From contig NZ_AP024851.1 of assembly GCF_024346675.1 (NCBI RefSeq), forward strand, positions 682,001 to 746,000: 64,000 bases of DNA, in the 5' to 3' direction. Shown here piece after piece: positions 1 through 64,000 of this stretch. The position numbers were made by a program, and so were the translations under genes. Under the pieces are notes generated by a model. The model was not told the origin of the DNA. It saw only the letters and a list, made by a program, of their open reading frames with translations, and searched no databases. Source of the DNA: Photobacterium sanguinicancri. Its GTDB lineage: Bacteria; Pseudomonadota; Gammaproteobacteria; Enterobacterales; Vibrionaceae. Each line of letters opens with the position of its first letter. The stretch's first letter is position 1.

Positions 1-235
1 GCAACAGCAGGTCAATTCTAGGCAGCAAGTACTATCGAGTAAGCAATCTGTTTATGGCGCTGGTTTAATTGATTCTCTAGAAGTTATTCGAGCGCATAAC
101 CGTTTGTTTGACAGTAAAAATGCCTTGCAAGTTTTACTTTATCAGTATTGGAAAAATCGGGCTGCCTTGCTAAAGGCTGTGGGTCAGTTGGACGATAATG
201 CGATTTCTATGGTGAGTAAGGCTCTTCATTCATGA
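1..235 (+). CDS. TolC-family outer membrane efflux protein, C-terminal part
   Basis: Open from the window edge (reading from base 2) to a TGA at 233-235, so only the last 77 residues are present. The fragment has the alpha-helical character of the TolC family C-terminus, including 'GAGLIDSLEVIRAHNRLF' followed by a helix ending 'YWKNRAALLKAVGQL'. TolC proteins form the outer membrane channel of tripartite exporters. The stop overlaps the start of the next permease (ATGA), which indicates translational coupling in an exporter operon. The family call rests on this fragment plus its neighbours. Confidence 0.7.
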   Translation, partial: QQQVNSRQQVLSSKQSVYGAGLIDSLEVIRAHNRLFDSKNALQVLLYQYWKNRAALLKAVGQLDDNAISMVSKALHS

Positions 236-1449
236 TGCTACTTCAGCAGATCTATCAAACGCTGTTTGCACACAAGTTACGGGCAGCCTTGGCCGTGATT
301 GCGGTGAGTTGGGGGATTTTGGCTGTGCTTGTCTTAGTGGCTCTTGGTGAAGGATTTTACCAAGTGAATGTTAAATCGTTCGCAGTATTGATGAGTGATA
401 CCCAACTTGCGATGAATGGTCAAACAACACAGCCGTGGCAAGGGCTTCCAGCAGGGCGTTCTATTACCTTTCGTGAGGAAACCGCGCGTAAATTGGTTGA
501 ACACAAGGAAATAGATGCCGTATCTGTCCTTTATTTTAAATGGGATGCGAGCGTGACAGACGTAACAGGCAGAACGATCCCTGGCTATGTTCGTGGTGCG
601 GATCAGTATTACTCCGAATTACGTAATGTCCGTTTACAGCAAGGTTCTCGGGGCATCAACCCGAGTGATATGGCTAACCATTCACGTGTCGCTGTTATTG
701 GCTGGCAACTGGCGAAACAAGCGAATTTAGGGATCGGGAGCGAGCTAAAAGTGAATGGGGTACCTTTTACTGTGGTTGGATTAACCCAGCAAGCTGAAGG
801 TGGCAGCGCCTTTGGTCGCCGTGAAGATAATCAAGTGATCATCCCGTCTAAAACATATTTAGACTTATGGTATGCCAAGCCCTCGCAGCTTTGGGTTAAG
901 CCGAATGAGGGTGTATCTGGTGCTTTGTTACGTAAAAGCTTGCAACATTACTTCGCTAAAATTGAACACTTTAATCCTGCCGATCCGAATGCCATTTGGC
1001 TTCCTAACTTTGGTGAAGATGCTAAGTTTTTCGATGCATTATTACGCGGTATTCAAACCTTTCTGGGGGCGAGCGGTGTAATGACATTGGCTGTTGGCGC
1101 ATTAGGTGTGGCGAATATCATGTTCTTATCAGTAACAGAGCGGACACGAGAGATTGGTGTGCGCTTGGCGGTTGGTGCAAGACAACGAGATATTTTAAAC
1201 CACTTTATTGTCGAAGGTTGTTTGCTGGTGGCTTTAGGGTGTTTAGTCGGGGTGCTATTGGCTTATGGTGCAGTAGAAGGTTTGCTTGCAATCGGTTTAC
1301 CCGCTTGGCTGGGTATACCTGAAATTACAACTTGGTCACTGTGGTTAACGGTAGGTGTCACCATCATTCTTGCTCTACTAGCTGCTTGGTTCCCTGCTCG
1401 TCGGGCTGCACGCTTAACGCCTGTTATTGCACTAAGTGCGAGGGGGTAG
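232..1449 (+). CDS. MacB/FtsX-type ABC transporter permease (first of two)
   Basis: A 405-residue inner membrane permease. It has one N-terminal membrane helix (about residues 15-40), a large periplasmic MacB-type core domain (about 45-255), and three C-terminal helices (about 270-300, 325-350 and 365-390). The C-terminal 'TERTREIGVRLAVGARQRDIL' region is typical of FtsX domains. It lies between an outer membrane channel gene and a second permease plus an ATPase, so it is probably half of a heterodimeric MacB-like exporter. The substrate cannot be told from sequence; macrolides, peptides and lipids are all handled by relatives. Confidence 0.85.
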   Translation: MMLLQQIYQTLFAHKLRAALAVIAVSWGILAVLVLVALGEGFYQVNVKSFAVLMSDTQLAMNGQTTQPWQGLPAGRSITFREETARKLVEHKEIDAVSVLYFKWDASVTDVTGRTIPGYVRGADQYYSELRNVRLQQGSRGINPSDMANHSRVAVIGWQLAKQANLGIGSELKVNGVPFTVVGLTQQAEGGSAFGRREDNQVIIPSKTYLDLWYAKPSQLWVKPNEGVSGALLRKSLQHYFAKIEHFNPADPNAIWLPNFGEDAKFFDALLRGIQTFLGASGVMTLAVGALGVANIMFLSVTERTREIGVRLAVGARQRDILNHFIVEGCLLVALGCLVGVLLAYGAVEGLLAIGLPAWLGIPEITTWSLWLTVGVTIILALLAAWFPARRAARLTPVIALSARG

Positions 1450-1450
1450 C

Positions 1451-2731
1451 ATGATTCCATTTCGACAGATATTCCAAGAAATGACCGCGGAAAAACTACG
1501 TCTTGGCTTGATGATCCTTGCTATCGCGTGGGCAACTATTTGTATTGCCTTAATGCTTTCGATTGGCGAAGGTCTTCGTCAAGGACTAACGCGTCATGCT
1601 GAAAGTGGTAACGGTAAATTAATCCGTGTCATGGGTGGTATGGCGAGCATGAATTACGGCCAGTTTAATCAAGGGAAAATGCTTAAACTTTATGCTGAAG
1701 ACATCGATCTTGTTCGTGCGTTACCAGCCGTAAAAGCAGCTGAATCTGTAGTGACATGGGACAAAGAGGTTATTAATAACAAACAAGTAAGTTGGCAAGC
1801 CCCAATGGCGGTTTCTGCGAATTATCAATCCATGATGGGCTTTTCGATTGCAGACGGCGGACGCTGGTTAAATCCTTTGGATTTGAAAGAACAGCGTAAA
1901 GTAATTGTATTGGGAGAGAGTGTTGCGGTTGAGCTTTTCTATAAAGGAGAGATCACGGATTGGGATAACTTACCGGAGCTTGATGAGTCACCTGTTGGTA
2001 AGGCAGTCAAAATTGGCGAAGAGTCTTTTACCATAGTCGGCATACTTAAACCTTCAGCAATGCGAGTGGGTGAAGGTGTACCTGCCAATTATGCGGTATT
2101 TATTCCCTTTACCACTTGGCAACGTTTCAACACCAATGCGCCAGTTTCTGCGTTAGAAGTTTACCCAGCTGAAGGCACTGATCGTACGTTACTTGCCAAT
2201 ACGATTCGTCAAGTGATCAGCCGTAAATACGGGGCGAGTCTGCAAGACACCGAAATTGTTCAGTTAGAAGACATGCTGGAACGCCAGAAAACCATGAAGA
2301 CATTTTTGCTTGGTCTACAAAGTTTCCTTGGCATTATTGGTTTAGTCACCTTGCTGGTGGCGGGCGTGGGTATTGCCAATGTGATGTATGCATCGGTGAA
2401 GCGAGCGACCCGAGATATTGGGGTGCGAATGGCGATTGGTGCGACGCCTACGGATATTACTTTGCATTATTTAGTGCAGGCGTTTCTGACGATGGGGCTT
2501 GGTGGCTTGATTGGATTAGTGATTTCACAATCGGCGGTACAAGTTTTATCGGCCATACCGATTGAGGGTAATTACTTGTATGAAGAGCTTGGTCGACCCG
2601 TACCTGAGCTGTCATTGGCTGTTGTTATGGTCGTGGTTGGTGCATTAGCACTTGTTGGTTTACTTGCTGCATGGTTTCCTGCAAGACAAGCCGCCAGCGT
2701 GACACCATTAGAAGCGCTGCAAGGCGAGTAG
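1451..2731 (+). CDS. MacB/FtsX-type ABC transporter permease (second of two)
   Basis: A 426-residue permease with the same plan as its upstream neighbour: an N-terminal helix, a periplasmic core and three C-terminal helices with 'KRATRDIGVRMAIGATPTDI'. I chose the ATG at 1451 over an in-frame GTG at 1436 because the purine-rich GAGGGGG at 1440-1446 gives it a ribosome binding site and the first permease ends only at 1449. It probably pairs with the first permease to form the membrane part of one exporter driven by the downstream ATPase. Confidence 0.85.
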   Translation: MIPFRQIFQEMTAEKLRLGLMILAIAWATICIALMLSIGEGLRQGLTRHAESGNGKLIRVMGGMASMNYGQFNQGKMLKLYAEDIDLVRALPAVKAAESVVTWDKEVINNKQVSWQAPMAVSANYQSMMGFSIADGGRWLNPLDLKEQRKVIVLGESVAVELFYKGEITDWDNLPELDESPVGKAVKIGEESFTIVGILKPSAMRVGEGVPANYAVFIPFTTWQRFNTNAPVSALEVYPAEGTDRTLLANTIRQVISRKYGASLQDTEIVQLEDMLERQKTMKTFLLGLQSFLGIIGLVTLLVAGVGIANVMYASVKRATRDIGVRMAIGATPTDITLHYLVQAFLTMGLGGLIGLVISQSAVQVLSAIPIEGNYLYEELGRPVPELSLAVVMVVVGALALVGLLAAWFPARQAASVTPLEALQGE

Positions 2732-2744
2732 AGATTAATTAGTT

Positions 2745-3431
2745 ATGTCATTAGTAGAATTACAAGCTATCAGTAAGATTTATCAAAGCGGTGCTGAAGT
2801 GGTTAAAGCACTCGATGAAGTCAGTTTAACCATCAATAAAGGTGAGTTCCTTTCTATTTTAGGCCCGTCAGGCTCGGGTAAGTCGACCTTAATGAATATG
2901 CTGGGATGCTTAGATAAAGCCAGCAGTGGTGAATACTTGCTAGAAGGCGAATCGATTGAAGGCTTAACCAGTAACCAACTGGCAGCGATCCGAAATCAAA
3001 AAATTGGTTTTGTATTTCAAAGCTTTAATTTGTTGGAATACGCCAGTGCGCTCGATAACGTTGCCTTGCCTTTAGTCTATGGTGGTGTGTCTTTGCGTGA
3101 AAGGCGTAAACGCGCAGCGGTATTGCTTGAAAAGGTTGGCTTGGGTAATCGTATGGATCATAAGCCCAATCAGTTATCTGGTGGTCAAAAGCAACGTGTT
3201 GCCATTGCGCGAGCGTTAGTGAATGAGCCTCAAATTATTTTAGCTGATGAGCCAACTGGCGCACTAGATACTAAATCCGGTGCTGAAATTGAGTTGCTAT
3301 TTAACCAGCTTCATCAAGAGGGACGAACCATTATTGTCGTCACTCATGATTTGGAATTAGCGCAGCGAACTAAACGGATTATCACTATTCGTGATGGTCA
3401 GTTGGTGGGAGATGAAGTCCCAATGGTATAA
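2745..3431 (+). CDS. ABC transporter ATP-binding protein (LolD/MacB family)
   Basis: A 228-residue ATPase matching the usual length of the LolD/MacB/SalX class. Walker A is GPSGSGKST (residues 40-48), the signature is LSGGQKQRVAIARAL, Walker B is IILADEPTGALD, and the H-loop is VVTHD. It starts 13 bases after the second permease, so it is the last gene of the exporter operon. It supplies ATP hydrolysis on the cytoplasmic side. It is a stand-alone ATPase rather than the fused MacB form. Confidence 0.92.
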   Translation: MSLVELQAISKIYQSGAEVVKALDEVSLTINKGEFLSILGPSGSGKSTLMNMLGCLDKASSGEYLLEGESIEGLTSNQLAAIRNQKIGFVFQSFNLLEYASALDNVALPLVYGGVSLRERRKRAAVLLEKVGLGNRMDHKPNQLSGGQKQRVAIARALVNEPQIILADEPTGALDTKSGAEIELLFNQLHQEGRTIIVVTHDLELAQRTKRIITIRDGQLVGDEVPMV

Positions 3432-3438
3432 TTGAATT

Positions 3439-3464
3439 CTCCCTTGCAGGAGTAAGGGAGTTTT
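3439..3464 (+). terminator. Terminator after the ABC exporter operon
   Basis: A perfect 7-bp stem CTCCCTT/AAGGGAG with an 8-base loop, followed by TTTT. It begins 7 bases past the ATPase stop codon. Confidence 0.7.
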
Positions 3465-3763
3465 CACTGACGATCATATCACTGCTTATCCCTTCTAGTG
3501 CTTTCGATCCATTTCCAGAAAACGCATTCATTAAAAGAAGAACACTATTAAGTTAGAAATAACGTCGATTGTTATGCGATTTTTGATAGATGTTAGTGAG
3601 GGGGAGTCCGTAATTACGGTGGTATCTCTAGCGTATGGTATGAATAATATGCTTGTTAATTAGTCAGTTAATTCGAATTCTAACTAAGAGGATAATGGGA
3701 TCAATTCTTATTTTTTTTGATTGCGTTATACTGTGTGCAGAATTTGTATTAGTGAGAAAAACA
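3465..3763. other. Intergenic stretch with a 12-bp palindrome and a -10 element
   Basis: No convincing gene here. It holds a perfect 12-bp palindrome CCGTAATTACGG at 3608-3619. A TATACT hexamer at 3727-3732 could be the -10 box of the small downstream gene, although no good -35 partner is visible. In-frame codons upstream of the ATG at 3764 look non-coding. Confidence 0.4.
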
Positions 3764-3940
3764 ATGCTTGAGAACCTATCGATTGATCCTGAAGCGATCA
3801 AAAAAGAACCTGAGTTGCCGATCCCTTCACTAGAAGAGCAGCAAGCTATCGTTGCAGAACTAAAGCGTTTAGAAGAATCTGGTGAGTTGACACCAGAAAT
3901 CTTATCTGACTTTATGACAGGTAAACGTAAACCTGAATAA
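3764..3940 (+). CDS. Small acidic protein of unknown function (58 aa)
   Basis: I do not recognise a family. The 58-residue protein is highly charged and probably helical, with the segment 'PSLEEQQAIVAELKRLEES' and a basic tail 'FMTGKRKPE'. The ATG at 3764 was chosen because the open frame upstream of it has a non-coding look. It is followed by a clear terminator at 3998-4027, which supports a real monocistronic gene. The PSLEEQQAIVAEL stretch resembles the end of type I restriction specificity subunits, but the protein is far too short and the match is probably just a helix pattern. Confidence 0.65.
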   Translation: MLENLSIDPEAIKKEPELPIPSLEEQQAIVAELKRLEESGELTPEILSDFMTGKRKPE

Positions 3941-3997
3941 GCTAAGATCAGGTTGTGATAGATAACCTAAACTCAGTTAGTTATGTATCAGTTGCTA

Positions 3998-4027
3998 AGC
4001 GGTCACAATGAGTGGTCGCTTTTTTTT
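3998..4027 (+). terminator. Terminator after the 58-aa gene
   Basis: A 9-bp stem AGCGGTCAC/GTGGTCGCT (two G-U pairs) with loop AATGA, followed by eight T residues. Confidence 0.85.
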
Positions 4028-4199
4028 GCTTATAATGTGAGGTTATCACTGTTTACTGATGTGTCAGTAATTGTATTTGGGCTCAAGATCAAAAATTAAA
4101 AGTGAAAGATGAATCGCAAAATCATTGAGTATTTCTCTTGCGCACTCTGTTTTATAGTAATTTGATTACTGTAAGTTCAGTGAAAAGAGAAACATTACC

Positions 4200-4361
4200 A
4201 TGAAATGGTTATTTGATTTTAAAGGAATGAAAACGCGCTATAAGATCATAAAAAAACAGCATAGTTATTTTCTTTATGAACGAAAATTTTTATGCTTGTG
4301 GAGGACAGATGGCTGCGTTTATCAATCAAAACATGATGCGAGTAGTGCTATTCCGTATTAA
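4200..4361 (+). CDS. Possible small protein (53 aa)
   Basis: ATG at 4200 to TAA at 4359-4361. The product is short, basic and rich in aromatic residues: it begins MKWLFDFKGMKTRYKIIKK and later reads FLCLWRTDGCVYQSKHDAS. An AAGAGAA purine stretch lies just upstream, and a bidirectional terminator follows at 4396. The pattern of a 'YKIIKK...Y..YERKFL.LW' core followed by 'SKHDA' recalls short uncharacterised Vibrionaceae proteins, but I cannot name a family. Confidence 0.5.
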   Translation: MKWLFDFKGMKTRYKIIKKQHSYFLYERKFLCLWRTDGCVYQSKHDASSAIPY

Positions 4362-4395
4362 TTCTAGTTCAGCACTAAGCTCTTTATACTATATC

Positions 4396-4429
4396 AAAAT
4401 TCCCTGGTGCTAAGCGCCCAGGGAATTTT
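4396..4429. terminator. Bidirectional terminator between the 53-aa gene and brnQ
   Basis: A perfect 12-bp stem AAAATTCCCTGG/CCAGGGAATTTT with a 10-base loop. It has a T-run on the plus side and an A-run that becomes a T-run on the minus side, so it can end transcripts from both directions. Confidence 0.85.
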
Positions 4430-4443
4430 TTATAACTGTAGTA

Positions 4444-5754
4444 TTAAGCAGTGCATGTTTTACGCTGCTCAAAGAACGAATAAGCAGAATTAAACACAAG
4501 GACTAACAAGCAAGGTAATAACCAGCTTGCATGTGCGCTATAGAGTGGAAGTGTATCTGTTAATTGCTCATGCATTGCCGTTGGCATTAGCTCTAAAATA
4601 GCAAGAGCATCCACAGCACCAAACACTAATGTCACCACTAAAACGCTTACATGGCTAGGCTTGATCGCTTCATTGATTGAGCCAACAAAAGACGCCATAA
4701 CCAGTGCAATAGCTATTGGGCACAATAGAAGAATGGCAGGTAAGCTGACTTGGATAATCTGTGCTAAGCCAAAATTTGCGACGACACAGGTTAGAGTCAC
4801 AACAATGATTGAAGTGAGTGCAAAAGGTGCTTTGAACGATGAGCGATAATATTCGGCGCTAGCATTCGTGAGACCAACAGTTGTGGTTAGACACGCCATA
4901 ATGATGATAGCAGCCAGTAAAACTTGGCCATATTCACCAAAAATACCATGAACATAAAGTGTGAGAATTTCACCACCATTGGTAGCACCGTTTGCAATAG
5001 TACTTGCTGTTGCTCCTACGTAACCCATAGCCAGATAACAAGCGCCCATTAGAACCGCATAAATTCCAGCTACATAAAGAGACACTCGAGCCACATCTTT
5101 AGGGGCTGTTACGCCTTTAGCATTAATCGCTTGAATGATCACCCAGCCAAAGCCAACAGCAGCAATCCCATCCATAGTCATGTAGCCTTGAATTAAGCCA
5201 TGTGTAACTGCACTGTTTTGGTAATCAGCACTTGGCATTTGAGGCACGCCTAATGGTGATGTAATTGCTGCAACAGAAAGCGCGATTAACATTAAGATCA
5301 ATGTTGGTGTCATGAATTTACCAATATAATCGACGAGTTTTCCTGGTGTAAAAGCCAACAATAGAGTGGCGCCACAAAAGATAAGGGTAAAAATAAGCAG
5401 GTAGTCGCCATCGACAAAAGGTTTTATACCCATCTCATAAGCAACGGTCACAGCCCTAGGCATACCAAAAGCGGGGCCGATAGAAGTGAACAGCAGTACC
5501 CAAAAGGTTTTCCCAAGCCAAGGCGGTAGGGCTTTTGTGAGGTTATTTGTATTCGTGATACGTCCTAATACAATTAGGGTAAATGCTGGCAGGCCAACGG
5601 CTGTGATTAAGAACCCCACCATAGCTGGCAGTAAATTTGTTCCTGCTTCGAGCCCCATTGAGGGTGGGAAGATCAGGTTACCTGCACCAAGGAAAAGGGC
5701 AAATGTCATTAAGCCTATGGCGAGTAAATCTTGTGTTTTCAATGCTGTATTCAT
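4444..5754 (-). CDS. brnQ: Branched-chain amino acid importer BrnQ (copy with Ile-rich leader)
   Basis: A 436-residue LIVCS-family carrier with about 12 membrane helices. The N-terminus 'MTFALFLGAGNLIFPPSMG' and 'GPAFGMPRAVTVAYEMG' are hallmarks of BrnQ, a sodium- or proton-coupled importer of Leu, Ile and Val. AGGAC lies 7 bases before the ATG. The adjacent paralogue (6228-7529) shares the same motifs, so this is a tandem duplication, but the copies have diverged considerably. A leader peptide with five consecutive Ile codons lies about 120 bases upstream, which suggests control by charged tRNA-Ile. Confidence 0.92.
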   Translation of the reverse strand: MNTALKTQDLLAIGLMTFALFLGAGNLIFPPSMGLEAGTNLLPAMVGFLITAVGLPAFTLIVLGRITNTNNLTKALPPWLGKTFWVLLFTSIGPAFGMPRAVTVAYEMGIKPFVDGDYLLIFTLIFCGATLLLAFTPGKLVDYIGKFMTPTLILMLIALSVAAITSPLGVPQMPSADYQNSAVTHGLIQGYMTMDGIAAVGFGWVIIQAINAKGVTAPKDVARVSLYVAGIYAVLMGACYLAMGYVGATASTIANGATNGGEILTLYVHGIFGEYGQVLLAAIIIMACLTTTVGLTNASAEYYRSSFKAPFALTSIIVVTLTCVVANFGLAQIIQVSLPAILLLCPIAIALVMASFVGSINEAIKPSHVSVLVVTLVFGAVDALAILELMPTAMHEQLTDTLPLYSAHASWLLPCLLVLVFNSAYSFFEQRKTCTA

Positions 5755-5791
5755 TGACTGTCCTACAATCTGTATTGTGTGAACCGTCTAA

Positions 5792-5873
5792 CGAGCTAAT
5801 GAAGGGATAAAGTAAATATAGAGGGATACTACCTTTCCATCAGCTCGGCTGACGGAAAGTTATCACCGTCAGC
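5792..5873 (-). promoter_or_regulatory. brnQ leader RNA with alternative hairpins (Ile type)
   Basis: Read on the minus strand directly after the leader peptide stop. Strand 1 is GCTGACGG (5873-5866). Strand 2 is CTTTCCGTCAGC (5859-5848), which can pair with strand 1 through CCGTCAGC or with strand 3, GCTGATGGAAAG (5844-5833, one G-U pair). Strand 3 can also pair as CGAGCTGATG (5847-5838) with CATTAGCTCG (5801-5792). The competing pairings resemble an attenuator. No T-run follows any hairpin, so simple intrinsic termination is not evident. Confidence 0.65.
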
Positions 5874-5924
5874 CTAGCGAATAATCGCTAGAATAATGAT
5901 GATAATTGAGTTTGTTGCGCGCAC
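5874..5924 (-). CDS. Ile-rich leader peptide of brnQ
   Basis: A GTG-started 16-residue peptide, MRATNSIIIIILAIIR, ending in TAG immediately before strand 1 of the leader hairpins. It contains five consecutive Ile codons at 5892-5906 and two more at 5880-5885. An in-frame ATG at 5979-5981 with AGG about 9 bases before it would give a 35-residue version, so the start is uncertain. Such homopolymeric runs of the amino acid handled by the downstream gene are the classic sign of ribosome-mediated attenuation, as in ilv and leu leaders. The role here is inferred from position and composition. Confidence 0.7.
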   Translation of the reverse strand: MRATNSIIIIILAIIR

Positions 5925-6188
5925 AGCTAACTCTGTCTTATATGAGTTTTTTGCAATGACTTTAGCTGTATGTAAAAACATGATGAACCTATATTCAATC
6001 TCGGCAACACATTTACAATATGCGGAATGAACATAGATGTAAAGTATTACCTTAAACAAAATTCAGACTTTTATTGAAACCTTATTTTGTTTGATATGCC
6101 AGGGTGATAATTATTCTTATGGCTATATTTCGTACGACATTAAATTGTGTGTGTTTTTTGTTGCGTTAACATTAAAAGCTGTAACAGT

Positions 6189-6218
6189 TAACCGCCAGTG
6201 TAAACATACTGGCGGTTA
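6189..6218 (-). terminator. Hairpin after the second brnQ copy
   Basis: A perfect 11-bp inverted repeat TAACCGCCAGT/ACTGGCGGTTA with an 8-base loop, starting 10 bases past the brnQ stop. The T-tract on the minus strand is weak. Confidence 0.6.
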
Positions 6219-6227
6219 GTGTTTAGC

Positions 6228-7529
6228 TTATACTGTTTCAGCACATGCTGTAGGTTGTGTTCGTTGAGTTATTTTTAATCCAACGAAGAGAATTGCAACA
6301 GGGATTAACCAACTCAAGTGGTATTCATAAAGCGGTAACCATTGATTAAACTGAACGTTTAGGGCCGCTGGAATCATATCTAAAACAGAAAATGCATCAA
6401 TGCTACCAAAGATGGTTGCAGCAATAACAACTCTACTTTGAAGCCCTGCATTAATAGCGCGTTTAGGCAAAAAGATAATGCTTAATATTAATGCAATAGC
6501 AATAGGGCACAGGATAAGTATTGCGGGCAAGCTTACTGTAATAATCTGCTCTAGGCCTACATTTGATACAGCTGCAGTCAACACTGTCACAATGATTACG
6601 CTGCGGTAAAAAGGTACGTTATAAGTGTTACGGTAATACTCAGCATTTGCATTGGTTAAACCAACCGTTGTCGTTAGACATGCCATTAATGTAATGCCTG
6701 CTAATAAAAGTTGGCCAGCATAGCCGAATTCACCAGCAGCATAGCGTGTCAGGATTTCTCCACCATTGGCAGCGTTAGGAGCAATAGTCGAAGACGTCGC
6801 ACCTAAATATCCCATGGCTAAATAGCATAAAGACATCAACACAACGTAAATAAGCGCAATCCATTTACTATACCTTGCCAAATCAGCTTTGCTGGTTACA
6901 CCTTTACTCTTAATGGTATTAATGATTACCCAGCCAAAAGCAACTGCGGCAATAGCATCAAGCGTCATATAGCCTTGAATAAGACCGTTCACAATCGGTT
7001 GTTCTAGGTAATCTTGTGTCGCCGGAAGGCTGGTTCCCAGAGGATTAACCAATGCTGCCACAACAAGTAATGTAAGCATTGCAATTAAGGTTGGTGTCAT
7101 GACCTTGCCAATATAATCCAGTAACTTCCCTGGTTTTAAAGCAAGCAAAAGAGTGATGAAGCAGAACAGGATTGAAAAAGGTAATAACAGGTTGGCGTCT
7201 GTAAAGGGCTTAATACCCATTTCGTATGCTACGGTTACAGCACGCGGTAATACAAATGCAGGCCCAAGAGTAGTGAGCACCAAAAACCAAAAAGTACGGT
7301 TCATCCAAGTGGGTAAAGCACTGGTGAGTTTTTCAGCTGAAGAAAGTTGCCCTAATACGATAATAGTGAGTGCAGGTAAACCAACAGCCGTGAGCAAGAA
7401 ACCTGCAATCGCAATTAGCCAGTAGTCACCTGCTTGTTGTGCCATTAGTGGGGGGAAAATTAGGTTGCCTGCTCCGAGGAACAGCGCGAAGGTCATAAAA
7501 CCTATAGCTGCTAAATCACGCTTTTTCAT
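6228..7529 (-). CDS. brnQ: Branched-chain amino acid importer BrnQ (copy with Val-rich leader)
   Basis: A 433-residue LIVCS-family carrier with about 12 membrane helices. It carries 'MTFALFLGAGNLIFPPLMA', 'GPAFVLPRAVTVAYEMG' and 'CLTTTVGLTNANAEYYR', all shared with the downstream paralogue. It ends in its own hairpin and has its own long leader, so the two copies appear to be separately transcribed. AAAGG lies about 7 bases before the ATG. The leader peptide upstream has five consecutive Val codons, whereas the neighbour's leader has Ile codons. Confidence 0.92.
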   Translation of the reverse strand: MKKRDLAAIGFMTFALFLGAGNLIFPPLMAQQAGDYWLIAIAGFLLTAVGLPALTIIVLGQLSSAEKLTSALPTWMNRTFWFLVLTTLGPAFVLPRAVTVAYEMGIKPFTDANLLLPFSILFCFITLLLALKPGKLLDYIGKVMTPTLIAMLTLLVVAALVNPLGTSLPATQDYLEQPIVNGLIQGYMTLDAIAAVAFGWVIINTIKSKGVTSKADLARYSKWIALIYVVLMSLCYLAMGYLGATSSTIAPNAANGGEILTRYAAGEFGYAGQLLLAGITLMACLTTTVGLTNANAEYYRNTYNVPFYRSVIIVTVLTAAVSNVGLEQIITVSLPAILILCPIAIALILSIIFLPKRAINAGLQSRVVIAATIFGSIDAFSVLDMIPAALNVQFNQWLPLYEYHLSWLIPVAILFVGLKITQRTQPTACAETV

Positions 7530-7560
7530 GTACTAACCTTTTTGTTGTGTTTTTTGTTAG

Positions 7561-7634
7561 GTCAGCTTGGCGAGGGAAAAAGCAGGTGTGTCACTATTTC
7601 ATCAGCCAGGCTGACGAAATAATTAGCTGTCAGC
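7561..7634 (-). promoter_or_regulatory. brnQ leader RNA with alternative hairpins (Val type)
   Basis: Read on the minus strand, GCTGAC (7634-7629) lies just after the leader peptide stop. It can pair with GTCAGC inside ATTTCGTCAGC (7620-7610). The same strand can pair instead with GCTGATGAAAT (7606-7596, one G-U pair). A further copy, GCCAAGCTGAC (7571-7561), can pair with GTCAGCCTGGC in 10 of 11 positions. The layout and core words (GCTGAC, GTCAGC, GCTGATG) match the leader of the other brnQ copy. No T-run follows. Confidence 0.6.
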
Positions 7635-7635
7635 G

Positions 7636-7668
7636 TTAGTGAGAGACCACGACGACGACAGAGATCAC
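7636..7668 (-). CDS. Val-rich leader peptide of brnQ
   Basis: A GTG-started peptide MISVVVVVSH. Five consecutive Val codons (GTC GTC GTC GTG GTC) lie at 7645-7659 and a TAA stop at 7636-7638 comes just before the hairpin region. An in-frame TTG at 7684-7686 would extend it to 16 residues. No strong ribosome binding site is visible for either start. The case rests on the Val run, the position, and the parallel with the Ile-rich peptide before the paralogous gene. Confidence 0.6.
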   Translation of the reverse strand: MISVVVVVSH

Positions 7669-7874
7669 AGTGTGAGACGCATTCAAAAGTGCGTTTGAAC
7701 ATACATTTATACTGCTAATAGCTAACATTGGCATGATTCACATCTGTGTTTTGGAAGAATAACCACAACATAAAGGGATATGCTGTGGTTGTAAAGTTTT
7801 TAATTTGGTTAGATTATTTAGCTAATATGCGCCTAGTTTATTGGCGCCCTCCTAAAAGGAGTGTCTGGCGTGTA

Positions 7875-8555
7875 TTAATAATGTGGCTTTAACATAGTAT
7901 GTAGTTCGTCAAGTGAGCTGACTTGGTAGCACGGCTTCACACCATTAGGCACTGGTTGTCCTGATGCGTTTAACCAGCAAGTCGAAATCCCCACGTTATT
8001 GCCACCTAAAATATCTGAGTGTGGATTATCGCCAACCATCAATACATCTCTTTTATCAGGATTACCCATCAAGGCAAAAGCATGCTCAAAAATACCCCGG
8101 TCAGGCTTGGCAATGCCAACTTGCTCTGAAATGATCAACGCTGCAAAATGTTGAGAAAATCCAGTTCGTTCTAACCGAACTTGTTGAAGTTCTGTAAACC
8201 CGTTAGTAATAATACCTAACTGAGCTTTACCCTGAAGGAAATCTAGCAGTTCTTTAGCGCCAGGTAATGGGGCGCAGATATCGGCCATTGCTGAGAGAAA
8301 GGCACTGTTAAGGTCTGTGGTTGTAACGTCTAACTTTTTAGCCCACAACTCAAAACGGGTATGCTGGAGTTCCTGAGCTGTGATTTTCCCATCTTGATAG
8401 TCAACCCACAGCGGTTTGTTTACTTGTTGGTAGTGAGCAAAATCATCTCGACTAAAAGTGATGCCAAACCGTTCAAACATTAACCTAAGTCCTTCGTATG
8501 CATCGAAGTGAAATAATGTTTCATCGGCATCAAATAGAATCCATTTGAAGTTCAT
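7875..8555 (-). CDS. yjjG: YjjG-like HAD-family pyrimidine 5'-nucleotidase
   Basis: A 226-residue HAD phosphatase of the normal YjjG length. Motif I is 'LFDADETLF' (nucleophile Asp near residue 9), motif II is 'IITNGF', and motif III/IV has the Lys in 'GIAKPDRGIF' and 'VLMVGDNPHSDI'. 'YQQVNKPLWVDYQDGKIT' and 'QLQHTRFE'-type stretches are close to E. coli YjjG, which dephosphorylates dUMP, dTMP and non-canonical pyrimidine nucleotides (housecleaning). It has no obvious operon partner. A long leader of the brnQ gene lies downstream. Confidence 0.9.
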   Translation of the reverse strand: MNFKWILFDADETLFHFDAYEGLRLMFERFGITFSRDDFAHYQQVNKPLWVDYQDGKITAQELQHTRFELWAKKLDVTTTDLNSAFLSAMADICAPLPGAKELLDFLQGKAQLGIITNGFTELQQVRLERTGFSQHFAALIISEQVGIAKPDRGIFEHAFALMGNPDKRDVLMVGDNPHSDILGGNNVGISTCWLNASGQPVPNGVKPCYQVSSLDELHTMLKPHY

Positions 8556-8792
8556 TTTGTATCCTTTTTCTAATCCAAGTCGAGATAACGTGATTTTTAT
8601 TTGCGTATTTATCCCTGATTTTAAGTGGAATTACACCAGGCGGCAATTCTAAAGAATAAATTATTCAAATGCTACATGATGAATATTCAAATGGACTAGA
8701 CTATAAAATGTGCCGATAAAAATAGACATATCTGTAGTGTCGAAAAGACACTTCATGGCTAGGGATACTGTTAACGTTATGGAGTAACTAGA

Positions 8793-9845
8793 ATGGTAGA
8801 TGAAATATTCTTTTATGAGCCTCAAGATGATCATGGTTTTTTATCTAATTTTTCCGCAAGTCCAATATCATTAAGCGATGTAGTGTGGCCGACAAGTGAA
8901 CACTATTATCAAGCTCAAAAATTCACAGATAAAAGTATCCAGGAACTGATACTGAATGCATCAACGCCCGATGAAGCTTTTCAATTAAGCCGCCAATATC
9001 AAGACCAAGTAAAGCAAGATTGGATGGAGGTCCGAACAACCGTGATGCGCTATGTTGTATTTGAAAAGTTTCGTCAAAATCCGCATTTTACGCACTTACT
9101 TGTCTCGACGGGCACCTGTGTGATTAAAGAGCATTCTCACAAAGATTCATTTTGGGGAGATGGTGGTGATGGTCGAGGCCAGAACGAATTAGGTAAAATA
9201 TTGATGGAAGTGCGTAGTCATTTTGCACAACAAGAACCTTTTAACCATGTCCATTTTGTTGATAGTGCAAAGTTACCCACTCAGTGGGGGACATTCCAAA
9301 TGTATGGTTTTACAGAGGTTTCCTCAGGGAAAGAACACTTAGCATTAGTGTATGGCAAACTGGATCCTGAGATACCTCCGCTTATTCGCTTACACTCAGA
9401 GTGCCTCACGGGTGATGCTTTATTTAGTGCTCGTTGTGATTGTGGGTTTCAACTTGCCAGAGCTATGGAGAATATTGTTGATGCTGGGAGTGGTGTATTA
9501 CTCTATTTGCGCCAAGAAGGACGGGGAATAGGCTTGATAAATAAAATTCGAGCATACCACTTGCAAGATCAAGGTGCTGATACAGTTGAAGCCAATGAAC
9601 AATTAGGGTTTAAAGCTGACATGCGAGACTATACTTTTTGTCGGGGGATGTTGAGTTTTTTAAATATAAAATCGGTTAGATTAATGACAAACAACCCTCG
9701 AAAAGTAAACGCGCTTAAAGCGGCGGGCATTGAAATTATTGAGCGTGTTCCATTACAAGAAGGGAACAATCCTTATAATGAAGGTTACTTAAAAACGAAG
9801 GCGAATAAACTAGGTCACATGTTTGACAAAGATTTTGTGAAATAG
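8793..9845 (+). CDS. NADAR (YbiA-like) N-glycosidase fused to GTP cyclohydrolase II
   Basis: A 350-residue fusion. Residues 1-145 form a NADAR/YbiA domain ('[10 protein letters not shown]', '[12 protein letters not shown]', '[19 protein letters not shown]'), the family that hydrolyses the N-glycosidic bond of early riboflavin intermediates. Residues 155-345 are GTP cyclohydrolase II, with zinc ligands C204, C215 and C217 in '[17 protein letters not shown]', '[10 protein letters not shown]' and 'MTNNPRKV'. One polypeptide therefore makes the first riboflavin intermediate and can also destroy the surplus. Fusions of this kind are known in Vibrionaceae. I saw no FMN riboswitch upstream. Housekeeping ribA is probably elsewhere. 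Confidence 0.9.
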
Positions 9846-9865
9846 AGTTAAATATCACAATTGAA

Positions 9866-9890
9866 TAAGCGCTCATATTTAGAGCGCTTA
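9866..9890. terminator. Hairpin between convergent genes
   Basis: A perfect 9-bp stem TAAGCGCTC/GAGCGCTTA with a 7-base loop, between the fusion gene and the convergent binding-protein gene. The T-tracts are weak on both sides. Confidence 0.55.
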
Positions 9891-9925
9891 ATGGTGTGTT
9901 ATTATTGTAATTAGATATTATGAAG

Positions 9926-10684
9926 TTAAATGTAGTTATTAATAATTTGATCTAGTTCACCACTTGATTTCATGTTTTTTAAGCGTTCATTTATAAATGT
10001 TTGGATGGATTTGTCCATATTAGGGTCAAATGCCAAGTAAATAGGGTAATCAGGGATGATTTTATTAAACGACTGAGTTTTATATTGCTCTCTGTCTAAA
10101 TTTAGTTCTGATAAGTTATATTTTATTCGGGAGTCCATTTCAACGAATGCAGCGTCACCCTGTAGTTTTTTTACAATACGAAATGCGGCTTGGTAATCCT
10201 TAACACGCAGTTCTTCCACTTTCCCGGATTGGATGAAAGGTGTTAATTGTGGATAGTCAAAGCCATGAAGTAAAACAACGATTTTGTTTTCTATGTCTTT
10301 CATGTTGTTGAAAGTAAATTCATTTTTTTTACTGCTTAACAAAACGTGTTTAACTGTATAAATAGGCTCTTCAGATAGGTTTTTAGCCTGTACACCTCCC
10401 CATGATGGGCTCCCGTATGTAATCCAATTGGCTTGACCGCCTCCTTCAAGAATTGAAATCATTCGGTTGAATGGGTACGAGTGATAGTTAATCGCATACT
10501 GACTACCTTCAAATACTTTTTTTACGATATCAGTAACAATTCCACTGTGCTGATCTGCTTTATTCTCTATTTGAAAGGGGGCCGCTTGTTTTGCTATCAC
10601 ATAATAATTGATATCATTTGGGGATGCAGCGACGGATGAGAAGCTTAGTAATGCCGTTATTGATAGTGTTATGACTTTTATCAT
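9926..10684 (-). CDS. Periplasmic solute-binding protein (SBP family 3-like)
   Basis: A 252-residue protein with a signal peptide (MIKVITLSITALLSFSSVAA) and a fold typical of family 3 binding proteins. Examples are the N-terminal 'YYVIAKQAAPFQIENKADQHSGIVTDIV'-type strand region around residues 27-55 and a C-terminal 'FINERLKNMKSSGELDQII'. No transporter genes are next to it. It is divergent from a hybrid sensor kinase (66 bases between the ATG and the nearest possible kinase start), so it may be a ligand-sensing partner of that kinase rather than an import component. The ligand is unknown. Confidence 0.75.
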   Translation of the reverse strand: MIKVITLSITALLSFSSVAASPNDINYYVIAKQAAPFQIENKADQHSGIVTDIVKKVFEGSQYAINYHSYPFNRMISILEGGGQANWITYGSPSWGGVQAKNLSEEPIYTVKHVLLSSKKNEFTFNNMKDIENKIVVLLHGFDYPQLTPFIQSGKVEELRVKDYQAAFRIVKKLQGDAAFVEMDSRIKYNLSELNLDREQYKTQSFNKIIPDYPIYLAFDPNMDKSIQTFINERLKNMKSSGELDQIINNYI

Positions 10685-10761
10685 TAAAATCCCTTTTTAT
10701 TAATTCCATTTGACTGTCTATTATTAGATTAGTTGAATAAATAATAAGTGTGAGTTTAGGG

Positions 10762-13152
10762 ATGAACAAAGCGCATCAGGATCACAATAAGCTTCGGAAA
10801 TTAGGGCTTGCTAAGCAAATGCTTATTTACATTTTGTTAGTAAGTAGTGTGTTAACGCTGTTTACGACTGGTGTGAACTTGTATGTTGATTATCAGCGAG
10901 ATTTGGTCAGCATTAATGAACACCTTAATCAAATAAAAGAAACATCCTTAGAGAGCCTTACATCAAGCTTATGGGTTGAAGACCGACAGCAATTACAACT
11001 GCAAGCGGAAGGCATTTTTAGGCAGCCGCAGATCCACTACTTAGTGATTGAGGATGATGACGGTATCATTTTGCAGCTAGGTGAGGATCTACAAAAATAT
11101 AAACATGAAAAATCCTGGCCAATGATCTTCAGCAGTGGCAATAAAAATTTCTCATTAGCGACGATAACGGTTCAATCTGATCTATATCAAATTTATGATG
11201 GGCTGTTTAATAAGTTTTTGATTTTATTGGCCTCACAAGCGGTAAAGATTTTCCTTATTGCGACTTTCATTCTATTCATCGTTTATCATGTGATAGTGAA
11301 ACATCTTGCGCACATGTCTGCCGTGGTCAGTGATTTTGATGACAAGCAACTTCCACGATTGTTATTGCTCAAAAATCGTTTGTTTAACGATGAAATTACT
11401 ACTCTGCAAGAGAGTTATAACCATTCAGTGATGCGAATTCGAGATCACTACGATGAACTTGAACAAGCAAAAGAGCAAGCGGTAGAGGCAAATAACAAAA
11501 AGAGTGAATTCTTAGCAAACATGAGTCATGAGATTCGAACGCCAATGAATGGAATCATTGGTTTGTCTTCTTTATTGCAAGGGATGTCATTGCGCCCTGA
11601 ACAAAGAGAATATGTTGAGATGCTCCATTCCTCATCATTATCTTTGCTTGATTTGATTAATGATATTCTTGATTTCTCCAAAATAGAATCGGGAGAAATG
11701 AAGCTTGAACATACCAATTTGAATTTATTTGCTTTAAACAAAGATGTCGAAAATATTTTTTTAGTCAAAGCGGCTGAGAAAGGTTTACTACTACAGTGTT
11801 CAATAGACCGTCGTGTTCCCCCTATGCTTTTAGGTGACCCAACACAATTGCGTCAAGTTCTAGTGAACTTGGTCAGTAATGCGATTAAATTTACCGAGAC
11901 AGGGCATGTCCAATTAAATATACATTTTGTCTCTATGGCTGAAGGACAGGTAAGCGTTAAGTTTGAAGTGGTAGATAGTGGTATCGGTATATCTTCTGAT
12001 AAGCATCAAACTATTTTTGAAAAATTTCAACAAGCAGATGGGAGCACAACACGTCAGTATGGTGGAAGTGGTTTAGGACTTGCTATCTGTCAGCGCTTGG
12101 TTTCACTTATGGGTAGTGAGCTGTTGGTACAAAGTGAAGAGGGAAAAGGAAGTCAATTTTACTTTACGGTTCAACTTGAAGAGTGCGAGCCGTTCGAGGC
12201 GACTGTAACAGATGTTGAAGTATCCACGACAGCTAAGCCGCTAGCAGGGGCTAAAGTTTTATTGGTTGATGACCACATGATGAATATGAGGATAACATCA
12301 GCACAGCTATGCGGTTTTGGCGCAAATTCAATATGCTGTGAAGATGAAGAACTTGCTGCACAATTTATAGATGAATCGATAAAAAGCGGCTCCCCATTTG
12401 ATTTAGTTCTGGTTGATAAGTGGATGCCGGTTATGGACGGTTTCGTGTTGGCAGCCCAATTGCGCCATCAGTTTGGTGATCAATGTCCAGTGATGATGAT
12501 GATTACCGCTGGACCAGATTTGAGTGATGCACGGAAAATGCGTACCTCGGGTATTTCGGCAGTCCTTGCTCGACCATACAAAGAGTCAGAATTAAAATGG
12601 CAAGTTGAACAAGTATTGCAAGGTAATACTTGTCAGATACCAGCCGTACCTATGTTAAAGCCACCAATGATTACCGCTGATTTGAAGAGCTCCGATCCGA
12701 AAGATCCAGAGCAAACTTTCCCAGAAAAAGAAAAGGATAACGCGAGTAAAGGGCATGTACTTGTTATTGAAGATACAGTCGTTAATCAGAAAGTTGCCAA
12801 AATGATGCTTGAGAAAATTGGGTTAACCGTGACAATTGCTGAAAACGGCCTACTAGGTGTCGAGCAATTTGAATCTCAAGCGTTTGATTTGATTTTAATG
12901 GATTGCCAAATGCCAGTTATGGATGGATTTGAAGCAACAAAGCGTATTCGACGAATTGAAGCAAATAAGACAGATCGCAATTCCCCTGCGATCCCAATAG
13001 TCGCGCTGACGGCAAATGTACTAAAAGAAGAAAAAGATAAGTGCTTTGAAGCGGGCATGGATGATTTTCTTGCCAAGCCCGTCAATCAAAAACTATTGCG
13101 TGAGACTGTGATTAAGTATTTAAAGCAATCTCAACAAACGGCAACGCATTAA
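10762..13152 (+). CDS. Hybrid sensor histidine kinase with two receiver domains
   Basis: About 796 residues; a GTG at 10750 would add four. In numbering from 10750, one membrane helix at about 24-47 and a second at about 155-182 enclose a short periplasmic sensor domain. The HisKA box '[18 protein letters not shown]' has H260. The ATPase domain follows (about 355-475, '[13 protein letters not shown]'). Then come two receivers: the first with D556 in '[12 protein letters not shown]' and the second with D718 in '[18 protein letters not shown]'. The final output step is not encoded here: there is no Hpt domain and no adjacent response regulator. The divergent binding protein is a candidate sensory partner. 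Confidence 0.9.
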
Positions 13153-13454
13153 TTCATTGCAACAATGTCTGAAGTAGTATTCATGTTGTTGTATAAATCT
13201 ACGGAAATCGTCATGGTGTTTTGTTGTGCATTTTCAGAAATATCACTGATGACATAATAATCAGAATCGTTGCTTTGCAGTGAGTCATCAACAAGACGAA
13301 GTAAGCTTGCATTGATGTTACCGACAATTTCAATTGTTTCTATGTGTGCGTATTGACCAAACTCAATTTCTACAGGTGACATTAATTCTGGAGCTGCAGC
13401 TACGGATGTGCTGAATAAGGCGAAAGCTGTTGCTATTAGGTGTTTTTTTAGCAT
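13149..13454 (-). CDS. Small secreted protein, possibly DUF1471 (YdgH/BhsA/McbA)-like
   Basis: A 101-residue protein with a clear signal peptide ([21 protein letters not shown], probably cut near residue 21). The mature part of about 80 residues ends in '[10 protein letters not shown]' and '[11 protein letters not shown]', which resembles the closing strands of DUF1471 periplasmic stress proteins. The assignment is tentative. It is convergent with the histidine kinase gene and the two reading frames overlap by four bases. Confidence 0.6.
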
Positions 13455-13665
13455 GATTTATCTTGTTGAGTTGGTGCATGAGCTGCGAGTGTGCCGCAAG
13501 GCTTGTTATGAATTGTCAGTGCTGAGTAAAAAAACATTCCTCATAAATGAAAAGGATTATTGTCGATAAAACAACTACGTTTAGTGGTACGTAATACCAG
13601 CGTTATTCTTGTCATCAAGTGATTTAGGCTGGTATCTCTTTCTATCTGTGTCTAATGGAGGTTTT

Positions 13666-13914
13666 ATGGGTATTTTTTCGTGGATTATATTAGGACTAAT
13701 TGCTGGTGCGTTGGCTAAGTGGTTAATGCCGGGTAAAGATGGTGGTGGTATTGTCATGACAATGGTACTGGGTGTGTGTGGTGCTTTTGTTGGTGGCTGG
13801 TTAGGTTCTTTTCTTGGTTTTAGTAGTGCTAACGGTGTGAATATAGGCAGTATCATTACGGCAACGATTGGTGCATTTGTAATATTATTTCTGTATAACC
13901 GCTTTGTTAAATAG
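13666..13914 (+). CDS. GlsB/YeaQ/YmgE-family stress membrane protein
   Basis: An 82-residue protein with three membrane helices. 'GLIAGALAKWLMPGKDGGG', a Gly-rich middle ('GAFVGGWLGSFLG') and a final helix are the signature of this family. The ATG at 13666 has GGAG 6 bases upstream, so an upstream in-frame start at 13609 is not needed. Relatives are small inner membrane proteins induced by general stress; their molecular role is not established. Confidence 0.88.
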   Translation: MGIFSWIILGLIAGALAKWLMPGKDGGGIVMTMVLGVCGAFVGGWLGSFLGFSSANGVNIGSIITATIGAFVILFLYNRFVK

Positions 13915-13972
13915 AGCGTGAAATTAAGGCGGAAATTAGCTTTTTTCTTGGTTTAAGCTATCGATTGACTTG

Positions 13973-14006
13973 ATGCAGCACGTATAAACATGCTGCATTT
14001 ATATTT
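13973..14006 (+). terminator. Terminator after the GlsB-like gene
   Basis: An 8-bp stem ATGCAGCA/TGCTGCAT with a 10-base loop, followed by TTATATTTT. It lies about 60 bases beyond the stop codon. Confidence 0.65.
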
Positions 14007-14412
14007 TAAAGCATATGCTCTTAATTTTCCTATAACGTCCCACGTTTTTATTAAAATCATCTCTTTTATCGCTGTTCTATAAACGTTTCAATTATTTTTT
14101 ACGCGAATTATTTTGTGTATTAACTCGGTGATAATTGGAACGCATTCAAAATAATGCTTGTTAAGTTTGCATTATATCTACATTTGACTTGGTTGAGTGT
14201 CTAACTCTGAGATGTTTTTTTAGATAAAGAAAAAAGATTGGATGACACTTATATCTGAACTCGCCTTAGGCAGTCAGGTTAACCTGAGTCAGCGTTGTTA
14301 GCTGTAAGTCGATAGCCATACTCATCCTGCTTTGAGCGAGTATTAATACGCATAAACGCACACAATGTATGCATTATTAATTGATATAACTAACCACCAC
14401 ACGGAGTTAGAA
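14007..14412. other. Upstream region of the chitinase with a 14-bp palindrome
   Basis: No gene seen. It holds a perfect palindrome TCAGGTTAACCTGA at 14274-14287, about 126 bases before the chitinase start. This could be an operator or a small RNA hairpin. The rest is AT-rich. Confidence 0.4.
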
Positions 14413-16758
14413 ATGCAAAAGGGAATGAAAAAAAGTAAGATCGCTTGCACGATTGCTGCAATGTTAATGGCGACTGCCACTGTTTCTGTACAGGCCGCTC
14501 CTACCCATGATAAGAACGTTATTGGTTATATTACCCAATGGGAAGCGTGGAAAGGGCCGAATGAAGGCTTTAGTGTGAAGGGGGAAGCGACGCATTTGAA
14601 TGTAGATATGGATATCTACTCAATTCTAAATTTCTCTTTCTTCGGTGTTGCCAAAGATGGTTCTTTACATAGTGGCGATTTACGCAATAAAAGCATCTAC
14701 CAGCCCAATGCAGTTCAAGAGCCTGGGTCGCTTTTACACCCAGATGTCTATTCAAGCTGGGATTTCCATATTTTATGGGGTGAGCTGGAATATATTCATC
14801 AATACCCGACAGATGAACCATGGAATGCGGATCAACTGAAAAAAGTGCAAGACCAAGGCTTTGTTAAACAAGGTAGCGGCTGGTTACATCAACCAACAGG
14901 CGTTACAGGCCAATTCCCAATCCCACTGAAAAAGGCAGGTGGTGCGCCGGGATTGATTGACTTAGCTCACCAAAAAGGTGTGAAAGTTATGGCTTCTCTA
15001 GGTGGCTGGAGTATGTCTAAACACTTCCCTGAGATGGCAGCTGATCCCGTTAAGAAAGAACGCTTCATGCAGGATCTTGATAAGCTGATGGCGCTTGGCT
15101 TTGATGGTATCGATATTGACTGGGAATACCCAGGCACAGGTGGCATGAACTTCGAAGGAAACCCTGAAGATTACGCTAATTTTGAACTGTTAATGGAAGA
15201 TATTCGTACTCGTATTGGTCCGAATAAATTGCTTACAGCTGCATTTGCAGCGTCAACAGCTAAGCTTGAAGGCTATGATTGGGCTCGTCTGGCTGCTTCA
15301 ATGGATTACTTCAACATGATGACCTACGACCTTAATGGTGGTTGGTCTAATGTTGCAGGTCATAATGCGCCACTCTACCCATACCCAGAAGAAGAGTTCA
15401 AAGGTTTAGAACTTGATTACCTCCGTACGTGGATGGCTGCGAAAGGCATTCCATCTGAGAAAATTAACTTCGGTGCTGCTTTCTATGGCCGTGGTGTACA
15501 AACAACCGAAGCGACAGCTTATGTTGGCGCACCAACGGATAAACGTAATGTCAACTTCAGTGTTGATGGCCCAACATTATCATCGGTTGATTTAGATAAC
15601 TGGAAACAGTTTGAAGGGCAACCAAACTATAATTTCATTAAAAAGCAAACAGGTTGGGAGCATAAGTGGGATGCTTCAGCTGAAGTACCTTACGCCGTTA
15701 AAGGTAAATACTTCTTAAGTTACGATGATGAAGCTTCGATTGCTAAAAAAGCACAGTACATTGTCGATCATAACCTTGGTGGTGTGATTGTATGGCAGGT
15801 TCATGGTGATGTTGAATGTGCTGGTACTTTCATTAGTCATGGTCGTAATTTAAAAGAGTGTACTGACCTGCGTTCGCCATTAGCAGCTGAAATTGATCGC
15901 GTCTTTAGTGCTGGCACAGTACCAAATGTGGCACCTGTACTGACAGTTCCTGCAGCGCAAGCGGTTAATTCTGGTCAAGCGATTAGCTTTGATGTTTCAG
16001 CAACTGATGCTGATGGTGACAAGCTCAGTTTTACTGCTAAAGATGCGACAGTTGTTGATAACGGTAACGGTACCGCAACAGTTACTTATAAAGCACCAAA
16101 TACCGCAACAGATCTTACTGCAGTTGTGACGGTGACTGTCAGTGATGGCCGTAAGCAAGTAAGTAAAAATGTCACAGTTACTGTTAAAGGTTCAGGCGCG
16201 GTAGATAATATTCCACCAGTGCTAAATGCACCAGCAACACTTGATGTCAAAAGCGGTCAAACGGTTGTGATTAGTGTTTCAGCGACAGATGCTGATGGCG
16301 ATGCATTAACCTATTCTGTATCAACTGGATCAGTAACACCGACTGCAACAGGCGCAGACATTAGCTTTACCGCACCAACAGTAACGGCTGATACTGTCGT
16401 TAATCTTGTTGTGACTGTATCTGATGGCCAAGCTAGCGCTGAATCGACAGTCGTGGTAACTGTAAAAGCAGATGGTGGCACTGGTACAACGTGGGATGCG
16501 AATACCATCTATAACACGGGTGATACAGTTACTTATAATGGCGTGAAATACACGGCTAAATGGTGGACCAAAGGTGAAAAACCAGGCTCAAGTGCTGTAT
16601 GGGCTGCATTTGATGATGGAAGCGTGAAAACGTGGAGCGCAGATAAAGTGTATAACGGTGGTGACCAAGCGACGTTTAGTGGTGTGACTTACAAAGCTAA
16701 ATGGTGGACTAAGGGGGATCAACCAGATAATGGTTCAGGCCCTTGGGGCGCACTCTAA
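14413..16758 (+). CDS. Secreted GH18 chitinase with Ig-like and chitin-binding domains
   Basis: 781 residues from the ATG at 14413, chosen for the GGAG 6 bases upstream. A signal peptide ends in 'VSVQAAP'. The GH18 catalytic barrel (about 30-480) carries SLGGWS and the DxxDxDxE motif in 'FDGIDIDWEYPG', with acid/base E238. Two Ig/cadherin-like domains with the repeated 'SATDADGD' follow (about 495-690). Two C-terminal type 5/12 chitin-binding modules, each with 'YKAKWWTKGD'-type Trp motifs, end the protein. It cleaves chitin outside the cell. It is monocistronic, with its own terminator. Confidence 0.95.
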   Translation: MQKGMKKSKIACTIAAMLMATATVSVQAAPTHDKNVIGYITQWEAWKGPNEGFSVKGEATHLNVDMDIYSILNFSFFGVAKDGSLHSGDLRNKSIYQPNAVQEPGSLLHPDVYSSWDFHILWGELEYIHQYPTDEPWNADQLKKVQDQGFVKQGSGWLHQPTGVTGQFPIPLKKAGGAPGLIDLAHQKGVKVMASLGGWSMSKHFPEMAADPVKKERFMQDLDKLMALGFDGIDIDWEYPGTGGMNFEGNPEDYANFELLMEDIRTRIGPNKLLTAAFAASTAKLEGYDWARLAASMDYFNMMTYDLNGGWSNVAGHNAPLYPYPEEEFKGLELDYLRTWMAAKGIPSEKINFGAAFYGRGVQTTEATAYVGAPTDKRNVNFSVDGPTLSSVDLDNWKQFEGQPNYNFIKKQTGWEHKWDASAEVPYAVKGKYFLSYDDEASIAKKAQYIVDHNLGGVIVWQVHGDVECAGTFISHGRNLKECTDLRSPLAAEIDRVFSAGTVPNVAPVLTVPAAQAVNSGQAISFDVSATDADGDKLSFTAKDATVVDNGNGTATVTYKAPNTATDLTAVVTVTVSDGRKQVSKNVTVTVKGSGAVDNIPPVLNAPATLDVKSGQTVVISVSATDADGDALTYSVSTGSVTPTATGADISFTAPTVTADTVVNLVVTVSDGQASAESTVVVTVKADGGTGTTWDANTIYNTGDTVTYNGVKYTAKWWTKGEKPGSSAVWAAFDDGSVKTWSADKVYNGGDQATFSGVTYKAKWWTKGDQPDNGSGPWGAL

Positions 16759-16817
16759 TAGGCTAAACGTTAGTTGATACTAGTTACGCATTGCTAGTTA
16801 GATACTAAGGTCAATAA

Positions 16818-16849
16818 AAAGCCCAGAAATAGCAATATTTCTGGGCTTT
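16818..16849. terminator. Bidirectional terminator between chitinase and pfaD
   Basis: A perfect 14-bp stem AAAGCCCAGAAATA/TATTTCTGGGCTTT with loop GCAA. The minus side continues into a T-run, so it probably also ends the pfaA-D transcript. Confidence 0.85.
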
Positions 16850-16913
16850 GTTATGTCTATTCAATTAACGGTTTTCGCTTATCAAAACTGAATTATGCGG
16901 CGTTAATTTTAGA

Positions 16914-18551
16914 TTAAATCATTTTCTCAACAGGTTTCCAACGCGCAATATCAGCAGGCAGCTTAATGCCTTGTGATGCTAGCAAGTTAATACGAGCTAA
17001 ATAAGCAGCGCCATGCATCAGATGTTTTGCTACATCCGCAGCTTGGCGGTTTTTATAATCATCTAAATAACTGCCTTTTGCCCATGCGTTAAACGCACCA
17101 AGCGCAGGACCCGCCCAGATTTGATAATCCATCTCACGACCCGCTTCGCCTGTGTTTGACCAGCGGCTAGAAAGGCCAAGGTACCAACGGAAAATCAGTG
17201 CCATTTTTCGCTTAGGGTTACCTTCAGCACGCGTAATTTGCTTTGGGTCGCGCTCATTAAAGTGCGCTACTGTACCAGCCCAGATATCATCCAGTGTTGA
17301 ACGGAAGACCTGAGTTTCCAGCTTATGGCGCTCGTCTGCAGGGATCGCTTCAATAGAATCATAACGGGTATAAATTTCATAGAGCTTATTGGCACGCATC
17401 GGGAAGAGCGTACCGCGCTTAACGACCTGTAACTTAACGCCCATTTCAAACATATCTGCAGCAGGTGCCATGGTGACATCGGCCATTTCAGTGGTCGACA
17501 GTAATTTACGCGTATGTTCACTCGCGCCAGCTTCAATACATGCTTGGTTAACAGATCCTGTCACAATATAAGCGGCGCCCATATTGAATGCAGCCAGTGC
17601 CGCATCGGGTGTACCAACACCGCCGCCAGTACCGACACGAAGTGGCGTTTTGTATTGGTATTTAGCTTGAATTTCTTCTTTTAGTGCCAAGATGGTCGGC
17701 AATAACGTCACCAGAGGGCGGTTATCGGTATGACCACCAGAATCTGCTTCAGCGGTAATATCGTCAGCCATCGGAACGAGCTGTGCCAGTTCCATTTGTT
17801 CTGGTGTAATACGGCCTTCATCGACTAAACCTTGCAGCATTTTAGCTGGTGCAGGTTCCATGAATTTAGTGGCAACCTCGGTACGGCTGACTTTAGCGAT
17901 AACTTTGTTAGCAATAACAATCTCGCCTTTTTGATCGCGGCCTAAGCCTGCAGCGCGGTATTGTACAATTTGCGGTGTTAGACCTAAGAATGCAGATGCC
18001 TCTACAGTACGGACTTTATGTTTTAGGAATAGTTCAACACTACCGCGCTCTAGTGCGGGTTCACTTGGGCTGTGGATCAAGTTGAACGCATAAGGGCCGT
18101 TAGGCAGCGCTGTTTGAATACGGTTGATCGCTTGTTCTACACGTGAAGGGATTAAACCCGCAGCGCCGAATGAGCAAAGAATGCCTGCTTGACCCAGTGC
18201 AATCACTAGCTCTTCAGAAGAAATACCGTTCGCCATCGCACCTGCGTAGTAAGCGTATTTAACGCCGTGTACACGACAAAAATCACTGTCACCAAGGCTC
18301 TGTGTGCCAAGTGCTGGCGCAAATGCGCTAACTGGGTGTGTACTGCTAGCACTTGCGCTATCACCAGCGGTCAGTTCTGCTTCTTGGCTGACACCCAGCC
18401 CTTTTTCTGGGTGATTGATGACGTAGCAGCCTCGGCTCAAATCTTTTAATACTTTCGCCATTGCATCTAGATTGAACTTGGTGGCACTTTCTTCAACTTG
18501 CCATGGCCAAGGAGAAAGCTTTTCGTTATTTAGGGTTGTTTGCGTTGTCAT
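16914..18551 (-). CDS. pfaD: PUFA synthase enoyl reductase PfaD
   Basis: A 545-residue flavin-dependent enoyl reductase of the PfaD family (2-nitropropane dioxygenase-like TIM barrel). Visible family features are 'GCYVINHPEKGLGVSQEAEL', 'SFGAAGLIPSRVEQAI', 'RVGTGGGVGTPDAALAAFNMGAAYIVTGSVNQAC' as the FMN phosphate-binding region (within residues about 300-335), and the C-terminal 'KRKMALIFRWYLGLSSRWSN'-type segment. It reduces enoyl-ACP intermediates on the synthase. It starts 15 bases after pfaC and is the last gene of the operon. Confidence 0.96.
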   Translation of the reverse strand: MTTQTTLNNEKLSPWPWQVEESATKFNLDAMAKVLKDLSRGCYVINHPEKGLGVSQEAELTAGDSASASSTHPVSAFAPALGTQSLGDSDFCRVHGVKYAYYAGAMANGISSEELVIALGQAGILCSFGAAGLIPSRVEQAINRIQTALPNGPYAFNLIHSPSEPALERGSVELFLKHKVRTVEASAFLGLTPQIVQYRAAGLGRDQKGEIVIANKVIAKVSRTEVATKFMEPAPAKMLQGLVDEGRITPEQMELAQLVPMADDITAEADSGGHTDNRPLVTLLPTILALKEEIQAKYQYKTPLRVGTGGGVGTPDAALAAFNMGAAYIVTGSVNQACIEAGASEHTRKLLSTTEMADVTMAPAADMFEMGVKLQVVKRGTLFPMRANKLYEIYTRYDSIEAIPADERHKLETQVFRSTLDDIWAGTVAHFNERDPKQITRAEGNPKRKMALIFRWYLGLSSRWSNTGEAGREMDYQIWAGPALGAFNAWAKGSYLDDYKNRQAADVAKHLMHGAAYLARINLLASQGIKLPADIARWKPVEKMI

Positions 18552-18566
18552 GTTCTAATCCTTAAC

Positions 18567-21500
18567 TCAAGCTTCTTCAATACAAATAGCGATGTCTTTT
18601 ACTTCGTAAATACGCAGGCCGTCTTTACTCAAGTTGGCGTCACCAATAATAATGCGCTTACCGTCTTCGTCTTTAATTGCTGTGATATGCACATCAAGCG
18701 ACATTTGTTTGTTCAGTGGGTTGATTTGACCACGGTATTTCCATTTAACTTCTGATTGGATTTGACCAAATTTAGGTGAACGGAAACCAGCGCCAAGATC
18801 TTTGTTTAGCGCGTAGGTCTGCATTAGCTCAATAATAGCTTCGACACCTAATGAACCCGGCATCACAGGATCTTGATGGAAGTGGAACTGGAAGAACCAA
18901 TCACTAGGGTCGATAGTGCGCTCAGCGTATAAGTAACCTAAACCTTCTTTACCGCCATCACTGGTGATTTTCACGGTATCAATGAAGTTCAAGCGACCAC
19001 CTGCAAGCTGGTAGTGTGGTTGTTCTTCACCAGAAGTCGATGTTGGCGCGTTGAAGTAACGGCTGGTTTTATCAAGCAAGTCAATTGTTACATCTGGGGT
19101 ACGATTGTTCTCAACATGCCAAGGGTGGGTGACTTTACCGTTATCAAGACCAAGTTGATCTTTCAATGCTGCGCCTTTGAAGTAACCAAATACCGCAGTG
19201 CCTTGATAGAAAGGAATACCATCTGTGCTTAGCTCAAAGCTGAAGCTCTGAACGATGTTGGTACCCATCATTACAGTTGAAAGTAGGCGAGAATCATTAA
19301 CGATGGTTTTGCCGCGTAAATCAACATTACGTAGCATCTTGCCGCTACCATCAAGGTTACGGAAGAATAGTTCTTCACCAGGGAAGCCAAGAGTTGTACC
19401 CATGTAACCAGAGATAAAGCCATTTGGTTGCAGAGAAATTTCCATCAAGACCGAATAAGGCATTAGTGTTTGATGGCTATTTTCGTCAAAGTACCATGCG
19501 TTTTCAGGCACTTCGTATTCTGCAATACACGATGATGGTGTTTTGAAGTCACCACGGGTGCCATTAACTTCAATAACACGAGTCGTTAGCTGTAAATCAC
19601 CACATGGTGTACGCGGTGGGATCATACCGCGGTAAATTGAAAAGTCAGGGCCGAAACATTTTTCGATGTCACCCGTTGCAAATTCAAACATGTGGTACGG
19701 CGTAAACGGTACTGTGTCTGGGGTACGGTTCGGGTAATCAGGCGTAATCGGCGCTTCTACGTGTTGTAGCGGGATCACACCTTTATTGGTTGCAGTTGTT
19801 AAGTCAGGAATTTGTGCCATTAGTGGGGCATTTGCCGATGCTGCTTTGCTCAAATTTGCTTTTGGTGTGCTTGCAACTTCAAGTGCAACTTGTACTGGTG
19901 CATCTTCGACAACGTAATCAGATGAACCAAGGTAGCGTGTACATTCCTCTTCTTCACGGATCATCACACCCAGGTTTTGGAAATCCACCACGACTTTGCC
20001 ATCAAGCAAAATATCGATATTGGCTTTGGCATATGGGCGAGGGCTCAAACCAATTTCTGTCACTTCCATACGGTAAGTTAATACCGCAGATTGTGGTAAT
20101 ACTTGTCCACGACAACGTACTTTTTGTGGTGCGTTTTCAAGCGGTTGGAATCGACCATTTTGTACTTGGGTGTGCATACCTAGGTACATCATGTAGAACT
20201 GGAGCAATTGACCACAGCCTTCAGCCATTAAAGAACCCGCCATTACTGAGTCGTCTTTAAAATGACAAGGGAAATACCAGTGTTCAGGTTCTAGCTGTTT
20301 ATGGCCTTCGATTAAGCCAAGTCCCCACGCGCCACCTTGTGGTTCAACGCGGCTTACTTGCTCAATCATCATGAATTTTTCAGAACTAAAGCACAATGAA
20401 GGCTGGTGGCGATCAGAGATATGACTCTCACCAAAACAACCGGCAATGTTTGCGCTTAGCAAGTTGTGTAGCGTGTGGTAGTCAAACTGAGTTTTCTGGC
20501 AATGCAGTAACGGATTAAAGTGTTGCTTCATTGCTAGGTTACGCGCTTTAATTTCGTCTTCAGTACGGATAACACCTTTACCGTCAGCCAATTCTTCATC
20601 GGTGAAGAAACCAGCACAGCCGTTATCCATTTTCAGGATCATCTTATCGCCAACAAAACATTCGTACGAGAAGAAGAACAGCAAAGTATCGCCATTACGG
20701 GCGAAGTGATTGATCGAGATGTCGTAACGTAGTGTGTTACCACCGCGTGGTAAATCACCAAGGAAGGTTAGGGTACAATCGAGTAGACGGTATACACGCT
20801 CACCTTTGTTTTCAAAATCGATGCCTAAGTAGCTGATCAGCATTAAATCGCACTGACCAGATTCAACGGCAACCGCCCAAGGAATTTGTCCATCAACCAA
20901 GTACGGTGCGTCGACAGGAATGTCATACTCTGTCGTCATGGTGCTTGGTTTGTATTCCAGCATGGTCGCGTCAAGTTTAGTGACACGCGAAACCAAGAGG
21001 TAATCCGTGGTTGGTAGCCTTACGCGACGTGAGTAGTTGTCGATAATGGCGTAATCAGGGCCAAAGACATTAGCAATATCCCCTTCGGCATATTCAACCA
21101 AGTCATCGTAATCCCAAATGCATGGTTTACGAATTGGCTTTACAGGTGCTGCGTAGGCGTTAACAGGTTCGGCAACGGGTGTTGTTGCTGTTGCGTTAGC
21201 TAATGCAGAAGTAGGCGCAGATTGTGGGTTATAACCCGCTTCCATCTGTGCAGTGACTTCGTTTAATTGCGCTTTTAGTAAAGCATCAGCCATCTTCAAT
21301 CCTTGCTCACGATTTTGTAAGAAGGCTTGGTGAACTTGTTGAGCAAGTTGTTGGTTCTCGATAAATGCCGCTTGCTGTGATGATGTAGGGCTATTTGTCT
21401 GAGTATTCTGGCTGTTATTAGCGGATAGGACGTTGGTCATATTGCTTGGAGTTCCTGTTATCGGCGTTTGGCGTGTTGTTGCCAAAATCGGGGATACGGA

Positions 21501-24392
21501 TGGTTGCTGCTTCTGAGCTGGCAGCGTTGCCACTATTGGGTTAAATACTGGTTTCTGCGCCTTAATTTGCGGTGCAGTATTGGCCACTTTTTGTTGAATC
21601 GACGCTATATCAGCGAGTTCGGCTGTGACTATGTGTTGATAAATGTCACGCCCACCGAGTGTGACTTGCTTGATAAGCTGACGTTTATTGTCACTTTCAA
21701 GTTCATTAGCTAGACGAGTGTTTAACGCGTGCGTTTCGGCTTGCGATTGCGAAACGAGCAGTTGCGAACACTGGTTTTCACTCACACTGGCGATAATTCC
21801 TGCTTTGGTCTGCTCGTGAGTTGCTGTGTGATTTAAGGTAATTAAACCATGTAGCAAGCTCGCCATGCCTGATGCGGCAAAGCTATGGCCTAAGCGCTGA
21901 TTGGCGAATGTAGGCTGTACCGTGTTTAGGGGTAGTTGCAAGGTTTCTGTGCTGTCAGGGGCTTGGTTAACTTCCAGTACCTTGATGGCAGATGCAGGTA
22001 CACCTGATGATGTTAATAAGCGATCTGTGACAGTGTGACTTTGACTGGTCGCACTAAAACCTGATGCTGTGATTTCACCGTATGCCTGTGCTTGCGACTG
22101 CGATTCAGAACCAGAAGCTGCATCCGTTAGTACGATAGCACCAGCTCCTTCACCAACATGCCAACCTGAATCTTGTACTGAGTTAGCTATAGGTCGAATG
22201 CTGTTCTTCAAGATCACTTGTTCAGCACTACCACTTAAATCAACGGCAGCAATAACGACGGCATCAAGCGATTCTTGGCTCATTAGGTTTTCTGCTACAT
22301 CAATACAACGAGCAACAGATTGCTCGGCAGCAGAAATAGTGAACGCAGGGCCATTAAAATCCCATAGCGACGCAATGCGTGACGCCATGATGTTACCGAT
22401 GAAACTGGTGTATTGGTTCAGCTTGGCGGCATCTAACACACTGTCCATTGAAATAGCTTCAAGGGATTTATATTCTGATTCCGTTAACGTAACGCCCATG
22501 TTCGCAAGGCTGTCTGCAAGCTGAGTATGCAGGTTTACGCGTCCACGGAACTGATGCATTTCAAGCTCAGTTTCCATCGCAACTAAAACGGCGACTTTCT
22601 GACCTGATGCTAACTTGGCATCACGAATGGCTTCATCGGTGACTTTCATCAACAAGAGCTGTTGTGAAATCAAGCGATCGTCTTCGTTTGGTGGCACCTT
22701 AAAGCGCAGGAAATCTAATTCGAACTGATCGATATAAGCACCATGCGGAATGGTGTGCAGCCCAAATTGGCTTAATAGCTCAGGGTGTTGGTCTAAGCCT
22801 TTCCAGCGTTTTTTCGGTAAAGCAACAAAGGCATTTTCGTCATGTTGAATCGCATGACTAAGGGCATTAATGGTTTTTAATGAGCCAAAGTGCGAAGCAA
22901 GACCTGTCACTTTTAATGCTGTGGAGTGACGTGGTAACGAATCAGCTTCACAAACTGTCGTTTCAGCCGCAGCTTCTGTTGCTGAATGTGCGCCTGAATA
23001 AGATTCAAGTAACAAGTGAGCATTACAGCCACCAAAACCAAATACTGATACGCCAGCACGACGTTCAGGATTGCCTGCTTTATCTGGCCAAGGCTGTACT
23101 TGAGTCGGCAGTGTTTGAGCGCCAAATAAACCTTCAGGTGATGACAAAGGTTCTGACAGATTAATACTTGGGGGTAGCACGCCTTCTTTCATTGCAAAGA
23201 TCATTTTCATGATACCCGGCATGCCAGCAGCGGTGAGCAGGTGACCCAAATTCGATTTTGCTGAACCAATCAAAGGGACTTGGCTGCCATTGAGCTTGTC
23301 AGCAAAGAAGCGCTCCATTGAGGTTAACTCAACTTTGTCACCTAGCGGTGTACCTGTTGCGTGACACTCAATCACTTCAATACTTTCTGGTGACAAATCG
23401 CTGGCTTCATAAGCACGCTCAAAGGCTTGTACCTGACCTTTGCTATTTGGGCTTAATACAAACTGACCGCGACCATCATTTGAAAGACCAATGCCACTGA
23501 CAACTGCATAAATATGGTCGCCATCGCGTTCGGCATCTTCAAGGCGCTTCAGCACTAAAACACCAGCGCCTTCGCCCGCGAATAGGCCTTTACTGTTGCT
23601 ATCAAAAGGAACAGAAACACCGTGATCCGGGTAGGCGTGGAAAATCGAGAAACCCATATTAATGAAGAACGGGTCAGCACCAGAAACCGCGCCCGCCAGC
23701 ATCATGTCTGCTTTGCCTGTGCTTAGGTAATCACAAGCCAGTTTTAAAGAGTAAACAGAGCTAGCGCAAGCTGCATCTAGACTTAACTGCGTGCTTCCTA
23801 GGCCAAGTGCGTCAGCCACAATTTTAGATGCGTTATGGGCTGCTACACCATTTGCGGTATTCAGAGGTTGCACTTGGTCGTTCGATGGCAACAATGAAAA
23901 TTGTGGATTAGCCAGCTTTTCTTGTAGCGCTTTCTCTACTGCTGAGTGATAGATCGGCAGGAACAAATCATTTGAACGCGTAGTCGGGAAAGATAACGCT
24001 CCCATGATTACACCAGTGCGTTCAAGAACATCGGCATCAAGTGCAATACCTGCATCTAACAGTGCCTTGCGGCTGGTATCTAGCGCCCACAAGAAGCTAT
24101 CGTCTAGACCATTGAAATAATCAGAGGGTAAACGATAGCCATTCGGGTCAAAGGTGAAGTTTTCAATGTAGCCGCCTTTATCACAGTAAAAACGGTCTGA
24201 TTCACCTTGTTGGCCTTGATAAGCGTTTGGGTTGGCACCTAACTTTTCAGGACGTAACCTTGTGCGTGAATCTTTTTTATCCAGTAGGTTGTTCCAAAAG
24301 CCCTTTGGCGTATCGGCATCGGGATACTGATTGGCTAAACCAACAATCGCAATTTTTGCTGATTTGTCAGCCGAATGGTGCTGAGAACTCAT
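18567..24392 (-). CDS. pfaC: PUFA synthase subunit PfaC (KS, chain-length factor, two dehydratases)
   Basis: 1941 residues. The order is KS (about 10-460, active site C209 in 'SLDAACASSVYSL'), then a second KS-like chain-length factor (about 490-900) whose nucleophile elbow reads ISAAEQS with no Cys. After a Gln/Ala/Pro-rich linker come two FabA-like hot-dog dehydratase regions. DH1 has H1377 in 'CHFKDDSVMAG' and DH2 has H1837 in 'FHFHQDPVMPGS'. These domains make and place the cis double bonds. Its ATG overlaps the pfaB stop as ATGA, so the two are translationally coupled. Confidence 0.96.
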   Translation of the reverse strand: MSSQHHSADKSAKIAIVGLANQYPDADTPKGFWNNLLDKKDSRTRLRPEKLGANPNAYQGQQGESDRFYCDKGGYIENFTFDPNGYRLPSDYFNGLDDSFLWALDTSRKALLDAGIALDADVLERTGVIMGALSFPTTRSNDLFLPIYHSAVEKALQEKLANPQFSLLPSNDQVQPLNTANGVAAHNASKIVADALGLGSTQLSLDAACASSVYSLKLACDYLSTGKADMMLAGAVSGADPFFINMGFSIFHAYPDHGVSVPFDSNSKGLFAGEGAGVLVLKRLEDAERDGDHIYAVVSGIGLSNDGRGQFVLSPNSKGQVQAFERAYEASDLSPESIEVIECHATGTPLGDKVELTSMERFFADKLNGSQVPLIGSAKSNLGHLLTAAGMPGIMKMIFAMKEGVLPPSINLSEPLSSPEGLFGAQTLPTQVQPWPDKAGNPERRAGVSVFGFGGCNAHLLLESYSGAHSATEAAAETTVCEADSLPRHSTALKVTGLASHFGSLKTINALSHAIQHDENAFVALPKKRWKGLDQHPELLSQFGLHTIPHGAYIDQFELDFLRFKVPPNEDDRLISQQLLLMKVTDEAIRDAKLASGQKVAVLVAMETELEMHQFRGRVNLHTQLADSLANMGVTLTESEYKSLEAISMDSVLDAAKLNQYTSFIGNIMASRIASLWDFNGPAFTISAAEQSVARCIDVAENLMSQESLDAVVIAAVDLSGSAEQVILKNSIRPIANSVQDSGWHVGEGAGAIVLTDAASGSESQSQAQAYGEITASGFSATSQSHTVTDRLLTSSGVPASAIKVLEVNQAPDSTETLQLPLNTVQPTFANQRLGHSFAASGMASLLHGLITLNHTATHEQTKAGIIASVSENQCSQLLVSQSQAETHALNTRLANELESDNKRQLIKQVTLGGRDIYQHIVTAELADIASIQQKVANTAPQIKAQKPVFNPIVATLPAQKQQPSVSPILATTRQTPITGTPSNMTNVLSANNSQNTQTNSPTSSQQAAFIENQQLAQQVHQAFLQNREQGLKMADALLKAQLNEVTAQMEAGYNPQSAPTSALANATATTPVAEPVNAYAAPVKPIRKPCIWDYDDLVEYAEGDIANVFGPDYAIIDNYSRRVRLPTTDYLLVSRVTKLDATMLEYKPSTMTTEYDIPVDAPYLVDGQIPWAVAVESGQCDLMLISYLGIDFENKGERVYRLLDCTLTFLGDLPRGGNTLRYDISINHFARNGDTLLFFFSYECFVGDKMILKMDNGCAGFFTDEELADGKGVIRTEDEIKARNLAMKQHFNPLLHCQKTQFDYHTLHNLLSANIAGCFGESHISDRHQPSLCFSSEKFMMIEQVSRVEPQGGAWGLGLIEGHKQLEPEHWYFPCHFKDDSVMAGSLMAEGCGQLLQFYMMYLGMHTQVQNGRFQPLENAPQKVRCRGQVLPQSAVLTYRMEVTEIGLSPRPYAKANIDILLDGKVVVDFQNLGVMIREEEECTRYLGSSDYVVEDAPVQVALEVASTPKANLSKAASANAPLMAQIPDLTTATNKGVIPLQHVEAPITPDYPNRTPDTVPFTPYHMFEFATGDIEKCFGPDFSIYRGMIPPRTPCGDLQLTTRVIEVNGTRGDFKTPSSCIAEYEVPENAWYFDENSHQTLMPYSVLMEISLQPNGFISGYMGTTLGFPGEELFFRNLDGSGKMLRNVDLRGKTIVNDSRLLSTVMMGTNIVQSFSFELSTDGIPFYQGTAVFGYFKGAALKDQLGLDNGKVTHPWHVENNRTPDVTIDLLDKTSRYFNAPTSTSGEEQPHYQLAGGRLNFIDTVKITSDGGKEGLGYLYAERTIDPSDWFFQFHFHQDPVMPGSLGVEAIIELMQTYALNKDLGAGFRSPKFGQIQSEVKWKYRGQINPLNKQMSLDVHITAIKDEDGKRIIIGDANLSKDGLRIYEVKDIAICIEEA

Positions 24393-26446
24393 ACTGGCTC
24401 TCCTTGTGTATGAAGGGTAGATTGAGTCTCTGAAGAGACGAGTTGGCGGGCAAGACCGTCAACTAAAGGCGAAATAGATAAAGGCACTTGCTGGGTGATC
24501 AGCTGGGCAATGCATTTCAATAAGGTTTGAATGTCATCACCGCCTTTGGCATTCGTTGCCACAGCAAGGCTGTCAGTCACTTTATCTGCACGATTGATCT
24601 TGTCGATTAAGGTACTGGTTTGACGGTCGGCACCTAATTCGATAAACAAACGCGCACCGTGTTCTCGTGCTGCACGGATGAGTGCAGTAAAGTCGAGGGT
24701 TGAACAGAAGGTATCGGCAATAGATATCGCAATACTCTGTCTATCTAGATTTACTGGTTGATTAGCGTTTTGAGGTAGCAACTCTGCTGCGCTAATAAAG
24801 CGGATATGATGCTGAAGTTCATCACATAACGGCTGATTATAAAAATCAGTGACTTGAGCATGTTGGCTCCAAGCTGGTGTGGTATGCATGGCCGTTACAC
24901 GGTTAGAGGCAATACCACGTTTACCCAGTTGTTTGAGTAGATCGCGACAGCTCTGTTCACAACCTGCAAGAATACAAGTATCACCTTGGATAATGGCAAG
25001 ATAAGCACGAGGGTACTGAGGCAATAATGCTTCAATAGCTGCGGGTTCACTGCGGACAAGGAAGCTATTCCATGTGATCGCTTCACTTTCCCCCAGTTGC
25101 CATACCTCACGCACTGCCGTTAATTCACCCGATATTGCGGTAGTGAAAATCGGGCTAGTTTGGGTCATTTCAATCAAAGCATGGGGATTACGCCATACAC
25201 CGAGGCTTGCCCACATAGAGGCTTCACCTTTGGAATAACCCAGCGCAAAATCAGGCTTGATCGAAAATGACTCACACAAGAGCTGAGTCAGGATATAACT
25301 GCTGCCAACACCTGCGATAGCAAGTTCGCTAAGCGTCATCTCTTGGGGCTGACTACCTGTTTTGCCATTGCTAGCCGCGTAGATTTTATCCGCTTGTAGC
25401 ATTTCTTTTAAATTGCCTTCACGCTCTAATCTGGCGTAAAGATCTGGGAAATACTGGTAAAAATCACGCAACATGCCCGGATAGACAGTGCCAACACCAG
25501 GGTAAACAAAGGCGACTTTGCCTTGGTTGTCTGGCGCAGGTGAAAAGTAACTGCCTGCAGGGGTTTTATAGTCGATTTTCTCTGTAATAACCTTGGATAA
25601 CACCTTGGTTAGTGCATTGATTTCTAACAACATCGCATCGACCGACGCACCTTGCAATACAATAGTGAATTGCGCTTGCGAGCCAGCTTGAAAGCGCACT
25701 AAGTTTTGGTGCATTAATTCGATAAGAACCGAAGAGTTTAGCGCTGGATTAACAAAGCACTTGCTTAGCTCAGCAAGTTTTGTTGATAGATCGGCCTCTG
25801 TATTTCCCGTAATAATGAAAAATAAACGCGATGAATCGAGCAGTGGTTTTGCTTCTTTTAAGCCCGTCGCTTGGGTTAACACAAGGCTAGTGCTGCCAGC
25901 TTGGCTTTTAGCATCAAAAGCTAGGTTTTCGGTATTAAAAGTCAGGCTGGCAACGCGCGCTTTATTGGGTTCGGTAAACCAATACTGGCAGTCATCACCA
26001 CCTTCTTGCGTGTATTCTGGTTGCTGATTTCGTGCTGCAATATCATCAATAAGTTGGTATAGCGCTGAAAATTGCTCAACGGCTGTTGATGCCGTCGATG
26101 TTTGCTCAATACTAACGTCATCTGATTGGCGGCGTGATTGCTCAACAGCAAGCGGTAAACTTGCCGCAAAACCAGATAAATACGCATGTGGGTGAATGCG
26201 ATTTTGAGCCGCCGTTAACCCCGCCATTAATACAACCGAAAGGCCAGACTGAGACGTTAATGTGACTGCTTTACCTTGGTTAACTACCTGAATAGCCGTA
26301 TTCAGTGTGGCAGTAAGATCGTCAGAAAGCTTGATGGTTTCAGTAGCCAGTGACGAGGGAAAAAGGTTAGCAGAAAGCCCAGCGCGAGGCTGGGCTAAAA
26401 GAGCGATGCGCAATGGCATCGCTTTATTAGTAGAAGAATCAGCCAC
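24389..26446 (-). CDS. pfaB: PUFA synthase acyltransferase subunit PfaB
   Basis: 685 residues, GTG start. The N-terminal half is poorly conserved and resembles a degenerate KS-like region. The C-terminal half is an acyltransferase with 'FALGYSKGEASMWASLG' (GxSxG nucleophile elbow), 'PGVGTVYPGML' and a 'HTTPAWSQHA' His region. PfaB is thought to influence which final product (EPA or DHA) the synthase makes. The GTG shares its G with the pfaA stop (TAGTG), and AGGAG sits 11 bases before the GTG. Confidence 0.95.
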   Translation of the reverse strand: MADSSTNKAMPLRIALLAQPRAGLSANLFPSSLATETIKLSDDLTATLNTAIQVVNQGKAVTLTSQSGLSVVLMAGLTAAQNRIHPHAYLSGFAASLPLAVEQSRRQSDDVSIEQTSTASTAVEQFSALYQLIDDIAARNQQPEYTQEGGDDCQYWFTEPNKARVASLTFNTENLAFDAKSQAGSTSLVLTQATGLKEAKPLLDSSRLFFIITGNTEADLSTKLAELSKCFVNPALNSSVLIELMHQNLVRFQAGSQAQFTIVLQGASVDAMLLEINALTKVLSKVITEKIDYKTPAGSYFSPAPDNQGKVAFVYPGVGTVYPGMLRDFYQYFPDLYARLEREGNLKEMLQADKIYAASNGKTGSQPQEMTLSELAIAGVGSSYILTQLLCESFSIKPDFALGYSKGEASMWASLGVWRNPHALIEMTQTSPIFTTAISGELTAVREVWQLGESEAITWNSFLVRSEPAAIEALLPQYPRAYLAIIQGDTCILAGCEQSCRDLLKQLGKRGIASNRVTAMHTTPAWSQHAQVTDFYNQPLCDELQHHIRFISAAELLPQNANQPVNLDRQSIAISIADTFCSTLDFTALIRAAREHGARLFIELGADRQTSTLIDKINRADKVTDSLAVATNAKGGDDIQTLLKCIAQLITQQVPLSISPLVDGLARQLVSSETQSTLHTQGEPV

Positions 26447-29400
26447 TACGACAGAAGCTCCTTTTCTGATTGAGTTTTCACCAAAAACGCCTCATTGAGG
26501 GTTTTGCTGATGGTCACCTTAGCGCCTTTCATTACGGCACTTAAGCGTCCATCTTGGTGGTATAACGCAATATTGGCTTGTAGCGAACGGGCTGTGCTTT
26601 TAATCACTTCCAGCTCGATCCAACCACAATCGCCAGATTGCATTGGTGCATACGAAACGAATTCGCCAATCGCAGATGGTAGGCTGGCCGCATCGTATTT
26701 CAATCTTGCCCAAACCAACATAGCTTGCAGTAAGTAATCTTCTGCAAATGGCTGGCAGCCACCAGCATGCTGGGTTGGAACAAAAGAGCCACAGTCGCTA
26801 TCTGAAATAACAGGTAGCTGGCATGGAGCGACCAAACCTAGGTCATCAAAGCGTGTTACCGCTTGAATACCTTGCAGGCGAGGCCCATGAAATAGGGTGC
26901 CATTACGGTATAGGTCATTCGCTGTTGTCACAGGTTTCGCCGAATCGTTAATAAAGGTTTTTTCTAAACCTGCAGCTGCTGTGTCGCTATCAATAACAAG
27001 TTGTGCTTGGTATTGAGGTCGACCACCACAGCTGATTAACGCTTTCCACTGTGTTGCCATTTTTGCATCAGGTGAAATATTCAATGTGAGTGTTTGCACA
27101 TCATCATTTTCAAAAATCACACCTTTTAGTAGCTTGTAGTTGCGAACGCTGACGTTCGCCCCTAACCATTGCTGTGCTGCTTCACGCATCCATTGAATGG
27201 CGCATACCGTTGGCAACACAGGGTTGCCAGCGATACAGTGATCCTTGATGAAAGGCATCGCTTTCGGGTCAAGGTCGCGTGTTACAGTGATGCTCGTATT
27301 CAGCGGACTCTGTGCTACCTGCATAGACTCCGCATTAGGCTTTTTTACAGCGTTCTCCTTGCTATCAGCGCCTTGCATGCTAGTGCCGATAAGCAATTGA
27401 ATACCTGTTTCATTTAATAGCTGGCTGCTGAATAGATCGGCACCTGCTTGTAGTGGAATAACGTACACACCACGATCAGTGAACATCTTCTTCAGGGCTG
27501 GGTTAACCATGCCACCGTCCCAAGGTCCCCAGTTGAAGCTCATTACTTTCGCTTCAGGATGACGAGCTGAGAATTGCAGCGCTGCCTTGTTCAAAATGTC
27601 GTTAGACATGGCGTAGTCACTTTGGCCTGTGTTGCCATAGAAACCTGCCGCAGATGAGAACATCGCAAGTAGTTTTAGTTTGCTGTTATCAATCGCGTTA
27701 AGGACTGCTTTCAAGCCACCCACTTTGGTGCCGTAAACAAGGTTTAGCTCGTCTAAGGTTTTATCTTGGATATGTTTATCAGCAAGCACACCTGCACCGT
27801 GGATAAGGCCGGTAATACCGTCGATTTTTGACAGTGTATTGGCTACAGACTCACTGTTAGATACATCAAGGCTGATGTACTCAGCACTTGCGCCTACAGC
27901 GGTAAATGCAGACAGTGCCGCGTTAATTTCAAGGCTGCTTAATACGGGGCGAAGTAGGGTATCGACCTTCTTTGGCGTTGGTTTATCACCTAAAGACTGA
28001 AGGTGGCGAATAGCCGCTGGCTTCAATTCATTGTCTTTCTTATCTTGCGCCCATTCAGGTAGCTCTGCTGCAGTAATATGTTTACTACGGCCAGCAAGGA
28101 TGAAATGTGATTGGCATTGTTTAGCAAGTGAAAGCGCACATTCAAACGTCACGCCTTTAGCACCACCAGTAACGAGCACTTTGTCGTTCTTGGTTAGCTT
28201 AGCCGCAGCATTTTTCGTATCTGCCTGGCCTGCTTTAACAGCAATCAAGGTTGATCGAACTGTGTTCTCATCTTCCAAGTTAAAGCCAACTTCTACCGCT
28301 TGGGTATTAATATCGAATAACTCAGCGTAGATAGCCTCTGCAAGGTGGCGAGCATCTAATGCTGATGCTGCATCAATTGCACGGCAGAATACATTTTGCC
28401 ACTCATGGCTAAGGGTTTTAGTTAAACCCGCTAGTGCTGCTTGGTTGAGTTCTGCAGTTGCTAGTTGTGCTGAATCAGCATAACCAAAGCCACCATCAAT
28501 ACGGCTTACCGTGAAGAAAACACGACGGCTTGTTGAATCTGCATTGTTTAATTGGCTGTTAAGCAATTTAGCGAACAGGAATGCAACGTCGAGGTTGGCT
28601 TTTGCTTCATCATTCAGAGCAACCGTGGTTGTATCTGTTACTTCTGATTGAGGCTGAAGGTGAATAAAGCCAGCAATTTCTTGCTGATCTTTTTCGATGT
28701 CAGCAATAACAGCTTGAATGCCTGCGTCATCAATACTTGCTAAGTCGTAGCTTTTGATTTCTGTACTTAGCGGTGATGCGGCAGATAGCGGACTACGAAC
28801 AACAGCGACTTGTAAGCCGTTTGCCGTTAATTTCTCTGCTAGAACACCTGCATTGTGACCATCATCTGTGATCACAACACATGCATTTTTAGCAAAGCAG
28901 TCTGATAGTTTATCTACCGCTGGTAACTTTTTTAGCGCTACCTCGTTGTGTGGAGGAAGATCTGCACTTGCTGTTGAAGCTGATACTGAATCAGATACGG
29001 TTGTAACTGGTGTTGCTTCGTTAGCCGTTGGCGCAGTCGCAGAGTCCGCAGCAAGCTTACTTTGCATGTAAGTAACGATTTCACCTAATGTACGACATTC
29101 AGCGAGATCTTCTGGATTAAGCTCTGGTAGTGAAGGCAGTTGGTCTTGCACAGTCCCTAGGATTTCAACACGTTTGATAGAGTCGATACCTAAATCTGCT
29201 TCCATATCCATTGCAAGGTCTAGCATTTCTGCTGGGTAACCCGTTTTATCCGCTACAACGTCTAACATAGTGCTTTGCACATGTGCTGCGTCTAAGCCGT
29301 TAGATGTAGTTGTTGAAGCGGCTACTGGCGCTGTCGTTGAAGGTACTGCTATTACAGCTGAAGCAGCAGGTAGCTTGCTGTTCATGTAATCCACGATTTC

Positions 29401-32400
29401 GCCAAGCGTACGACATTCAGCTAAATCTTCAGGATTCAACTCTGGCAGCGTTGGCAGTTGGTCTTGCACTGTGCCTAGAATTTCAACACGCTTGATAGAA
29501 TCAATACCAAGGTCAGCTTCCATGTCCATTGCAAGGTCTAGCATTTCCGTTGGGTAGCCTGTTTTTTCAGCGACAACGTCAAGCATGGTTGTTTGTACTT
29601 GCGCGGCGTCTAAACCGTTAGATGGAGCGGCTACAGGTGCCGTTGCTACAGGAGCCGCAGGGAGTTTGCTGTTCATGTAATCAACGATTTCACCCAGCGT
29701 ACGACACTCAGCTAAATCTTCAGGATTCAGCTCTGGTAGCGTTGGTAGTTGATCTTGCACTGTGCCTAGGATTTCAACGCGTTTGATAGAATCGATACCA
29801 AGGTCAGCTTCCATGTCCATGCCAAGAGCTAGCATTTCTGTTGGGTAACCCGTTTTATCGGCTACAACCTCAAGCATGGTGGTTTGTACTTGTGCAGCAT
29901 CTAAACCGTTAGAGCTAGCTGTTGAAGTCGTAGCTACTGGCGCAGCTGCGACAGGAGCAGCCGTTAGTTTGCTGTTCATGTAAGCAACGATTTCACCAAG
30001 TGTACGACACTCAGCTAAGTCTTCAGGATTCAACTCTGGTAGTGAAGGCAGTTGATCTTGCACTGTTCCAAGAATTTCAACGCGTTTGATAGAATCGATA
30101 CCAAGATCGGCTTCCATATCCATTTCTAGATCAAGCATTTCAGTTGGGTAGCCGGTTTTATCAGCAACAACCTCTAACATGGTGTTTTGTACTTGCTCTG
30201 CGCCTAAGCCGTTAACCTGAGCTGCTTGAGCAACAGGTGCTGCCGTTGCAGGTGATGCGTTCGCAGGCATTTTGCTGTTCATGTAGCTAACAATTTCAGC
30301 AAGCGTACGGCACTCTGCCAGATCTTCAGGGTTCAGTTCAGGTAGGTTAGGAAGTTCGTCTTGAACTGTCCCTAAAATCTCAACGCGCTTGATAGAATCG
30401 ATGCCTAGATCGGCTTCCATATCCATTTCTAGATCAAGCATCTCAGTTGGGTAGCCCGTTTTTTCAGCTACAACATCTAGCATCACTTTTTCAGGGTTTG
30501 CAGCAGGGGCTGAGACCGTGATTTGTGGTGCAGCCGCTGATGCCATAGTGGCTGAAAGTGACGGCGCTTGCTTCGGTTCAACTGGCTTTGAAGCGGCTAC
30601 TTTTGGCTCGGTTTTAGCAACTGGCGCTACTACTGGAGTCGTGATTGCTGGAGTAGCGATTGTTTGAGTTTGATCAACAGGTTGAGCTGTCGCTTGAACC
30701 GCAGTTTGAACAGCGACTTGTACAGGCGCTTGCGCAGTGATGACTTGTGCTTGAACGTTTGCAACAGGTTGTGTCGAAACCATACCTAATGCAGCAGTAT
30801 TACTGTTTGCTTGTAGTGCAAGGTAATTAGCATGTGCTTTTAAAGTATCAGCTTGGTGCTGGTGGAAGAGTTCCATTGAGCGCTGTAGGCTTTCTGGAAT
30901 AGCAACGCCAGCGGCAGCCATTTTCGCTTGCTCTGTCATGAGTGCCGCGAAGGTATCACCGTATTGCTGCGGGATAGCAAGGAATTGTTGGTGAAGTTCA
31001 GCTGCTTGTTGTTGTGCAGTGAAGAATGCAGTTAATGAGTCATCACTTGCTGAAGCTAATACTGATACAGGCGCTGTTGTTAGCGGTTGAGCTTGCACAT
31101 TTACTTGAGTTGATGCAACAGGCGCAGCGTTTGCTGTTGCAGCAGTATCTGTTACTGAAACAGGCACTTGTACTTCGCGGATCTCGGTTTTAATCACTTC
31201 TTTTTCCACAATCTTCTCTACCACTTTTTCAACTTCAACAATTTCAGTCAGTGGGGCAATGGCACCTGTTTCTAACGATTTCGCCATCTTCTTACGCGTC
31301 GCATCACTGATGTAGTTGGTTGCATGAAGCTTAATGTTCATTGGCGATGCAGCTGCAGGGGCTGCAATTTCCGCTTGGTATGGGTCGATAGTGCTCAACG
31401 AGACACCAGCAACGGCCAGTTGTACTGCGGCTAAACGTAACTGCTGGTCGCTGTCACCTTTAGGGTTTGGATTCAGGCTGATGGTGCATAACTCATCAGA
31501 CTTATCTTGCAGTGTTTTCTCAACCAGCTTTTGCAGAATGTTCTTCGGACCGAACTCAACAAATACGCGTGCACCAGCTTGGTACATGGCTTCTAACTGA
31601 GTGCTAAAACGCACAGATTGCAGCATATGCTGTTTGAAGGCTTTCTTAATCGCCTTACCATCTTTCTTATACTGCTCGCCCGTTGCATTGGAATACAAAG
31701 GCAAAGTAGGCGCAGTGAAAGCGGCTTTATCGATCGCAGCGGCAAATGGTTTTTGAGCGTGAGCAACCAAAGGTGTGTGGAATGCACCAGAAACAGGCAG
31801 TGGGATCGCTTTGAATCCTTGCTCTGTCAGCGCTTTGGCAGCTTGTTGTGCGCCAAGCGTTGGGCCTGCGATAACAAGTTGGCTTGGGGCATTGTAATTA
31901 GCAATGCTGACGCCTTCGAAAGCACTGATGCACTTTTCAACATCGGCAAGTTTGTTTGCATCAAGAATTACGGCGTACATAGTGCCGCTATCGCCTTCTG
32001 CAGGCTTAGCTGCCATCGCATTACCGCGCTCAAAAGCGAGCTTGTAGTAATCATCTTGCGAGATCACACCAGACGCACATAACGCACTGAGTTCACCAAA
32101 GCTATGACCCGCAACCATATCGGCTTTAAAGCCTGCCTGTGTCATCAGATCAAATTGACCCATAGACATCACGCCGATTGCGCTTTGTGCGTTTGCAGTA
32201 TTGGTAAGCGTTGCTTCCTGAGCTGCCACATCTTCTTTGCTGAAGGCTGGAACGGGGAATAGAACTTGTGAAAGAACTGTTTTCTTATTCTGACCAAATA
32301 CCTGATCGGCATTGGCTAATTGGTTACGCATTTCAGGGTAGTAACACGCAAGCTCACGACCCATATTCAGGTACTGTGAACCTTGACCTGCAAACAATGC

Positions 32401-34191
32401 CGCGACTTTGCCTGCTTGTTTGCCGCCAACCAGTGCAGAAGCTCGGTAGCTAGTACCGTTTGGAAGCTGCCATTGTGTCGCATCTTGTTTTTCTAGCTGC
32501 GATAAGGATTGAGTCAGTAACGCCTGTAGTTCATCAACTGATTTAGCAACTAAACCTAAACGCGCATCACCAGCGGCAATGTCACGAAGGCCATGTGTTT
32601 TCGCTAAGGCCGTCAAGCTAGTGTCACCAGATTTAACTTGTGCGATCTGTTCTTTTAGTTGCGTAATCAGTGCATCACGAGATGGCGCACTGAATAGTAA
32701 GGTCTGTGCCACTTCACGTTGACGGTATTGATCGTCACGTTGGTGTTCAGCGGTGTACTCTTCAAGCACGACGTGGAAGTTAGTACCACCAAAGCCAAAG
32801 GAGCTGATACCTGCACGACGCGGTGTACCGTCAACACGTTGCATCCAAGGACGCATTTCAGTGTTGAGGTAGAAAGGTGAATCTTCGATATTCAGTTTCG
32901 GGTTTGGTTTCGAAACATTAATCGTTGGCGGTAATACTTTATGGTGAAGGGCTAGGGCTGCTTTGATTAAGCCTGCCGTACCTGCTGTTGACTTGGTATG
33001 ACCAATTTGTGATTTTACTGAGCCTAAAGCAATGTGTTGCTTTTGGTCATTACCTTCACTGAATACAGAGTTCAAACCGTTGAATTCCGCAACATCACCT
33101 GCAGCTGTACCTGTTCCGTGCGCTTCTAATAAGCCCAGCGTTTGAGGTGCAAAGCCAGCATCATCATAAGCGCGTTTAAGTGCTTTCGCTTGGCCTTCAG
33201 GGCGAGGTGCATAAATACTTTTAAATTTACCGTCTGATGAGGCGCCAACACCTTTGATTACCGAGTAAATACGGTCACCATCGCGTTCTGCATCTTCAAG
33301 TCGCTTCAGTGCGACCATACCGATACCTTCACCAATCATCATGCCTTTAGAATCGATATCGAAAGGTTGGATGGTTTCGTTGGTGGTGAAAGCGGGCGTT
33401 TTCGAGAAGCTCATGTACATGGTTGGTGAGTTATCAGTACACACACCACCAGTGATCATCATTTCACTGCGGCCATCAACCAGCTCACCCAATGCCATGC
33501 GAAGTGCTGCAAGTGAACCTGCACATGCTGCATCAACCACGCAGTTAATACCACCTAAGTCGAAGCGGTTAGCAATACGGCCTGCAATAACGTTACCTAG
33601 CGAACCAGGGAATGAGTTTTCTTCCCAGTGAATATACTGATCTTGGAACTTCTTGATCAGCATTTCGCTGTCTTGTTCATTGATACCGCTGCTCGCAAAG
33701 ACTTTCTTCAGAACAGGGTATTGCAAACGTGCATTTAGGCTCTGGCTGATTTTTTGCCCACCACCGACACCTAAGGTAATACCAATCTTATCGCGATCGT
33801 AGCCTTCAGGTAGTTTGGCATCAGCTAATACCTCTTTTGCCACAATCAGAGATAGCAGCTGTGACGTATCCGTTAGTTCAAGAATATTTGGCGGAAGACC
33901 AAACTCCATTGGGTTGAAATCGACTTCAGGCATGAAGCCACCACGTTTACAGTAAGACTTATCTGGCGTGCTCTTGTTTGCATCGTAATAGTCTTCAGGG
34001 CGCCAATGAGTTTCTGGCACTTCTGTAATCGCATCAATTTTTTCACTAATCAAATCCCAGAACTTATTTAAGTATCGAGAGTTAGCAAAAATGCTCGCCA
34101 TGCCAACAATAGCAACAGGCATGTCTTTCAAGCGTTTATTGAGTCGCTTATCTTCTTGCGATTCAGACGTGGTTTTTGGGGTTTGGCTCAT
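26446..34191 (-). CDS. pfaA: PUFA synthase subunit PfaA (KS, AT, five ACPs, KR, DH-like)
   Basis: 2581 residues from the ATG at 34191 (GGAG 8 bases upstream). An in-frame extension to 34344 lacks family features and was dropped. Domains: KS (about 20-480, C223 in 'VDAACAGSLAAL'); malonyl transferase (about 600-900, S697 in 'GHSFGE'); five ACPs, each with 'LGIDSIKRVEIL', from S1266 to S1671 at about 101-residue spacing; ketoreductase ('VLVTGGAKGVTFEC', Y2193 in 'SDYAMSND'); and a C-terminal hot-dog region around 'FIKDHCIAGNPVLPTV'. It initiates and extends the chain on its ACPs. First gene of the operon. Confidence 0.96.
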   Translation of the reverse strand: MSQTPKTTSESQEDKRLNKRLKDMPVAIVGMASIFANSRYLNKFWDLISEKIDAITEVPETHWRPEDYYDANKSTPDKSYCKRGGFMPEVDFNPMEFGLPPNILELTDTSQLLSLIVAKEVLADAKLPEGYDRDKIGITLGVGGGQKISQSLNARLQYPVLKKVFASSGINEQDSEMLIKKFQDQYIHWEENSFPGSLGNVIAGRIANRFDLGGINCVVDAACAGSLAALRMALGELVDGRSEMMITGGVCTDNSPTMYMSFSKTPAFTTNETIQPFDIDSKGMMIGEGIGMVALKRLEDAERDGDRIYSVIKGVGASSDGKFKSIYAPRPEGQAKALKRAYDDAGFAPQTLGLLEAHGTGTAAGDVAEFNGLNSVFSEGNDQKQHIALGSVKSQIGHTKSTAGTAGLIKAALALHHKVLPPTINVSKPNPKLNIEDSPFYLNTEMRPWMQRVDGTPRRAGISSFGFGGTNFHVVLEEYTAEHQRDDQYRQREVAQTLLFSAPSRDALITQLKEQIAQVKSGDTSLTALAKTHGLRDIAAGDARLGLVAKSVDELQALLTQSLSQLEKQDATQWQLPNGTSYRASALVGGKQAGKVAALFAGQGSQYLNMGRELACYYPEMRNQLANADQVFGQNKKTVLSQVLFPVPAFSKEDVAAQEATLTNTANAQSAIGVMSMGQFDLMTQAGFKADMVAGHSFGELSALCASGVISQDDYYKLAFERGNAMAAKPAEGDSGTMYAVILDANKLADVEKCISAFEGVSIANYNAPSQLVIAGPTLGAQQAAKALTEQGFKAIPLPVSGAFHTPLVAHAQKPFAAAIDKAAFTAPTLPLYSNATGEQYKKDGKAIKKAFKQHMLQSVRFSTQLEAMYQAGARVFVEFGPKNILQKLVEKTLQDKSDELCTISLNPNPKGDSDQQLRLAAVQLAVAGVSLSTIDPYQAEIAAPAAASPMNIKLHATNYISDATRKKMAKSLETGAIAPLTEIVEVEKVVEKIVEKEVIKTEIREVQVPVSVTDTAATANAAPVASTQVNVQAQPLTTAPVSVLASASDDSLTAFFTAQQQAAELHQQFLAIPQQYGDTFAALMTEQAKMAAAGVAIPESLQRSMELFHQHQADTLKAHANYLALQANSNTAALGMVSTQPVANVQAQVITAQAPVQVAVQTAVQATAQPVDQTQTIATPAITTPVVAPVAKTEPKVAASKPVEPKQAPSLSATMASAAAPQITVSAPAANPEKVMLDVVAEKTGYPTEMLDLEMDMEADLGIDSIKRVEILGTVQDELPNLPELNPEDLAECRTLAEIVSYMNSKMPANASPATAAPVAQAAQVNGLGAEQVQNTMLEVVADKTGYPTEMLDLEMDMEADLGIDSIKRVEILGTVQDQLPSLPELNPEDLAECRTLGEIVAYMNSKLTAAPVAAAPVATTSTASSNGLDAAQVQTTMLEVVADKTGYPTEMLALGMDMEADLGIDSIKRVEILGTVQDQLPTLPELNPEDLAECRTLGEIVDYMNSKLPAAPVATAPVAAPSNGLDAAQVQTTMLDVVAEKTGYPTEMLDLAMDMEADLGIDSIKRVEILGTVQDQLPTLPELNPEDLAECRTLGEIVDYMNSKLPAASAVIAVPSTTAPVAASTTTSNGLDAAHVQSTMLDVVADKTGYPAEMLDLAMDMEADLGIDSIKRVEILGTVQDQLPSLPELNPEDLAECRTLGEIVTYMQSKLAADSATAPTANEATPVTTVSDSVSASTASADLPPHNEVALKKLPAVDKLSDCFAKNACVVITDDGHNAGVLAEKLTANGLQVAVVRSPLSAASPLSTEIKSYDLASIDDAGIQAVIADIEKDQQEIAGFIHLQPQSEVTDTTTVALNDEAKANLDVAFLFAKLLNSQLNNADSTSRRVFFTVSRIDGGFGYADSAQLATAELNQAALAGLTKTLSHEWQNVFCRAIDAASALDARHLAEAIYAELFDINTQAVEVGFNLEDENTVRSTLIAVKAGQADTKNAAAKLTKNDKVLVTGGAKGVTFECALSLAKQCQSHFILAGRSKHITAAELPEWAQDKKDNELKPAAIRHLQSLGDKPTPKKVDTLLRPVLSSLEINAALSAFTAVGASAEYISLDVSNSESVANTLSKIDGITGLIHGAGVLADKHIQDKTLDELNLVYGTKVGGLKAVLNAIDNSKLKLLAMFSSAAGFYGNTGQSDYAMSNDILNKAALQFSARHPEAKVMSFNWGPWDGGMVNPALKKMFTDRGVYVIPLQAGADLFSSQLLNETGIQLLIGTSMQGADSKENAVKKPNAESMQVAQSPLNTSITVTRDLDPKAMPFIKDHCIAGNPVLPTVCAIQWMREAAQQWLGANVSVRNYKLLKGVIFENDDVQTLTLNISPDAKMATQWKALISCGGRPQYQAQLVIDSDTAAAGLEKTFINDSAKPVTTANDLYRNGTLFHGPRLQGIQAVTRFDDLGLVAPCQLPVISDSDCGSFVPTQHAGGCQPFAEDYLLQAMLVWARLKYDAASLPSAIGEFVSYAPMQSGDCGWIELEVIKSTARSLQANIALYHQDGRLSAVMKGAKVTISKTLNEAFLVKTQSEKELLS
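29048..30486 (-). repeat. Five tandem ACP repeats inside pfaA
   Basis: Five near-identical units of about 75-80 residues separated by Ala/Pro/Thr-rich linkers of variable length. Each carries 'MDMEADLGIDSIKRVEIL' around the phosphopantetheine Ser and ends 'NPEDLAECRTL.EIV.YM.SK'. The units are more alike to one another than separate ACPs would normally be, which points to recent duplication or gene conversion. The copy number sets the loading capacity of the synthase. Confidence 0.93.
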
Positions 34192-34750
34192 TATGAGTCT
34201 CCGCTTAGCACTTGTGTTACGGGTGCTATACATTCGGTGTAAGTGTTGCGAATAGGCAACCGATGAAAAAATAAAGGGTGTAGCAATTGAGGTAAGCGCA
34301 AAGATGCGCTTATTAAAAAATAAGTAGAGGCGGGATAGAGCCAAGATGTAGGGTGAGTAGAAAACTGCATGCTAAAATGCGAGTCTGCTATCAGTGCGAC
34401 AAAGGGAAGATGTCAGATTATCCATATTGCTCGTATCCATTACTATCCTGTAGAGCATCAGTGTGAAATGCAGTGCGTAAGTAAGATTCCGCAAGGCTAT
34501 TTATCACTGAATCAGTCAATTGCTGAGCAGCCTACCCGAGGCGGATAGTGGTTACAATCGCTTGAGTAAGAGGTTGGATCTCTTCAGACCAGTTCAAAAA
34601 AGCTAATTCTCATATTTTGTAATGTTATTGAATTTAAGTTGTTGATATTAAAGTTGTATGCGGTCTTTGTTAGTGTAAATACTCAGTTTTTCATGTTATG
34701 GTGATCTGTGTCGCATTTTGTTCAAAAAGCTTTTCAAACCCTTTGCCTGG
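34192..34750. other. Long pfaA upstream region
   Basis: About 560 bases with no gene of its own. The part next to pfaA is open in frame with it up to 34344 but has no coding character. It presumably holds the pfaA promoter and a long 5' untranslated region. A TTGAAC-like -35 lies on the minus strand at 34725-34720, but its -10 partner is poor, so I do not call the promoter. A 9-base word TGTCGCATT occurs at 34709-34717 and again at 34808-34816. Confidence 0.4.
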
Positions 34751-34767
34751 TACTGGTCTGACGTTTT
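34751..34767 (+). promoter_or_regulatory. FadR-like operator 1 between pfaA and pfaE
   Basis: TACTGGTCTGACGTTTT agrees with the E. coli-type FadR consensus as I recall it (AACTGGTCNGACCTGTT) at 13 of 16 defined positions, including the full TGGTCNGAC core. FadR senses long-chain acyl-CoA and controls fad and fab genes, so a site in a fatty-acid synthase locus makes sense. Confidence 0.55.
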
Positions 34768-34787
34768 TGATGTGAAAGTTTTATGGT

Positions 34788-34804
34788 CAGTCATCTGACC
34801 TGTT
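34788..34804 (+). promoter_or_regulatory. FadR-like operator 2 between pfaA and pfaE
   Basis: CAGTCATCTGACCTGTT matches the same recalled consensus at 13 of 16 positions. The right half-site is perfect (TCNGACCTGTT) but the left half is degenerate. Its centre is 37 bases from that of the first site. It also overlaps the inverted repeat GGTCAG-TCAT-CTGACC at 34785-34800. Confidence 0.45.
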
Positions 34805-34833
34805 CTATGTCGCATTAATGACATTGTAGACAG

Positions 34834-34861
34834 TTGTACTGAGGGCCTTGCGACGTATAAT
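34834..34861 (+). promoter_or_regulatory. Candidate sigma-70 promoter of pfaE
   Basis: TTGTAC at 34834-34839, a 16-base spacer and a perfect TATAAT at 34856-34861. This would start transcription near 34868, about 45 bases before the GTG I chose for pfaE. The FadR-like sites lie about 70 and 110 bases upstream of that start point. Confidence 0.6.
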
Positions 34862-34912
34862 GCATGCTCTGAATTCTGCTTGGATTGTTCTGAATTGACG
34901 AAAGTAAACACA

Positions 34913-35776
34913 GTGGACTTGTGGTTCCTCACATTGCCAAAACCGCATAAAAATATAGAAGATCTTTCCTCTACTGTGGCAATCGATCATTCCTATTTGA
35001 TCAATCAAGCTCGTCCTTTACTTAACGAAGAAGAGCTAGCGAAAGCGATGCGCTATCGACAGCCTCTAGCACGTATGCATGCCATTTATATACGTGCATT
35101 TCTGCGAGTGACCCTGTCACGTTATGCTCGGGTGAGGCCTAATGAGTGGTGTTTTGAATATGGCGAGAAAGGAAAGCCTTATTTATGTAGAGCCCAACGA
35201 CAGCAAACGAGTTTGGTCTTTAATTTGAGCCATAGTGGCGATCAAGTATTACTGGCTGTTACGCAAACGGCAGACCAAAAGATAGAGCTAGGCGTGGATA
35301 TAGAGAGTGAAAGGGAAGACTTGTCATTTAATACAATTATGGACAATTACTTTCAACCGCAAGAGATAGAATCATTGATGCGATTGGATCTAGCAGATCA
35401 GCGCCGACGATTTTTTGATTTGTGGGTACTTAAAGAGTCTTATATTAAGGCGACAGGACTTGGTCTTGCTCAACCTTTAAAATCATTTGGTTTTGGCTTT
35501 TCTTCAAGCAAGAAACAGCATCTCTCACTTTTCGATGAAAAGCAGGTTAGTGCACAACCACTCGAATTAATTACGGGCATTGTTTTAAATACATTGAATG
35601 ATAAAGCAGCTAAAGATGAGGATTGGAGCAAACAAGCAGAAGGACAAATGTGGTCTACGTGTTTAGGGCGTTTGTCTTCGAGCTATCGTTTTGGTTTGAT
35701 GGTGAAAGGACGTAAATTGGATATCTCTTCTATTTACGCCCGTAAGGTATCGATAGAGAATTTGCTGAATCGCTAG
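34913..35776 (+). CDS. pfaE: Sfp-type 4'-phosphopantetheinyl transferase PfaE
   Basis: About 287 residues from the GTG at 34913; an in-frame TTG at 34880 would add eleven residues, and neither has a strong ribosome binding site. The Sfp-family motifs are present: 'FNLSHSGDQVLLAV', the Mg-binding 'LGVDIESE', and 'FDLWVLKESYIKATGLGL'. It transfers phosphopantetheine from CoA to the Ser of the PfaA ACPs and is required for PUFA synthesis. It is transcribed divergently from pfaA, as in other marine pfa loci. Confidence 0.92.
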   Translation: MDLWFLTLPKPHKNIEDLSSTVAIDHSYLINQARPLLNEEELAKAMRYRQPLARMHAIYIRAFLRVTLSRYARVRPNEWCFEYGEKGKPYLCRAQRQQTSLVFNLSHSGDQVLLAVTQTADQKIELGVDIESEREDLSFNTIMDNYFQPQEIESLMRLDLADQRRRFFDLWVLKESYIKATGLGLAQPLKSFGFGFSSSKKQHLSLFDEKQVSAQPLELITGIVLNTLNDKAAKDEDWSKQAEGQMWSTCLGRLSSSYRFGLMVKGRKLDISSIYARKVSIENLLNR

Positions 35777-35839
35777 GATATACCTTCATTGGCAATCATA
35801 AGTTCCACTAGTATCTAAACCTTTATTCAAACTTTGGAT

Positions 35840-36244
35840 TTAAACCATTGATGCCATGCTATCAAGCAAGTCTTGTGGAATCGGGTGCAGACGCTTTTGT
35901 TTATCTAAACAGACCATTTCAATATCGCCAATCACGGCAGCGCGTGTACCGTTAGGGCGCCAAACCTCTTGTCGCCATAGTGTTTTGTATTTACCGTCTA
36001 GAGTTACGCTGGTGCGGATATCGCACACTTCCGCAAATTCGACACCGTCTTGAAAAATCATATCTGCTTTATATACGGCAAAGCCAAGCCCATGGTCATT
36101 CCATAGGGTCGCGAGCTTGTCACTGTCGATAACGTGTTCGCGGGCGCGCTCAAAATATTTTAAGAAGTTAGGGTGATAAACGACACCTGAGTGATCGGTA
36201 TCTTCATAGTAGATTTGTACAGGATGATGATGAATGGTTGTCAT
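35840..36244 (-). CDS. Hot-dog thioesterase of the Orf6/YbgC type
   Basis: A 134-residue 4-hydroxybenzoyl-CoA thioesterase-fold protein. 'YYEDTDHSGVVYHPNFLKYFERAREH' contains the catalytic Asp (D17) of this family. A thioesterase called Orf6 next to the pfa genes of Photobacterium profundum was shown to hydrolyse long-chain acyl thioesters, and this gene's position and sequence fit it. It probably releases the finished fatty acid from the synthase. It is convergent with pfaE. A YbgC-like role is the alternative, but there is no tol-pal context. Confidence 0.88.
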   Translation of the reverse strand: MTTIHHHPVQIYYEDTDHSGVVYHPNFLKYFERAREHVIDSDKLATLWNDHGLGFAVYKADMIFQDGVEFAEVCDIRTSVTLDGKYKTLWRQEVWRPNGTRAAVIGDIEMVCLDKQKRLHPIPQDLLDSMASMV

Positions 36245-36440
36245 TGTTCAGGCTGTCTCGATTAAGTCGTATTTTGTGAAAAATATGGCAATTCGGGGAG
36301 TACGCAAAGGTGCGCTCCAAGAAGCTAGACACTGTACATGACTGTATTTATAAATTTAATCGATTTCGTACTGGTCATAGCAGAGTGAGATGTTTTCTGA
36401 AGGGGTAAGCCCTAAATTATCGATCTGCCAGCACACTGGA

Positions 36441-37106
36441 TTATACCAATGGTAAATGCCCTGTTTTAACAAAGATGATTGTTTCTTCTTCTGCATATGG
36501 TCTGTGTACACTTTGGTGAGGGCTACGGAGCCAAGTTCCAGCAGGATATTGGCCGTACTCATCGCGTAACTCGCCTGAGATTACAAAAATTTCTTCACCA
36601 CCAACATGTTGATGATATTGGAATGTTTCACCCGCAGGCCATTTAACAAGCGCGGTATGCTCATGTCGTGCGCCATGCTTAAAATCATGTAAAGGCATGA
36701 CTTTAAGCCCTCCGATACCTTGTAACCACTTAGCGGTTTGGGTATCAATATTGACTTGTTGGCTGTCATTTTCATCAAATTGATTCAGCTTGACTAATAT
36801 TTTACAGCCTTCGTGGCTAAACGGTGCGTGATGCGATTTTGGTGGGTTACGGATATAACTGCCAGCGGGGAAGTTTCCCGTTTCGTCTGAAAATATCCCT
36901 TCTAATACGAAGATTTCTTCACCTAAAGGGTGGGGGTGGATAGGGAAATTTGCTGCTGCTATATACTCCACAACACTGGTGGTGTGGCCTGATTCGGCGG
37001 ATTCCCTTTCTAAGGGTTTCCTGAGAACGCCTCCTGAGGGGCTTGGTAGCCAATCCATGGTTGTTGTATTGATGACGACTTTTTGGGATAAGTCCATGTT
37101 GAGCAT
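36441..37106 (-). CDS. Double-cupin protein (ChrR-like cupin domains)
   Basis: 221 residues with two consecutive cupin domains. The first (about 40-110) has 'FPIHPHPLGEEIFVLEGIFSDE' and the second (about 135-215) has 'FQYHQHVGGEEIFVISGELRDE', each giving the H-x-H-x5-E metal-binding pattern. The same fold forms the C-terminal domain of ChrR anti-sigma factors, but the zinc-binding N-terminal anti-sigma domain is absent and no sigma factor gene is adjacent. AAGG lies 7 bases before the ATG. Substrate unknown. Confidence 0.8.
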   Translation of the reverse strand: MLNMDLSQKVVINTTTMDWLPSPSGGVLRKPLERESAESGHTTSVVEYIAAANFPIHPHPLGEEIFVLEGIFSDETGNFPAGSYIRNPPKSHHAPFSHEGCKILVKLNQFDENDSQQVNIDTQTAKWLQGIGGLKVMPLHDFKHGARHEHTALVKWPAGETFQYHQHVGGEEIFVISGELRDEYGQYPAGTWLRSPHQSVHRPYAEEETIIFVKTGHLPLV

Positions 37107-37196
37107 GTCTGTACCTTAATGTGCAGTTCTAGCGAAATGATGTGCTACTTTTTAGTATAGAAGGAAGTAATACCCCCCGTTCTTAGTAGGTGTTTG

Positions 37197-37412
37197 ATGA
37201 GAATTAAATTTAACGTATTTGGCAAAGTGATGTCTGTTCAGCGTAAAAACGAGGAATGGCTATTGTTTCGAGAATCTGAAACATCAATGCGTGTACGTAT
37301 TTATGATGTCGTAATACCGTCAGATTTACCTGCAGAATCTTTGGCTCAATATTTAGCGGATATCTTCCATGAGCAGGCGAGTGAGTATCATGCTGGAGTC
37401 AAATGCTGCTAA
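37197..37412 (+). CDS. Small conserved-looking protein of unknown function (71 aa)
   Basis: The ATG at 37197 has TAGG 7 bases upstream. The 71-residue soluble protein starts MRIKFNVFGKVMSVQRKN and continues with 'EEWLLFRESETSMRVRIYDV' and an acidic, helical end. It looks like a compact alpha/beta protein. I recall similar short Vibrionaceae proteins of unknown role. It ends in two Cys. It is divergent from the cupin gene and precedes the EF-P-like gene by about 125 bases. Confidence 0.7.
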   Translation: MRIKFNVFGKVMSVQRKNEEWLLFRESETSMRVRIYDVVIPSDLPAESLAQYLADIFHEQASEYHAGVKCC

Positions 37413-37538
37413 GGGATGCAAATTTTGAAAAAAATCGCATGGAAATGCTGAATAAATCAGCTATTCATAATTTCTTTATTTGCCTAAATTTGAGTTCGTG
37501 GTAATTTCTACCCACAATCTATTACTGGATGTCAGACT

Positions 37539-38105
37539 ATGCCAAAGGCAAGTGAAATCAAAAAATTTGCAGCCATTGAACTCAATGGTAAAGTATTGTT
37601 AGTGAAAGAAATTAAAAAACTAACTCCTAGTGGTCGTGCTGGTGCAAGCCTTTACCGTATGCGTCTTTACGATGTAGCAACGGGCGCAAAAAGCGATGAA
37701 AGCTTCAAAGCAGATGAAATGATTAGCCTTGCGGACTTCCGTCGTCATCAAGCATCATTCTCTTACATCGATGGTGACGAGTATGTCTTCATGGATAACG
37801 AAGATTACACGCCGTACAACTTCACAAAAGACTCAATTGCTGAAGAGCTTCTTTTCATTACAGAAGAGACTCAAGGTATTCAAGTTCTTACTGTTGATGG
37901 TACGCCAGTTGCAATTGAACTACCTGCAACGGTAGATCTTGTAATTGTTGAAACTGATCCATCAATTAAAGGTGCTTCTGCAAGTGCGCGTACTAAACCA
38001 GCTGTACTAACAACTGGTTTAACAGTTCAAGTGCCAGAATACATCGCATCTGGCGAGAAAATCAAAATTAACACGACTGAACACAAGTTTATGAGCCGTG
38101 CTTAA
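37539..38105 (+). CDS. yeiP: Elongation factor P-like protein YeiP (EfpL)
   Basis: A 188-residue three-domain EF-P paralogue matching the length of E. coli YeiP. Its N-terminal KOW-like domain carries the loop '[20 protein letters not shown]', with Arg at the tip (S-G-R) rather than the modified Lys of EF-P. The OB domains end in '[21 protein letters not shown]'. EF-P-like factors help ribosomes through difficult peptide bonds. It is followed by a terminator that is now split by an IS element. Confidence 0.94.
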
Positions 38106-38182
38106 TTTGTAACTCTTGCTAGTAAAAAGCCCGCCTCACTGATTCAGTGAGTGAAGTGACCCCATTAAGTTGGACATTTTAG

Positions 38183-38974
38183 TTAAGCGGCTTGTAAGGC
38201 CTGATTTCGATATTCTATCGGAGTCAGGCCTTTTAGTTTTACCTTTATACGTTTTGTATTGTAATACTCTATGTACCCTTTAATCTTTTCTATCAGTTCA
38301 TCGGCATCTTTGAAGCTTTTCCCGTGATACATCTCTGTTTTCAGCAACGCGAAAAAGTTCTCGGCTACAGCATTATCGAGGCAATTCCCTTTTCGCGACA
38401 TACTTTGGGCAAGACCACAGTTAGCGAGTTGCTTTTGATAAGCCTTATGCCGATATTGCCAGCCTTGGTCGCTATGTACAATTGGTCTTGAGTGTCCTCT
38501 AAGTTTCTTTATTGCATCTTTCAACATGCCCGTAACCAGTGGTAGTCGAGCATTTTTGGCTAGCCTAAACGAGATCACTTCTTGATTAAACAGGTCAACT
38601 ATCGGCGACAAATAGACTTTCTGCCCTTTAACCTTGAACTCGGTGACATCTGTCACCCACTTTTCATCAGGTTTTGTCGCCTTGAAGTCTCTTTCAAGTA
38701 TGTTTGGTGCCGCTCTCCCTGCTTCTCCTCTATAAGCTCGATACTTCTTTGGCCTCATCGTGGATTTTAGCCCCTGACGGGTCATCAGCCGTTGTACCGT
38801 CTTGTGATTGAGCTTGATACCGCGATTCCTTAATTCCAAGTGAATACGGCGGTAGCCATAACGCCCCTCATGCTCATGATAAATCGATCTAATAACTTCT
38901 AGCTCGTGCTCATAAGCGTCAGGCTTATGGCATGCTTGAATTTGATAGTAGAACACACTCCTTGCCATCTTCAT
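38183..38974 (-). CDS. IS3-family transposase OrfB (integrase core)
   Basis: 263 residues as a separate frame. It carries the DDE triad of the rve domain: Asp in 'WVTDVTEFKV', Asp in 'VHSDQGWQYRH', and Glu in 'CLDNAVAENFFALLK'. The frame stays open upstream through the A-rich end of orfA, so it is normally made as an OrfAB fusion by -1 frameshifting. No internal damage is seen, so the element may be active. Confidence 0.92.
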   Translation of the reverse strand: MKMARSVFYYQIQACHKPDAYEHELEVIRSIYHEHEGRYGYRRIHLELRNRGIKLNHKTVQRLMTRQGLKSTMRPKKYRAYRGEAGRAAPNILERDFKATKPDEKWVTDVTEFKVKGQKVYLSPIVDLFNQEVISFRLAKNARLPLVTGMLKDAIKKLRGHSRPIVHSDQGWQYRHKAYQKQLANCGLAQSMSRKGNCLDNAVAENFFALLKTEMYHGKSFKDADELIEKIKGYIEYYNTKRIKVKLKGLTPIEYRNQALQAA

Positions 38975-39024
38975 GGCTCGAAGTAGGTGCTTTAAAGAGT
39001 GCTTTTCTTTCAGAGCTGAGACGG

Positions 39025-39534
39025 CTAACGCTTTTTCTTTGTTTGTCGACGCTTTTGCTGCTTCAGCTCCTCCAACTTTTTTAGAACAGCATTCTCTGCC
39101 CGCAAGTACGCCAGTTCCTCTTTCAGCTCTTCAAGAGTCATTTCGTCATCAGGTTTTGGTGTAGCTTTGGATTGATATTTCATGAGAGGTCTTCCTATAG
39201 GGCGGTTTTCTAGTCCTTCTAAACCGGCCTCATTGTACTTTTTAAGCCATGACGACAAGATGCCAGGAGAGGATAGGTTCAAAACAGCGCTAGTGTGACT
39301 GAGAGACCACCCACTCGTCCACATCAGATTCAATGCCTGCAATTTCTTACCCGCACTACTGCTATGTGAGGAAGGTAAGAAGGAGTTGGTGCCATGTATC
39401 GAATAGACCTGAGCCCAGTACCTTATTTGTCTCGATGATATTGAATATTCACTAGATAGCAGTCTGCTGGATGCTGTTCCATGAAGATATTGCCTAGCAA
39501 TAGTAAGCTTTAATTCACGACTATATTTGGACAT
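39025..39534 (-). CDS. IS3-family transposase OrfA (DNA-binding)
   Basis: About 169 residues from the ATG at 39534, which has GGGGGTC upstream. Two helix-turn-helix segments are seen ('LSSEYSISSRQIRYWAQVY' and the region around 'GILSSWLKKYNEAGLEGL'). A C-terminal coiled-coil with 'LEELKEELAYLRAENAVLKKL' follows. It ends in an A-rich stretch (AAAGAAAAAGCG) suited to -1 frameshifting into orfB. Confidence 0.88.
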   Translation of the reverse strand: MSKYSRELKLTIARQYLHGTASSRLLSSEYSISSRQIRYWAQVYSIHGTNSFLPSSHSSSAGKKLQALNLMWTSGWSLSHTSAVLNLSSPGILSSWLKKYNEAGLEGLENRPIGRPLMKYQSKATPKPDDEMTLEELKEELAYLRAENAVLKKLEELKQQKRRQTKKKR

Positions 39535-39604
39535 AAAAAAGACCCCCAATAATTGGTTGTCCAACTATTGGGGGTCATTTCAGAGGCGGGCTTTTTTATT
39601 GATA

Positions 39605-40426
39605 TTAAGCGTCGACGGTAATTTCGTAGCTAGTGAATTTACGGATGTTGATCACACCAGTATCAAACATTAAGTACTGACCTTTAATGCCCAGCAAGGT
39701 GCCTTCTACTACAGGTTCTTTATCGAAGTTATGCGAGCTGATTTTGGTTGGATGTTGAGTGACAGGGTAACTAATGTTAACCAGGTCTTCATCTAAGCGT
39801 TCAATAGCATCGCTGCCGAAGGTCCCTGTCAGTTCTTCAAGTTTCGCTTCAACCTCTGGGATCAAACGCTTTGCTTCTGCCACTAGATCAATGTCTTTAT
39901 TATCGCCTTTTAACATTGCGCGCCAATTGGTTTTATCGGCAACAAGTTGGGCTAATGCAATTTCGACAAGTCCCGACAGTTTACGTGTTTTTACCTTAAA
40001 GATAGGCAAGGCCTGGGTTGCACCTTGATCAATCCAGCGAGTAGGAAGCTGAGTATGACGAGTGATGCCGACTTTTAAACCAGACGTATTCGATAAGTAG
40101 ACATAATGCGGCACCATGCAGAAGCTATCGCCCCATTCTGGTTCACGGCATGTACCTGCATCGTAGTGGCAGGTTTCTGGCTTCATAATACACATGTCGC
40201 AGCGCGCAAGTTTCTTCATACAAGGAAAACAGTGGCCTTGCGAGTAACTCTTCTTGGTTTTCTTTCCACAAGCATTACAGAATATATTACCTGTGAAGGT
40301 CATTTTTAGTGGTTTACCGATTAATGGGTTTAAAGCGAGTAGGGATTCGCCCACTGGGAGTTGGTAGTCGACTGTGCTGCTTTCAGGGCACAAGCTCGAC
40401 TTCATTTTACTTAACGTTCCGTGCAT
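39605..40426 (-). CDS. DUF2797 family protein
   Basis: 273 residues. Four Cys pairs or clusters in the N-terminal half ('CNACGKKTKKSYSQGHCFPC', 'CDMC', 'CHYDAGTC') suggest zinc binding. A nuclease-like core follows with 'VYLSNTSGLKVGITRHTQLPTRWIDQGA', which resembles the GIY-YIG arrangement. I recognise this as DUF2797, whose function is not established. It is convergent with yeiP and formerly shared its terminator. Confidence 0.85.
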   Translation of the reverse strand: MHGTLSKMKSSLCPESSTVDYQLPVGESLLALNPLIGKPLKMTFTGNIFCNACGKKTKKSYSQGHCFPCMKKLARCDMCIMKPETCHYDAGTCREPEWGDSFCMVPHYVYLSNTSGLKVGITRHTQLPTRWIDQGATQALPIFKVKTRKLSGLVEIALAQLVADKTNWRAMLKGDNKDIDLVAEAKRLIPEVEAKLEELTGTFGSDAIERLDEDLVNISYPVTQHPTKISSHNFDKEPVVEGTLLGIKGQYLMFDTGVINIRKFTSYEITVDA

Positions 40427-40532
40427 GACTTTGCTCTATGTTTTTATAGTTATTTTATTTTATCGCAATTAGTAAATGAAGTGATCGATAACACCGCTAT
40501 AGTTTCTTGTCATTCGCTACAAATGCACGGAA

Positions 40533-41225
40533 TTAAAGCGTTATGGCACGATAAGCATCAATGATGTGGCTGACATCACTGGTATTGCCTTGCTGAATTC
40601 GCTGATAGTGGTCGAGCGTTTTTGTCAGGTACTTTTTGTTTATGTCAGTTTGCTTGTCTGAATTTGATTGCCAAATCTTATCGCCAACAAGTGTAATAGG
40701 CGCGTTTTCATCGGGTGCAGATGAGACAAGAATGGCTTCATAAAAGCGTTGGTTGTCTTCAACCAGTACTTCATCTTGTAGACTGAAATTTAGCTCGTTC
40801 AGTTTCTGGCGTAGGGCAAATTGATGATGAACAGGGCATAGTAGAAAGTCGACACATAACTTTGGATGTCTTTGATGAATAGCTTCAATGAACTGGATCA
40901 TCAAATCACCACCGACTCCAGCGATAATAATGAGCTGTTTTCCCTCATGTTGTAGTAAAGGTAGCGCTGCAACATCGAGGCAGTGGGTGTACCAATGTGA
41001 TTCGGAATTAGAATAGAAGCGTTGTAGCTTACTTTCTAATTCAGACATGAGTTCAGGCACAATATCGACAAAATGAATATTCTTTGCCGCTTGTCGAGAC
41101 AGTAAAGCCGCGCCCAAGAAACCATGATCACAGCAGCAGTCCCAAATATGGCTGTAATCGGATGTGACCATTTGTTCAATTTTTCTTAATCGCTTACTGA
41201 GTTTCAAGGGAAGTGCCTGCACCAA
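40533..41225 (-). CDS. TrmK-like tRNA (adenine-N1)-methyltransferase family protein
   Basis: 230 residues. It matches the TrmK/SAM-dependent family with N-terminal 'LSKRLRKIEQMV', 'IWDCCCDHGFLGAALL' as SAM motif I, 'HFVDIVPELM', 'IIIAGVGGDLMIQFIE' and 'LCPVHHQFALRQKLNEL'. TrmK methylates A22 of tRNA in Gram-positive bacteria; the gammaproteobacterial homologues are less studied, so the substrate is inferred. Transcribed in the same direction as the DUF2797 gene, with about 105 bases between them. Confidence 0.82.
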   Translation of the reverse strand: MVQALPLKLSKRLRKIEQMVTSDYSHIWDCCCDHGFLGAALLSRQAAKNIHFVDIVPELMSELESKLQRFYSNSESHWYTHCLDVAALPLLQHEGKQLIIIAGVGGDLMIQFIEAIHQRHPKLCVDFLLCPVHHQFALRQKLNELNFSLQDEVLVEDNQRFYEAILVSSAPDENAPITLVGDKIWQSNSDKQTDINKKYLTKTLDHYQRIQQGNTSDVSHIIDAYRAITL

Positions 41226-41532
41226 AAGATAATAACGGGTGGCATTGTAATGGTTTTATTGCTTTTAGCGAAGTTTATAGCTTTTAGCTAAGTATGCTGC
41301 TTGATAAGCAAACGAACGGACAATCGTCGTACGATCTCAGTTTTTGATTAAGGCGAACTGTGTAACTAAGTTCCGAGTATCAAGTGAGAAATCATAATGT
41401 GAACCTTTCGGTGTTTAGTTGTAAGTCAATGTAAGTTTCATGTAAAAACTGTTTACTAAATTGAGAGGCTTGATAAGATCAGTTCATCGAGTTGAATATG
41501 GCTCGTTTAACTATAAAAACATGGAAGAAGCG

Positions 41533-41982
41533 ATGAAAGTAAAAATGATGATGGCTAGCCTTACGCTGCTAGCAACCAGTGTGTCAGCATCTCCTTTTGA
41601 AAAGCCTGAAGACGCCATTCATTATCGCCAAGCAGCATTCTCTATGATTGCGGCAAACTTTGGTGATATGGCGGATATGGTAAAAGGTCGTAAAGACTGG
41701 AATCAAGAAGTATTCAGCAAGCGAGCACAATATATTTCGACTCTCGCCTTGATGCCAGGAGAGGCGTTCAGTGTTGATGGGTCTGATAAAGGTGACACCA
41801 AAGCTAAGCCTGAAATTTGGAATGATTGGGACGGCTTTACCGTTAAGCTAAACAAGTTTCAAACTGATCTGACTCAACTTGCGCAAGTTGCATCTCAAGG
41901 TGATGAACGAGCGACGAAGAAAGCTTTTGGTGTTGCAGCTAAAAACTGTAAAGCTTGCCATAGCGATTACAAATTCCGCTAA
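41533..41982 (+). CDS. Cytochrome c' (class II c-type cytochrome)
   Basis: 149 residues from the ATG at 41533. A signal peptide MKVKMMMASLTLLATSVSA is followed by a four-helix-bundle protein and the C-terminal haem site 'NCKACHSDYKFR' (C139, C142, H143). The placement of CxxCH near the C-terminus and the size identify cytochrome c' or c556. These periplasmic haem proteins bind NO and help resist nitrosative stress. Upstream (41226-41532) I see no gene and no clear operator. Confidence 0.9.
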   Translation: MKVKMMMASLTLLATSVSASPFEKPEDAIHYRQAAFSMIAANFGDMADMVKGRKDWNQEVFSKRAQYISTLALMPGEAFSVDGSDKGDTKAKPEIWNDWDGFTVKLNKFQTDLTQLAQVASQGDERATKKAFGVAAKNCKACHSDYKFR

Positions 41983-42025
41983 GCGTGACTTATTAAATAC
42001 GTCTAACCACGTTCTAGAAAGCTAA

Positions 42026-42063
42026 AAAAACACCCTTGAGATGCTAGGCTCAAGGGTGTTTTT
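42026..42063. terminator. Strong bidirectional terminator
   Basis: A perfect 15-bp stem AAAAACACCCTTGAG/CTCAAGGGTGTTTTT with an 8-base loop, between the cytochrome gene and the convergent scs genes. Confidence 0.92.
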
Positions 42064-42123
42064 GTTTATTGCTATATTGCCACTACTGATTTGTTATCAA
42101 TATGGATTTGAACGAAGCGCCGT

Positions 42124-42678
42124 TTATTTGGCTAACATCATTCGAGCCCAAATGCCGGGTGGGGTGGAAATACCTGTGGTGGCAGAGGCTATTTTACCAT
42201 CGCGAAGAATCATGATTGTCGGTGTTGCTGAAATGCCCCAAGTGCGGCCTAGCTGTCCTGATTGGTCATTCACGACAGGGAAGTCATACTCATGGTAATT
42301 CATGTAGGCATTCAGCCTATCGTTCTCACCTGATGTCATCGCAACTGAAATGACAGTGTAATCACCATCCATCCAATCGACAGTTGGGCTCACAAATTTA
42401 CATACGCCACACCATGTCGCCCAAAAATACAGTAATACCGGCTTCTCATAGCTGAGAGATACAGGATCGTATTGCTCACCGTTGATGGCGGTATATACCT
42501 TGGGTGCCAGCGTATTTTGTGGAATAGATTGGTTACGCCACCAATCCATCGCCGTGCTTACAACCAGCATAATAAGCAGCAGGGTTAAGCCTTCTTTGGC
42601 CCACTTTTTAACCCTTGAGCCTTGAGTCACTTTTGATTCTTTCGCCTGCGATTTCTTAGCGTTCGTATTTTCTGGCAT
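42124..42678 (-). CDS. Membrane-anchored thioredoxin-like protein (ScsD-like)
   Basis: 184 residues from the ATG at 42678, which has AAGGG upstream and lies four bases after the stop of the ScsB gene; a longer frame exists but overlaps ScsB. It has an N-terminal membrane anchor (about 30-47) and a periplasmic TlpA/thioredoxin domain with 'FWATWCGVCKF' (C90, C93) and cis-Pro 'ISATPTIMIL'. ScsD belongs to the copper-sensitivity suppressor thiol redox set. It probably receives electrons from the membrane protein encoded just upstream. Confidence 0.85.
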   Translation of the reverse strand: MPENTNAKKSQAKESKVTQGSRVKKWAKEGLTLLLIMLVVSTAMDWWRNQSIPQNTLAPKVYTAINGEQYDPVSLSYEKPVLLYFWATWCGVCKFVSPTVDWMDGDYTVISVAMTSGENDRLNAYMNYHEYDFPVVNDQSGQLGRTWGISATPTIMILRDGKIASATTGISTPPGIWARMMLAK

Positions 42679-42682
42679 ACGC

Positions 42683-44824
42683 TTAGCCCTTATTGTTCGA
42701 AGTGCTTTTGCCTTCGGCTTCAGCAATAGCTCCCATGACATCGGCACTCGTCAGAATAACGGGTAATGCGATACCTTCTGGTGCATTAGGACCATAAACA
42801 ATGTTAAAAGGCACACCGAAGCGTCCGTAAGATTGTAAGAATCCAGTGACATAGTCAGACGGTGTCGTCCAGTCGCCACGCATCAACACAATGTTGTCTT
42901 GGTCAAGCTTGTCGTACACAGGGTTCTGTAGCATTACACCAATTTTGTTGGCTTTACAGGTAATACACCAATCTGCAGTAACGTCAACAAAGACAGTCTT
43001 TCCTTGTGCCACAGCTTGGCTTATCTCTTCACTTTTTAGCGGTTGCCAAACATGATCGGCAGGCAATGGCGTTGACCATTTATCAGCCGTTAGACTACCG
43101 ATAAATAGACTGCTTGCTCCGCCTAGCAAGATAACAGCAAGGGTAATGACAACGCTCTTACGGCCTTTTACTTGGCCTAGACGCCACAATAAAAGGATAA
43201 GCGAGGTAACGGCGAAACCAACTACAGTGCCCGTACTCACAAAGCTGGTCATTAAGCTGAGTAACCATAGGCTGGTGGCTAACATCATTAAACCAAATAA
43301 GGTTTTAACGCCGTTCATCCAATTTCCCGGTTTAGGCAGCTTAGACGCAAGCTGAGGGAATAGGGCGATTAACAACCACGGCGCTGCCATGCCAATCGCC
43401 AGCGCGGTGAAGATGGCAAACAAGGTTACAATGTCAGCACCGAGTGCATAAGCGACAGCAGTCCCTAAGAATGGTGCACTACAAGGTGTTGCAAGTAAGG
43501 TCGCAAACATACCTTGAACAAAATGACCAAGGTGGGAGTTATCACCACGGGTGGCTAACCAAGTATTGGTGTTACTTGATAGGCTAATTTCAAAAAGACC
43601 AAGCATGTTAGCGGCAAATGCACCTGTTATGATGATCATGGCACCGATAAAGTAAGGGCTTTGGAATTGGATGCCCCAACCCAGTGCTTGTCCAGATACT
43701 TTTAATGCCGTTAAGAAACCAGCCAATAGCCAGAATGAAACTAAAATACCCGCCGCAGATGCTATGAACTGGGTACGAATTTGACGACGTTCCATGCCAT
43801 CTGTTGCTATAATACTGCTTAATTTCATACCGAGCACAGGTAGTACACAAGGCATAATATTAAGGATAAGACCACCAATCAGCGCAAAAGCGATGGTTTG
43901 CCAAATGCTTGAACCAATTTGTGTTGTAAGCGGCAACGTCGCGGCAACGGCTTGTTCTTCAACGGCCATGTCTGCATCAGTCACTGTCACATTTAACGTT
44001 TTATTGGTTAAGTCTGGTTTACCAAACCAACTGCTGACTTTAAACGTTGCAATTAACTGCTGGTTATCTTTGGTAATACTTGGTGAACTGAATGACACGT
44101 TCTCTAGTGCTATATCGCTGCTGTCGACAAAGACGTCTGGTTTAGACCAAGCCTGAGTATTACTAATCAGAACTGACAGCTCTTGTTTGTCGTTGTTCCA
44201 ACTTGTCTGGTCAATACTGACGTTTGCACTGTCAGCAGGTACGTTACTCATACCTTGGTTGTATAAGTGCATCGCGTCGGTTGAAGGTGTGAGTTGATTC
44301 GGAATGAAGTCCATGACGACTTCATAGTCAGTCAGTACACAAATGCTGGTGCAAGATGACATGGTTAACTTACCAGATAGAAATACTGGCTTGTTAAAAT
44401 CATCAACAGTGACTGTCATAGGGAAGACGACTTTATGCTTGTAGCCTAAAGTCTCGACGCCTAAAAATTCATAGCGTTTTGGCATTGGCCAATGCCATTC
44501 AAGATCACTGATGTTGTTAGACATTTCCCAATCAATTTTGGGTGCAACACCACCTTCGCCAGGTGACCGCCAGTAGGTCTTCCAGTCACCTTCAAGATCA
44601 ACCTCTAGCAAGCCTTCAACAGTTTTGGCTGCTTCATCGGTCTGGCCAGTCAGCATGAAACGTACTTGCACAGGTGGGTGCATCGGGTTGGTTAACCAGC
44701 CCGTCGTGTAGTCTTTCGCTTGGGCACTAAAGGCAAACAAGCTGAAAAGTAATGCTGCAAACATGGTTAACAGCGTATTTTGAGATGTAATAGCTTTTTT
44801 CAACGGTATAACTCCAATAAACAC
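42683..44824 (-). CDS. scsB: DsbD-like thiol:disulfide interchange protein ScsB
   Basis: 713 residues: a signal peptide, a large N-terminal periplasmic region (about 35-290), eight membrane helices with the two redox Cys in 'NIMPCVLPVLG' and 'LATPCSAPFLG', and a C-terminal thioredoxin domain with 'TADWCITCKANKIG' (C620, C623). This is the ScsB variant of DsbD, which passes electrons from the cytosol to periplasmic partners. Its usual partner ScsC is absent; ScsD follows directly. Confidence 0.9.
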   Translation of the reverse strand: MFIGVIPLKKAITSQNTLLTMFAALLFSLFAFSAQAKDYTTGWLTNPMHPPVQVRFMLTGQTDEAAKTVEGLLEVDLEGDWKTYWRSPGEGGVAPKIDWEMSNNISDLEWHWPMPKRYEFLGVETLGYKHKVVFPMTVTVDDFNKPVFLSGKLTMSSCTSICVLTDYEVVMDFIPNQLTPSTDAMHLYNQGMSNVPADSANVSIDQTSWNNDKQELSVLISNTQAWSKPDVFVDSSDIALENVSFSSPSITKDNQQLIATFKVSSWFGKPDLTNKTLNVTVTDADMAVEEQAVAATLPLTTQIGSSIWQTIAFALIGGLILNIMPCVLPVLGMKLSSIIATDGMERRQIRTQFIASAAGILVSFWLLAGFLTALKVSGQALGWGIQFQSPYFIGAMIIITGAFAANMLGLFEISLSSNTNTWLATRGDNSHLGHFVQGMFATLLATPCSAPFLGTAVAYALGADIVTLFAIFTALAIGMAAPWLLIALFPQLASKLPKPGNWMNGVKTLFGLMMLATSLWLLSLMTSFVSTGTVVGFAVTSLILLLWRLGQVKGRKSVVITLAVILLGGASSLFIGSLTADKWSTPLPADHVWQPLKSEEISQAVAQGKTVFVDVTADWCITCKANKIGVMLQNPVYDKLDQDNIVLMRGDWTTPSDYVTGFLQSYGRFGVPFNIVYGPNAPEGIALPVILTSADVMGAIAEAEGKSTSNNKG

Positions 44825-44854
44825 AAAAAATCAAATCTGGATAATTCGATGTGT

Positions 44855-45301
44855 TTATTCTCTAAATACACAGAAGGTTAAATGGCGTCTTTGAGTGGAC
44901 GGTATTGGCTCTGTTAGTGCAGGCACAAAAGAATGGCCAGTACATAACAAGCTTAACAGAATGAAAATGAAGGGAAGGTAAAGCAAGCCTAATTCGAGGA
45001 ATTGCCCGTGAATCTGAAGCAGGTGATCGCTCATATCACAATGTTTTTGCGTGATAGGGCTAGATTCGACTAGGGTGTTTGCATCTGATGTTTTTGTTGC
45101 TTTCGTTTGAATGAATGCTTGTATTGTCGCTGCTTGCTCAGCAGGTGAATATGCGGAATTTTGCTGCGAGTGCGATGCATTTGGACACGATGAAACCCAC
45201 CCTGAACGCTGACTTAGGCAAAGCGTTATTACCACCCAAACAAGCACTAAAGCAACTTTAGCTATCTGTGGTGAGGAGTGTCGAAAAAGTGTGGGTGTCA
45301 T
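44855..45301 (-). CDS. Small membrane protein upstream of scsB
   Basis: 148 residues with one membrane helix near the N-terminus (about 14-30) and another at about 100-118. Between them is a polar region with 'ITQKHCDMSDHLLQIHGQF', a Cys/Met/His cluster that could bind copper. It occupies the position of scsA in scs operons and starts the three-gene cluster, but I do not recognise a clear family match. Function is unknown; a role in copper or thiol stress is inferred only from context. Confidence 0.6.
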   Translation of the reverse strand: MTPTLFRHSSPQIAKVALVLVWVVITLCLSQRSGWVSSCPNASHSQQNSAYSPAEQAATIQAFIQTKATKTSDANTLVESSPITQKHCDMSDHLLQIHGQFLELGLLYLPFIFILLSLLCTGHSFVPALTEPIPSTQRRHLTFCVFRE

Positions 45302-45584
45302 TTTAGCCTTATATTAATCAGCGATGCGGTGTTATATCAAATCATTAAATATTAGAAATACAATCAGTTATAACCACAGTATGACCGTGCCACAATTGAA
45401 AAAGTTTCGTCTATTGTGATGTTTTTATCAAAAAGCACAAGGATAAATGAATAAGGAGGGTTTTATGCTAGAAAAAGCTGGGTTTTATGCGGTGGTGTGG
45501 AATGTTTTTTCTAAACGAAGCGGTGAATTGAGCACTTCCTGTTTGATGAGTGTCAGGAAGTGCTCAGGTCAGTTTAGAGTATGC

Positions 45585-47513
45585 TTAGAACTTGATGAGT
45601 CCAGCCTGCTCTAAATAATCACAACGGCCTTGCTGGCTTAAGGTACCGTCATCATTTGGGATAGCATTAATGGTACTGTCCCAATCTGATACAGGATTAA
45701 AGCCATTTTGATCAATTGTCCAAACTGTATCTTGTGCCTTGATGGTATTTGATTGGTCGAACATGGTTGGTTTAAACCATTCACGAGACACAGTGTCCAT
45801 CATTAAGGCATCGCGCTCGCTTGCGTTTGCTTTCATAGAGCGAATGTTTAAGTTTTTGTTGAATACAAAAGGTAACTCGTCCCCTTGGCACACACCACTT
45901 GTACATGAAATCGACAACAAGAAAGAGGCATCAATCGGTCTGAAGGTTAAATCAGATTTGTAGTTGTAGTGATAAAGGCGCGTATCGTTCTTTTGTGCAA
46001 CTATACGGTTAGGGCAAGTAAACAGCATATCGTTAGCCACCATACGAGCACGTTTCACTGTTTCTTTACCAATGATCTCACCGCTCTCATTTTTATCCAT
46101 TTGGTAATGAGAAACAGCCAGTAATTGATCTGCTTTAGGGGTGAGAGAGTTTGCCCATTTTAATGCTGTCCAAGCTGCTTTAAGTGCACTAGCTTGTTCA
46201 GGGAACTGGCTATCAATGGCATCTTTTACTAGTTGGTCTGCACCAAAGATGACATTGAGGAGCAGAGGGTAAGTGTCAGATTTAAAATTTAGCGTTAAAT
46301 TAACGGTATTGTTATCGCCTAAATCAAGTGGAATGACTAAATCATAGTCAACCATGAATAATGGTTCTATGTAGCCTAAAAATGTGTTGGCTTCATCGTT
46401 GTTAAAACTTAACACAGTCGGTACTTTGAAATCCGCATCAGCAGGCTGTTTTGTAACAACGCTGTCTTTTGGTGATTTATAAGGCCAGCCTCGAGTCTCT
46501 TTGTATGGTGCAAAAGGCAACACTCCTGCACCATAAGGTTGCATGTACAGTGGGTTGACTAGGCTGTTAGCTAAAATCAGTGGACTTCTGGCATACGCAC
46601 CAACTTTCAAAATATCTGTAGTCGATAAGTTTGACCAATCAACCGATACCGCTTCTGACCCACCAAACGTCTTATCTTTGAATCCTTCAAGTGACGTCGC
46701 TAAATTTTCAGCTGAGTCCTTTGTTTTATAAGGAATGCCATAAGGGTTGCTTTGCATGATCGCACGATGGAATAGTTTTTCGTTTGTTTCAGCATCAATA
46801 GGGTTTAGCTGGTGGATACCAACAGCCATTGCGCCAGCACCTTCACCAAAGAGGGTTACATTATCTGGATCACCGCCGAAATCAGCAATGTTGTTTTTAA
46901 TCCATTTAAGCGCGGTGCGCTGATCCTTGATGCCATAGTTTCCGCTCTCGTCATCGTTTTGGTAAAACGATCCGAAGATACCAAGTCGGTAGTTTAGCGT
47001 GACAGCGATAAATGGATTTCCATTTTTTACGCCGTTTGCCACGATAGCATCACCGTGAATAATCGCGTTAGAGCCAGAACCTGTTTCAAATGATCCACCG
47101 TGAATGAATACATAGACAGGCATAGCGGCTTGTTGATGCTCTTGGATCGGACGCCAGATATTTAAGTACAAGCAATCTTCAGACATTTTCGTCGCGTCAT
47201 AACGCGCAACACTACCTTGTGGGCATTGCTTGCCAAATTCTGTAGCAGATGTCTGCTGTGTGTTCTCTGGTGTATAGAGTTCAGCGTTTGAGAAGCGCGG
47301 AGCTTCCGCGTACTTGATCCCTTTAAATACTTCGGCGTTATCAGAAATATTTTTGCTGTCCTTTACTGCTTCAACAGTGCCTTGGTATTGCGTACCATTT
47401 GCTTTTGCATAGGCGTATGTCAGCGTGTTCTCAGTGGTTGAATCTGAGTTGTCGTTACAACCAGTAAGGACGAGTCCGATCAAACTAGCAATAATCAGTT
47501 TTTTATTTAACAT
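45585..47513 (-). CDS. Carboxylesterase-fold lipoprotein lacking catalytic Ser and His
   Basis: 642 residues. A lipoprotein signal ends in 'LVLTGC' (C19). The type-B carboxylesterase fold is clear: 'SEDCLYLNIW', the oxyanion 'FIHGGSF' (138-142) and 'NVTLFGEGAGAMAVG'. In active relatives that elbow is GESAG; here the Ser position is Gly (G225, codon GGT). The His expected in 'H-G-x-E-L-P-F-V-F' is Gln (Q543 in 'VCQGDELPFVF'). The acidic residue is kept (E374 in 'NNDEANTFL'). It is therefore probably not a hydrolase but a binding protein on the outer membrane, as with neuroligin-like members of the family. Confidence 0.85.
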   Translation of the reverse strand: MLNKKLIIASLIGLVLTGCNDNSDSTTENTLTYAYAKANGTQYQGTVEAVKDSKNISDNAEVFKGIKYAEAPRFSNAELYTPENTQQTSATEFGKQCPQGSVARYDATKMSEDCLYLNIWRPIQEHQQAAMPVYVFIHGGSFETGSGSNAIIHGDAIVANGVKNGNPFIAVTLNYRLGIFGSFYQNDDESGNYGIKDQRTALKWIKNNIADFGGDPDNVTLFGEGAGAMAVGIHQLNPIDAETNEKLFHRAIMQSNPYGIPYKTKDSAENLATSLEGFKDKTFGGSEAVSVDWSNLSTTDILKVGAYARSPLILANSLVNPLYMQPYGAGVLPFAPYKETRGWPYKSPKDSVVTKQPADADFKVPTVLSFNNDEANTFLGYIEPLFMVDYDLVIPLDLGDNNTVNLTLNFKSDTYPLLLNVIFGADQLVKDAIDSQFPEQASALKAAWTALKWANSLTPKADQLLAVSHYQMDKNESGEIIGKETVKRARMVANDMLFTCPNRIVAQKNDTRLYHYNYKSDLTFRPIDASFLLSISCTSGVCQGDELPFVFNKNLNIRSMKANASERDALMMDTVSREWFKPTMFDQSNTIKAQDTVWTIDQNGFNPVSDWDSTINAIPNDDGTLSQQGRCDYLEQAGLIKF

Positions 47514-48068
47514 GGTATGTGTTCGAGCTTAAATGTAATGAGATAAAATGTTGACGATGTCATATGAAAGCAAGCGTTATGCTATGCATGCGAAAAATCA
47601 CAGAGCATGTAAAGAGAGGTGTAACATCTAATGACATCAAAATAACAGTTTTTGAAAACGGCTTTCCACTTTATCACCACGATCAGGAATGCCGCTTGAT
47701 GGTGTGTAATAGGGGAAGTGTGACTTTAATTGGTGTTATTCATTTACTGACGCAAAGCTAGCGAACAATAGACGAAATTTTCGCGCTATTGTGACGTGTT
47801 TCTCAAAAATCACAAGAGGTAATGAAGGGCTATTTTGACCGAATATAAGTTTATATTCAGCAACGTTTCCTGAATGTAATTAGATTATTGCCTAATGTCG
47901 GAGCGGTTGCTGTTGGCGGTGCAATTTGTAGGTGTACAATAGTTTTAATGGCGCTTGAATTGCTATTGATTTAGACGTGATTTGTGCAGCAACATGCCAC
48001 GCGTTCGGTGGCATGTTACCTATTTATCCCACAGCACTGAGTAACTGAGGATGTAAATCTAAGGTCTG
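47514..48068. other. Intergenic region with one hairpin
   Basis: No convincing gene in 555 bases. A 65-codon open frame at 47564-47761 has no ribosome binding site and no recognisable homologue, and I do not call it. A perfect 10-bp hairpin AACATGCCAC/GTGGCATGTT at 47991-48017 may end the minus-strand kinase transcript, though it has no T-run. Confidence 0.5.
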
Positions 48069-48926
48069 TTAGTCTAATTCATTTTCTTCTTGAAGGCGTT
48101 CTTTACGTAACGCGGCTTCTTCCATAACGGCATTAATCTCTGCCATTAAGCCATCAATATCAGCATCTTCATCGCTGCACTCAAAATGCCCAGTCAGTTC
48201 AGTGGTTGGCGTCAGGTCGCCAGCTTCGTACAATGCCCACATTTCTTTAGCAAATTGTGTTTCAAGCAGTTCTGGAGCGTATTGACCGTAATAATTCGTC
48301 ATGTTGGCAACATCACGCTCTAGCATCCATTTCGCGTTGTTATTGGCCGATGCATCAACAGCTTGAGGCAGGTCGATAATGATCGGGCCTGACTCATCAA
48401 CAAGTACGTTAAATTCGGATAAATCACCATGCACGATACCGACACACAGCATGCGTGTCACATACTTGATGATAAGGTCGTGATCCCTTAATGCTTGCTC
48501 TTTTGTTAGCGTGATGTCGTTCAAGCGTGGAGCGACACTTCCGTCTTCGGTTGTCATCAACTCCATCAGCAATACACCATGGAAACAGCCATATGGCGTT
48601 GGTACGCGTACATCAGCATCAGAGAGTGCATACAAAGCATCTACTTCAGCGCGTTGCCATACTTTTTCTTGTTCATCACGCCCGAATTTCGAGCCTTTTT
48701 CCATCGCACGAGCTCTGCGACTATTACGAACTTTTCTACCTTCGCGGTAGGTTACAGCTTGTTTAAAGCTACGTTGTTCAATTTCTTTATACACTTTGGC
48801 GCAGCAGATCTTATCTTGACTATGCACTATGTAGACAGAAGCTTCTTTACCACTCATTAGCTGAGTTAACACTTCATCTACTAAACCATCTTCAACTAAT
48901 GGCAATAATCGCTTGGGTACTTTCAT
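48069..48926 (-). CDS. RIO1-family serine protein kinase
   Basis: 285 residues. The RIO kinase core shows 'MSGKEASVYIVHS' (P-loop), 'CCAKVYKE' with the ATP-binding Lys, the catalytic loop 'GIVHGDLSEFNVLV' (D168, N173) and the metal-binding 'IIDLPQAV' (D185). Bacterial RIO1-type kinases of this type occur in gammaproteobacteria such as Pseudomonas; their substrates are unknown. The C-terminal end is acidic. It appears monocistronic. Confidence 0.88.
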   Translation of the reverse strand: MKVPKRLLPLVEDGLVDEVLTQLMSGKEASVYIVHSQDKICCAKVYKEIEQRSFKQAVTYREGRKVRNSRRARAMEKGSKFGRDEQEKVWQRAEVDALYALSDADVRVPTPYGCFHGVLLMELMTTEDGSVAPRLNDITLTKEQALRDHDLIIKYVTRMLCVGIVHGDLSEFNVLVDESGPIIIDLPQAVDASANNNAKWMLERDVANMTNYYGQYAPELLETQFAKEMWALYEAGDLTPTTELTGHFECSDEDADIDGLMAEINAVMEEAALRKERLQEENELD

Positions 48927-49215
48927 TACACCTACATTTGATAAAATAAATATTTGAAACAGGGCCTAATGGCTCAAATACGATTACAGGTATTTAGATG
49001 ACATTATCTATGCGTAAAGCTATTTAACAAGCTTTTAAGTGTGATTTTTTATTTGAGGATGATGCTAAATCTAATGTTCGAGTTAATGCTCTGATTTTAT
49101 TGGTGTATATTTCGAGTGGAGGTTGCTAATACTTTGAGGCGCTATCGCGTATTTATGGCGTTTCAGTACTAAAACGAGTGATTTGCTAGCTATTGAAGAG
49201 GCAGCCAAAGGGAAT
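48927..49215. other. Intergenic region, nothing recognised
   Basis: AT-rich DNA between the RIO kinase start and the terminator of the DUF1704 gene. I see no open frame with a ribosome binding site and no clear repeat. Confidence 0.5.
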
Positions 49216-49249
49216 GAAAAGAAAAGGCGATAGTTCGCCTTTTCTTTTT
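49216..49249. terminator. Bidirectional terminator after the DUF1704 gene
   Basis: An 11-bp stem AGAAAAGGCGA/TCGCCTTTTCT with loop TAGT, with T-runs on both strands. It lies 37 bases past the DUF1704 stop. Confidence 0.85.
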
Positions 49250-49286
49250 GTCGGATATAACGGCTAGAGATTGCCGATATCCACCG

Positions 49287-51269
49287 TTAACGGATAGAGT
49301 TCAATAAGAAGTCCATCACAGGATCTGGCTTTGTTTCTAGCGTTAATGCTTTTGGCATGTAGGCTGGTTTTTGCAAGATATCACGTGCAATCAGTTCTTC
49401 TATCAACGGCTTAAATTCGAAGCCTGTTTTGCCGACAAACAGTGATGTTAGATCTTGTTCATGATAACAGTGCAACGCATCTTTTAAGCCACGTAAGTAG
49501 AGGAAGTCTTTAGTAAAGCCACCGCCACGGTATACGCGTGCTGTTATTGTGAATGCATCGTCATCAGACAATTTATAATCTAGCTTTAATGCTTGGAACG
49601 TATCACCAAAGCTTTCACCGTTAACCATTTTATCAACCGCGATAACACGTAATGCTAGCGTTTTTAAACGATGCAATGGGAAACTACCTGAAAGGTGCTC
49701 ACAAAGTATCGCTAAACCTTCTTGCGTATGGGTGTTACCAGGTAAACCCAGTTTAAGCACTTTTAACGGTTGGTTATCCGCATTTACGCTGGTGACTAAG
49801 TGTACGCCTAATTCGTGTTGAATAAGGGCATCTAAATCACGCTCTGTAAAAGTACTATTTACGTTTACTTTAATGCTACGACCGCTAACCATCGCCCTTG
49901 CAATCAGGGTTTTAGAGCTCACCACGTTACACTTTAGGCCGTAATCCGCTGCTGCCGCTTTAAAAGCTGCAATGGCATCTTTTGCGTTAAGTGTTGCTGG
50001 CTCTTTTTCTTGATATTCACAAGCATGAAGAATGAACTTCGCGTTGGCGATATCACGGTCATCTGGCTGCCCATAGTAGCGTAATGAGTTATACAAAAAC
50101 TCATCTGTACCAATGCTCGTTAGCAAATCGATACGCACAGCAAGTTGATCAATCGTTTTGCGGTACATTTTTTGAATGTCAGCATCACGAATATCTTCAA
50201 CGGGCAAGCGATATAGCTGCTCACGGAACTTGTATGGGTCAAGATCCAGTTGGCGATACGTAAACGTAGGTTGGTACGTAAACGGTTTATGTAAGAATCG
50301 ACGTTTCTCTTGCTTCAAGTTCGTTGGGTTAATGTAACTTAATGTATTAACACCACGAGCAATAGAATATAGCTGACGATCCAGTTTTAGTACTTCTCTT
50401 GGCAATTTAGAAGCCAGAATTGTACTGCTTGTTAGGCGCTTAACTTTGGTCTTACGACGTAGAGTGAAGGCAGCATGTTCCGTAACAACGGTTTTCATTG
50501 CTTCTTTCATTTTTTCAATAACAAGTGGGAAGCTTTCGCCCCCAACTTCGTTCATGAAAATTTTCTTCACTTCGATCGGTAAAATTAACGTCTTTTTAAA
50601 ATGCTGTTTAACAAAGTTAGCTTGGTAACCCATGCCTTTGAATACATCATTTTCTTTTGCTGAAACAACAATGTTTGGCAATTCAACGCTGTTAAGTTGA
50701 TTTAAGCATTCATCAATGTCTTTACGCCACAGCTTTTTATTGATCTGTTGCGTACCTAAATTGAAGGTTGGCGTTTCGTTTTCGATACGCTGGTAATTGT
50801 ATGAATGCACATCATAAATTAAGCAAAGACCAAATTTATTCTCTAGCGCTTCAATAAGGCATTTCAAAATACGGTAATATTTTGCATGCTTATCAAGTGA
50901 TACTGCTTTTTCTGCATCTGTCAGTGGGGTAGACCAAACGTCTTTTCCCCAAGCTTGATCATAAATGCATTGATCATTTGAACGGTTAAGATCGTACTCA
51001 TAACGAGAATCTTCACCTTGCAAAATGATCGGTAACGAAGAAATAAAGTCACCTGTGAAAGGGTCTTCTTCGTAGTAACGTTCTTCTTCGGTTAACTCAC
51101 ACTTGCTCATTAACTCGGTACGAAAGCGATGACCATGGTGAATAGCTGTCGCAATGTATGGCTGATATTCGCTGATGCGAATCGTTAAGCTGCCGTCATT
51201 AAGTTGCGCTTCGAATGGAACGAGGTGCTGGATCTTATCCAGCACCTCCTGCTCAGTAAGCTGTAGCAT
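49287..51269 (-). CDS. DUF1704 (QEGLA motif) metallopeptidase with N-formylglutamate amidohydrolase-like domain
   Basis: 660 residues. The N-terminal part (about 20-240) resembles N-formylglutamate amidohydrolase ('IATAIHHGHRF', 'YEYDLNRSNDQCIY', 'CLIYDVHSYNYQR'). The C-terminal part (about 300-640) is DUF1704, with zinc motif HELGVH (H485, E486, H490) and E517 in 'HTQEGLAIL'. In animals the DUF1704 proteins MATCAP are carboxypeptidases that remove the terminal Tyr of tubulin. Bacterial members are annotated as flavohaemoglobin-modulating proteins, and their substrates are unknown. The gene overlaps the upstream ATP-grasp gene by 17 bases, so the two act together. Confidence 0.88.
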   Translation of the reverse strand: MLQLTEQEVLDKIQHLVPFEAQLNDGSLTIRISEYQPYIATAIHHGHRFRTELMSKCELTEEERYYEEDPFTGDFISSLPIILQGEDSRYEYDLNRSNDQCIYDQAWGKDVWSTPLTDAEKAVSLDKHAKYYRILKCLIEALENKFGLCLIYDVHSYNYQRIENETPTFNLGTQQINKKLWRKDIDECLNQLNSVELPNIVVSAKENDVFKGMGYQANFVKQHFKKTLILPIEVKKIFMNEVGGESFPLVIEKMKEAMKTVVTEHAAFTLRRKTKVKRLTSSTILASKLPREVLKLDRQLYSIARGVNTLSYINPTNLKQEKRRFLHKPFTYQPTFTYRQLDLDPYKFREQLYRLPVEDIRDADIQKMYRKTIDQLAVRIDLLTSIGTDEFLYNSLRYYGQPDDRDIANAKFILHACEYQEKEPATLNAKDAIAAFKAAAADYGLKCNVVSSKTLIARAMVSGRSIKVNVNSTFTERDLDALIQHELGVHLVTSVNADNQPLKVLKLGLPGNTHTQEGLAILCEHLSGSFPLHRLKTLALRVIAVDKMVNGESFGDTFQALKLDYKLSDDDAFTITARVYRGGGFTKDFLYLRGLKDALHCYHEQDLTSLFVGKTGFEFKPLIEELIARDILQKPAYMPKALTLETKPDPVMDFLLNSIR

Positions 51270-52281
51270 CGGCGATAACCTTACGGAACTCGTTCTTCCG
51301 TGTAATGCTCACTTCTTTTGCTACAACAACGCTTTCAACGAAATCTAAAACATCACGTTGTAACTTAGTGCGGTTCAGGCGGTTAATACGTGTAATACCG
51401 CCAGGGCTTAGTACGTTTACTTCAACCAGTTTGCCGTTGATTACATCAAGGCCAACAAAGTAAAGGCCATCGCGCACTAATTTAGGGCCGATGTGCTTAC
51501 AAAGACGCAGTTCTTGCTTGGTTAATACGTGCTTAACTTCTTTACCACCTGCGTGGATGTTAGAACGTACATCACCTTGCGCTGGAACACGGCGCATAGC
51601 ACCAATAGGTTCGCCGTTTAGCATCATGATGCGAACGTCGCCTAGTTCTGCGCCTTCGATGTAATCTTGTAGAATTACATAGTTCTGGTCGTCACCAATG
51701 TAGAAGTCCAGTAGTGATTTCACGCTTGATTTCGCGCTTTTCTCTACAAGGATTACACCTTTACCGCCGTAGCCATTAAGTGGCTTAAGGATCATGCGGT
51801 CGTTAGTGTTTTCGTCTAGTACACGTTCTAGGTACTCGCGGTTCTTAGACACGTGAGTTACTGGAATAAATTCGTTTTGTGGATCAGGTAGTGATGCGGT
51901 GTATAGCTTGTTGTTTGCTACACGTAGGCCATCAATATCGTTCATGATGAAAGTGTCATCACGTACTGAGTCCAAGAAGTTCAATGCCATTGTGTCTAGT
52001 GGCGGGTTTGCACGCATGAAGATAACGTCAAAACCAGCTAGTGGCAGTTGTGCTTTTGTAAATTCAGCTTTTTTATAAAAACTTGGAATATTGCTAGAGA
52101 CTTCTTTGTTCTTTAATACATTACAAAAAGCGATAGCCATGCTGTCGCGCATTGTAAGGTTATTAGGCGTTGTAATAGCAACCGTGTGACCACGAGCTGC
52201 GGCTTCATGAATTAGGCGTAGTGTTGAGTCATTTTCTGGTTCAACACGATCCCACGGGTACATAACAAAACAAATTTTCAT
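51253..52281 (-). CDS. ATP-grasp ligase related to glutathione synthetase
   Basis: 342 residues with the GshB-like order: an N-terminal domain ('MKICFVMYPWDRVEPENDST', 'DVIFMRANPPLD'), the ATP-grasp part 'MILKPLNGYGGKGVILVE' (about 163-180), 'VLQDYIEGAELGDVRIMML' and the Mg-binding end 'VEVNVLSPGGITRIN'. It would probably be auto-annotated as glutathione synthase, but the genuine gshB normally sits in another context. The overlap with a DUF1704 peptidase gene suggests a dedicated ligase that adds a residue to some peptide or thiol. First gene of the pair. Confidence 0.85.
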   Translation of the reverse strand: MKICFVMYPWDRVEPENDSTLRLIHEAAARGHTVAITTPNNLTMRDSMAIAFCNVLKNKEVSSNIPSFYKKAEFTKAQLPLAGFDVIFMRANPPLDTMALNFLDSVRDDTFIMNDIDGLRVANNKLYTASLPDPQNEFIPVTHVSKNREYLERVLDENTNDRMILKPLNGYGGKGVILVEKSAKSSVKSLLDFYIGDDQNYVILQDYIEGAELGDVRIMMLNGEPIGAMRRVPAQGDVRSNIHAGGKEVKHVLTKQELRLCKHIGPKLVRDGLYFVGLDVINGKLVEVNVLSPGGITRINRLNRTKLQRDVLDFVESVVVAKEVSITRKNEFRKVIADATAY

Positions 52282-52326
52282 AGCAAATTACCGAATATAG
52301 AAGGCCTTTTAGAGGCCCAAAAAGCA

Positions 52327-52362
52327 ACCAGCCACCCTAGATATGATTGGAGGGTGGCTGGT
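52327..52362 (-). terminator. Terminator after maoP
   Basis: A perfect 12-bp stem ACCAGCCACCCT/AGGGTGGCTGGT with a 12-base loop, followed on the minus strand by TGCTTTTTGG. Confidence 0.8.
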
Positions 52363-52401
52363 CGTAAAGAAATAGTGAGGTTACTGAATCAGTAACTTGA
52401 A

Positions 52402-52740
52402 TTAATAATCGAGGTCGTCCCCGCCAGAATCATCATCGAATGACTGGCCCTGCTTACGTACCGATGAGCATAAGGTGTAACTTTTCACTTTATTGCAGGT
52501 ACGATTGAGGTATTTCACCCAACACTTTGCAAAATCAGATTGAACAGTCAGTTGGCCACTTGTTTCAGCGACAAATTGACGTTCAATTTCACTCATTGGT
52601 TCGATTTCGCCTGAGTACAGACGGGACATTGTTCGGCCATAATTCTCTAGCAGGGTGGATTCAGAAATTGTGAAAACACCTGAGCGATTAAAGCCGCGTG
52701 GGAAATTTTTATCGTCGTAAAATTTACCTTCACTTCTCAT
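52402..52740 (-). CDS. maoP: Macrodomain Ori protein MaoP (DUF413, YifE)
   Basis: 112 residues. 'FYDDKNFPRGFNRSGVFTISESTLLENYG' at the start matches YifE/DUF413, and the acidic tail ('DDDSGGDDLDY') is also typical. In E. coli MaoP acts with the nearby maoS site to organise the Ori macrodomain. It is divergent from hdfR, exactly as in E. coli, which supports the call. The window is therefore probably near the replication origin if gene order is conserved. Confidence 0.9.
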   Translation of the reverse strand: MRSEGKFYDDKNFPRGFNRSGVFTISESTLLENYGRTMSRLYSGEIEPMSEIERQFVAETSGQLTVQSDFAKCWVKYLNRTCNKVKSYTLCSSVRKQGQSFDDDSGGDDLDY

Positions 52741-52909
52741 TAATTCAGTTCCTGATGCTGATTTTTCGCAGATATTCGTCGAGAGAAGTGAAGTTGTAAA
52801 TCAAAGAATTTTTGTGACTACGATTAAAAATATTCATCGTGCTTTTGCTACACTAACGTGTACTATCGCGTATTAAACTCCCTTCTTTATTTTTGATGAG
52901 ATTTGGCTC
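52741..52909. promoter_or_regulatory. hdfR-maoP divergent intergenic region
   Basis: 169 bases that must hold both promoters. In E. coli the maoS macrodomain site lies in the equivalent region. A stretch TACTATCGCGTATTAAAC at 52861-52878 is of interest for that reason, but I cannot confirm a match. Confidence 0.4.
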
Positions 52910-53770
52910 GTGGATACCGAATTACTTAAAACATTTCTTGAGGTTACAAAAACACGTCACTTTGGTCGTGCGGCAGATAATTTGTATCTAACGCAGTCCG
53001 CTGTGAGTTTCCGTATCCGTCAATTAGAGAGTCAGTTAGGCAATCCTTTATTTTCTCGCCAGCGTGGCAACGTGCATTTAACGCCGGCTGGAGAGCGTTT
53101 ACAGCCCTATGCAGAAGCGATTTTGCAAACATGGGGTAGGGCAAAACAGGATGTGGCGTTAACCGACAGCTTAAATTCGCAAATCTCAGTGGGTGCATCG
53201 CCTATGTTTTGGGAATTTGACGGCATTTCTGAGTGGATAAACCGCATCTACGCGGCAATACCAGGCTTGGCTTTACGTCTTGAATCTGTGCCTCGTCAAA
53301 GTATGGCGAAACGCCTTTTTGATAAAAGCGTTGATATCTCATTAACATGTGAGCCGCCACGTATTGAAAGCATGCAAGTAAAGAAAGTCCGTGAATTCCA
53401 ATTACAGTTAGTAAGCCATAGACCAAACTGTTCTTTGGCTGATGCTAAAGATTTACCTTTGGTGTATTTGGATTGGGGGACACGATTTTCTGTAGAGCAC
53501 AGTCGTGTGATTGAATTGGATAAGACGCCTATTCTGCATACGCATTCAAGCAAAATGGCGCAGGAATATATTCTGAATAACCCAAGTATGGGTTACTTAC
53601 CTTCACCCGTTGTTGCACAAAGTGTTGAAGATGGGCTACTACATCTTGTTGACGGTGCACCAGTAATGGAGCAGCAACTTTACCTTGTGTGGAGTGAAGA
53701 TAACGAAAAAACAGAGCTTATTTCGAGCATGCTTGATGTGCCATTTTCCAGTGTTATCGAGAGAGTTTAA
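52910..53770 (+). CDS. hdfR: LysR-family regulator HdfR
   Basis: 286 residues, GTG start with GATGAG 9 bases upstream. The N-terminal winged helix ('LLKTFLEVTKTRHFGRAADNLYLTQSAVSFRIRQLE') and the LysR substrate domain are intact. The position opposite maoP matches E. coli hdfR, a regulator that represses flagellar flhDC and affects other genes. The target set in this organism is not visible here. Confidence 0.9.
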   Translation: MDTELLKTFLEVTKTRHFGRAADNLYLTQSAVSFRIRQLESQLGNPLFSRQRGNVHLTPAGERLQPYAEAILQTWGRAKQDVALTDSLNSQISVGASPMFWEFDGISEWINRIYAAIPGLALRLESVPRQSMAKRLFDKSVDISLTCEPPRIESMQVKKVREFQLQLVSHRPNCSLADAKDLPLVYLDWGTRFSVEHSRVIELDKTPILHTHSSKMAQEYILNNPSMGYLPSPVVAQSVEDGLLHLVDGAPVMEQQLYLVWSEDNEKTELISSMLDVPFSSVIERV

Positions 53771-54079
53771 GCGAGTATTTTAAAGGAAAAGTTCGATGAG
53801 TGATTTTTGTTGGTAAAACTAAAATTACTCATTGTACATGATGGGTGGTGCTAGATTACCCTTCGAGTTGTCGGAGTAGTTAGAATAATAGTCATCAATA
53901 GCCGTTGCTGTTTATTGTTCTTGTACTTTTTTGAGTAAACTACTGGCAGTTTAGTATTTCTGTCATATTCGACAATTATGATGCTATTGAAGGCGGCAAT
54001 AATACGCAAAACAAACTGACGTATTTTGTGAATCTTCAATTTAACCTTTAATTACTCTGGATGTTTTCAGGAAACGAAA
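53771..54079. other. Intergenic region with a possible terminator
   Basis: An inverted repeat ATGAGTGATTTT/AAAATTACTCAT (one G-T pair, 13-base loop) at 53796-53832 probably ends hdfR, although no T-run follows. The rest holds no recognisable gene. Confidence 0.5.
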
Positions 54080-54241
54080 ATGGCTAAGCTAGATCAAAAA
54101 TTTTCTAAAGGCTCAAAGTCTAAGTGTAAATTTGATGGCGATAATGAATTTATCGACTTAGATTCACAATCTAAAAAGAAGAAGCGTCGTCCAGTACGAT
54201 CGCGTTATGATAGCCCAGAGTATGGTGATTTAGATTTCTAA
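54080..54241 (+). CDS. Small highly charged protein (53 aa)
   Basis: ATG at 54080 with AGGAAA 6-8 bases upstream, ending at TAA 54239-54241 and followed by a good terminator. The peptide begins MAKLDQKFSKGSKSKCKFDG, has a KKKKRR cluster in the middle and ends in 'YDSPEYGDLDF'. It has no membrane segment and looks intrinsically disordered. Clean expression signals argue that it is real; I know no function. Confidence 0.7.
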   Translation: MAKLDQKFSKGSKSKCKFDGDNEFIDLDSQSKKKKRRPVRSRYDSPEYGDLDF

Positions 54242-54289
54242 AGCTGAAGATTGCTTAGTGCAAAACTAGGGATAGTAAAAAATAATAAG

Positions 54290-54312
54290 GCACCCAATAG
54301 GGTGCTTTTTTT
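54290..54312 (+). terminator. Terminator after the 53-aa charged protein
   Basis: A 6-bp GC-rich stem GCACCC/GGGTGC with loop AATA followed by seven T residues. It lies only 7 bases before the IS element. Confidence 0.85.
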
Positions 54313-54372
54313 GTAGCCGTGTACCGTCCTAAATATGGTTGACACATTTCCAACATGAAATTGGAGAGTGTC

Positions 54373-54774
54373 ATGAAAACAACAAGTAGACGTACTCAAC
54401 GAGATTATTCTCTTGCCTTTAAATTGGCAGTCGTAAGCCAAGTTGAAAAAGGCGAAATGACTTATAAGCAAGCTCAAGAGCGTTATGGGATCCAAGGTCG
54501 CTCTACCGTTTTAGTTTGGCTTCGCAAACATGGTCAACTAGATTGGTCTAAAGGAATAGAACAATCGAGAGCGTTAGGAGCGACTATGTCAAACCCTTCC
54601 TCAACTCAAACCCCAGAGCAACGAATCAAAGAACTCGAGCAGCAATTGGAAGAGACTCAGCTCAAAGCTGAGTTCTTTGAAGCGGTAGTAAAAGTCATGG
54701 ATCGAGATTTCGGTGTCCGAATCTCAAAGAAGCGCAAGGCCGAGTTATTAAGGAAAAAACGGTCAGAAAGTTGA
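54373..54774 (+). CDS. IS3-family transposase OrfA
   Basis: 133 residues from the ATG at 54373, which has GGAG 8 bases before it; an ATG at 54355 in frame is less likely. A helix-turn-helix ('GEMTYKQAQERYGIQGRSTVLVWLRKHG' region) is followed by a coiled coil ('RIKELEQQLEETQLKAEFFE'). It overlaps orfB by four bases and is preceded by an A-run (GGAAAAAAC) suitable for frameshifting. Confidence 0.9.
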   Translation: MKTTSRRTQRDYSLAFKLAVVSQVEKGEMTYKQAQERYGIQGRSTVLVWLRKHGQLDWSKGIEQSRALGATMSNPSSTQTPEQRIKELEQQLEETQLKAEFFEAVVKVMDRDFGVRISKKRKAELLRKKRSES

Positions 54775-55577
54775 CCGTCACTAAAGCTTGTCACTTCATA
54801 GGTATTACACGACAAGCTTTCTACAAGCGCTGTGTTGCAGAAATTCATCAAACAAAGAAAGATGAATCAGTACTCGGTTTTGTGAAGGAGCAAAGGATGA
54901 TGCACCCTCGTATAGGGACTCGTAAGATCAAGTATTTACTTGCTCAGAACGATATTGAAATCGGGCGAGACCGCTTATTCTCTCTGTTGAGAATGAATCG
55001 ATTATTAGTGCAAAATCGAAGGGCTTATCATCGAACCACAAACAGTAATCATCGCTTTTACTGCCATCCAAATCGAATCAAAGAAGGCTTAATACCGGAA
55101 AGACCAGAGCAATTATGGGTTGCCGATATTACTTATCTAGCAACGCGACGTGGTAGTACTTATCTCAGTTTAGTGACGGACGCTTACTCAAGAAAAATCG
55201 TGGGCTATCACATAGGTGATGATATGAAAGCTCGCACGGTCAAGCAGGCCTTTTTAAACGCGTTGAAAGAGCGGAAGAATACAGGTGAGCTTGTTCATCA
55301 CTCAGATCGAGGTGTTCAGTACTGCTCTGTTGAATACCAAGAGTTGCATCGACAGTATGATGTATCTTGCTCAATGACTGATGGCTATGACTGTTATCAG
55401 AATGCGTTGGCAGAGAGGATCAACGGAATACTGAAGATGGAGTATCTGTTGAATAAGCCGAATGATTTAGATGAAGCAAAGAAAATGGTCGCCGAATCAG
55501 TAAAAATCTATAATGAATATAGGCCTCACACAGCTCTAAAATACAAAACGCCCGATGAAATACATCGAGCGTTTTAG
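54771..55577 (+). CDS. IS3-family transposase OrfB (integrase core)
   Basis: 268 residues. The DDE core is complete: 'LWVADITYLAT', 'LVHHSDRGVQYCS' and 'CYQNALAERINGILKMEYLL'. As a separate product it starts at TTG 54771, but the normal form is probably OrfAB made by -1 frameshifting. It ends in 'YNEYRPHTALKYKTPDEIH', typical of the family. Confidence 0.92.
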   Translation: MTVTKACHFIGITRQAFYKRCVAEIHQTKKDESVLGFVKEQRMMHPRIGTRKIKYLLAQNDIEIGRDRLFSLLRMNRLLVQNRRAYHRTTNSNHRFYCHPNRIKEGLIPERPEQLWVADITYLATRRGSTYLSLVTDAYSRKIVGYHIGDDMKARTVKQAFLNALKERKNTGELVHHSDRGVQYCSVEYQELHRQYDVSCSMTDGYDCYQNALAERINGILKMEYLLNKPNDLDEAKKMVAESVKIYNEYRPHTALKYKTPDEIHRAF

Positions 55578-55614
55578 TCAATCAAGTGTCAACCCATATC
55601 AGGACGGGTCACCG

Positions 55615-56320
55615 TACTATTACAATGACTAAGATGTTAGATTTCTGCTTATTCTAGTGTGAGTATTTACCCAGAGCAATCTGCCTTCACTTAATCCTTT
55701 GCCTTTTTTTGTGGGTTGTTCAATGCACACATTAAAGAAATATTATTTCTTGTTTACTCCTCGCGAAATATATGTATCTAAATCGATAGCCGTCTATTAA
55801 TCATAGTTTCGTAATATTTGACGATTTTTAATTATGTCAGATTCATGAAAACATTGTTTCCATACGCATGTAAATCATTCGATTATATAATAATAGTTAC
55901 GGTGAATTTAGTTAGAGTTGTAATGATTTAAATGAGCATACTTATATAAAAATATGTTCATCCTAAATTTGTTTGAAATCCCACAGTGAGCCAAAAGTGA
56001 CTCTTAATCTTAAGTGACTGATATTTAGTTGTATATTTTTTTTGGCGAGTTTGTTTCTTAGTAAGCGAGCTATTCAGCCTTGGAATGTAACGTTTTGATG
56101 TCAAAATAATGCTTTTACCCGTATTTCCGAGATTAAAGAACTTTATAAAATTAGGGTTTAATTGATATTCATTATCATTTGCAAGTTGGCGGTAAGTGCT
56201 GTTTAATCTGTATTTCTTTCATATAAAACATCTATTTATGCTGACTTCAGCTTTTACTTTCCCTAAAGAGAGTGGGTGTTTTGTTAATTGGCTTTAAATG
56301 TAAAAATACAGGAGACTTTT
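55615..56320. other. Long AT-rich upstream region of the Ig-repeat lipoprotein
   Basis: About 700 bases with no gene. It is unusually AT-rich with many short A/T runs. Apart from the Fur-like site at 56158-56176 I see no repeat, hairpin or open frame worth calling. Confidence 0.5.
56158..56176 (+). promoter_or_regulatory. Fur box-like site
   Basis: TTAATTGATATTCATTATC matches the 19-bp Fur consensus (GATAATGATAATCATTATC) at 14 positions, with a perfect TCATTATC right part. It lies about 145 bases before the lipoprotein start, so iron control is possible. Confidence 0.45.
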
Positions 56321-58132
56321 ATGCGTAAACTACTTGTTTTATGTTCATTAATTATACTTGGTTGTAACAGTGGTACATCAACATCAGTCGCTAACGATAT
56401 CGTATCAGTAGAGATTAGTTACGATAATATATCGGGGACGTCGGCGGCAAGAATACCTTCACACTCTTCATTACCTTTTAGTGCTACCGCCCATTTTTCA
56501 AATAAATCAAAACGTGACGTTACCAAAGATGTTCATTGGGTTAGTTCTGATCCTACGGTTGCAGCAATAAATAATACTGGTGTAGCAAAAGGTATTACGG
56601 AAGGAACCTCTACAATAATGGCCTTGTATAAAGGTATAAAAAGTAATGCGATTGAACTTAGTATTACAGAGGCTAGCCTTTGGAGTTTGAATATTGATTT
56701 TTCTTCAGACTTTTCAGGTGAGTTACCGAAAGGTGTTTCTTTCCTGCTAACTGCAATGGCAACATATAATGATATGAGTCAAAAAGAGGCCATATCAGAC
56801 GTAGCTTGGCATACAAGTGATCCAAGCATTATAACTGTCGATAAGCATGGGCGCGTTAAAGGGATTAATCTAGGAACCGCAATAATAACCGCAACACTTA
56901 ATGGAAAGGTAAGCAATACATTAAAAGTTTCAGTTAGAGATGCTGTTTTCACTAAGATTAAAATTCAACCAAAAGAAAGTGCTTTGCATGTCATTCCTGT
57001 TGGCTTTACACAATCAATGGTTGCTGTTGGGACCTTGAGTGATGGATTTGAATTGGCATTACAAGATGGTGTTGTTTGGTCTGTTGATGATGATTCTATT
57101 GCAACAATTACAAACCATGGTGTTGTTAAGGCACATAATGAAGGTGAAACGACAGTAAGCGTTCAGTATGGAAGCATTAAGAGTGCACCATTATCAATCG
57201 TAAGCTCAAAAGTTTCACTAGAGGGAATAGAACTTTCTAGCCCTATACATAATTTACCTAAAGGTAATAAGCTACAGGTACAGGCAATCGGCACTTTCAG
57301 TGACGGCTCAAAGGTAGATGTTTCAAATGATATTCTATGGTCGAGCGATGATGAGAATATTGCCATTGTTAGTCATACCGGGGTGGTCTTGGGTGTTGAA
57401 GTGGGCCAAGCTATCATCTCAGCAACATTTGATAATATTAAAACTGATTTTAATATTGATATTAATAATGCACTAACTAAGTTTGAAATTGTTACGCTTG
57501 GGAGTTCAACCGCTCATAGTTCAAAAACAGTTAAAAGCGGCACCATACTCGTCAAAGATCGAGACATTACTTTAGTGTACCGAGGTGATGACATTGAAGT
57601 CTTTGTGCAATCTGAAGCGCAGTATATTCAAGCTTCAGATGTTGGGCATGATTTCTTCGTAAGAAAAGATGAAGACAATAATATTATTGGTTTTTCTGGT
57701 TTTGTGAGGGTTTATCGAACAAGTAAAGAACATATGTACGATGACAGCTTTTATACAACGTTCTTCTCTGCCAGCTCAACGAGAAGCCAAGCAAGCGTAG
57801 GTTCAAATTACAGCGGAGAGCTTTTTTATTCAGTTTTATCTGAAGATGAAAAACCATTAACAGTGAGGCTTGGTCGTGTAACACTTAACTTAAATGAGGG
57901 TAGCCCTACATGCGTAGTCTCGGGCCGAGATGTATATACATGTGTTGATGCTGAATTTAATGGCACTGGTTTTATTTCTAAGTTATATGATGAAAATAAA
58001 AGACGACAAGGTGACCTTTTTGTGAAGTTTTACGGTGATACTGGTGAGTTTGCCTCTGGCTATATTTTTGAAAATGCCTATCAGGGCAATGCCAAAAAAG
58101 TTGATGTGTTCGTATTGACTAAGCAATTGTAA
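56321..58132 (+). CDS. Lipoprotein with repeated bacterial Ig-like (BIG2) domains
   Basis: 603 residues from the ATG at 56321 (AGGAG upstream). A lipobox 'LIILGC' has C15. Four Ig-like repeats of about 85-95 residues follow to around residue 385, each with a 'V.W.S.D..IA.I...G.V.G...G...I.A' pattern such as 'ILWSSDDENIAIVSHTGVV'. The last 200 residues form a separate beta-rich domain I do not recognise. BIG2 repeats are typical of surface proteins and adhesins. The gene is flanked by an IS element and AT-rich DNA and may be acquired. Confidence 0.82.
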   Translation: MRKLLVLCSLIILGCNSGTSTSVANDIVSVEISYDNISGTSAARIPSHSSLPFSATAHFSNKSKRDVTKDVHWVSSDPTVAAINNTGVAKGITEGTSTIMALYKGIKSNAIELSITEASLWSLNIDFSSDFSGELPKGVSFLLTAMATYNDMSQKEAISDVAWHTSDPSIITVDKHGRVKGINLGTAIITATLNGKVSNTLKVSVRDAVFTKIKIQPKESALHVIPVGFTQSMVAVGTLSDGFELALQDGVVWSVDDDSIATITNHGVVKAHNEGETTVSVQYGSIKSAPLSIVSSKVSLEGIELSSPIHNLPKGNKLQVQAIGTFSDGSKVDVSNDILWSSDDENIAIVSHTGVVLGVEVGQAIISATFDNIKTDFNIDINNALTKFEIVTLGSSTAHSSKTVKSGTILVKDRDITLVYRGDDIEVFVQSEAQYIQASDVGHDFFVRKDEDNNIIGFSGFVRVYRTSKEHMYDDSFYTTFFSASSTRSQASVGSNYSGELFYSVLSEDEKPLTVRLGRVTLNLNEGSPTCVVSGRDVYTCVDAEFNGTGFISKLYDENKRRQGDLFVKFYGDTGEFASGYIFENAYQGNAKKVDVFVLTKQL

Positions 58133-58136
58133 GTTT

Positions 58137-58164
58137 AAAGGCGGACCGTAATCGGTTCGCCTTT
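58137..58164 (+). terminator. Terminator after the Ig-repeat lipoprotein
   Basis: An 11-bp stem AAAGGCGGACC/GGTTCGCCTTT (one G-T pair) with loop GTAATC, four bases after the stop codon. Confidence 0.8.
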
Positions 58165-58204
58165 CACCGTTTTAGAGGGTTATTTTAGGTGGCATTTTTA
58201 ACGA

Positions 58205-58327
58205 TCATGCTTGTTTGACTTTTGCAGGGCGTTGGTAACGTTTTCCCATAAAAAAGCCTAACCCAAACGGTGCGAAAAAGATCACCAGAGAAAATAAGAT
58301 CAAGTAGACAAGAATGTCCGATAGCAT
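58205..58327 (-). CDS. Possible small membrane protein (40 aa)
   Basis: ATG at 58327 to TGA at 58205. The product begins MLSDILVYLILFSLVIFFAP and ends in a basic tail 'GKRYQRPAKVKQA', giving one hydrophobic helix and a positively charged cytoplasmic end. Its composition is that of genuine small bacterial membrane proteins. The ribosome binding site is weak, so the call is tentative. Confidence 0.5.
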   Translation of the reverse strand: MLSDILVYLILFSLVIFFAPFGLGFFMGKRYQRPAKVKQA

Positions 58328-58562
58328 AATCGTTAACTGTCCACCATCGATCTAACTGTTACGCTCAAGTAGTTGAGCTTTAGACGTTAATAGCTTTAGA
58401 CTTAAGTTTGAGAGGTTGCTTAAGCGAGGTAATGTCTAATAGATTTGCGAGTAAACAAATGACGAGATGATGAAAATTATTAATTAGTCAGAAATTAACG
58501 CTTGAAAAGAAATAGTATGCATAAGTGCCAATTGAGGATTGCCTCGACAATTGGCAACTTGG

Positions 58563-58844
58563 TTAAGCCGGTATTCTGTTATTACGTACCAGTGAGCGGC
58601 GAATGTTTTTGCACATCTTCCCAAACTGATAGAGTTCATCGAATGTTGGTGATACACCACGGCTTATTTGGTGTTCCCAGTAAGTAAGATCCGTGTCTAC
58701 AAGCTCCATCAGTTTTTTGGGGCAGCCCATGCAGCTGTTATCAGGGCCACAAACGAATGTGTCAGCTTGGTATAGTGGGAAATCTTGCTTAACAGCATCA
58801 ATAATCTGCTGCATCGCCGTCATTCTGTCTGGTTTTTTGCTCAT
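58563..58844 (-). CDS. Small Cys-cluster protein of unknown function (93 aa)
   Basis: 93 residues from the ATG at 58844. A central 'VCGPDNSCMGCPKKLMELVD' gives a C-x6-C-x2-C-P cluster that could bind zinc or an Fe-S cluster, and 'FGKMCKNIRRSL' adds a fourth Cys. The rest is helical. The even charge pattern and conserved look suggest a real gene. I know no family name for it. Confidence 0.65.
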   Translation of the reverse strand: MSKKPDRMTAMQQIIDAVKQDFPLYQADTFVCGPDNSCMGCPKKLMELVDTDLTYWEHQISRGVSPTFDELYQFGKMCKNIRRSLVRNNRIPA

Positions 58845-58950
58845 AACCAAAGTCCGAAAGCAATTGGAGTGAGCATTATAAGATGACTTTGAAATAAAGC
58901 CACTCCGAAAAAGAGGTAGCTGTTAAAGTCATCTTATCGCTTTTAATTAG

Positions 58951-59613
58951 CTAGTGCTGAAATAGCAGTACATACGCGTCGTGCACACCTTGAATCAGCA
59001 TTTGCATACCTATAACCGTTAAAATTAACCCCATTAACCGTGTCGTTATGCTAATACCACTTTCACCAATTTTTTCTATTAATTTAGGCCCATACAAAAA
59101 GCAAACGAAGGTGATTAAACACAACAAGGCAAAAGCGCAGATTGTAATTATGATATGTAAGATTTCGCCTGATGCAGAGTAGTTCATTGCAGTAGCAATA
59201 GTGCCAGGTCCGGCAAGGATAGGTAATGCTAGTGGTGAAATCGCGATATCTTTTTCTTCGCTGTCACTTACATTGTCTTTATTTGTAGCGTCTGGTTCGG
59301 ATGGTGAATCTGCATGTAACTTAGATGGGTTACCCTGTAACATGTGGTAGCCCACTAAAAACACTAAAATACCACCAGACAGACGTAGTGCTGGTAACGT
59401 TATACCAAACAACTCAAAAATCCCTTTTCCTAAAAAACTGAAGGCTGCAATAATAAAAAATGCTGTTGCCAAGGCTTTAATTGCGGTTTTTCTTCGTTGT
59501 AATGTCGTTTGATTTCCTGTCATGCCAACAAACACAGCAGTATTTGCTATTGGGTTCATCATGGCGAAGAAACCCATGAAGACAGTAACAGCCATAGTTG
59601 TAATTTCATGCAT
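58951..59613 (-). CDS. MarC-family (UPF0056) inner membrane protein
   Basis: 220 residues with six membrane helices. 'FFAMMNPIANTAVFVGMTG' and 'LALPILAGPGTIATAMNYS' are the two repeated signatures of MarC proteins. The loop between helices 3 and 4 (about residues 115-150) is polar and acidic. Function is not established; the original link of MarC to multiple antibiotic resistance was not upheld. Confidence 0.9.
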   Translation of the reverse strand: MHEITTMAVTVFMGFFAMMNPIANTAVFVGMTGNQTTLQRRKTAIKALATAFFIIAAFSFLGKGIFELFGITLPALRLSGGILVFLVGYHMLQGNPSKLHADSPSEPDATNKDNVSDSEEKDIAISPLALPILAGPGTIATAMNYSASGEILHIIITICAFALLCLITFVCFLYGPKLIEKIGESGISITTRLMGLILTVIGMQMLIQGVHDAYVLLFQH

Positions 59614-59860
59614 GATAGAGCCACTTAATGAGTTAATTATCTAGTTGTGTCACTACCTTAGCACCACATAATCACTCTTGCAGAATTACTTACTATTTGG
59701 AAAGGAGCATTCTGTTTATGACCTGTATTTGTTAGAAAATAACTAGCTTAAATACTGAACTTTGATGTGTATCGCTCATATTTAAACAAACACTATTTCG
59801 TCGAAAAGTAGAATATGCAAGATTACGGCTATTAATGAACAGACATGGTAGTAGTTAACA

Positions 59861-60322
59861 GTGGTTGCAAAACTAGAGCTCGCAAATGTGTCGGATGCCG
59901 TGGTGCTAAAAGCACTTTCTATGGAAGCCTTCACGCCTGACTTTGAACAATATGGTGGTTTTCCTCCTGGTGTTGATGACATTGATTGGCACTTAGACCA
60001 AATCAAAACAGAACATTATTATAAAATTTTTTACAACGACGAGCTTGCGGGGGGAATTTTAACTGTCCCAATCAATGGAGTCGAAACTGAAATAAAATTG
60101 TTTTATATAGCGGGGGAGTTTCAAGACAAACAGCTGGGCTCTCAGACGATCGCTTTAATTGAACAGTGCTATTCAGCGACAAAAAAATGGTCGTTAGTTA
60201 CGCCTTATAAGTCGTATCGCAACCACCATTTCTATGAAAAGCAAGGTTACTTAAAAGTAGGTGAATTTCAACCTGAACCCGATGATGTATTCAGGTTGTT
60301 TCAATATGAAAAGCAAAAATAG
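59861..60322 (+). CDS. GNAT-family N-acetyltransferase
   Basis: 153 residues, GTG start. The GNAT fold is indicated by 'KLFYIAGEFQDKQLGSQTIALIEQ' (acetyl-CoA-binding region, a degenerate Q/RxxGxG/A) and the C-terminal 'SYRNHHFYEKQGYLKVGEF' typical of these enzymes. The substrate is unknown. The ribosome binding site is weak. Confidence 0.78.
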   Translation: MVAKLELANVSDAVVLKALSMEAFTPDFEQYGGFPPGVDDIDWHLDQIKTEHYYKIFYNDELAGGILTVPINGVETEIKLFYIAGEFQDKQLGSQTIALIEQCYSATKKWSLVTPYKSYRNHHFYEKQGYLKVGEFQPEPDDVFRLFQYEKQK

Positions 60323-60659
60323 TAGCTTGGTTGGTTCGCCATCGAAGCTGTGTTATGCGAATGAGAGATTGACGCTTTCTATACTATAGGTGTGTGCGTG
60401 GTTGCCTATGATTCATGCTCAAGATTAATTTAGCAGGGCTCTTGGGCGCTATGTCTAGCGGAACATAGTCATGTCATAATATTGATACTTTAAACCATAT
60501 CTTTCTAAAGTTATGTGTTTTTTAGTTTATCGCGCTATTTGAGCCTATTTTACTGGTGTTAGATTAATTCTGACTTAGTTAGAGTTAAACGGTATTTTTT
60601 ACTTTCCATATTCTTTTCAATAATAAGGGACAAGTTAGAAAAGCAAAAGGAAAGAGTAA
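60323..60659. other. Intergenic region, nothing recognised
   Basis: No open frame with a ribosome binding site and no convincing hairpin. AT-rich. Confidence 0.5.
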
Positions 60660-60881
60660 ATGTATAAATGGATAGGTATCGTCGTTGTTTTGGTTGGCGT
60701 ATCTTTGCTTACTTCGGGCATCATTAGTGCACTACTGGATCTCAGTGCTTTTTTAGTTCTGGTCTATGTGGTGTTCAATAATTCGAAAAATCGTCAGATA
60801 AAAAACGGCAAAACGCAGACTTCACGTTTTGCTTTCAGTATTAAAAATCAGGATGAAGATAAATTCAATATTACGCCGTAA
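60660..60881 (+). CDS. Small membrane protein (73 aa)
   Basis: AGGAAAG lies 8 bases before the ATG. Two hydrophobic helices (about 4-22 and 24-42) with short polar connections are followed by a basic, then acidic, soluble tail. I recognise no family. Confidence 0.68.
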   Translation: MYKWIGIVVVLVGVSLLTSGIISALLDLSAFLVLVYVVFNNSKNRQIKNGKTQTSRFAFSIKNQDEDKFNITP

Positions 60882-60938
60882 TTTTCATCAATATACAAGT
60901 AGTTAGCAATGTCTTTTCTAAATATATATGTTTTAAAA

Positions 60939-60989
60939 AGCTGTACCTCGGTTTATGCAAGTATGATTAACTTGAATTAAGGTACAGCT
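60939..60989. terminator. Inverted repeat between convergent genes
   Basis: A perfect 9-bp repeat AGCTGTACC/GGTACAGCT separated by 33 bases, between the 73-aa gene and the convergent methyltransferase gene. The long loop makes terminator function uncertain. Confidence 0.4.
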
Positions 60990-60999
60990 AGATAGATGC

Positions 61000-61758
61000 T
61001 TATCGTTTTACACAAACAAAAATTGCGTTACCTGAATTTTTCTCTATCGGAATGATCTTATCATAGTCATGTTCAAATACATGGACATCGAAATAGGGTA
61101 GAAGTAGCGATTTTAGCTCTTCAAAACCAACAGCGACCATTGGATGTTCATCTTGCCAGGATTGCGTTATTTGCTCAGTGGTTTTTTCAATACTCAAACG
61201 AAGAGACTGTTTGTCACCATCACCGGTGTAATGCCAACCAGAACTAAATATAAACTGGCTATTATCAAATTCTGTTGAATGACGTACAAACGATGCATTA
61301 TCAATTTTGTTTTTTTCGACAGTATTGAAACAAAAAACACCACCATCTTTTAATGCAGCATGTGCACTTGCAATACAACCTTTTAGTTTTTCAATACCAT
61401 CGCTATAGTGAATGGAATATAAGAAGCAAGTAATTAAATCGAGCGGTTCATCAACCGTGAAATTACACATATCACCCAACGTGAAGCTAGCTTCAGGGCA
61501 ACGTGTTTGTGCCATATCTAACATAGGCTGGTTAATGTCTAATCCACAACTTTGATAGCCATAATCGATAAAGTAGCGCACATGCGGACCGGTACCACAA
61601 GCAAGGTCTAAATGTGTATTTCCCTCATTTCCGAATAGCTGATGGAGTCTGCGAACGTAGTTGCTCTGTGCTTCATAGCCGATGTCAGCACACATCAAAT
61701 CATAGTAAGAAGATAAGTCAGTGTATAAGGCATTGGATGATGTGTTTACTGGTAACAT
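61000..61758 (-). CDS. Class I SAM-dependent methyltransferase
   Basis: 252 residues. SAM motif I is 'HLDLACGTGPHVRYF', the acidic end of strand 2 is 'SCGLDINQPML', and 'FTLGDMCNF' and 'LDLITCFLYSIHY' are the following motifs. It belongs to the broad methyltransferase domain 11/25 class; the substrate cannot be inferred. Confidence 0.85.
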   Translation of the reverse strand: MLPVNTSSNALYTDLSSYYDLMCADIGYEAQSNYVRRLHQLFGNEGNTHLDLACGTGPHVRYFIDYGYQSCGLDINQPMLDMAQTRCPEASFTLGDMCNFTVDEPLDLITCFLYSIHYSDGIEKLKGCIASAHAALKDGGVFCFNTVEKNKIDNASFVRHSTEFDNSQFIFSSGWHYTGDGDKQSLRLSIEKTTEQITQSWQDEHPMVAVGFEELKSLLLPYFDVHVFEHDYDKIIPIEKNSGNAIFVCVKR

Positions 61759-61927
61759 AGTTGCAGAATTGGCTTTTAGTATGTGATAGGGAGCCGCATA
61801 CTAGGCAAAATTTGATCCTTTGCGAAGCGTATAATTTTTATCGAAACCATGAGCGATTTTGATTGTTGTTTGGTGGATTTGTTCCATGGAACAAAGGTTA
61901 ACTTGTGGTAGTAAAAGAGGCTGATAT

Positions 61928-61958
61928 AAAAAACGAGAGCAATGCGCTCTCGTTTTTT
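61928..61958. terminator. Bidirectional terminator upstream of the methyltransferase
   Basis: A perfect 13-bp stem AAAAAACGAGAGC/GCTCTCGTTTTTT with loop AATGC. It lies 20 bases past the stop of the exporter gene on the minus strand. Confidence 0.88.
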
Positions 61959-61977
61959 GTTATGGAGGGAGGGTGGT

Positions 61978-62922
61978 TTAGCCCATTAATATATAAGTCA
62001 GTGATGAGCCGCCAATTGCTACCCAAAGCAAAACCCCAAGTACCAGTGGTTTAGCTCCTGATGCGCGTAGCTTTTGAACGGTAATGCCAGAACCAATCAA
62101 GAATAAACAAACAACAAGAAGTCGTTTAGACGCTGAGAAGACTAAATTATATAGGTCACTAAACTGCGGTAAATAATGGGCAATAGCGATAGCCAGGCAA
62201 TAAAATACGATGAAATAAGGAACGGCAATCTTCTTGCTATCACCTTTAAACATTAGCGCACTTAAAAAGGCAATTGGAATGATCCAAAGAGCGCGTGCCA
62301 ACTTAAGTGTTGTCGCTGTTTTAAGTGCTTCATCGCCGTATGCGCCAGCGGCACCCACAACGGATGACGTATCGTGAATCGCAATTGCAGCCCAAGTTCC
62401 AAAAGCGTGTTGGCTCATTTCAAATAAGTGGCCAAGTGCAGGGAAAACAAATAACGCAATCGAGTTCAAAACAAAGACAGTTGCAAGTGCCAACGATGTT
62501 TGATCATCCCTAGCATTAATCGCAGGCGCAACAGCTGCAATAGCACTGCCACCACAAATAGCGGTACCTGAAGCGATAAGGTGGCCTGTTTTGACATCAA
62601 GTTTGAATAGACGGGTAAGAATAGTACCAAGAATTAACGTAAAAAAGATGGAAGATACAATAATCCCTAGCCCTTGTTTGCTTGCGGTAATTGCTTCATT
62701 CAGATTTATACCAAAACCTAAACCTATAATGGAGTAGGCCAGAAGCTTTTTAGTAAAACCAGCAAGGTTAAGTTTTGCTGGAATTAAACCAAGACTAGCT
62801 AGGGTAAAGCCTAAAATAAGCGCAATAGGTGAACTAACGATAGGGAAAAAGCAAACAATGGCAATTAAATAAAAAGGAAGATCTGCTTTATGGATAGTAA
62901 AAGGTTTTTTAGCAAACTGCAT
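61978..62922 (-). CDS. YeiH/YadS-type putative sulfate exporter family protein
   Basis: 314 residues from the ATG at 62922; an upstream ATG at 63030 would add 36 residues without a family match. About ten membrane helices. 'GTAICGGSAIAAVAPAI' and 'AIAIHDTSSVVGAAGAYG' are the paired signatures of the YeiH family. E. coli YeiH is regulated by a LysR protein, but none is adjacent here. The substrate is not proven. Confidence 0.85.
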   Translation of the reverse strand: MQFAKKPFTIHKADLPFYLIAIVCFFPIVSSPIALILGFTLASLGLIPAKLNLAGFTKKLLAYSIIGLGFGINLNEAITASKQGLGIIVSSIFFTLILGTILTRLFKLDVKTGHLIASGTAICGGSAIAAVAPAINARDDQTSLALATVFVLNSIALFVFPALGHLFEMSQHAFGTWAAIAIHDTSSVVGAAGAYGDEALKTATTLKLARALWIIPIAFLSALMFKGDSKKIAVPYFIVFYCLAIAIAHYLPQFSDLYNLVFSASKRLLVVCLFLIGSGITVQKLRASGAKPLVLGVLLWVAIGGSSLTYILMG

Positions 62923-63307
62923 GAGTGAATTTATGTCGGATGAGAATAGCGCCGAGTATACGTGAACCGATGGGTTTCGTTGAGTTAAATAAATTGATGC
63001 TAGGGTTAAGAAAAACTTAACGAAGGCCATTTAATCGGCTGGCGTTGGCGCATACGAATTATAATATAGCTAAATAACCTTGTTGTCTGATTGTTACTTG
63101 CTTGATTTCTAACTGTTGAGTTGTTGGTGTTCTTCCTTATTAAAAAATCACATTTTTGACTCAAAAAACTAGTAATCAGTAGTAAATTGTTGCATTGTTT
63201 TCTGTGTGGCCAGTAAAAACTTATGTATTTCAAATGGTTATTCTATTTTGGAATGTTTCGGTGTTTTATTGGTATGACACAAAGTGCATTGGCTTGGAAG
63301 GAATATT

Positions 63308-64000
63308 ATGAATCAACAACAACTAGAGCGGATTGCATCAGATACGTTTCAAAAGTTGTTTGGTTTTCGGGCTTCATTTGTTCAAACCGAGCTGACATTT
63401 TATGGGTGTGTTGTATTCCTCGTTGCAGATAAGCAGAAAGTTGTCATCAAATTCTCTAAAGAAATGGGAAGATTGGCGAAAGAAATTCAAGGTCTTGAGC
63501 GATTATCCCAAATAGTCGATTGTCCTGTCCCTGCCATTTATTTCTACGGACGTGAAGAAGGGTATGACTACTTAGTTCTCGAGTGGTTAGAGGGGCAATC
63601 TGCCCACGAGTTACCACCTGAGACTAAAGCCATTGCCACTTTTGGTGAGCACTACACTGATATTCTTTTAGCACTGCATGAGTGCAGCCATGAAAAAGGT
63701 TTTGAGGTAGATGCTGACTCTTTTGCGCCAACATTAAGTGAAGCTTTTGAGCATTGGATGTTCCCTGTTTATCGGTATTTGATGAGTTCTGCTTCTCCGT
63801 TTTCAACTCAACTCAAAGGTAGTTTTGAACGGCTATGGGCATCACGCAAACAAGTATTAGCACCAATTAATCATGGTTCTTCATTGGTACATGATGATTG
63901 CCATATTGGAAATGTATTATTTGACCCAAAAACTTACAAAGTGGCGGCGTTAATCGATCCTTGTGATGTTGGCTTTAAGCACCGTGAATTTGATGTTTTT
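63308..64000 (+). CDS. APH-family phosphotransferase, N-terminal part
   Basis: ATG at 63308 with AAGGA 6 bases upstream; open to the window end, so 231 residues are seen. The kinase-like fold has 'VVIKFSKEMGRLAKEIQGL' (ATP-binding Lys and helix C Glu), 'YLVLEWLEGQ' (hinge), the Brenner motif 'LVHDDCHIGNVLFD' and 'ALIDPCD'. The class includes aminoglycoside, choline and fructosamine kinases; the substrate is open. Confidence 0.8.
   Translation, partial: MNQQQLERIASDTFQKLFGFRASFVQTELTFYGCVVFLVADKQKVVIKFSKEMGRLAKEIQGLERLSQIVDCPVPAIYFYGREEGYDYLVLEWLEGQSAHELPPETKAIATFGEHYTDILLALHECSHEKGFEVDADSFAPTLSEAFEHWMFPVYRYLMSSASPFSTQLKGSFERLWASRKQVLAPINHGSSLVHDDCHIGNVLFDPKTYKVAALIDPCDVGFKHREFDVF

Follow-up and report, generated by a model that had tools for sequence, protein, structure and literature searches.

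The window, a 64,000-nucleotide stretch of the Photobacterium sanguinicancri genome, carries a compact operon on its minus strand, transcribed in the order DUF413 gene, ligase gene, fusion gene, with a LysR gene running divergently. Its features are:

52402..52740, minus strand: DUF413 (MaoP-like) gene, upstream of the ligase gene (PF04219, 110 bits)
51253..52281, minus strand: GshB/RimK-type ATP-grasp ligase, 342 aa, NF009110/PRK12458 subfamily (ORF list, Pfam/NCBIfam, alignments)
51397..51405, minus strand: ligase Pro-Gly-Gly, residues 293-295, after the Glu/Asn of the ATP site (alignments)
51253..51269, minus strand: 17-base overlap of the ligase 3' end and the fusion 5' end
49287..51269, minus strand: fusion gene, 660 aa, FGase (N-formylglutamate amidohydrolase-like, residues 1-285) plus MATCAP/DUF1704 (residues ~310-660) (ORF, Pfam/NCBIfam, model, structure comparison)
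50415..51269, minus strand: FGase domain, residues 1-285, with H44, E68-D69 and D153-x-H155 conserved
49296..50300, minus strand: DUF1704/MATCAP carboxypeptidase domain, Pfam match at residues 324-658 (PF08014, TIGR02421)
49800..49817, minus strand: HELGVH zinc motif, residues 485-490, aligning with HEIGTH of human MATCAP
49710..49724, minus strand: QEGLA motif, residues 516-520, aligning with EEGLA of human MATCAP
49217..49248, minus strand: terminator-like hairpin, 14 pairs with a T-rich tail, directly 3' of the fusion gene (consensus match only)
52910..53770, plus strand: HdfR-type LysR regulator gene, divergent (NF002946, 252 bits, cut-off 240)

A preliminary description of this DNA had reported a GshB-like ATP-grasp gene overlapping a DUF1704 gene by 17 bases, and had found the HELGVH and QEGLA zinc motifs intact in a protein fused to an FGase domain. 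Both points are borne out, the overlap at 51253-51269 and the fused domains by alignments, profiles and a structural model. The overlap likely couples translation of the two genes. The scan that returned the hairpin yielded 8 terminator-like sites in the region against 4.1 expected, and the same consensus scan gave no promoter-like site 5' of the DUF413 gene. Relatives of the HdfR-type gene also lie near other clusters; downstream of it in the window, two overlapping ORFs (54355-55577, plus strand) look, by eye, like an IS3-type transposase pair. When ORFs of 18 distant loci were clustered, no cluster beyond FGase/DUF1704 (16 loci) and the ligase (12, under that ORF picking) appeared in more than three. 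The window's own neighbours include RIO1-like kinase, esterase and DsbD-like genes.

The fusion protein shows 100% identity to one from P. sanguinicancri. Its FGase half matches the PF05013 profile and has the family's fold and conserved H / E-D / H residues. H44, E68-D69 and D153-x-H155 are presumed metal or catalytic residues, assigned by conservation. The domain scores 14.5 bits against the HutG deformylase profile TIGR02017, far below the cut-off of 279, and is structurally near M14 carboxypeptidases, succinylglutamate desuccinylase and poly-gamma-glutamate hydrolase. The DUF1704 half scores far above its cut-offs (PF08014 369 bits against 27, TIGR02421 467 against 339) and combines a MATCAP fold with the HExxxH and (Q/E)EG motifs, as judged by alignment and by structure comparison of the model. 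With Foldseek, MATCAP was not among the best 50 of 313 matches to the window model; it came top in a second comparison. H485, E486 and H490 are invariant across 76 aligned rows, and so, in the same rows, are Q516, E517, G518 and A520. Other architectures exist. In type II DUF1704 proteins (for example L066:7297-9171) the first ~268 residues are distantly related to FGase but devoid of the catalytic motifs, which a separate adjoining FGase gene carries. In one genome (G135, L042:1456-4109), a standalone DUF1704 gene, with neither FGase nor window-type ligase, faces what look, by eye, like a RimK-like gene and a probable RimB-like one.

The ligase is built from PF02951 (GSH-S_N) and PF02955 (GSH-S_ATP), the domains expected of a GshB. 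It scores 287 bits against the glutathione synthase profile NF003573 (cut-off 272), 241 against the GshB equivalog TIGR01380 (cut-off 299) and 131.7 against the E. coli GshB structure 1gsa; RimK-type profiles give 82 bits (TIGR00768, cut-off 143) and 20.7 (TIGR02291, cut-off 314), neither reaching its threshold. It is identical to the genome's own GshB at 96 of 307 aligned positions, its ATP-site residues align, and the loop residues of that alignment are largely retained. After the Glu/Asn, which we take to bind metal at the ATP site, comes a Pro-Gly-Gly that is invariant in 33 of 33 aligned rows and present in 119 of 120 homologues, the remaining one being missed by the pattern; the same position reads Pro-Thr-Cys in the genome's GshB and Pro-Gly-Leu in its RimK. 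A canonical gshB on the other contig (493 bits with NF003573, 470 with TIGR01380) rules out that the ligase is the sole glutathione synthase, a possibility raised in the preliminary description. Kinship with tubulin tyrosine ligase, the animal enzyme invoked there, was rejected by a Pfam scan: the TTL profile (PF03133) is absent from the eight families (GSH-S_ATP, GSH-S_N, RimK and others) matching the ligase up to E = 1, a limit at which HMMER filters already discard most matches above E 0.1. The likeness to the own GshB and the RimK-like Pro-Gly speak against it as well. The parallel with animals thus holds for the peptidase family, through MATCAP, and not for the ligase. In two genomes (G146, L062:1838-3980; G165, L063:1445-3549), two tandem ligase genes adjoin DUF1704. 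One copy of each pair lacks conserved ATP-site residues, as if active and inactive ligases were paired.

Is the linkage with DUF1704 more than local gene order? In three samples, the ligase subfamily adjoins a DUF1704 gene in 74 of 77 distinct genomes, in loci of a fused type, as in the window, or of a three-gene type, so that the pair is co-conserved, as the preliminary description had asked to see. The samples overlap (G000, G310) and three shared entries were removed to reach 77, of which 55 are Vibrionaceae. In the class sample (276 genomes; NF009110 at an E-value limit of 1e-100), 16 genomes have the ligase and 14 of these have TIGR02421, always adjacent; in the family sample (150 genomes, limit 1e-90), all 55 ligase genomes have TIGR02421, and in 54 the genes are adjacent on the same strand with the ligase first; in the phylum sample (259 genomes, limit 1e-90), adjacency is found in 9 of 9. 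Adjacency was read from coordinates, by eye for class and phylum and by script for the family. Above the ligase's own curated cut-off, the count is 71 of 72. The three exceptions are G172 and G187, which lack TIGR02421, and G401, in which the genes are 52.6 kb apart. In G172 and G187 the ligase falls below its curated cut-off and no DUF1704 is present, which counts against a module, and so does the failure of the reverse association: in the class sample, 43 genomes carry TIGR02421 and 29 of them are without the ligase at 1e-100. One genome (G511) has three ligase/DUF1704 copies (L136, cut by a contig end, L137 and L138); at L138 the ligase has no FGase in the 12.5 kb stretch covered, again a point against the module, though one FGase lies ~2 kb from a second copy.

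The behaviour of the FGase domain extends the pair to a trio: ligase, FGase and DUF1704 form one unit. Among 321 Vibrionaceae genomes at 90% completeness, 101 have TIGR02421. The 100 FGase-bearing loci compared fall into 87 with ligase and intact FGase, 12 with neither ligase nor intact FGase motif, one with ligase and broken FGase, and none with intact FGase alone. The single discordant locus (G653/L140) counts against the module reading. A locus is scored as having the ligase if phmmer matches one of its sequences to the window ligase, and the FGase may sit some kb from the ligase/DUF1704 genes (L137). Left out were G401 (partly masked; ligase 52.6 kb off), L173 (no ligase, a damaged FGase motif and a DUF1704 divided between two frames), five loci in which no FGase could be read (L063, L065, L135, L136, L138) and standalone DUF1704 forms. 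Genome searches found the ligase missing genome-wide in nine of the 12 and in G808, and also in G280, G344 and G089. The FGase lesions are of several kinds: His155 is replaced by Arg, Thr or Tyr, or the motif has disappeared. HExxxH and QEGLA are kept in all 12 ligase-less loci. On a tree of the "quick" kind, which carries a long-branch warning, five changes are required in ligase state and six in FGase state, with four independent pairs on well-supported branches and five on all. The independent losses number four to five. When 200 pairings were drawn, a mean of 3.8 of 4 pairs agreed and none was opposite; because independent pairs are so few, the sign test is unable to reach significance (median p 0.125, range 0.125-0.25). 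Since the FGase breaks where the ligase is gone while the DUF1704 motifs persist, FGase activity seems to be needed mainly where the ligase occurs, and DUF1704 seems to keep a role of its own.

A physiological context comes from P. damselae, in one published study of this one species: in 1% versus 3% NaCl, a "GshB" gene (RS17020) rises 38.4-fold and a QEGLA gene (RS17025) 27.5-fold, with RimK up 52-fold in the same comparison (PMC10308900). The two tags are consecutive on chromosome II in the tables of that paper. Tag order, replicon and names, together with the way the genes are arranged at locus L014 of a second P. damselae strain, lead us to infer that they are the counterpart of the window operon. 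In L014 a DUF2799 gene (4112-4732) lies beyond the LysR gene and, from tag order alone, may be RS17005, a "hypothetical" gene induced 18.6-fold. In one genus (G502, G511), rloA-, rloB- and rloC-like genes come after the ligase gene; profiles, run on G502, place the rloA-like (111 against 210) and rloB-like (414 against 900) products below their curated cut-offs, and this adjacency is known from that genus. When salt is absent, P. aeruginosa mutated in three RloA-type peptidases fails, unless RloB or RloC is lost as well (PMC12239564). In G187, the ligase relative that lacks DUF1704 lies near CorA-like, MscS-like, RimK and DoeB-like genes. The trio may help cells cope with low salt.

We give roughly even odds (about 0.5) to the reading that the operon encodes a dedicated ligate-and-trim module, akin to RimK/RimB and RloC/RloA, that serves adaptation to low osmolarity. 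It builds on what sequence, model and published data establish: three enzyme types with intact motifs, tight linkage, a pattern of co-loss and, in one species, joint low-salt induction. At the expense of ATP, the ATP-grasp enzyme would join an amino acid to a carboxylate on a peptide, a protein tail or a small acyl-amino acid; glutamate, or else another small acidic residue, is the likeliest one to be added. The FGase domain would act on the ligase's substrate or product, and the MATCAP-type domain would trim the C-terminal end, with a further role where ligase and FGase are missing; zinc peptidases would thus replace the retropepsins of the two known couples. The activities of ligase and peptidases and their opposing directions, the Glu-like substrate and low osmolarity as the purpose are what we propose from this evidence; in the literature searched, we met no paper that describes catalytic activity for any bacterial member of the module. 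An add-and-remove cycle had been suggested in the preliminary description, and that part of it fits: the ligase is not the only glutathione synthase and the pair is co-conserved. Its link to tubulin ligase finds no support.

A tentative alternative, to which we lend appreciable weight although less than to the module, is that no protein is modified and that the product of the ligase is a soluble acyl- or glutamyl-peptide (a thiol, osmolyte or storage compound) processed by the other two enzymes: FGase would take off an N-acyl or a terminal group, and the peptide would be recycled by DUF1704. The thiol peptide that the preliminary description also offered stays conjectural, the analysis having brought up no evidence in its favour. 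The characterised DUF1704 enzymes that we found act on protein tails, and induction by LOW salt is the wrong sign for making an osmolyte, though the right one for clearing it. That the database name is correct, and the ligase a second glutathione synthase beside an unrelated peptidase, would agree with the NF003573 score (287 against 272), the match to 1gsa (131.7 bits) and the largely kept loop residues, yet we hold it to be improbable given the genome's own canonical gshB (493 bits), the TIGR01380 score (241 against 299), Pro-Gly-Gly in place of that GshB's Pro-Thr and the DUF1704 gene at its side in 74 of 77 genomes. Least credible is a main role of DUF1704 proteins in modulating flavohemoglobin expression, with the ligase incidental; this is the name of NCBIfam TIGR02421, a phrase met in one paper of the searched literature, as a table annotation, and the conserved zinc peptidase fold and motifs argue against it.

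If the ligate-and-trim module acts on a protein, the DUF413 product could be considered. It scores 110 bits with PF04219 (cut-off 25), falls below the cut-off of all seven listed PRK11027 (MaoP) models (best 104 against 236) and has an acidic C-tail ending in -DDLDY. Among 52 Photobacterium genomes, 51 have one PF04219 match and the other has two. The tails of 45 distinct Photobacterium proteins are acidic and variable with a conserved end, mostly D-[LIM]-D-[YIF]: the last residue is Y in 33, I in 6, F in 4 and another in 2, with D at -2 in 41, L, I or M at -3 in 44, and D at -4 in 40. The alpha-tubulin tail is likewise acidic and ends in Tyr. That the DUF413 protein is the substrate, its tail cycled by ligase and MATCAP-type domain, strikes us as a long shot. 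In its favour are the single match per genome, the gene order and a second copy with a similar tail in G297 (-DDDIDF; L226:2586-5915). On one side of this second gene come an MscS/MscK-like channel gene and then a gene for a RimB-like retropepsin (below cut-off); on the other lies an mgtE-like gene. Against it, Vibrio tails end differently, BLAST against the ORFs of the analysed loci found relatives in Vibrionaceae loci only, and a C-terminal Y, I or F may serve as a signal for degradation or PDZ binding. Because Vibrio tails end otherwise, we keep it as a hypothesis. Tail acidity was rejected as a ligase marker, Vibrio tails being still acidic where the ligase is lost. If true, bacteria would have their own version of the alpha-tubulin tail cycle, one that responds to salt and whose target is related to a protein that organises chromosomes: E. 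coli MaoP, encoded divergently from hdfR, imposes a constraint on the Ori region (PMC5023128).

We found no description of a ligase/FGase/DUF1704 operon in the literature searched, although the amidoligase survey of Iyer et al. 2009 may mention the neighbourhood. VV2_1203 (COG3930) and VV2_1204 ("glutathione synthetase") follow each other in a table of PMC3091676 comparing V. vulnificus genotypes, apparently without comment; PMC3462692 treats PRK12458 as GshB, and the P. damselae transcriptome paper (PMC10308900) discusses the ligase as GshB. A recurrent module, found in distantly related bacteria and induced by low salt in one of them, is thus filed as a "glutathione synthase" and a "flavohemoglobin expression-modulating" protein. 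If our reading is right, it would be a third bacterial ATP-grasp/peptidase couple beside RimK/RimB and RloC/RloA, and its DUF1704 enzyme a simple system in which to study the animal tubulin detyrosinase family.

How does it compare with known systems? Like RimK/RimB, it unites in one locus an ATP-grasp ligase and a peptidase, which in RimK/RimB acts on the ligase's product (PMC12239564), and its ligase shares the Pro-Gly motif with the genome's own RimK; unlike RimK/RimB, the ligase is of GshB subfamily NF009110 and the peptidases are zinc-type (FGase, DUF1704), not retropepsins. With RloABC of P. aeruginosa hypoosmotic tolerance it has in common an ATP-grasp protein, a counteracting peptidase and a link to low osmolarity (PMC12239564), and rlo-like genes adjoin the trio in one genus. 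RloA is, in contrast, predicted to be secreted and RloB is a membrane protein (PMC12239564); the scanned genes of the window operon match neither a retropepsin nor RloB, and a Pfam scan covering five genes of the window gave no retropepsin. It departs from the animal couple of MATCAP/TMCP and TTL (PMC10499314) in that its ligase has no TTL match and bacterial DUF1704 is fused to, or lies beside, an FGase, and from HutG-like FGases in that its FGase domain is not a HutG equivalog. Finally, it resembles GshB in PF02951, PF02955 and the aligned ATP-site residues, and differs from it in Pro-Gly-Gly for Pro-Thr-Cys, a TIGR01380 score below cut-off, linked peptidases and a canonical gshB elsewhere in the genome.
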